Of a DNA stretch of 27,109 nucleotides, positions 1 to 27,109 are shown one piece after another. Position numbers and translations under genes: made by a program. The notes beneath the pieces are model-generated. The model was not told where the DNA came from and did no database searches. It saw nothing but the letters and a program-made list of their open reading frames with translations. Origin of the DNA: a virus; the IMG/VR virus record IMGVR_UViG_3300032242_000300, positions 1-27,109 of that record; one strand, given 5' to 3'. The stretch's first letter is position 1; the number at the start of each line of letters is the position of its first letter.

Positions 1-138
1 TACACCACACCACAACAACGCACATGGGTAGGGCTGACAAAAGAAGATATTGACTACCTTGGAATTCATACCACGGACACGCACCCCGAAGATTTTAATA
101 GGTATGTAGAAGCCAAACTAAAGGAGAAGAACACATGA
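1..138 (+). CDS. Small phage protein, 3' part only (5' end outside window)
   Basis: The reading frame is open from the first base to a TGA at 136-138 and gives 45 residues ending KLKEKNT. The start lies outside the window. The segment QQRTWVGLTKEDIDY is nearly identical to KQRTWVGLTKKDIDK in the next gene, and both end in LKEKNT, so the two are tandem paralogs. The DNA also matches closely, including the last 17 bases before the stop. The stop overlaps the next start in an ATGA arrangement, which implies translational coupling. I do not recognise the family and assign no function. It is small, charged and soluble-looking, and probably belongs to the early accessory genes. Confidence 0.7.
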   Translation, partial: YTTPQQRTWVGLTKEDIDYLGIHTTDTHPEDFNRYVEAKLKEKNT

Positions 139-359
139 CATCAACAGGACACGAACCAACATACACATGGTCTGAAGTTCAAAAACAAATTGAAACCGCT
201 GTTAAGCACGACAGAAAACAACGCACATGGGTAGGGTTGACTAAGAAAGACATAGACAAGGCATGGGAGTGGGCGCAAAAAAGTTCACCATATGGGGTAA
301 CCAGAATTGAAGTCTTTGCAAAAGAACTTGAAGCAACCCTCAAGGAGAAGAACACATGA
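135..359 (+). CDS. Small phage protein of unknown function (74 aa), paralog of the upstream gene
   Basis: The ATG overlaps the upstream stop by four bases, with GGAG placed 8 bases before it. The 74-residue product has two recognisable parts. An N-terminal module begins MTSTGHEPTYTWSEV and recurs almost unchanged at the start of the gene at 4087. A C-terminal module, RTWVGLTKKDIDKAWEWAQ to LKEKNT, is shared with the truncated gene upstream. The product is hydrophilic, with no signal peptide or membrane segment. I do not recognise its function. It is probably one of the rapidly shuffled small early proteins of this phage, and the module sharing is direct sequence evidence for duplication and recombination. 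Confidence 0.75.
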   Translation: MTSTGHEPTYTWSEVQKQIETAVKHDRKQRTWVGLTKKDIDKAWEWAQKSSPYGVTRIEVFAKELEATLKEKNT

Positions 360-517
360 TTCTTAACCAAGGCAAAGTCGCTGGCGGTTTGGCAGAAGAA
401 CTGTTAGAAGTGATACACAAGTATGACGAGACGCTATACATGGCAACCGTGATTGGCGTATTGGAGTTGGTGAAACAACAGTTGATTAACGAGAGTATGG
501 AGAACAATGATGCTTGA
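356..517 (+). CDS. Hypothetical small protein (53 aa)
   Basis: The ATG overlaps the preceding stop in an ATGA junction, with AAGGAGAAG just upstream as ribosome binding site. The 53-residue product is predicted to be mostly helical (LAEELLEVIHKYDETLYMATVIGVLELVKQQL), with no clear membrane segment or motif. It ends at TGA 515-517 and overlaps the next start by a few bases. I do not recognise the family. The tight coupling on both sides supports a real gene in the early operon. Confidence 0.6.
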   Translation: MILNQGKVAGGLAEELLEVIHKYDETLYMATVIGVLELVKQQLINESMENNDA

Positions 518-608
518 AACAATCGCATGGGCAGTAATGCTACTTGTCATGGGCGGAGCAATCGTAGTGCTTATCGGCGTAGCAATCTTTATGTTGAGTA
601 AAGACTAA
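510..608 (+). CDS. Small single-span membrane protein (32 aa)
   Basis: There are two possible in-frame starts, at 507 and 510. The second is preferred because GGAG at 499-502 then lies 7 bases away. The product is almost entirely one hydrophobic helix (AWAVMLLVMGGAIVVLIGVAIFML) followed by a short basic/acidic tail SKD, so it should be a single-pass inner-membrane peptide. Phages often carry such peptides as holin-like, superinfection-exclusion or host-modulating factors, but nothing here decides between them. The gene overlaps the end of its upstream neighbour, and its TAA shares one base with the next ATG (TAATG). Confidence 0.55.
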   Translation: MLETIAWAVMLLVMGGAIVVLIGVAIFMLSKD

Positions 609-841
609 TGAAATGTCCCATCTGTAACGCTTGGTCGACAGTTAAAACAACTAGAGAATCGCCCACTTTTGGGCATACACGAAGGAGAGAATGTGGAAAC
701 GAGCACCGATTTACAACCAAGGAAGTCTTTATCCCGCAAGAGGCAATTGATGAAGAACGAAGAACACATATCAAAAATATGCAAGAACGATTGGAGTCCG
801 TTCGAGCGAGTAGACGGAAAGATTCTAGAAAGGCTACATAA
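608..841 (+). CDS. NrdR-like zinc ribbon protein without ATP-cone (77 aa)
   Basis: The N-terminus MKCPIC, followed by RRREC and HRFTTKE, matches the zinc ribbon of the bacterial regulator NrdR, which represses ribonucleotide reductase genes by binding DNA. The predicted metal ligands are C3, C6, C29 and H33, so the usual fourth cysteine is replaced by a histidine. NrdR is about 150 residues and carries an ATP-cone after the ribbon. Here the protein ends after a short charged helix (residues 45-77), so nucleotide sensing is absent. It may bind nucleic acid, or mimic or interfere with host NrdR, but that is inference. The start shares its A with the preceding TAA. A 68-base gap follows before the next gene. 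Confidence 0.7.
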   Translation: MKCPICNAWSTVKTTRESPTFGHTRRRECGNEHRFTTKEVFIPQEAIDEERRTHIKNMQERLESVRASRRKDSRKAT

Positions 842-909
842 AAAACTATTGAAACATCAAACACCACCCCAACTTGAACAAGCCCCTTTTTAATTTAATG
901 GAGAAAACT

Positions 910-1407
910 ATGGCAACAGCAAAAAAATCAACAGCGTTAAACGCAAAAGTTCGTAAGTATTTAGCAAAGTACCCAAATGCAAAAGCACAGGTAGTCGCCG
1001 ACGCCACTGGTGCAACAGCGCAATACGTACACAACATTCGATACATGGATAACAAGAAGCAAGAACTATTGTTACCACAGATCTTGAAGACAAAAAATAA
1101 ATGGAAGTTTATGGAGGCAGTAACAAGCGATACGCCTATAGCTGACTTGGCTTACGAAGTAAGTAAGGGTAGGTCTGAGCAACGCATAGCTGAATTAGTA
1201 GATCACCCCGCACATTACAAAGTGGGCGGTATCGAGACTATTGACTTCATCGACGCAAAAGAGTTTGGCTATAACCTTGGCAACGTAGTTAAATACATTA
1301 GCCGCGCCGACCACAAAGGTAGTCACTATGAAGACCTATGCAAAGCACGTTGGTATCTGAACCGCGAGATTGCTAAGTTCTCACCACAGCCAGAGGTGAC
1401 TAAATGA
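910..1407 (+). CDS. DUF3310-domain protein, T7 gp1.7-like putative nucleotide kinase (165 aa)
   Basis: Residues 97-155 match the DUF3310 family: VDHPAHYKVGGIETIDFID, then GNVVKYISRA, then DLCKARWYLNREI. T7 gp1.7, a nucleotide kinase affecting dTMP/dGMP phosphorylation and dideoxythymidine sensitivity, belongs to this family, so a role in the nucleotide pool is likely. The N-terminal half (residues 10-45, KVRKYLAKYPNAKAQVV...ATAQYVHNIRY) looks like a small helix-turn-helix domain, an arrangement seen in related phage proteins. The frame is open back to 874, but the start at 910 is preferred because GGAG lies 7 bases upstream. The stop overlaps the next ATG by four bases. Confidence 0.75.
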   Translation: MATAKKSTALNAKVRKYLAKYPNAKAQVVADATGATAQYVHNIRYMDNKKQELLLPQILKTKNKWKFMEAVTSDTPIADLAYEVSKGRSEQRIAELVDHPAHYKVGGIETIDFIDAKEFGYNLGNVVKYISRADHKGSHYEDLCKARWYLNREIAKFSPQPEVTK

Positions 1408-1646
1408 CTACAAAAGCAAAAGACGACGACCGCACCGAGTTACATCAGTACGCTGTTTATAAATTAAATGGTATCACTTACCTACCACACTACCGAGATG
1501 TGAAGAGATACGTTGGCCCGGGATATCCAAGACATAACAAGAATGTTTATACGGTAGCAGAGTTATTTAGTGCTGGGGCTACACCATCTAATGCGTTTCT
1601 TTGGAAGCGTTCCGAGTATGGCATTATGAAAGTGAGTAGCGTATGA
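1404..1646 (+). CDS. Hypothetical protein (80 aa)
   Basis: It starts in an ATGA overlap with the DUF3310 gene and ends in another with the following gene, so its position in the operon is firm. The product is tyrosine-rich and hydrophilic (YAVYKLNGITYLPHYRDVKRYVGPGYP, then VYTVAELFSAGATPSNAFLWKR). The segment VAELFSAGATPSNAFLW could be a short recognition helix, but I do not recognise a family. There is no signal peptide or transmembrane helix. Its place between the DUF3310 gene and the DNA polymerase suggests an early or replication-associated role, by position only. Confidence 0.65.
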   Translation: MTTKAKDDDRTELHQYAVYKLNGITYLPHYRDVKRYVGPGYPRHNKNVYTVAELFSAGATPSNAFLWKRSEYGIMKVSSV

Positions 1647-1852
1647 AGATGAAAGGTGTAAGTGCGGACGTACAGAAAGCATGGAACCTTATGTCCATGC
1701 ACAACAGCGAGTTGCTATTAGAAAACGCCGAGTTAAAACTACGGATAGCGCACCTTGAAAGTCGTATACCTCTAATGGATAGGGCGTGCATTGGTTTGGT
1801 AGATGTGTGGTACGACCTAAAGCATTGGTGGATTAACAGAAAGATTGCATGA
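1643..1852 (+). CDS. Small coiled-coil protein of unknown function (69 aa)
   Basis: The start overlaps the previous stop and the stop overlaps the DNA polymerase start, both by four bases. A second in-frame ATG lies six bases downstream (1649). Residues 12-42 (AWNLMSMHNSELLLENAELKLRIAHLESRI) carry leucines in heptad-like spacing and probably form a short coiled coil. A tryptophan-rich tail (VDVWYDLKHWWINRK) follows. No catalytic motif is visible. Coupling to the polymerase gene suggests a possible accessory factor, but that is only a positional guess. Confidence 0.65.
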   Translation: MKMKGVSADVQKAWNLMSMHNSELLLENAELKLRIAHLESRIPLMDRACIGLVDVWYDLKHWWINRKIA

Positions 1853-3708
1853 ACCTGATTGCACTTGACTTCGAGACGTTCTATGACAAAGACTTCTCTC
1901 TATCTAAACTGACGACGGAGGAATACATTCGTGATGATCGCTTTGAAGCCATAGGCGTTGGCGTTAAATTAAACGACGAGGAAACTGCGTGGTTTAGCGG
2001 GGACATGAAAGCCACCAAAGAGTGGCTTATGCAATTTCCTTGGGATGAGTCTTTTCTTCTTGCGCACAACTGCATGTTCGATGCCGCGATTTTGTCGTGG
2101 CGGTTTGGCATTAAACCAAAAGTTCTTCTTGATACTCTAGCAATGCTTCGTGCTGTTGACGGCACTGAGGTAGGTAATAGCTTAGCAAAAGCCGCCGAGC
2201 GTTACGGCTTAGGGGTCAAGGGGACTGAGGTTGTTGCGGCAATGGGTAAGCGTCGCGCCGACTTCACTGAAGCAGACCTAAAACAATACGGTGAGTATTG
2301 CAAGAATGACGTTAACCTAACTCATTCTCTATTCCAAATCCTGCAAGCAAACTTTCAAAAGCCTGAGCTACGCCTAATAGATATGACTTTGCGTATGTTC
2401 ACAGAGCCAACCTTGCGTCTTGATCTACCAGTACTTGAACAGCATCTTGTACAAGTACAAGAGAAGAAGGAAGCCTTGATCGCTGAGGCATGCGCCGACC
2501 GTGAAGTTCTTATGTCCAATCAGAAGTTTGCTGAGCGACTGATTGAGTATGGTGTTCCACCACCCATGAAGGTTAGCCCCACGACAGGAAAGATGGCGTT
2601 GGCTTTAGCTAAAAGCGATGAAGGGTTCAAGGCCCTAGCAGAGCATTGGGACGAGCGAGTGCAAGCGCTTGTGGCCGCACGCCTTGGGACAAAGTCCACA
2701 CTAGAAGAGACACGTACGCAAAGATTTATCTCCATAGCGAAGCGCGGTAGCCTTCCAGTACCGTTGAGATACTATGCCGCACACACAGGGCGTTGGGGCG
2801 GGGACGACAAACTTAACTTGCAGAACATACCGCGCAAGTCACCTCTCAAGACTGCTATCGTAGTACCCGAAGGCTACATCATGATTGACGCCGACTCCTC
2901 ACAGATCGAAGCGCGGATCGTTGCATGGCTAGCAGGGCAAGCCGATTTAGTAAGTGCGTTCGCAAAAGGTTTGGACGTGTACAAGATCATGGCGGCAAAG
3001 ATATATAACAAACCAGTTGAAGAGATTGATGATGCCGAAAGATTTGTGGGTAAGACTACGATTCTTGGTGCTGGCTACGGAATGGGTTGGAAGAAGTTTC
3101 AACTACAACTAAAGAACTTTGGGGTAAGTTTGGGCGACAACATGTGTCAACATATTTTGAAGGTGTATCGCCAAGAGTTTCCCTATGTCCCTGCGTTATG
3201 GGATGAAGGACACAACACACTTGATGCGTTGTCAAGTGAAAAACTTGTTACTACTACATTTGGGAAACAGCCACAGGCAGTAAGCGTTCTTCCCGGAATT
3301 GGCTATGATCTACCTAGCGGTTTACCTCTCAAGTATATGAATCTGCGTGCCACTGAAGTTGATGATCGGGGCCGAGCACAGTACGTCTACGATACACGCA
3401 AAGGCACAGTGCGAATCTACGGCGGCAAGGTAGTGGAGAACTTATGTCAAGCTCTAGCACGCTGTGTTATTGCTGAGCAAATGCTAAAGATATCTAAAAG
3501 ATATCAGCCAGTTTTAACCGTGCATGATGCCGTGGCATGTGTAGTACCCGAAGCAGAGCGCGATGAAGCTATTAAATATGTGGATGAGTGCATGCGTTGG
3601 AAACCTAAATGGGCCGAGACACTACCTCTAGCGTGTGAGATTGGCGTAGGTAAAAACTACGGCGACTGCAGTAAGAAAATGTCTATTGAGAAATGGGGTT
3701 TGGTATGA
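1849..3708 (+). CDS. polA: Family A DNA polymerase with 3'-5' exonuclease (619 aa)
   Basis: This is a replicative DNA polymerase of the Pol I family. The proofreading exonuclease is at the N-terminus: Exo I D7 and E9 in DFETF, Exo II D78 in HNCMFDAA, Exo III Y150 and D154 in YCKND. There is no 5'-3' exonuclease domain. The polymerase part shows HTGRWGGDDKLNLQNIPR (about 312-329), motif A with D349 in DSSQIEAR, and motif B from R398 and K402 to Y410-G411 (GKTTILGAGYG). Motif C is H559-D560 in TVHDAV. By motif B alignment, L406 sits where E. coli Pol I has F762 and T7 polymerase has tyrosine. All catalytic residues are present. The start and stop both overlap neighbours by four bases. Confidence 0.96.
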   Translation: MNLIALDFETFYDKDFSLSKLTTEEYIRDDRFEAIGVGVKLNDEETAWFSGDMKATKEWLMQFPWDESFLLAHNCMFDAAILSWRFGIKPKVLLDTLAMLRAVDGTEVGNSLAKAAERYGLGVKGTEVVAAMGKRRADFTEADLKQYGEYCKNDVNLTHSLFQILQANFQKPELRLIDMTLRMFTEPTLRLDLPVLEQHLVQVQEKKEALIAEACADREVLMSNQKFAERLIEYGVPPPMKVSPTTGKMALALAKSDEGFKALAEHWDERVQALVAARLGTKSTLEETRTQRFISIAKRGSLPVPLRYYAAHTGRWGGDDKLNLQNIPRKSPLKTAIVVPEGYIMIDADSSQIEARIVAWLAGQADLVSAFAKGLDVYKIMAAKIYNKPVEEIDDAERFVGKTTILGAGYGMGWKKFQLQLKNFGVSLGDNMCQHILKVYRQEFPYVPALWDEGHNTLDALSSEKLVTTTFGKQPQAVSVLPGIGYDLPSGLPLKYMNLRATEVDDRGRAQYVYDTRKGTVRIYGGKVVENLCQALARCVIAEQMLKISKRYQPVLTVHDAVACVVPEAERDEAIKYVDECMRWKPKWAETLPLACEIGVGKNYGDCSKKMSIEKWGLV

Positions 3709-3872
3709 GGGAAGTTACATTCTTTACCGACGACTACGGGGATCTTTGGAGGCACGTAGAGGGAGACACTTTCAGATTTTGGTACGACGCACCAAACAAA
3801 AAGATACATGCTCTTCTAATGTCATGGGGAATCTATGACGATTGGGGCGGCTTAAAGGAGAAACAAGCATGA
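3705..3872 (+). CDS. Hypothetical protein (55 aa)
   Basis: The ATG at 3705 overlaps the polymerase stop by four bases, and the TGA at 3870-3872 overlaps the next ATG in the same way. The 55-residue product is rich in aromatic and acidic residues (VTFFTDDYGDLWRHVEGDTFRFWYD, then ALLMSWGIYDDWGG). It might form a small beta-rich domain. No family is recognised. Coupled junctions on both sides are the main evidence that it is translated. Confidence 0.6.
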   Translation: MREVTFFTDDYGDLWRHVEGDTFRFWYDAPNKKIHALLMSWGIYDDWGGLKEKQA

Positions 3873-4090
3873 CACAAGATGAAATCAAAGAAATAATTGC
3901 CAAAGTTTATGGTGTTGTATGGACTAACAACGCACAACTTAGAGACTTGACTGCCTTTGCCAAACTGGTAGAAGAGCATGAGCGTGAATCTTGCGCTGAA
4001 AAGGCTTGGATTGCTTTGGTAAAACATGGTCAACCTTTGAATGTTAGACAAGATATAACAAATGCAATCAGAACAAGGGGACAAGCATGA
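3869..4090 (+). CDS. Hypothetical small protein (73 aa) sharing a C-terminal module with its neighbour
   Basis: The chosen ATG at 3869 has AAAGGAG 9 bases upstream and overlaps the previous stop. An earlier in-frame TTG at 3842 is less likely because it lies deeper in the upstream gene. The 73-residue product is helical and charged (MTQDEIKEIIAKVYGVVW...LVEEHERESCAEKAW), ending AIRTRGQA. That ending, and the RExCA segment, recur in the next gene, and the DNA across the stop is almost the same. No enzymatic motif or membrane segment is seen and the function is unknown. The protein is part of the duplicated small-gene family of this window. Confidence 0.65.
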   Translation: MTQDEIKEIIAKVYGVVWTNNAQLRDLTAFAKLVEEHERESCAEKAWIALVKHGQPLNVRQDITNAIRTRGQA

Positions 4091-4266
4091 CATCAACAGG
4101 ATACGAACCAACGTACACATGGTCTGAGGTGAAAAAGCAAATTGATTTAGCAATTGCTCTTGAGCGTGAGGCGTGTGCAAAGGTGGCTGACGAATACGCT
4201 AACGGGCTTGAGCGTAACTACTCTGAAATCATTGCTGACGCAATCAGAGCAAGGGGACAAGCATGA
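4087..4266 (+). CDS. Chimeric small protein (59 aa) built from two neighbouring gene modules
   Basis: The ATG at 4087 and the TGA at 4264-4266 both sit in ATGA overlaps. The N-terminus, MTSTGYEPTYTWSEV followed by KKQID, is nearly identical to residues 1-20 of the gene at 135. The C-terminus, REACA to AIRARGQA, matches the gene immediately upstream (RESCA to AIRTRGQA). The gene therefore looks like a recombination product of two paralog families. The function is unknown and the product is hydrophilic and helical. Its coupling to the downstream nuclease may simply preserve ribosome flow through the operon. Confidence 0.65.
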   Translation: MTSTGYEPTYTWSEVKKQIDLAIALEREACAKVADEYANGLERNYSEIIADAIRARGQA

Positions 4267-4928
4267 ATTACACATGGTCGTATTCAAGCATCTCGCTGTT
4301 TCAGCAGTGCCCTCGCAAGTACCACAGGATGCGTATCGTCAAGGATATCGTCGAGCCACCACAGGAACACTTGCTTTACGGCACTGCAGTTCATAAGGCA
4401 GCAGAAGAATACGTGCGTGATGGTACTCCGATACCAGAAAAGTACGCTTATATCCAGCCGTTCTTAGACCCATTGAAAGCCTTGTCAGGTGAGAAGTTAT
4501 GTGAGCATGAGATGGGCTTGACCAAGGACATGAAGCCCTGCGGATTCAGAGATAAAGATGTTTGGTTTCGTGGGATTGCTGACTTACTGGTTATTGATGG
4601 CGAGAAAGCACGCATCATTGATTACAAGACTAGCAAGAGCAGTCGGTACGCCGACAAGAAACAACTCGAACTGCTGTCCCTACTAACCTTTAGACACTTC
4701 CCGCAAGTCAAAACAATCAAGGCTGGTCTGATGTTCTTGGTTGTCAAAGACTTGGTTCGCGCCGAGTTCAATGCAGATCAACAAACTGATGCTTGGAGCA
4801 AGTGGATACCCGAGACAAATCAGCTAGAGAGTGCGATGATTACGGATGTTTGGAACCCTCGACCAAACTTCACCTGCCGTGGTTGGTGCCCTGTAACCGA
4901 CTGCGAACACAACAGCAAGAAACTTTAG
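4263..4928 (+). CDS. RecB/Cas4-like PD-(D/E)XK nuclease with predicted Fe-S cluster (221 aa)
   Basis: The N-terminus (SYSSISLFQQCPRKYH) and core motifs match phage RecB-family exonucleases. Active-site candidates are H44 in GTAVHKAAEEY, D107 in GIADLLV, D120 and K122 in IIDYKTS, and Q134. Four cysteines, C16 near the N-terminus and C205, C209 and C214 at the C-terminus, have the 1+3 layout of the iron-sulfur cluster in AddB and Cas4 nucleases. It probably resects or processes DNA ends during replication-recombination. No cas1 or cas2 is nearby, so a CRISPR adaptation role is not supported. The start overlaps the previous gene by four bases. Confidence 0.85.
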   Translation: MNYTWSYSSISLFQQCPRKYHRMRIVKDIVEPPQEHLLYGTAVHKAAEEYVRDGTPIPEKYAYIQPFLDPLKALSGEKLCEHEMGLTKDMKPCGFRDKDVWFRGIADLLVIDGEKARIIDYKTSKSSRYADKKQLELLSLLTFRHFPQVKTIKAGLMFLVVKDLVRAEFNADQQTDAWSKWIPETNQLESAMITDVWNPRPNFTCRGWCPVTDCEHNSKKL

Positions 4929-4936
4929 GAGTCCCT

Positions 4937-5203
4937 ATGCCCTACGTCAATAAACCAAGACCATATAAACACGAATACGAAACATACGACGGCACGCCCG
5001 CCGTTAAGAAAAAAAGAGCCGAGCGCAACAAAGCACGGCGCATCATGGAAGAAGCAGGATTAGTTCACAAGGGAGATGGAAAAGATGTCGATCACAAAAA
5101 ACCTCTTAGTAAAGGCGGAAAAACCACAAGATCAAACTTGCGCGTCAAGTCTGCAACAGACAATAGATCATATGCTCGCCGATCCGACCACGGGGTTAAA
5201 TAA
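4937..5203 (+). CDS. HNH endonuclease (88 aa)
   Basis: The start ATG at 4937 has AGGAG 5 bases upstream. The frame is open further upstream but overlaps the nuclease gene there. After a basic linker (VKKKRAERNKARRIMEEAGL), residues 50-78 read DVDHKKPLSKGG...SNLRVKSATDN, typical of HNH nucleases. D52-H53 supplies the catalytic base, and N67 and N76 complete the fold. The short, stand-alone, very basic form could be a homing-type nicking enzyme or a phage DNA-processing nuclease. It is not next to terminase or portal genes, so a packaging role is not indicated. The 3' end overlaps the next gene in another frame. Confidence 0.8.
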   Translation: MPYVNKPRPYKHEYETYDGTPAVKKKRAERNKARRIMEEAGLVHKGDGKDVDHKKPLSKGGKTTRSNLRVKSATDNRSYARRSDHGVK

Positions 5204-5588
5204 GGCAATAGAAGAGGCAAACACTAATGCTTTGCTGTATGGGTCTTCAATGATACAAATTGGACCCCCAAACACCACTATTACTGCTGGCCCATACATC
5301 ACGCACATAGGCAAAAACGCCACTATAGGCAGAGCACTACCTCAAGGCTATCCACGACAAGTAAATCTTAGGAGCACCGACTTGGACAAACACCCAGCGT
5401 TTGAGTTAACCGTGGAACAACTTCGTGGGGCTTGGATGCTTGCGTATGGAACTCGTTGGATTTCTATGGAAACCCCTCTTGAAGACGACTATCTAAATGT
5501 TGTAGCTCAGCGCCTTGTTGCTTTGGGTGAAGTAGAGACTCACAATGTTATTGACCAGTATGCACCTATGGCTCGGATAAAGATATGA
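5172..5588 (+). CDS. Hypothetical protein (about 138 aa), related to the next gene
   Basis: The stop at 5586-5588 overlaps the next ATG. The start is uncertain. ATG 5172 lies inside the HNH gene with no good ribosome binding site, the next in-frame ATG is 5250, and the frame stays open to 5076. The C-terminal half holds LTVEQLRGAWMLAYGTRWI, which matches MTNDQLKAAWILEYGDRPI in the following gene, so the two are paralogs with a shared helical domain. The N-terminal half (ALLYGSSMIQIGPPNTTITAG) looks beta-rich. I do not recognise a function. Confidence 0.6.
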   Translation: MLADPTTGLNKAIEEANTNALLYGSSMIQIGPPNTTITAGPYITHIGKNATIGRALPQGYPRQVNLRSTDLDKHPAFELTVEQLRGAWMLAYGTRWISMETPLEDDYLNVVAQRLVALGEVETHNVIDQYAPMARIKI

Positions 5589-5935
5589 GTACGGACACAC
5601 TGAGATACAAAGCAAAAGAACGCTACCAGTTTGGTTGGGCTGACCCAAAAGAACAAAATTGGGCGACGCGGTTTGAAGATTTAAAGACTACAGTGATAGG
5701 ACACTTTGCTCGTAGTATGACAAACGACCAACTTAAAGCCGCATGGATTCTGGAGTACGGCGATCGCCCAATTACATTTCACGAGTTAAAGGAGAAATGG
5801 ATACAAGACGAGTCTGGTGACGCGCGGTGCATTGCACAGGAAACCCACTATCGTGAGTTATTGATTGCGGAAAAAGATTTTTCTAGCAACTTCACAATTT
5901 ATGCTATTAAAGACAAACTAAATGCAAGTAATTGA
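5585..5935 (+). CDS. Hypothetical protein (116 aa), paralog of the upstream gene
   Basis: It starts in an ATGA overlap with its paralog and ends 14 bases inside the SNF2 helicase gene. The motif QLKAAWILEYGDRPITF (about residues 49-65) is shared with the upstream gene. The rest is hydrophilic and helical with no signal peptide, membrane segment or catalytic motif. A tandem pair of related small proteins just before a helicase might act with it, but that is positional inference only. Confidence 0.65.
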   Translation: MSTDTLRYKAKERYQFGWADPKEQNWATRFEDLKTTVIGHFARSMTNDQLKAAWILEYGDRPITFHELKEKWIQDESGDARCIAQETHYRELLIAEKDFSSNFTIYAIKDKLNASN

Positions 5936-7463
5936 CAACAAGTACCTACTGATTGAAACAGAAGAACCACAAAAGATTCTTTCTACGATTGCTAAAAGCA
6001 CCGAAACTACTGATGGTTCAGTAGCTGTCCATTGGGGGTTGAAGGAAGCACAGATGTTAAAGATGCTTGGTTGGGATAGCGTGCCGTCCCCAATTGAGCG
6101 CGACTACAACTGGCCCGGACTTTTTAAACCGATGAATCACCAGAAGGAAACATCATCCTTTCTAACCTTGCACCCTCGCGCTTTCTGTTTTAACGAACAA
6201 GGCACTGGCAAGACTGCATCAGCTATCTGGGCATCAGACTATCTACTTGAGCAGGAATACATACGACGGGTACTGGTTATATGTCCTGTGTCCATCATGC
6301 AAGCCGCATGGCAAGCCGACTTGTTTAAATTTGCTGTCCATCGCCACGTAGATGTAGCACACGGAGACCGCAAGAAACGCAAGGCTATTGTTGAAGGCAT
6401 CGCCGAGTATGTTGTCATTAACTATGACGGTGTGGCAATCGTTGAGGAAGAACTTAAGGCTGGTGGATTTGACCTTGTCATCATTGACGAAGCTAATGCG
6501 TACAAGAACCCAAGGACTGAACGATTTAAAACGTTGAGAAGGATCATCACTCCTGATACTTGGATATGGATGATGACAGGTACACCTGCAGCTCAATCAC
6601 CACTAGATGCTTATGGTTTGGCAAAGCTATGCGTGCCGTCAAGAACCCCACATTTATATACATCGTTTCGTGATGTTGTTATGTATCAGATGACACGGTT
6701 TAAATGGATTCCAAAACCACAAGCTCAAAGTATTGTGCATAACTTACTACAACCTGCTATACGATTTGAGAAAAAAGATTGCATTGATTTGCCTGATGTG
6801 ACACACACCTCACGATTTGCGCCGCTAACCCCACAACAATCTAAGTACTACAAAGACCTCAAGAAAGAGATGTTGATTGAAGCAGTTGGCGATGAAGTTT
6901 CTGCCGTAAATGCGGCGGCACAACTAAATAAGTTGCTCCAAATATCTTGTGGCGCTGTATACACCGATACTAAAAATGTAATTGAGTTTGATGCGTCCAG
7001 TAGATTAAACATTTTGTTAGAAGTTATTGAAGAAGCAAGTCATAAAGTTCTAGTATTTATACCTTTTACACATGCACTAAATCTAGTACAAGATTTCCTA
7101 ACAAAAAATAAAGTGACGTCAGAGATAATCAATGGCTCTGTAAGCGTGTCAAAGCGTACCGATATATTTAAAAGGTTTCAAGAGTCCGATGAACCACGAG
7201 TACTTTTGATTCAACCGCAAGCGGCGGCACATGGGGTTACCCTAACTGCGGCGAACGTAATCGTGTGGTACGCTCCTGTCACGTCGATTGAAACATACCT
7301 GCAAGCAAACGCACGTATCGATCGGCCCGGACAGCGTAACCCCATGACAATCGTACATCTTGAAGGTAGTCCAGTAGAAACAAAACTCTACTCGATGCTG
7401 CAAAACAAATTGGACTTCCATAACAAGATTATTGATTTGTATAAAAATGAAATTAACTCTTGA
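5922..7463 (+). CDS. SNF2-family (superfamily 2) helicase/ATPase (513 aa)
   Basis: Both RecA-like lobes are present. Motif I (Walker A) is GTGKT at 94-98, preceded by NEQ as in SWI2/SNF2 enzymes. Motif II is D189-E190-A191-N192 (VIIDEANAYKN), motif III is TGTP at 219-222, and motif VI is QANARIDRPGQ (461-471). These enzymes translocate on duplex DNA and remodel protein-DNA or branched structures, and phages with polA and primase-helicase genes often carry a short stand-alone version. The helicase-associated domains of chromatin remodelers are absent. The DEAN form of motif II differs from the common DEAH/DEGH. No strong ribosome site is seen, and the start overlaps the upstream gene by 14 bases. 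Confidence 0.92.
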   Translation: MQVIDNKYLLIETEEPQKILSTIAKSTETTDGSVAVHWGLKEAQMLKMLGWDSVPSPIERDYNWPGLFKPMNHQKETSSFLTLHPRAFCFNEQGTGKTASAIWASDYLLEQEYIRRVLVICPVSIMQAAWQADLFKFAVHRHVDVAHGDRKKRKAIVEGIAEYVVINYDGVAIVEEELKAGGFDLVIIDEANAYKNPRTERFKTLRRIITPDTWIWMMTGTPAAQSPLDAYGLAKLCVPSRTPHLYTSFRDVVMYQMTRFKWIPKPQAQSIVHNLLQPAIRFEKKDCIDLPDVTHTSRFAPLTPQQSKYYKDLKKEMLIEAVGDEVSAVNAAAQLNKLLQISCGAVYTDTKNVIEFDASSRLNILLEVIEEASHKVLVFIPFTHALNLVQDFLTKNKVTSEIINGSVSVSKRTDIFKRFQESDEPRVLLIQPQAAAHGVTLTAANVIVWYAPVTSIETYLQANARIDRPGQRNPMTIVHLEGSPVETKLYSMLQNKLDFHNKIIDLYKNEINS

Positions 7464-7487
7464 CAAAGTCAACAAATAGAGTATAAT
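7460..7487 (+). promoter_or_regulatory. Consensus sigma-70 promoter with palindromic operator candidate
   Basis: A perfect -35 box TTGACA (7460-7465) and a perfect -10 box TATAAT (7482-7487) are separated by 16 bases, so host sigma-70 RNA polymerase should use it. Transcription would start at about 7494-7496. The -35 box is half of a palindrome, TTGAC-AAA-GTCAA (7460-7472), a plausible repressor site. The promoter lies in the largest non-coding gap of the window, at the very end of the helicase gene, and would drive the genes from 7622 to 12346. Confidence 0.85.
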
Positions 7488-7494
7488 GATTTTT

Positions 7495-7592
7495 GTTGGT
7501 GGTGTGTAATGCGGGTTAGCGCCGTATTTACTTGAATTGTGCAAATACCAAGTAAGTTGAACCACACTGCTTTATGTGAACACATCACCAAC
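7495..7592 (+). promoter_or_regulatory. Structured 5' leader RNA (putative cis-regulatory element)
   Basis: GTTGGTGGTGTGT (7495-7507) pairs with ACACATCACCAAC (7580-7592) in 13 continuous base pairs, one of them G-U. The stem would form at the very 5' end of the transcript from the promoter above. Inside it are two mutually exclusive hairpins: GTATTT/AAATAC (7524-7529 with 7543-7548) and TTACTTG/CAAGTAA (7528-7534 with 7549-7555). The ribosome site GGAG (7611-7614) lies just outside the stem. No known riboswitch family is recognised. It could be a switch, an attenuator or an mRNA-stabilising structure. Confidence 0.6.
7509..7535 (+). other. Possible leader peptide ORF (8 codons)
   Basis: ATG at 7509 opens a short frame, MRVSAVFT, ending at TGA 7533-7535 inside the leader RNA. 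Only a weak GGTGG sequence precedes it, and the region would be enclosed by the 13-bp stem. Translation, if any, would disrupt both internal hairpins. The evidence is position only. Confidence 0.2.
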
Positions 7593-7621
7593 ACCTATAA
7601 AAAACAAATTGGAGTAAGAGT

Positions 7622-8017
7622 ATGGAACAAGATGTTTCTATTGACAAAATCGTCGGCGCTTATATTAAGATTCGCGATTCAAAAGATACTATATACGCAA
7701 AGTATAAGGCTGATACTGCCGAGCTAGAAGAGCAGATGACTACCCTAAAGCAAAAGTTACTTGAGGTCTCTAAGGAGACTGGCGTTACTAGCTTTTCAAC
7801 ACCGCAGGGGACTGCGTATCGAACCGTCAAAGACCGCTATTGGACTAATGACTGGGAAAGCTTCTACACCTTTATGCGCGAGCACGAAGCAATGCAGTTG
7901 CTAGAAAAACGTATTCATCAGATGAATATGAAAGAGTTCTTAGAGAACAATCCTGAGAGCGAACCTATGGGCTTGAACATAGATCGCGAATATGAAATCA
8001 CAATTCGGAGGAAGTAA
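7622..8017 (+). CDS. Hypothetical protein (131 aa), first gene of the second early transcript
   Basis: The start ATG at 7622 has GGAG 7 bases upstream (7611-7614) and follows the structured leader. The N-terminal third is helical and probably coiled coil (YAKYKADTAELEEQMTTLKQKLLEV). A short beta segment follows (TSFSTPQGTAYRTVKDRYW), and the C-terminal half includes FYTFMREHEAMQLLEKRIHQMNM and ends EYEITIRRK. No catalytic motif is recognised. Its place directly before the SSB-like gene suggests a role in DNA replication or recombination, by context only. The TAA shares its last base with the next ATG. Confidence 0.75.
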   Translation: MEQDVSIDKIVGAYIKIRDSKDTIYAKYKADTAELEEQMTTLKQKLLEVSKETGVTSFSTPQGTAYRTVKDRYWTNDWESFYTFMREHEAMQLLEKRIHQMNMKEFLENNPESEPMGLNIDREYEITIRRK

Positions 8018-8193
8018 TGGACATTGAAGAATTAGCGTTCCGCAGGGAACGTGACGAAATGTTCTATCGAGAGCGTGCGGTAGATCAAGCACTTACTCTA
8101 ATGAAAAGGGGTGTGCTAACCGAAGAGGTTGAAGACCTTCTTCACAACGCAAATGCTATATACAACTTTATTAAAGGAAATCCAAATGAGTAA
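8017..8193 (+). CDS. Hypothetical small acidic protein (58 aa)
   Basis: It begins at ATG 8017, overlapping the previous TAA by one base, with GGAGG 7 bases upstream (CGGAGGAAGTAATG). It ends at TAA 8191-8193, overlapping the SSB-like gene by 8 bases. The 58-residue product is helical and charged (MDIEELAFRRERDEMFYRERAVDQAL, then EEVEDLLHNANAIYNFI). No family is recognised. The strong ribosome site and coupled position make it a likely real gene. Confidence 0.65.
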   Translation: MDIEELAFRRERDEMFYRERAVDQALTLMKRGVLTEEVEDLLHNANAIYNFIKGNPNE

Positions 8194-9052
8194 CGACCTC
8201 GCGCTCTTTAGCAACAATCTCCCCGACTACCTAAAGGAAGTCGGTCTCGACGACATGACCAAAGCGCTTGCTGGTAATACTGGCATGAAGCGCATCTCCA
8301 TTCGTGGTGGTGTGTTCCGCATGATGGTCAGCGGCGAAGAGATTGCTAAGAATGAAAACCGTTCAATGAACATCGTCATTGTTAATGGTGCGACAAAAGT
8401 ATCGCGTTCTTTCTATGCTGGCAAGTATGTTGCTGGCGAGACTTCACACCCTGACTGTTGGTCTAATGACGGCGACAAACCTGATGCAAGTATTGAGTAT
8501 CCGCAGTCTTCTGCTTGTGAAGGCTGTGAACAAAACATCAAAGGTTCTGGTCAAGGCGATTCACGCGCTTGCCGTTACCAACAACGCTTGGCTGTTCTGT
8601 TAGCCGACGACGTTGCAGGCGATGTGTTCCAGTTGGTGTTACCCGCTAAGTCAATCTTTGGTCGTGGTGATGTAGACAAGATGCCGTTTCAACAATACGC
8701 TAAGTATGTCGGCGCACAAGGCAAGAGCATCAGCACTTTGGTAACAGAGATGCGTATGGATAGCGATAGCGATACTCCCAAGTTGACCTTCAAGCCCGTT
8801 CGTTTCTTATCCAAAGAAGAGTGGTTATCTGCTAAAGACAAAGGTGATAGCCCTGCCGCTAAAGCCGCTGTCGTGCAAACTCCATCACAAACTGATGGGC
8901 CTAAGAAGAAAGCGATTGCCGCACCCGCACCTAAAGCACAGGATGAAGAAATCATGCCTGAGCCAACAAAGCGCACCGCTAAGAAAAACGCCGAGCCCGC
9001 TCCTAAGAAGGAATTTAATGACGTGCTGAAACAGTGGACTGAAGACGAGTAA
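8186..9052 (+). CDS. Putative single-stranded DNA-binding protein (288 aa)
   Basis: The start MSNDLALF at 8186 has AAAGGA 8 bases upstream. An earlier in-frame ATG at 8129 overlaps the previous gene more deeply and is rejected. Residues about 35-210 form a beta-rich core with C91, C111, C114 and C129 placed for one zinc site. A low-complexity Ala/Pro/Lys linker (about 222-275) leads to an acidic end, EFNDVLKQWTEDE. An acidic C-terminal tail after a flexible linker is the hallmark of bacterial and T7-type SSBs, which recruit partners with it. The neighbours, a primase-helicase and DNA metabolism genes, fit this role. The assignment rests on layout and context, not on a confirmed family match. 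Confidence 0.6.
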   Translation: MSNDLALFSNNLPDYLKEVGLDDMTKALAGNTGMKRISIRGGVFRMMVSGEEIAKNENRSMNIVIVNGATKVSRSFYAGKYVAGETSHPDCWSNDGDKPDASIEYPQSSACEGCEQNIKGSGQGDSRACRYQQRLAVLLADDVAGDVFQLVLPAKSIFGRGDVDKMPFQQYAKYVGAQGKSISTLVTEMRMDSDSDTPKLTFKPVRFLSKEEWLSAKDKGDSPAAKAAVVQTPSQTDGPKKKAIAAPAPKAQDEEIMPEPTKRTAKKNAEPAPKKEFNDVLKQWTEDE

Positions 9053-9294
9053 TGGATAACAGAGGTTACGCAACTCGAATCGTTCGCGCCAACCAAGAAG
9101 CAAGTACAGAGAGCTCCGGCGTAAAGCTGGGGCGATTCTGTATTAAGAAAGATTATCCCGTTCGTGAAGTCGCTGAGTACTTTGGAGTTAGCCGCATGAC
9201 AATCTATAAATGGTTCTCAGGCGATTGGATTCCACGTAAGGTACACGAAGCAAAAATTAACGAGATGCTTTCTAAGGTTGGATTTGTTCAGTAG
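9052..9294 (+). CDS. Helix-turn-helix DNA-binding protein (80 aa)
   Basis: The start overlaps the SSB-like stop by one base (TAATG). Residues 34-58 read DYPVREVAEYFGVSRMTIYKWFSGD, a clear helix-turn-helix of the small phage/transposase type, with VSRMTIYKW as recognition helix. The flanks are basic. It could be a transcription regulator of the phage, perhaps acting at the palindrome over the 7460 promoter, or an origin-binding protein for the primase-helicase next door. Both are inference. A GC-rich hairpin follows its stop codon. Confidence 0.75.
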   Translation: MDNRGYATRIVRANQEASTESSGVKLGRFCIKKDYPVREVAEYFGVSRMTIYKWFSGDWIPRKVHEAKINEMLSKVGFVQ

Positions 9295-9299
9295 CGTTT

Positions 9300-9323
9300 G
9301 GACGGGGCTCGCCGCGCCCCTCC
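9300..9323 (+). promoter_or_regulatory. GC-rich intercistronic hairpin
   Basis: GGA-C-GGGGC (9300-9308) pairs with GCCCC-TCC (9316-9323), giving eight base pairs, one bulged C and a 7-base loop. It sits in the 51-base gap between the helix-turn-helix gene and the primase-helicase. No T-run follows, so a standard intrinsic terminator is unlikely. It may set the relative amount of the two messages or mark an RNA processing site. Confidence 0.45.
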
Positions 9324-9345
9324 GACGCATTTCTTAGAGGCGGCT

Positions 9346-12165
9346 ATGACAAGAGCAGGGTTACTGTCGGCGGTGCTATCGCCTGACGGGTGGTACTGCG
9401 TGGTCGGTCTGAAGAAGACAGGTCACCCTCGGCAAATATTTGTTGAGGATATGCAGGGTGTAGAAGACGCCGTTCAAGATTTATTGGACGAGCAATTTGA
9501 CGTCTATTTTGCTTGCGCAAAGTATGAAGAATCAGGTTCACGTACTAACGATAACGTGAAAAACATCAAGTCATTTTGGCTTGACATTGACTGCGGAACA
9601 GGTAAGCCATATGCGGATCAGTCTGAAGGACTAGAAGCGCTTAAAAGTTTTTGCAAAACCGTAGGGTTACCGAAGCCGACTGTAGTGAATTCAGGTCGAG
9701 GACTACATGTCTACTGGCCTTTGACCGCACCGATAGCCCGCAAGGAATGGGTGAATGCGGCTAAGCGTTTGAAAGTTTTATGTTCTGAAGAGGGCCTAGA
9801 GGCCGACCCTAGCCGCACGGCTGATGCCGCATCCATATTGAGGATGCCAGATACGTTTAACCACAAAGCCGAGCCGCCGTTAGAAGTAACGGTTATGGTG
9901 ATGGGCAACGATATTTCGTTTGAGGATTTCAAAGACAAGCTAGGCGTGATGGACGAGACGCCTGACTATCTGCCTACATTTGCAGATGATATGACTAAGG
10001 CGCTGATGGGCAACCGACAGCACCGATTCCAAATCATAGTAGATAAGAACGTAAACGGAACAGGCTGTCTGCAGCTAGCTAGAGCTATCGCTGACCAGAA
10101 GATTTTAGATGAACCGCGCTGGCGTGCGACGTTGTCTATTGCTAAGTTCTGTACCGATATTGATACAGCTATCCATGATGTATCTAGAGATCATCCAGAC
10201 TACAACCCTGATGCCACGATTGCTAAGGTTGAACTAATACGAGGACCTTATACATGCGAGTCGTGGGAGGCTATCAATCCGTCAGGGTGCGTAGGTTGCA
10301 TACATAAAGGCAAAATCAAATCCCCTATCACGCTCGGCGCAGAGATTGCGGCGGCGCTACCCGAGGACAACAAGATTGAATATGTGGTTGAGGAAAAGAC
10401 GGTTGTCTATGACGTCCCTGAGTACCCCTTTCCATATTTCAGAGGTAAGAACGGCGGCGTCTACCGCAAGTCAGATGACGAGGACGATCCCGAAGCCGAC
10501 TTGATTTACGAGCATGACCTATATGTGGTCAAGCGATTGAAAGACCCGCAAGCGGGCGAAACAATTTGGATGCGTCTGCACACACCACGTGACGGCGTAA
10601 AAGAGTTTGCTTTGGCTGTAGTGGATTTATTAACGACAGATAAGTTGCGCGAAAGGCTGGCTTGGTTTGGCGTTGTGGCGCTGAAAAAACAAATGGACAA
10701 CATCATGGCTTACATCGTTCGATCGGTGAAAGAGATGCAATACAAACAAGGAGCAGAAATTATGAGATCACAATTCGGCTGGACCGAGAAGAATCAATCA
10801 TTCATTATTGGCGAGAAAGAAATCACCGCACAGGGCGACAAGTACAGCCCACCATCTAGCTACACCTCGGGGCTTGTAGATTGGTTTAATCCAGTCGGCT
10901 CTTACGAGGAATGGCAAAGCGTCGTGAATGCGTATGACCAGCCGGGGTTTGAGCCGCATGCCTTTGGGTTCTTTACTGCATTCGGTGCGCCGTTGATGCG
11001 CCACCTAAACCTCAAGGGTGCGATCGTCAACATGATTAACAACGAGTCTGGCACAGGTAAGACAACAGCAATCAAGGCTATGCACAGTGTGTTTGGGCAC
11101 CCAGAAGAACTAATGTTGATCGAGCGAGATACCATGAATGTGCGCTTGCACCGACTGGGCGTTATGAACAACATGGGTTTAGGTTGCGACGAGATCACCA
11201 AGATGAAGGCAGACGACTTCTCTGACTTTGCCTATGCAGTTTCACAAGGCCGAGGCCGTGGGCGGATGAAGTCCAGTGAGAACTCTGAGCGTATTAATAT
11301 GGCTAAGTGGCAGACTATCCTTCTCTGTTCTTCAAACGCATCTGCCGTAGATAAGCTTAAGTCCTTGAAGTCCACACCTGACGGTGAGCTTATGCGGGTA
11401 ATTGAGTACCAAATCCCTGAGACTAAGCTGATGACTAAGCAAGAGGCTGATGAGTTGTATCCCAAACTGTACACAAACTATGGTCATGCAGGCCCTATTT
11501 ACATGCGTGACTTGGTAGAAAACTTGGAAGAGCGCATCCTTGAAGTCAAACAGTTACAGCGCATCATCGACGAGCAGATGGGATTTACCAACCGCGAGCG
11601 GTTCTGGTCAGGTGTGGCGGCATGCAACCTAGCAGGTGCTTTGTTTGCCAAGCGTTTAGGAATTCACAGCATTAACGTCGGTCGTGTGCTCAAGTGGGCT
11701 ACAGCTGAGTTTGGTCAGATGCGTTTGGAGAATAAGCCCCCAGTTACTACGCATGCTAGCGTGATCGGTGAATACTGGAGCGAGCACCGCCGCAATACTT
11801 TGGTTATTAATGATAAGGCGGACAAACGTACTGGGGTAGAGATGCTCCCTATCTTAGAACCACAAGGTGAACTTATTATCCGGATGGAGCCTGATACTAG
11901 GAAGCTATTTATTATCTGTAAGAAGTTGCGGACGTGGTGTGCTGAGCACCAGATAACAATTAAAGATGTGTTGTCCTCACTTACAAATGATGGCGTCTAT
12001 GTTGGCATAGTGAAGAAGCGCATGGCTAAAGGCACGAAGATTAGTGGTATCCCACCTGTTGACGTCTTTGTATTTGATTGTTCGCAGGGAGATTTCTTAG
12101 ACCCTGAAGCCTTTATGGGTACTTCAGATACGGACGAGGCCGACTCCGCCGATGAGGATAAATGA
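9346..12165 (+). CDS. PrimPol-type primase fused to superfamily 3-like helicase (939 aa)
   Basis: The N-terminal 200 residues match archaeo-eukaryotic-type primase/PrimPol domains: the metal pair D80 and D82 in WLDID, SGRGLHVYW (116-124) for nucleotide binding, then RMPDTFNHK (166-174). A cysteine-rich link (TCESWEAINPSGCVGCIHKGK, about 300-325) may bind zinc. The C-terminal ATPase shows Walker A NNESGTGKTT with K572, Walker B D615-E616 in GCDEIT, and an acidic tail. It should unwind the fork and make primers for the PolA-type polymerase. ATG 9346 with AGAGG 5 bases upstream is preferred over a TTG at 9298, which would start inside the intercistronic hairpin. Confidence 0.88.
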   Translation: MTRAGLLSAVLSPDGWYCVVGLKKTGHPRQIFVEDMQGVEDAVQDLLDEQFDVYFACAKYEESGSRTNDNVKNIKSFWLDIDCGTGKPYADQSEGLEALKSFCKTVGLPKPTVVNSGRGLHVYWPLTAPIARKEWVNAAKRLKVLCSEEGLEADPSRTADAASILRMPDTFNHKAEPPLEVTVMVMGNDISFEDFKDKLGVMDETPDYLPTFADDMTKALMGNRQHRFQIIVDKNVNGTGCLQLARAIADQKILDEPRWRATLSIAKFCTDIDTAIHDVSRDHPDYNPDATIAKVELIRGPYTCESWEAINPSGCVGCIHKGKIKSPITLGAEIAAALPEDNKIEYVVEEKTVVYDVPEYPFPYFRGKNGGVYRKSDDEDDPEADLIYEHDLYVVKRLKDPQAGETIWMRLHTPRDGVKEFALAVVDLLTTDKLRERLAWFGVVALKKQMDNIMAYIVRSVKEMQYKQGAEIMRSQFGWTEKNQSFIIGEKEITAQGDKYSPPSSYTSGLVDWFNPVGSYEEWQSVVNAYDQPGFEPHAFGFFTAFGAPLMRHLNLKGAIVNMINNESGTGKTTAIKAMHSVFGHPEELMLIERDTMNVRLHRLGVMNNMGLGCDEITKMKADDFSDFAYAVSQGRGRGRMKSSENSERINMAKWQTILLCSSNASAVDKLKSLKSTPDGELMRVIEYQIPETKLMTKQEADELYPKLYTNYGHAGPIYMRDLVENLEERILEVKQLQRIIDEQMGFTNRERFWSGVAACNLAGALFAKRLGIHSINVGRVLKWATAEFGQMRLENKPPVTTHASVIGEYWSEHRRNTLVINDKADKRTGVEMLPILEPQGELIIRMEPDTRKLFIICKKLRTWCAEHQITIKDVLSSLTNDGVYVGIVKKRMAKGTKISGIPPVDVFVFDCSQGDFLDPEAFMGTSDTDEADSADEDK

Positions 12166-12346
12166 CCTTGACTACAACATTAACTGGCGTAGGTTTAAGA
12201 GAGGCACGTCGTTCTTTATACCGTGCCTAAGAATAGAAGAAAGTAAAACCACAATCCGAGCCGTGACTAAGCGGCTTGGGTTTAGGGTGGCAATAAAGGT
12301 CGTCATCGAAGACGGCATCAAGGGACTACGCGTCTGGCGTAGGTGA
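12152..12346 (+). CDS. Small basic protein (64 aa), last gene of the replication module
   Basis: It starts 14 bases inside the end of the primase-helicase gene and stops at TGA 12344-12346, directly abutting the stop of the opposing gene. The product is basic and looks beta-rich (NINWRRFKRGTSFFIPCLRIEESKTTIRAVTKRLGF, then VAIKVVIEDGIKGLRVWRR). Similar short proteins occur in other phages from memory, but I cannot name a function. The KRGTSFFIP segment is its most distinctive part. It may bind nucleic acid because of its charge. Confidence 0.7.
   Translation: MRINDLDYNINWRRFKRGTSFFIPCLRIEESKTTIRAVTKRLGFRVAIKVVIEDGIKGLRVWRR
12253..12282 (+). promoter_or_regulatory. Hairpin near the convergent gene ends (possible weak terminator)
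   Basis: AATCCGAGCCG (12253-12263) pairs with CGGCTTGGGTT (12272-12282): 11 base pairs with two G-U pairs and an 8-base loop. It lies within the last plus-strand gene, about 65 bases before the convergent junction. No real T-run follows on either strand, so termination activity is uncertain. Confidence 0.3.
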
Positions 12347-15300
12347 TTACTGTCCCAGCATTGGCAGGGTTTTGTACAGCATCTTCTTGTTGAGGCGTGC
12401 ACCGATTGCTTCGGCCTCTGCATCACTCTCGGCGCGTTTGATTACAGTATTAAATACTGACTCTGGTGTAATAGCCATTCCCGGATATTTAGCTGAGAAC
12501 TCAGCAGCTTTTTCTAAGCTAGTATCTAAAGTATCTGAGCCAAACTTAACGTCAAACCAGATGCGGTTCAAAATCTCGTCGTGACGGGCTTGTACTTTTT
12601 GATCGTATTCAACTGCTTGGAACGCTTTCTTCTGAGCCATAGCACGCTTCTCAGTTTGGAAACCTAGGGCCTCCATTGCAAGATTCCACGTACTGAACTC
12701 TTCTGCGTACATGTTGCCGACTACAACGCCCTTCTTGTTCGTAGCACCCTCGGTGCCAAGACGGATAGCAGTTGCTGGCTTAGACAGAATCGCTGGCGCA
12801 ACAGTTTCAAACGCACGACCGACTTGACCTTCTTGGAATAGTTTCCATCCATCAGCCCAGTTAAACAGTAGCCCAATACCGGGGCCGAGGTTAGCAATTA
12901 CTTCTTCTTTTAAAGACTCGCGCACGTCAGGAGAGAACTTACCATCACGGAACCAAAGGTTCTTTAAGTCCAAGCTAACACGATCAGCAAGTGCGGTGCC
13001 AGTAAGTGAAGAGGCCGCGCCACGGGTAATGACGTTAGCCATTGCTCTACCGAAGTCATCAGCATCTGCTACTTTCTGCGGATCGCCACCCATGTTCAGA
13101 TACATAGACGAAGCCCACCCACCAAGCATATTTTCCATGCCGTTATAGAAATCATTCTGCCAGTTGATGAACTCGTCATCATCGTCATCATCGTTGAACA
13201 TACGAACCAACGGGCCAAGCATCGAGAAGAACGGCATCGCTGTGATACCACCGTATAGAAACGCCATGCCTAGAATACCGGCAAGACGACGACGGCCTTC
13301 CTTGTACATCTCTTTGCGTTGGGTCTCCATTTCACCGATCTTGCGATTGATGTCTTCTGGGGTTAAGTCTTCATTCTTCTCTAGCTCTGTACGGAACTGA
13401 GCAATTTCACCTTTAGAGAATGGAGCACCCAAGGCTAGATAGAGGTTGCGCAGCACAACATACGTTGTTGTAATTGCATATTGTTTGAACTGCAGTAATA
13501 CGTTGACGCCGGGCTTGGTAAAGATGCGCCCTTTCATTTGACGCGTATAGTCACCGAGAGTTAAGCCAGCAATGTCACCTGCGTCGGCAATAGCCGCCTC
13601 AAATGCTTCTTCGTCAGTAAGTTTGATTGGGTTGTCGTTTTGGTCACGTTGAACTACACCGCGAATGTCTTTTTTGTCCGAGTCTTTAAACTTGTCGTAC
13701 GCCAGTTTGAATGCAGTCAGCATCGCTACTTCACGGTTCAGGCGTTCTGCTTGATGGAACATCGCCGCTAGTGCTTGCTTAACTGTGTTGGAACGACCCG
13801 TGTACATCGCCGACGGCTGCTCGCTCATGTTAAACACATCATGCGTAGAAGAGATATTCCACTGACCATCTTGGGTAAAACGTTCTGCCGCCCTGCGTTC
13901 TATCGGGTCCAAGTCTTTGCTATCAGTAATAGATGGAAATTCAATAGAAGAGAAAGCGCCAGTCATCATTGGGCTGATAGTGCGCTTAGTTGTAGTCCCA
14001 ATATAGCGACCAAGGTTCTTCAACATTAACTTATTGGTTTCGGCGTAGCCATACTTACCGCCGATGTACGGCATGGTAATAGCTTGCATACCAATAATGT
14101 TTAACATAGCGCTGGCTGGTGCAGTCAGCATAAAGAAGAACGTCGACTCAGTAATTCGCCCAGCCATCTTAGCCCAAGCACTCTTATCCTCAATACCAAG
14201 CACTGTCTGAGCGCGTGCTTCTAACTCTCGCACGAAGTCACGATAGACAATCTGTTGCTCCACGGGGAGCTGATCTATGTATTTATCGGCGTTGTTGATG
14301 TTATTCATGAAGGGCTCAGCAAATTTAAAGCGAGCCTGTTGGTATGCGCTGTGAACCGAAGTCATTGCAAAGACGCGCAACATGTCAGCACTGGCGCCCT
14401 GAACCGCGCGGCGGTTAATAAACATCTTACGCATACTCTGCTGTGGAAGTAGCAAGTACACGAGTTGATTGATGCTGTCTTTAATCTCGCCCTTTAGTTG
14501 TGCAGGGTCAGCAGTGGTCATCTTGTCGACCATGTCGTTAATGTTTCTAAGGACAGTGGTAGTGTTAGCGTTGTGCGAATAGATAGATGAGATACCTTGA
14601 CCTGCATACACAGTGTCTGCTAATTCTTGCTGTGTTTTATTGCCGTTCTGTAACTCGCGTCGGCGATCATTCAAAGCACGGCGTCTTTCTGACGCGCTCT
14701 CAAACATGTAGAACTCTTTGTTGTCGCCGTTACCAATTTGAAACCAGTAGTCACCGAAACGGCGCAACGGGAAATAAGGACGTGCTAGCTTATCGGGCCC
14801 AAACTGCTCATCAATTTCTTTAAGTAACTTGGCACGCTCGACGTTTGGTAGACCTTTAGTTTTGTCTTTCATGGCTTGCACCATGTCTTGCACAGACCGA
14901 GCGTAGAAGTCGCGGGCGTCACGATAGATTTCTTTGAACTCTGGAGTAAGGGTTTCCCACGCATCTTTCAAAGCGCTGTTAACTTTGTTTGCGTCATATC
15001 CATCGCCTTTGGGGTCGACTTCAATACCGCGTATCGTGACTTCAAGCATTAGTCTACCCATGAGGCGAGACTGCGCAGGGCTTTCACCCTGTGCTTTAGA
15101 CCAACGCTTTGTTATGCCTTCTGGAGATTTGCTAAGGTCGCCATTTACTGGGCCGCTAATCTTATTGCCACGATAGGCAGTCATCTGTTCAACAATACCT
15201 ACACTTGCTTCTAACTGCGGAAGAACACCGCGAGTCATATCTTTTAGTTGGCGCAGTTGTAGCACGGGCAATATGACTTTACGGGCGGAGCTTCCAGCCA

Positions 15301-18300
15301 CATCAAAGATGATGTCTTTTAAATCTTTTATTGCGTCGGCTTTGTCAGGATGCCCGCTCATTAAATCGGATATACGCTCCTTGATATTTTTGCCGTCGCG
15401 CTCAGCAGTTTTCCATTCGTCAGGGTTACTGATTGGACCATTCCTATCTTTCTTAGCAAACAAGGGGCCGATTGGAAATACTTTAAATGGACGATTAGCG
15501 GAGAATATTTCGTTGACTTCTATTGCTGCTGCGCCTGCTAGGTTATCAACCCCAAGCAACTTCATGATGGCGTTAACAATACGAGAGAAGACACTAGCAC
15601 CTTTAGCTTGATATTTAATGCTTTTAAGTTTGTCTTGGAATCCTTTGTTTGTCATCAATTCTGCAACAAACTCTGAAATGCTTTTAAGCCCGTACTCGCC
15701 CGCAGGTAAACGGTCTTTAGCGTAGCGATACATCTTTTGGAGTTCAGCAACCGCTTCTATCTGCCGCTTAGATAAACCATCTGGGCTACGAAGCGCAAAC
15801 TCTGTGGCGGCGTGTACGATCTCATGCAATACAACACGATTTGATGTGCCAAAAGTTGGGTTTGGGTTGATGTTGATTACATCAAATGCAGGCAGGAAAA
15901 AGCCCGGCGCATTCATGTTAGGTACAAGCTCGCCAAAAACTTTTAGTACAGACTTAAACTCGCCCTCAATCGGTGCTTTGTTGTACTTGCCTTTGTCAAA
16001 CTCGCGCAAGCCGTCCATGACTTGCTCAAGATTTTCTTCGCGGTCAAAGTTTTCAAAGTACTTTGTGTACAAGTCAGGGTACATCTGACGGATGTACGAG
16101 AACAAACGTGCCTGCTGTTGTGCAGTCTGGCGATCAATTTCTTTACGGAACAACTTACGCTGCTGCCCAAATACGATATTGACTGGTAAATCTAACTCTG
16201 CTAAACGCGTAGCTAATTCACGGGCAAAGCCTGATGTGTTCTGTGCCATAGCACGGAGAGCACCGTTGACGTCATTGTTTTCAATTGCCCTAACTACATC
16301 AGGATGCAGTGAGCTAGATGGTTTTACACCAGTCTCCGCAGTCTCCCAGCCTTTTGGACCTGCATATTGCGCCGACTCAAACGGCACAACATTATTTAAT
16401 ACCGCCGCAAGCGCCAACTTGATCTTCTTCTCGCGTGGCGAACGGGTACGCAGAGTATCGTAGTACGTAGCTGTCTCATCCATATAGGAGTTAAACGCGT
16501 CGGCAATGGCTTCACCATCGCTATTGAGCAAATACTCAGCATTCTTTGTAGATAGCGCCGCACTAGGGATTTCGTTAGCCGAAGGCTTTGCGTAGACATC
16601 GGTGTTTCCATGCACGCCGTAATACGCCTGATACCGCAAGTCATCAAACTTACGTAACCAATATTCAATGTTAGTGCCGTGGACTAGGCTTCCGGGAATT
16701 GCATTGATGCGGCGAATCTTGTTTGCAAGCAATTCATACTTGACGAGGAACGGAAACACCCGCTCATTCAGAGTACGTAGGTCGTTTTGACGGCGCATCT
16801 CCGCCAGACCTTGCATCATATCGGCGTCTTCTCTATCCTCTTCGGCCTCAAGTTGCGCCTCACGACGTGCAGTCATGTCGGTTACGTTATCTTCTCCTGC
16901 AAACAAAGCACCGGGTTCTGCAGGAAATTCTGCGGGTGGTTCGCCTCTAATTGCTTCACGATTACTAGCTGCAACCCATTTTCTTTTTGTTTCTGAAATT
17001 TCCTTGCTTAATTCATCCCAACGCTGGCGTTTGGGAGTGCCATTGTTTGGCAAATGCCCATTTTTCTTTAGTAGAGAAAGTTGTTCTTTTTCTAATGCTC
17101 TTACTAAATCTTGCAATAAATCTGGATTTTCGGGCTGTTTGTCTATTGCATAAATAGTTTTGCCTTGAGCCTCGGCTTGCCTTGCTTCTGCAAGATTTTT
17201 TACGGGGGCTATATCAACGGGGTGTCCATATTTTTTGGGGGTGGCAGAATAATATTCAACGTTACCCCACAATTCGTTTGTGTGCTCATTGATAAAGTCG
17301 TCGACAGTAATTTCATTCCCAAAAAGCTGCTTGTTATAAAACTTCCTTTGATTATCTATATATTCTGGCGTCAGCTTAGCAGTTTCTTGTTTTGTTTTGT
17401 GTTCTTCAACTAACTTATCAAACTCACGGTCGGCGGCATCAGATACATACTGATCTCTTTCACCTTGCTCAGCTAATGTATCAAGCGTGTTTTGTCTATA
17501 TGAATCTAAGGCCGCGTCAAGATCGCCATTAAACTCAGGACTGTCTACTTGATCGATAGCGGCTTCAAAATTGGTCTTGGCAATTTCGCGGGCTTTATTT
17601 TTACGGGCTTCTTGGTCAGCCAACTTTGCATCTTCTTCGGCAATTAGCTCTTCATCAGTTTTCTTTGTAGTCGGCGCAGCTTCCTGCTTTGTTCCTGCAA
17701 ACGGATCAACGATAGTTTGCTGTTGCTGTGCGGCTGGCGCAGGTGCAAAAATATCAGGAGGCTCTGGACCTTCTAATTGAGTTTCTTCTATAGGACCTGC
17801 TTGTATTGCAGCACGCTCGGCGTCTGTTTCCTTCTGTACTTTCTCACGGGCAATCCGTTCTTTACGCGCAGCAGGTGGCTCAAGGGCTTGGAGTTTGCTC
17901 TCAAGCGTGGCTTTCCAACCTTCGTAGTCGTCAACTAAAAACTCAGGGGCTTCACCAAACCGTTGCTCAGCCGCATCCATGCGAGCTTTAGCCTCATCTA
18001 CTTTTGCTTTTAACCTAGTGAGTTCATCCTGTGCGGGAGGAACGGTCATGTTTTGCTGTGTTTGTTGCGTAAGCGCAGGCCCGGCAGCAAGGGATTGCTT
18101 TAATGCGTCGACTTCAATCTGTTCTTGCTTAGTACGGGCTGGCTTTTGCTCCAACTCAGTAATGCGCTGTTGTTTTTCTTCTTGTGCAAGCAGGGCATCC
18201 AAGTTTTTAATTTGTTGACCTTCGGGCGTACCCTCTAGTTCCATTTGTCGACGAGCTTGCGAACCTTCTCTAGCACCAGCAGCGGCACCTAATCCAGTAG

Positions 18301-19303
18301 CAGACAATGCGCCCATCGTGCCTGCGCCGACAGCACCACGGAACGTAGGTACATTAAACCCTTCACGTTGTTGTGCAATATTCTGTGCAACTTGTTCTTG
18401 AGCTTCTTGACCAAATTCTGTACCGGCCTCGGCACCGCCTGTAATAGCCGCTTGTTTATACGCCCCGCGTTTAGCCGCAGTTTTGGTAGCCTCTTGTGTA
18501 GCTTTTTCAACTGCTTCGCGTTGTAGGATATTTCCGGTCGAACGCCCCGCAATCTTTTGTGCTAGTTGACGGGCAACCACACCCTCTAAACCAGTAGCCG
18601 CGCTGATGCCGCCGATAGCGGTACCCATTAAGATTTGGTCTAAGTTATCGCCACCATAGGACTGCGCCAGTGCCGCACGCTTTTCAATCTGGTCTGGTGG
18701 TAACTTGGTATTGGTACTAAGTACTTCTTTTACCGCGTCATAGATAGAGCCCTTTACAGAGCCAGCACCCATAGCCGCACCAGTACCCGCGCCGATAGCA
18801 GTAGCCGCCATAGCGCCACCACGCAACAGAGTTGTTGCTAAACCACCAGCAATAACAGGCATCGCATTACCAAAGACGTTTGCCAGTAAATCAACTGGAG
18901 CAACTGAGAACGCCTTAACGCCAGCCAACACTTGGTCTGCAACGCCTTTATCTTCGGCGTCTTTCATGATGCGGCTGATCTCTTTAGAGTCCTTTTTGGA
19001 CTGAGCGCTTAGTAAGTCGCCGACATAATCTTCGACACCACGCAAACCTTTGGAGACTGGGTTATCTGCACCGAGCGCGTCGGTCAACATACGCACGCCC
19101 TGAACTGCGCCCTTAGTAACTTGTAAGGGGACGTCGGCTATTTGGCGGAATCCAGACTGAGACTCTGGTGTCGGCTCAGGCTTTTCAAGCTTAAACCCAG
19201 CAGGAAGACTAAGGCCCCCCTGAGTCGGTGCTTCTAATTTGAACCCTTCTGGGAGGCTAACTGGCGACTGCTTCTCGAGCGTAAACCCTTCGGGTAATGG
19301 CAT
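12347..19303 (-). CDS. Giant virion protein with HExxH metallopeptidase motif (2318 aa), probably internal/ejected
   Basis: The start MPLPEGF at 19303 has GGAG 7 bases upstream and overlaps the previous stop by one base (TAATG). Three copies of LPxGFxLE open the protein (residues 3-10, 17-24, 33-40). Gly/Ala-rich hydrophobic stretches lie at about 134-188 and 321-344, then charged Gln-rich coiled-coil segments to about 700. H1160-E1161-I-V-H1164, with E1211 or E1215 in SEFVAEL, resembles a zinc peptidase. YFPLRRFGDYWF (about 1510) is a motif seen in other giant phage proteins. Hydrophobic segments at about 1716-1744 and 2004-2029, the latter followed by six aspartates, could enter a membrane. 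Size, position and layout suggest an internal virion protein ejected with the DNA. This is inference. Confidence 0.75.
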   Translation of the reverse strand: MPLPEGFTLEKQSPVSLPEGFKLEAPTQGGLSLPAGFKLEKPEPTPESQSGFRQIADVPLQVTKGAVQGVRMLTDALGADNPVSKGLRGVEDYVGDLLSAQSKKDSKEISRIMKDAEDKGVADQVLAGVKAFSVAPVDLLANVFGNAMPVIAGGLATTLLRGGAMAATAIGAGTGAAMGAGSVKGSIYDAVKEVLSTNTKLPPDQIEKRAALAQSYGGDNLDQILMGTAIGGISAATGLEGVVARQLAQKIAGRSTGNILQREAVEKATQEATKTAAKRGAYKQAAITGGAEAGTEFGQEAQEQVAQNIAQQREGFNVPTFRGAVGAGTMGALSATGLGAAAGAREGSQARRQMELEGTPEGQQIKNLDALLAQEEKQQRITELEQKPARTKQEQIEVDALKQSLAAGPALTQQTQQNMTVPPAQDELTRLKAKVDEAKARMDAAEQRFGEAPEFLVDDYEGWKATLESKLQALEPPAARKERIAREKVQKETDAERAAIQAGPIEETQLEGPEPPDIFAPAPAAQQQQTIVDPFAGTKQEAAPTTKKTDEELIAEEDAKLADQEARKNKAREIAKTNFEAAIDQVDSPEFNGDLDAALDSYRQNTLDTLAEQGERDQYVSDAADREFDKLVEEHKTKQETAKLTPEYIDNQRKFYNKQLFGNEITVDDFINEHTNELWGNVEYYSATPKKYGHPVDIAPVKNLAEARQAEAQGKTIYAIDKQPENPDLLQDLVRALEKEQLSLLKKNGHLPNNGTPKRQRWDELSKEISETKRKWVAASNREAIRGEPPAEFPAEPGALFAGEDNVTDMTARREAQLEAEEDREDADMMQGLAEMRRQNDLRTLNERVFPFLVKYELLANKIRRINAIPGSLVHGTNIEYWLRKFDDLRYQAYYGVHGNTDVYAKPSANEIPSAALSTKNAEYLLNSDGEAIADAFNSYMDETATYYDTLRTRSPREKKIKLALAAVLNNVVPFESAQYAGPKGWETAETGVKPSSSLHPDVVRAIENNDVNGALRAMAQNTSGFARELATRLAELDLPVNIVFGQQRKLFRKEIDRQTAQQQARLFSYIRQMYPDLYTKYFENFDREENLEQVMDGLREFDKGKYNKAPIEGEFKSVLKVFGELVPNMNAPGFFLPAFDVININPNPTFGTSNRVVLHEIVHAATEFALRSPDGLSKRQIEAVAELQKMYRYAKDRLPAGEYGLKSISEFVAELMTNKGFQDKLKSIKYQAKGASVFSRIVNAIMKLLGVDNLAGAAAIEVNEIFSANRPFKVFPIGPLFAKKDRNGPISNPDEWKTAERDGKNIKERISDLMSGHPDKADAIKDLKDIIFDVAGSSARKVILPVLQLRQLKDMTRGVLPQLEASVGIVEQMTAYRGNKISGPVNGDLSKSPEGITKRWSKAQGESPAQSRLMGRLMLEVTIRGIEVDPKGDGYDANKVNSALKDAWETLTPEFKEIYRDARDFYARSVQDMVQAMKDKTKGLPNVERAKLLKEIDEQFGPDKLARPYFPLRRFGDYWFQIGNGDNKEFYMFESASERRRALNDRRRELQNGNKTQQELADTVYAGQGISSIYSHNANTTTVLRNINDMVDKMTTADPAQLKGEIKDSINQLVYLLLPQQSMRKMFINRRAVQGASADMLRVFAMTSVHSAYQQARFKFAEPFMNNINNADKYIDQLPVEQQIVYRDFVRELEARAQTVLGIEDKSAWAKMAGRITESTFFFMLTAPASAMLNIIGMQAITMPYIGGKYGYAETNKLMLKNLGRYIGTTTKRTISPMMTGAFSSIEFPSITDSKDLDPIERRAAERFTQDGQWNISSTHDVFNMSEQPSAMYTGRSNTVKQALAAMFHQAERLNREVAMLTAFKLAYDKFKDSDKKDIRGVVQRDQNDNPIKLTDEEAFEAAIADAGDIAGLTLGDYTRQMKGRIFTKPGVNVLLQFKQYAITTTYVVLRNLYLALGAPFSKGEIAQFRTELEKNEDLTPEDINRKIGEMETQRKEMYKEGRRRLAGILGMAFLYGGITAMPFFSMLGPLVRMFNDDDDDDEFINWQNDFYNGMENMLGGWASSMYLNMGGDPQKVADADDFGRAMANVITRGAASSLTGTALADRVSLDLKNLWFRDGKFSPDVRESLKEEVIANLGPGIGLLFNWADGWKLFQEGQVGRAFETVAPAILSKPATAIRLGTEGATNKKGVVVGNMYAEEFSTWNLAMEALGFQTEKRAMAQKKAFQAVEYDQKVQARHDEILNRIWFDVKFGSDTLDTSLEKAAEFSAKYPGMAITPESVFNTVIKRAESDAEAEAIGARLNKKMLYKTLPMLGQ

Positions 19304-21558
19304 TATTGTGCTCCAACTGGTTTCCAAGTCTTCCCATTATCAGTGGAAACAATACGATCCTTACCGTTTGTTGCGTAAAGTGGTTGTGCCCCTCCTGCTG
19401 GCGCAGGTGTGTTAGCACCTTGCATCGCTGGGTGTGATGCTGGTAGTTTATACCCCGTTGCTGCTGCAACCTGCCTATCAAGTTCAGCAATCTTAGTTGC
19501 ATCGCCTTTAGCGGCACGGTAGTCCTTAGACTTCATTAGTTTTTCTTGCGCAAACCGTTTAGCCGCTTCTATCTGCTCAGTAGACTCAACCTTAGTTTCA
19601 ACACCTTGGTAGCCAGCGCTCTTACCTGCCATGTACTGGCGACGGGCTTCGGCTTTCTGTTTCTCTGGTGACCACTCTGGATGCTCTTGCACAATCTGTG
19701 GGAGCAACTCTGCTGGGCCAATAACATATTCTTTACTTCCTGCGCCCGCGCCACCCGCGCCAGCAGTAACTTTGTTTGCCGCCATTGTTTTAGCAATAGC
19801 ATTAGCTGCGGCTGTCTTGGCTGCGGTAGCGTTTTTATCTGCCTCAAGGAGAGATTTCTGTCCAGAATCGTAAGCAGAACGAGACTCGTGATACAAGCCC
19901 ATGCGTTCTTTGCGCTCGGCGTCTTTAAGTTTAAATTGGGCTTCAGACAAGTTTGCTTTGGCAAGTCTTTGATTTTTAGCGGCTTGGGCCATACCACCGC
20001 CAAACTCTGCTGCGCCACCAGCAAGACCACGAGCAGTTCCTCCGGGCTGAAGGATAGCTGGAATCGATTTAAAAGCGGCAGCGGCTTCATCTAAATTGCG
20101 TTCTTTGCCGAGTCCAGCAACCTGCTCGTCAATATTTTTGCCGTAATCTCCGTAAGGACTTGGGCCAGCAGCTTTTTGCGCCTCAGTCATGTAATCGCCT
20201 TGGAACTTCATGCGCTCATCTTTAGTTCCGGGTGTAACACCTTGATGCTGCGATAGGTAATCGATCAGTGCTAATTGACGGGCACTAAGCTGCGCTTGAA
20301 GTCGTGGGTCTGCTACGCGTGTAGCAAACATGGAAGACATATCAGGAGCTTCACCACCTTCACTGCTATCGACAACATCACCATCCTTAAACGCCAAAAT
20401 GCCGCCACCAGCAGCACGGACTACACCATTTTGTACTTGAGGTGGAAGGGAGTTAAACGCACTACCGAGGCCGCGTTGGATTGAAGCATCTTCGCCGCTT
20501 TGTTGGATGGCATTGTTCTCCGCCATCTGTTTCTGTAACGCAAGCTGTGCATCTAGATCATGGCGTTGTTGCGCCATTTGCAATGACTTAGGTACCTGCT
20601 CTTTAGGCAGGAAGTTAGCAATACTCTTTACGTTTTCTTCGCTGGTTACAGAGCCACCGGGGGCATAAGAGTTCATTAACCCGCCTTCTTTGGCGCCTGC
20701 TAATTTGCTTAATCCATAAGCACCCATACCCAACGCACTTATATTTTGTACTCCAGTCGGTGGGGCTTGGTAGACCTGAGACTGAGTGTTCATGCCCATT
20801 GGGGTGCCACGAACCAAGTTAGCCATGTAACTAAGTTGCTGGTATGGGTAGTTTTTCTGAGTAAGGAAGTCTTGATACCCAACGTCCAAACCTCTTTGCT
20901 CTTGAGCTTGCTGCTGCCCACCGATTTGATTTTGTAGCCCAAGCGCCTGAATGTTCTGTCCAAAGCCTTGGTTGTATTGGTTTTGTGCATTGCCAAATGC
21001 GGTATCTAGCCCTTGACCATAGATTTGGCTAAGTCCTGTGTTGCGGTTACGCTCATTCTCAGCTTGCATCAACGCCTGACGCCCGCCACCAAACGCGCCT
21101 GCCTGAGTAGCCTGCGCGTTAGCATTCATTCCACTGATGTCATATTGTCGATTAGCTTCAGCAAGTCGTGGGGCCAGAATCTGGTTCATGTACGGGTTCA
21201 TGTACCCGCCAACATCTTGTTGAAACCCTGCTGGCCCAGTCTGAATATTTGCCGCACCAGTTTGCGCTTGGTTTTGTAGCCCGCTAAATCCTGCTATACG
21301 ATTACCACCATACGATTGGTATGGGTTTTGAGAAATATCTGTTACCGCCTTACCTTTAGACAGCACGTCCTGTGCATATGGTTTAGCCCAATCTGGTAAA
21401 TCTTGAGTTTGGGTAGTAGCAGACGTAGTATTAGATGGCTGTGCAGGTGCAGAACTTCCACCACCCCCAAGGATTAAGCCGCCGTCGGCTTTGCGATAGG
21501 TTGCGGAATCCCCTAACGGTTCTCCGAATGCTTCTAGTTGACGACGTGAATAGCTCAT
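19303..21558 (-). CDS. Gln/Gly/Ala-rich virion protein (751 aa)
   Basis: The ATG at 21558 overlaps the acetyltransferase stop by four bases. The N-terminal half is rich in Gln, Asn and Gly, with helical segments such as NPYMNQILAPRLAEANRQYD and many Tyr-Gln pairs, as in internal or ejection proteins of podovirus-like phages. GGLMNSYAPGG (292-302) and AAGGGILAFKDGD (382-394) are short glycine motifs that recur in the next virion gene upstream. A long Ala/Lys helical region (about 520-600) follows. The last residues contain S738-T-D740-N-G742-K-T744-W745, which fits the Asp-box (BNR) pattern. No enzymatic domain is recognised. A structural role is inferred from composition and from neighbours. 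Confidence 0.7.
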   Translation of the reverse strand: MSYSRRQLEAFGEPLGDSATYRKADGGLILGGGGSSAPAQPSNTTSATTQTQDLPDWAKPYAQDVLSKGKAVTDISQNPYQSYGGNRIAGFSGLQNQAQTGAANIQTGPAGFQQDVGGYMNPYMNQILAPRLAEANRQYDISGMNANAQATQAGAFGGGRQALMQAENERNRNTGLSQIYGQGLDTAFGNAQNQYNQGFGQNIQALGLQNQIGGQQQAQEQRGLDVGYQDFLTQKNYPYQQLSYMANLVRGTPMGMNTQSQVYQAPPTGVQNISALGMGAYGLSKLAGAKEGGLMNSYAPGGSVTSEENVKSIANFLPKEQVPKSLQMAQQRHDLDAQLALQKQMAENNAIQQSGEDASIQRGLGSAFNSLPPQVQNGVVRAAGGGILAFKDGDVVDSSEGGEAPDMSSMFATRVADPRLQAQLSARQLALIDYLSQHQGVTPGTKDERMKFQGDYMTEAQKAAGPSPYGDYGKNIDEQVAGLGKERNLDEAAAAFKSIPAILQPGGTARGLAGGAAEFGGGMAQAAKNQRLAKANLSEAQFKLKDAERKERMGLYHESRSAYDSGQKSLLEADKNATAAKTAAANAIAKTMAANKVTAGAGGAGAGSKEYVIGPAELLPQIVQEHPEWSPEKQKAEARRQYMAGKSAGYQGVETKVESTEQIEAAKRFAQEKLMKSKDYRAAKGDATKIAELDRQVAAATGYKLPASHPAMQGANTPAPAGGAQPLYATNGKDRIVSTDNGKTWKPVGAQ

Positions 21559-22013
21559 GGCTGCTCCAAAATTTTCGTGAATAACTTATCAGTTAACTTA
21601 TAACCAAGGTATTCAAACAAACGCGAATTATCCATGTGAATTTTTGTGTGCATAATCATGCGATTCACACCTTCTTTTTTGAGCTCGTCTTCAGCAAATT
21701 GGAAAAGACGGATTCCTACACGGCCCTTACGATACTCCTTCTTTAGAAAATAGATATCTTCAAAAGCCGTTGTACATGACTTGTAATGCAAATGAGGCTG
21801 CACGATAAATATCGCATAGCCAATAAGAGCATTATCCTCTCTAACTGTTATACAACGCAACATATTAGCAATATGCAGTCGACCATATGCTTCGTAATCG
21901 GGCATAAGGGGAAAGTCCTTAGTAACACACAATTCGTCGTAGTGTTCGGGCAGGATTTCTCTTAGAGCCTCAATAAACTCGGCGGGGTCTTCAGATTGGT
22001 AAGTTGTTGTCAT
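21555..22013 (-). CDS. GNAT-family N-acetyltransferase (152 aa)
   Basis: The fold signature is clear: a beta strand ALIGYAIFI (62-70), EDIYFLKKEYRKGRVG with the acetyl-CoA pyrophosphate loop at 95-100, then helix IRLFQFAEDELKKEGV (101-116). The C-terminal strand region NSRLFEYLGYK (129-139) is typical of GNAT enzymes. The enzyme transfers acetyl from acetyl-CoA to an amine. The substrate cannot be read from sequence. The gene overlaps both neighbouring virion genes by four bases, so it is co-translated with them and may modify a virion or host protein, though it could be a moron that moved in. Confidence 0.88.
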   Translation of the reverse strand: MTTTYQSEDPAEFIEALREILPEHYDELCVTKDFPLMPDYEAYGRLHIANMLRCITVREDNALIGYAIFIVQPHLHYKSCTTAFEDIYFLKKEYRKGRVGIRLFQFAEDELKKEGVNRMIMHTKIHMDNSRLFEYLGYKLTDKLFTKILEQP

Positions 22014-23959
22014 GCTGGCAAATACTTATCTGCCCTAGTGTTTTTAGCAACTTTATCTTTACCTACGGTTTTACCACGAGCGGCTTGAATTCTGTCCATC
22101 ATTGCATACAGTTTACGAGCCCCGGCTTCAGTAGAGCCATTGCCAATTTCAGAAACTATACGTGCAGGCACCACAAATTCACCGTCGGCTAAACGTGCAG
22201 GTTGCTTTTTGCCAATTACAGCAGGAATCGAATCAGATACGCCATCCCCCGGCCCGCGAAGTAAGCGCCCACCATCAGAATAGCCACCCAAGTTATATTG
22301 TGCATCGGAGAGTCCCCCCATAGCCAAACCTTGCATACCACTAAGCCCTTTTGTCATTCCAGCTTTATGGGTGTCTCGAATTTCTCTTTCCCTCTCAATA
22401 GCACGCATAGTAGAAATGTCGTTCTTTTCTTGCGCTTTAGCGTATGCCGCCTCAAGAGAATCATCTAGCGTTGTTCTGTATGGGTCTTCTTGCGCATCAC
22501 CGCCACCAGCCATATGGTGTTTAAAGTATGGGGACAAACCACCACGGGCTTCACCGCCTCCATCACCGCCGCTACCAGAACTACCACTTCCGCCGTCACC
22601 AGAAGCTGACCCACTACCTTCCCCACCAGTATCACTGCCCATACCATTAGAGCCTTCGCCAGCAACGCCAGCGACGCCAGCGGCAGAGCCCAACCCAGTT
22701 GCAGCAGCAACATCACTATTGGAGTCCAACCCGTTTACTGCATTGCCTGAATTTACGCTTGTAGAAGATAAAGCAGACATAGCGGCATCCGCAATCGCTG
22801 CCGCTACAGGAGAAACAGATTGATTAGATAGGGCATAGCCAATATCTCCAATGACTGAGCCCGTCGGGGAACCATTATTAGAAGATGTAGTTGCAGAGGT
22901 AACATCGGAACTACCGCTGACAGGCTCATAAGGAGTTCCACCACCAGCATAACCCATCAAACCGCCGCCTGCCGCTTTTGCTGCGGGATAACCCGGATAT
23001 AGATTTGCTGCCTCTTGATCTGAGAGCGCTGTATATGATGGATTGAAATAAGTGTTCTCTACACCCTTAGCACCTGCCGCTGGAGTCGGCGTTACCATTC
23101 CGGGACTAAATCTGTAATGCGGTACAGACTGCTGTTTTCCAGCCGTAGACGCGGGTAAAGTTAATCCGTTTGTTTTTAAACCTTCAGCAGCAACAGGGGC
23201 CAAGGCAGCGGCGCCTAATTTAGCCAAACCCATGTAACTGCCACCACCAACTGCTTTTAGCTTGGACGGATCATCAAATGCAGACTTAGCACCTTGATAC
23301 ATCGCATCTAAACCAGTAGGAGCAGGTGCCGCTTGTGCCATAGATTGCGTCATGGCGTTATCACGGATAGGTTGAATTTGTTCTGGCGTAAGTGCTTGTA
23401 GTTGATTTTGGGGCGTCAACGCGTTTTCCATCTGCGCCCGTGTAAGGTCGGTACGTCCAACGAGTGAATTTTCAGCCGCTTTTTGTCCTACTTCTTGGTT
23501 AGCCATCTCTAAATTACGCGCTGACACCGCTTGTTTTTCCGCTTCTTCCGCTGCCTGAGTAGCGGCATTTGCTGTAGTTGTTCCCGCTTCTGAAGTACCA
23601 AGACTTCCTAACCCGCTAGCTAATCCAGCGCCACCATAAGCGCCGAGTCCAGCCATCAAGCCACCCATTAACCCTTTATTTGGATTCATTAGGTAACTGC
23701 CACCGCCGACGATCAGGCCAGCCATCAAGGGATTAGGAACACCCATAGCCATTAATCCTGCACCTGCAACCATAGGCAGGATAGAAGACAAAAAGCCCGC
23801 TTCGGGCAGTCCAGTATGTGGGTTTATAGTTAGTTGGCCCCCGTGCGTCATAGCCAAAGTGTTAAGGTTTTTAACCTCGTCACGAGACATGTGGACGAGT
23901 ACATCGTCGGGTCCGCGACCTTTAGACGCTAAATGTTGGGCAGCAAGTTGTAGGCTCAT
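22010..23959 (-). CDS. Glycine-rich virion protein with hydrophobic N-terminal segment (649 aa)
   Basis: The start at 23959 has GAGG 5 bases upstream. MSLQLAAQHLASKGRGPDDVLVHMS opens a soluble domain of about 50 residues, followed by a long Gly/Ala/Met hydrophobic segment (about 55-120). Residues about 427-471 are an almost pure Gly/Ser/Asp linker. The C-terminal part, GPGDGVSDSIPAVI (569-582), ARLADGEFVVPARIVSEIG (588-606) and GARKLYAMMDRIQAAR, is a module I know from the ends of several phage tail or ejection proteins. Glycine motifs (GGGLMGYAGGG and similar) recur through it. It is probably an internal or tail-associated structural protein. The exact role is unknown. Confidence 0.7.
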   Translation of the reverse strand: MSLQLAAQHLASKGRGPDDVLVHMSRDEVKNLNTLAMTHGGQLTINPHTGLPEAGFLSSILPMVAGAGLMAMGVPNPLMAGLIVGGGSYLMNPNKGLMGGLMAGLGAYGGAGLASGLGSLGTSEAGTTTANAATQAAEEAEKQAVSARNLEMANQEVGQKAAENSLVGRTDLTRAQMENALTPQNQLQALTPEQIQPIRDNAMTQSMAQAAPAPTGLDAMYQGAKSAFDDPSKLKAVGGGSYMGLAKLGAAALAPVAAEGLKTNGLTLPASTAGKQQSVPHYRFSPGMVTPTPAAGAKGVENTYFNPSYTALSDQEAANLYPGYPAAKAAGGGLMGYAGGGTPYEPVSGSSDVTSATTSSNNGSPTGSVIGDIGYALSNQSVSPVAAAIADAAMSALSSTSVNSGNAVNGLDSNSDVAAATGLGSAAGVAGVAGEGSNGMGSDTGGEGSGSASGDGGSGSSGSGGDGGGEARGGLSPYFKHHMAGGGDAQEDPYRTTLDDSLEAAYAKAQEKNDISTMRAIEREREIRDTHKAGMTKGLSGMQGLAMGGLSDAQYNLGGYSDGGRLLRGPGDGVSDSIPAVIGKKQPARLADGEFVVPARIVSEIGNGSTEAGARKLYAMMDRIQAARGKTVGKDKVAKNTRADKYLPA

Positions 23960-23993
23960 TTTTGCCTCGTAGATGGGGGGTTAATCGAGTTTA

Positions 23994-24257
23994 TCATGCC
24001 TTAACCCTTAGCGGGTAGCTTGTTGCGACTCCACCAGATGTATCGTAGTAAACATCACCTGAGCGTAAAGTAGCAAAATTTGCTTGTGTCGGCATATACT
24101 TTAAATCCAAGTTAATGGAAGTAGCACCAATCGGTCCGGGGTTAGTTAGTTGCGTAAAAAATAACCGCAAAATACTGTTTAGTTGGTCTTGAAACTGCCG
24201 TTGATATTCTTCTGGAGCTAACGGTAGGTTCGGCGGGGTTACGTTTAGTTGTGCCAT
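23994..24257 (-). CDS. Small virion-module protein (87 aa)
   Basis: The ATG overlaps the stop of the large beta-rich gene by one base (TAATG). The product begins with a Pro-rich stretch (TPPNLPLAPEEYQRQFQDQL), continues as a helix (NSILRLFFTQL) and ends in beta-like segments (SGDVYYDTSGGVATSYPLRV). Proteins of this shape are common between neck/tail genes of podovirus-like phages, where they are usually unnamed structural components. I assign no precise function. A 34-base gap follows before the next gene. Confidence 0.7.
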   Translation of the reverse strand: MAQLNVTPPNLPLAPEEYQRQFQDQLNSILRLFFTQLTNPGPIGATSINLDLKYMPTQANFATLRSGDVYYDTSGGVATSYPLRVKA

Positions 24258-26848
24258 TAGCGACGTCCATCCGGTCTGATGTCAATACGAGGAGCACCCA
24301 ACTGCCATGTCGTTCCGACTTGATTAGAGGAAATCTTCATAGCCATCTGGCGACCGCGCACCCGCGTATAGACTTGACCTGTAAATTGGTCTACCGTGTA
24401 TGTACCGACGCGAGATACATTGGCGTAGCTTGTGCCACCAACCGACTGGTTAGCTGCTTCGTTGGTGTTGTTGTACCCAGAGCCAGAGTTCTGCATGGGC
24501 AGAAGATAGAACGTAACTTTCGGAGTAGTCCCAGTAGTAGACGAGCCACGGAACGTAAGGTCGGGCAGTAAACGCCAAATAAATCCAAAGTTGTTTCCAT
24601 CTCCAATATCAAACTCGGATGAGGTAATGTACGCCTCGATAGGGAGCGTTGTTCCTGTAGTGTTGTCATCAATACCGTACTCGTGATATACAAGATTATT
24701 GGCGTAAGTTGCAGCAACAGGGTTTGTAATTAGCCCAGAATCCAGCCATGCTGTTCTAGCCATCGTGCCGTAAGCCCAGACATCCTCGGCGTAGTTATAC
24801 GTCACGTAGCGGTCAATAGTTGTAGAGTTAGCGGAACAATAGAACCACCAGACTTCATTAAAGCCTTCGTTAGTACCAGCAAAGAACTGTGCTTGTTGGT
24901 CTAGGTTAATATCACCATAAATGAACTGACGCAAATCACAGCGCAAAGTCTGCACCCGTCCGTCGTATTTATAGAACTTGTCTACACCCATCCAGTAAAT
25001 AACGCCCGACGCAATGATGGCAGTGTTATATCCGGCTAGGGAGATGTTGTCGCCTAAGAGTTGTGAACCCCAGACGTACGGCGCTCCGAGGTACTGTAAG
25101 GAGTACAGAGAAGTATCTGTAAATACAACAATCTCTTGGCGAGTTTGCACTGCGGTAAGAATCTGTGAGCCATGCGATAGGCGGATGAATCCAGCTTGGT
25201 TAGTAACCGCTGGTGTCCAGTTTGTAACAGACTCTTGGTCAGACCAACGAATCAACATAGGGTCTAAATCGCCACCGCCATAAGGCGTACAACCAAACGC
25301 AATAGTAAATCTGCTGGCATCCGAGACCATTACGTTATTTACGTAATCAGGAACATTTGACGCCCCATACATGGATGTAACAGGGATACCGTGTTGGTAT
25401 ATGGTCTGCGTGCCTGACTGGGTTCCAGTCAATACGATTAAGTCCCCGCCGTATGTGGCAGATATATTGAAAGAATTAGATGCGAAGTTGTTTACATAGT
25501 ATGTCGTACCAATAGACATCCCAGTCGGCACGGTTCCAGTACTAACTATCTGAATAGCCGTAGCATTAGTCAAAGTGCTGATGGTTGTAAACGTCGCTGG
25601 GGTATAAATCGTGATAGTCCCAGAACCTGTAGTAGTCAAGTTGATAGCCGCACCACCAACGGTCGTCGCAAGTTGCGCTGTAGCTGCAACAGGGTTAATT
25701 ATGTAGTAGACAGTGCCAGCCACTAAAGGTGAAGGCAGAGAAACAGTTGATGTAAATTTAACAGGCGTTCCAGCCGCAATAGCCGTGGAGAACGTGATGT
25801 ATTCTGTACCTATAGTAACGGCAGAAACAGTCTGCGAGTTGATATTTATACTGACACTAAGTCCAGTTGGGGTAACGTAAGCATTCCAGTAGTAAAGTGG
25901 GCCACCACGATAACCAAAGATTAAATCTTGACCGAAGTTGTTTTGATACCAGATACGAGCAGGAGCAACACTAGCCTGACCTGAACCCCAAGAACCTGAA
26001 CCCCAAGAACCCGCGCCCCAGCCAGTTAGGGGCTGTGATGAGTCATATCCAATAGGGATTTCATAGTTGGTATTAACTGTTGTGCCGCCGTTACCTGTGT
26101 CATACACACCAGCCGCGACTGAGGTAGTAATAGTGAATGAGTTAGCATCAACTTTAGTAATAGCAAAACTGTTGTTTAATACCGCCGCAGTTAACCCACT
26201 ATTTACATACAAAGAGAAAGTTCCAGTACCAGCAGAGGATGTAGAAATAGCTGCACCACCAAGTGTGTTGGTGAAGTTAACCGTAGTACCAGATACAACC
26301 TTGATGTAATACTGTGTATTCTCAGCCAATCCTGTAGGAAGCGTGCCACCCGAAGATACAGTAAGAATAACTGGAGTGTTAGCGGCAAGTGCCGTAGTCA
26401 ATACAAAGTTAGTCGCTGTAGACCTAGTAAATGTCTGGGTACTTAGAGCCACTGCACCAAGGAAGTTAACGTAATCCCCTGTCGCGCATCCATGTGCCGA
26501 ACTAGTAACAGTTACTGTTGTTGAGCCATTTGTTGCTGCAAATGGACCACTAAGCGTTACAAAAGATCGAATCGGCGTAATGTCGTTATATGCGCCACCC
26601 TGCTCTACATAAAACTTTAAGTAAGTGCCCACTCCGACGTAGACTATCCCGCTTAGGGAAGCCCATGACCAAAGAGAGCGGCATGTGCCTGAGTATGTAT
26701 AGCCAGAAATCCTTGACCAGCCACCGATTTTCTCAGGCGTGCCTTGGCGGAAACGAATTTTGTCGCAGTCATACCACCCACCCTCGTTGGTGTAACGGGT
26801 GTTTTCCTTGTTTACACCGGGCTTGAGTAGTAGTTTCTGTAATGGCAT
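24257..26848 (-). CDS. Large beta-rich tail/neck protein, possibly DNA-stabilisation type (863 aa)
   Basis: The N-terminus, LKPGVNKENTRYTNEGGWYD then IRFRQGTPEKIGGW, and the C-terminal repeats rich in W, Y and G (SDQESVTNWTP, VWWFYCSANSTT) suggest a beta-propeller-like neck or tail tube protein. Packaged-DNA stabilisation proteins of the P22 gp10 type are the nearest guess. Inserted between about 95 and 485 is a Thr/Ser/Gly-rich region with three 45-residue repeats (170-214, 371-415, 440-484) and the element GWGAGSWGSGSWGSG (276-290). These resemble FCCH-like beta domains seen in other phage tail proteins, from memory. No obvious ribosome site precedes the ATG, and the gap to the previous stop is 1 base. 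Confidence 0.7.
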   Translation of the reverse strand: MPLQKLLLKPGVNKENTRYTNEGGWYDCDKIRFRQGTPEKIGGWSRISGYTYSGTCRSLWSWASLSGIVYVGVGTYLKFYVEQGGAYNDITPIRSFVTLSGPFAATNGSTTVTVTSSAHGCATGDYVNFLGAVALSTQTFTRSTATNFVLTTALAANTPVILTVSSGGTLPTGLAENTQYYIKVVSGTTVNFTNTLGGAAISTSSAGTGTFSLYVNSGLTAAVLNNSFAITKVDANSFTITTSVAAGVYDTGNGGTTVNTNYEIPIGYDSSQPLTGWGAGSWGSGSWGSGQASVAPARIWYQNNFGQDLIFGYRGGPLYYWNAYVTPTGLSVSININSQTVSAVTIGTEYITFSTAIAAGTPVKFTSTVSLPSPLVAGTVYYIINPVAATAQLATTVGGAAINLTTTGSGTITIYTPATFTTISTLTNATAIQIVSTGTVPTGMSIGTTYYVNNFASNSFNISATYGGDLIVLTGTQSGTQTIYQHGIPVTSMYGASNVPDYVNNVMVSDASRFTIAFGCTPYGGGDLDPMLIRWSDQESVTNWTPAVTNQAGFIRLSHGSQILTAVQTRQEIVVFTDTSLYSLQYLGAPYVWGSQLLGDNISLAGYNTAIIASGVIYWMGVDKFYKYDGRVQTLRCDLRQFIYGDINLDQQAQFFAGTNEGFNEVWWFYCSANSTTIDRYVTYNYAEDVWAYGTMARTAWLDSGLITNPVAATYANNLVYHEYGIDDNTTGTTLPIEAYITSSEFDIGDGNNFGFIWRLLPDLTFRGSSTTGTTPKVTFYLLPMQNSGSGYNNTNEAANQSVGGTSYANVSRVGTYTVDQFTGQVYTRVRGRQMAMKISSNQVGTTWQLGAPRIDIRPDGRR

Positions 26849-26849
26849 A

Positions 26850-27109
26850 TTACTTTGTATGATATTCGGTTTCTGTCCAAATGCCGGGTTTGTATTTTCC
26901 TTCTGGCTTATAAATTGTCAACTCTTGCTGGCGCATCTCAGGTGCAAACGATATGTGCATCCACCGACCATACTCGTGAATCATCTGGTCAAACTCAATT
27001 CCAGCCTTTAAAACAAGCTGACATAGTTCGTAAGGAGTATGAGCAGAAGAAGAGCAGTCAATAGCCCAACCGTCCATGTGGCTGGATATCTTAGAACCAC
27101 CAACAGCCA
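26850..27109 (-). CDS. M15-family zinc peptidase, C-terminal part (5' end outside window)
   Basis: The frame is open from the right edge to TAA at 26852-26850, giving about 86 residues. SSHMDGWAID carries the His and Asp zinc ligands of the SxHxxGxAxD motif, and IHEYGRWMHIS supplies the third histidine of M15-type (Peptidase_M15_3) peptidases. These cleave peptidoglycan cross-links. Phage members act as endolysins or as virion-attached wall openers. Placement directly upstream of a neck/tail gene allows either, and no holin or spanin is next to it here. The tail IYKPEGKYKPGIWTETEYHTK is an extra extension after the catalytic core. Confidence 0.85.
   Translation of the reverse strand, partial: AVGGSKISSHMDGWAIDCSSSAHTPYELCQLVLKAGIEFDQMIHEYGRWMHISFAPEMRQQELTIYKPEGKYKPGIWTETEYHTK

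Follow-up and report, generated by a model that had tools for sequence, protein, structure and literature searches.

Evidence for a conserved structured RNA family with two near-invariant loops in phage genomes

Does the 98-nt stretch between a perfect promoter and the gene behind it encode a structured RNA in this virus, and if so, what might that RNA do? The window (the whole stretch of DNA analysed, 27,109 nt of the IMG/VR virus record IMGVR_UViG_3300032242_000300) holds this element at 7495-7592. Its surroundings are a phage replication region, with genes for a DNA polymerase, an exonuclease and a SNF2-type helicase before it, and for a 131-aa Pam3 gp33-like protein and a DUF927 primase-helicase-like protein after it. 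A first-pass annotation, made from the letters of the window, had read the element as a structured leader RNA that is closed by a terminal stem, could switch between two hairpins and perhaps senses a ligand or protein.

The element and its promoter in the window

On the + strand, a sigma-70 promoter (7460..7487) precedes the element, with TTGACA at 7460-7465, a 16-bp spacer and TATAAT at 7482-7487 (12/12 consensus match). The natural reading is a transcription start (+1) at 7495, because the -10 box stops 7 nt before G7495, and this fits the earlier placement of the terminal stem at the 5' end of the transcript. The promoter is recognisable in nearly all same-locus relatives (a set of 35 viral contigs found through the 131-aa protein), degrading in the most distant ones. 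A palindrome, TTGACAAAGTCAA, overlaps the -35 box at 7460-7472. It is kept as TTGACnnnGTCAA in most same-locus relatives, with a longer form (TTCTTGACagaGTCAAGAA) in L029, and is probably an operator for a repressor.

The element itself, also on the + strand, consists of a closing stem and three arms. P1 pairs GTTGGTGGTGTGT (7495..7507, starting at the predicted +1) with ACACATCACCAAC (7580..7592) over 13 positions with one G-U, exactly as first described. P2 is formed by ATGCGG (7509..7514) and CCGTAT (7522..7527), which covary with each other around the loop GUUAGCG (7515..7521), almost invariant across the family. The variable arm P3 (7528..7555) is a TTACTTG/CAAGTAA hairpin around UUGUGCAAAUAC in the window's subfamily, and P4 (7565..7578) comprises CAC, the loop UGCUUUAU (7568-7575) and GTG, with a linker between P4 and P1. 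The same anatomy holds for the family, with P1 closing both ends, GUUAGCG on P2, a variable P3 and the loop UGCUUYAU on P4.

The 98-nt stretch folds at -33.6 kcal/mol (z = -3.6), and none of 200 shuffles was as low; in this single-sequence minimum-energy fold, the P4 register of the window copy is shifted. The 13-bp stem had been called unlikely by chance, which proved only fairly true, as 6/1000 dinucleotide shuffles of the intergenic region reach a stem of at least 13 bp. The single-sequence case is hence good but not decisive, and, as far as sequence goes, the evidence that decides for a real RNA is comparative rather than the window stem alone.

After the element, the downstream gene has its Shine-Dalgarno GGAG and its ATG at 7611..7624 (+ strand), and both are the same in relatives that have only a stub hairpin. 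We found no Shine-Dalgarno sequestration in the window, the GGAG lying outside the element and unpaired with it, nor any terminator after P1 or strong terminator in the operon downstream. The gene itself (7622..8017, + strand) matches PHROG 13900, named 'minor head protein'. This name is doubtful; the operon setting is of a replication type, and the likeness to Pam3 gp33 (DUF7307) falls below the cut-off.

A covarying family in viral DNA

A first pattern, based on the two conserved cores, found at least 120 stretches of viral DNA in many contexts. In total, we found at least 187 unique element sequences (a safer figure than the total of at least 280 copies, as certain contigs occur twice), nearly all from viral contigs and ~75-130 nt in length, while a reversed-sequence control gave 0 copies. 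Patterns with the P4 stem released returned 20 matches in one search and at least 120 in another. Covariance model (CM) E-values are rough, but the copies used typically score 40-80 bits and can hardly be doubted. Long phage records have one copy each, with a few having two in tandem.

Bacterial genomes rarely contain the element: the strict pattern matched 3 contigs in the genome collection, and samples at the order, class and phylum level had it in 1-2 of ~370-400 genomes, every sample including the known carrier G001. The copy in Achromobacter dolens has a gene resembling a phage endolysin in its neighbourhood. Whole-genome CM scans found no copy in seven isolate phages (of Bordetella, Achromobacter, Burkholderia and Macromonas) or in Xp15, Rollin and Effie, and blastn searches with the element, and with 14 diverse copies joined, gave no real match among phage and plasmid records.

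Across these copies, the helices covary well beyond chance. The covariation score was 0.414 in 68 copies (0.155±0.011 shuffled), and 0.473 for all three modelled helices in an alignment of 123 diverse copies, whose members differ by ~15% or more (0.172±0.008 shuffled). In the latter, cells changed on both sides numbered 622, vs 296±16, and every slid control was far lower. Every P1 pair has changed on both sides, with G-U tolerated, and the P2 stem occurs as CGG/CCG, CGT/ACG and CCG/CGG, among others. The middle pair of P4 is A-U in 73 copies, G-C in 32 and C-G in 18. As selection of the 123 rows demanded P4 pairing, we re-tested P4 without that rule, using a pattern free for G or C on each side; all 54 distinct matches were Watson-Crick. 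The element therefore behaves as a structured RNA family, its helices covarying beyond both shuffled and slid controls, and it is almost certainly a conserved one. The structured RNA proposed in the first-pass annotation is thus real, having passed the proposed check for covariation in homologues from related phages.

The loops, by comparison, hardly vary. The P2 loop is GUUAGCG in 122/123 diverse copies and the P4 loop UGCUUYAU in 121/123, although this invariance was partly imposed by the search patterns. Some of it lies outside them: the first two bases of the P2 loop are GT in 50/50 distinct P2-bearing matches to a pattern that fixed only TAGCG, and ATGTG follows CACTGCTT in 68/68 copies, without being fixed in the first search. 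Two further ideas about the loops were not taken up. For a kissing pair between the P2 and P4 loops (AGC/GCU), we searched two compensated variants, and all 21 matches lacked the stems, which neither supports nor excludes the pairing. The P2 loop might also pair with itself, as GUUAGC is self-complementary if wobbles are allowed and the sole variant, GCUAGC, is a perfect palindrome, but this case was too thin.

P3 varies in both length and sequence (median 31 nt). The anti-Shine-Dalgarno-like CTCCT occurs in the P3 region of 21/123 copies vs 1.9 expected, a count inflated by related copies, and possibly pairs with ribosome sites; GGAG is not enriched in this region of the family.

Transcription, gene context and turnover

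In 27 of the 123 copies, where ~2 are expected, the first base of P1 is preceded by a TATAAT-like box (at least 5/6) that ends 5-7 nt upstream of it, and there is no comparable peak at other offsets. We assigned gene contexts to 106 copies with a simple codon-based gene finder, so that gene calls around environmental copies are approximate: 83 were ++, 12 were -+, 11 were +-, and none were -- or inside a gene. The downstream gene is thus co-directional in 95/106, and this strict sense orientation argues for RNA. The downstream ORFs belong to 62 unrelated clusters, and a Shine-Dalgarno with a start codon lies no more than 120 nt away in roughly half of the copies (56 vs 28 shuffled). Two copies (L077 and L285) lie at convergent junctions, followed by a long opposing gene, and hence cannot be leaders of a gene. 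In another two (L156 and L176), the element is closely followed by an intrinsic terminator. A standalone small RNA was nevertheless rejected as the general rule: a terminator occurs within 110 nt in 5/123 copies, the same as on the control strand (5), and a T-run directly follows P1 in 8/123. No protein family was common to all 22 carrier phages by blastp (the widest reached 12/22), a comparison that would miss a phage partner protein that is too diverged.

Other repeated features are found around the element. Next to it in 28 loci (for example L139 ~3462 and L114 ~13429) stands another recurrent hairpin, CCAACACGCATGGGGATTGA...TCAGTCCCCAGCCGTGTTGG, whose loop varies and whose 3' arm overlaps P1; in L046 and L042, a hairpin of this type encloses the element. 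Downstream of the element in L134 and L137, a promoter-like site is followed by a long hairpin and T-run (ending ...TAACGGCTTTTTTTT), which suggests that these phages encode a further small RNA that has its own terminator. In L285 (~8635), L077 (~2165) and L203, a shared CCCGGAAAGACGGGGACTATAA-like string stands immediately ahead of the element or spans its start, and the palindrome seems to reach into the -10 region.

The same-locus relatives reveal how readily the element comes and goes. In near relatives, the leader begins with GTTG at +1 and forms a stem, and many relatives retain the whole 98-nt structure with sequence changes in both P1 strands (GTTGGTAACGCGT/GCGCGTTACCAAC, GTTGATGATGTGT/ACACATCATCAAC). 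Others have a short stub hairpin (e.g. GTTGGTGGGGATCACCAAC) or an unrelated hairpin instead, and the most distant are without any hairpin. The stub relatives showed no target duplication of the kind that a mobile insertion would leave. Mapped onto a tree built from the downstream gene, the element has switched between present and absent at least 4 times if well-supported branches are counted, and parsimony puts the figure at 6. The downstream-gene DNA is identical in L003 and L006, which have the element, and L005, which has only the stub. These changes in presence, together with this identity, indicate that the element is dispensable for expressing the gene behind it. A +1 hairpin is kept without the element in L002, L009, L018, L022, L027 and L034, which have the same promoter. 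Xanthomonas phage Xp15 (L185) has, in the syntenic interval that separates the helicase gene from the homologue of the 131-aa protein (~2858-2917), a TACAAT box followed by a 17-bp hairpin of unrelated sequence; it seems that this promoter favours a 5'-terminal hairpin of any sequence.

Possible roles and known systems

Stems that change freely around fixed loops are the sign of a scaffold presenting those loops. The binding partner is most likely host-encoded, because the carriers have no common gene, and any benefit would be conditional, because near-identical phages differ in element presence. Together, these two points speak for an accessory RNA that has a conserved host factor as its partner. 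The element would then be a portable phage-borne domain, in which P1, formed from the first bases of the transcript, would seal the 5' end, while P2, P3 and P4 would radiate from one junction, holding the P2 and P4 loops in a fixed geometry. A conserved host factor, either a protein or a ribonucleoprotein, might grip both loops, and the RNA could act as an optional decoy or modulator of this factor to the phage's benefit, either forming part of an mRNA leader, the arrangement in the window, or being transcribed separately as a small RNA. We infer both the host-factor binding and the benefit, and the case for an accessory module acting via its two loops seems to us evenly poised. In its favour, compensated loop variants are absent with this architecture (the 21 pattern matches noted above); against it, the Shine-Dalgarno and start codon near half of the copies would also be explained by a role in cis, and loop invariance alone cannot tell which contact is conserved. 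More tentatively, the family could represent a previously undescribed class of accessory RNAs in phages, with a transferable fold that captures a conserved host machine or a defence factor during infection via the two fixed loops and is swapped in and out of a 5' hairpin.

The main rival, which we consider unlikely but credible, is an RNA acting in cis by binding the transcribing RNA polymerase so that it resists pauses or terminators. In phage HK022, putL lies just after PL, and putRNA is such a cis antiterminator, with put on both early transcripts (PMC9378689). The element similarly starts at +1, lies in sense orientation with a mostly co-directional downstream gene, is indifferent to which gene follows, and has no phage protein common to its carriers, just as put needs none. 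However, a scan of the complete HK022 genome with our CM found no copy (the best E, 4.5, came from a chance match of 10 nt), putRNA has two stem-loops and is present on both early transcripts where the carriers here have one copy per phage, copies such as L077 and L285 head no operon, and the operon downstream in the window has no strong terminator. It is also conceivable, though improbable, that only the 5'-terminal stem matters, shielding the mRNA from 5'-end-dependent decay, with the interior as filler. The +1 hairpins of element-less relatives and of Xp15 would suit this, yet a filler sequence would not keep both loops constant while their stems covary across unrelated phages.

A DNA-level element (an insertion, recombination or packaging site, with the palindrome incidental to RNA) appears quite improbable. 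Presence and absence between near-identical flanks and the palindromes that seem to extend into the promoter in L285 and L077 are in keeping with it, whereas the strict sense orientation, P1 exactly at +1, the tolerance of G-U pairs in P1 and the lack of target duplication in stub relatives all speak against it. Very improbable is the ligand-sensing riboswitch or two-state leader of the first-pass annotation. A junction architecture in a 5' leader would suit one, and the alternative hairpins in the window, GTATTT (7524-7529)/AAATAC (7543-7548) and TTACTTG (7528-7534)/CAAGTAA (7549-7555), are present and do share bases. But the P3 hairpin is rebuilt in relatives with other stem sequences (the loop UUGUGCAAAUAC being kept in 11/13), while GTATTT/AAATAC is confined to close kin of the window and has a 5' strand that forms part of the covarying P2. 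There is also no platform for a switch to act on, neither terminator nor sequestered Shine-Dalgarno, and no association with the genes of one pathway, as the element precedes 62 unrelated clusters and is missing from close relatives whose promoter, ribosome site and gene are otherwise the same. A protein-binding core, the other part of that proposal, is plausible.

Whichever role applies, a conserved fold that is absent from Rfam and present in many environmental phages points to an unknown phage-host contact point. The near-invariant loops make the target of the element directly testable, and the two covariance models and 123-row alignment provide a basis from which a new RNA family can be defined.

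Structured RNAs carried by phages, and leader RNAs, are already known kinds. Like HK022 putRNA, the element is a phage RNA that can stand in a leader at or near +1, has ~70-100 nt with hairpins and conserved residues, and needs no phage protein; unlike it, the element has a closing stem and three arms, and its single copies occur in varied places, some of them non-leader. Betaproteobacteria-1 RNA (RF02932) is likewise a structured RNA of Betaproteobacteria, and both contain UAGCGCC, but the arms differ, and the RF02932 model matches its own site and not the element. One such RF02932 copy (90.6 bits) lies at 1476-1593 of the phage contig L137, ~190 nt downstream of the element. GOLLD, ROOL and similar motifs (PMC2864571, PMC12286853) are also candidates from comparative genomics, several of them phage-linked and many with their function open, but GOLLD and ROOL are far larger, and the Rfam-listed motifs give no match at the element. 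As in a tRNA-like cloverleaf, a closing stem and three arms surround a junction; however, the loops are not D- or T-loops (the P4 loop is UGCUUYAU), a linker separates P4 and P1, and ARAGORN found 0 tRNA genes in the window. Rfam 15 gave no match at the gathering cut-off in the window (best sub-threshold E 0.22) and none at the element in 18 carrier loci, and we found neither the motif strings in this context nor any description of the element in the open-access literature. Relative to Rfam 15, which does not cover Burkholderiales-1, an older candidate motif listed without an Rfam number (PMC2864571), and to that literature, the fold and its two loops appear new.
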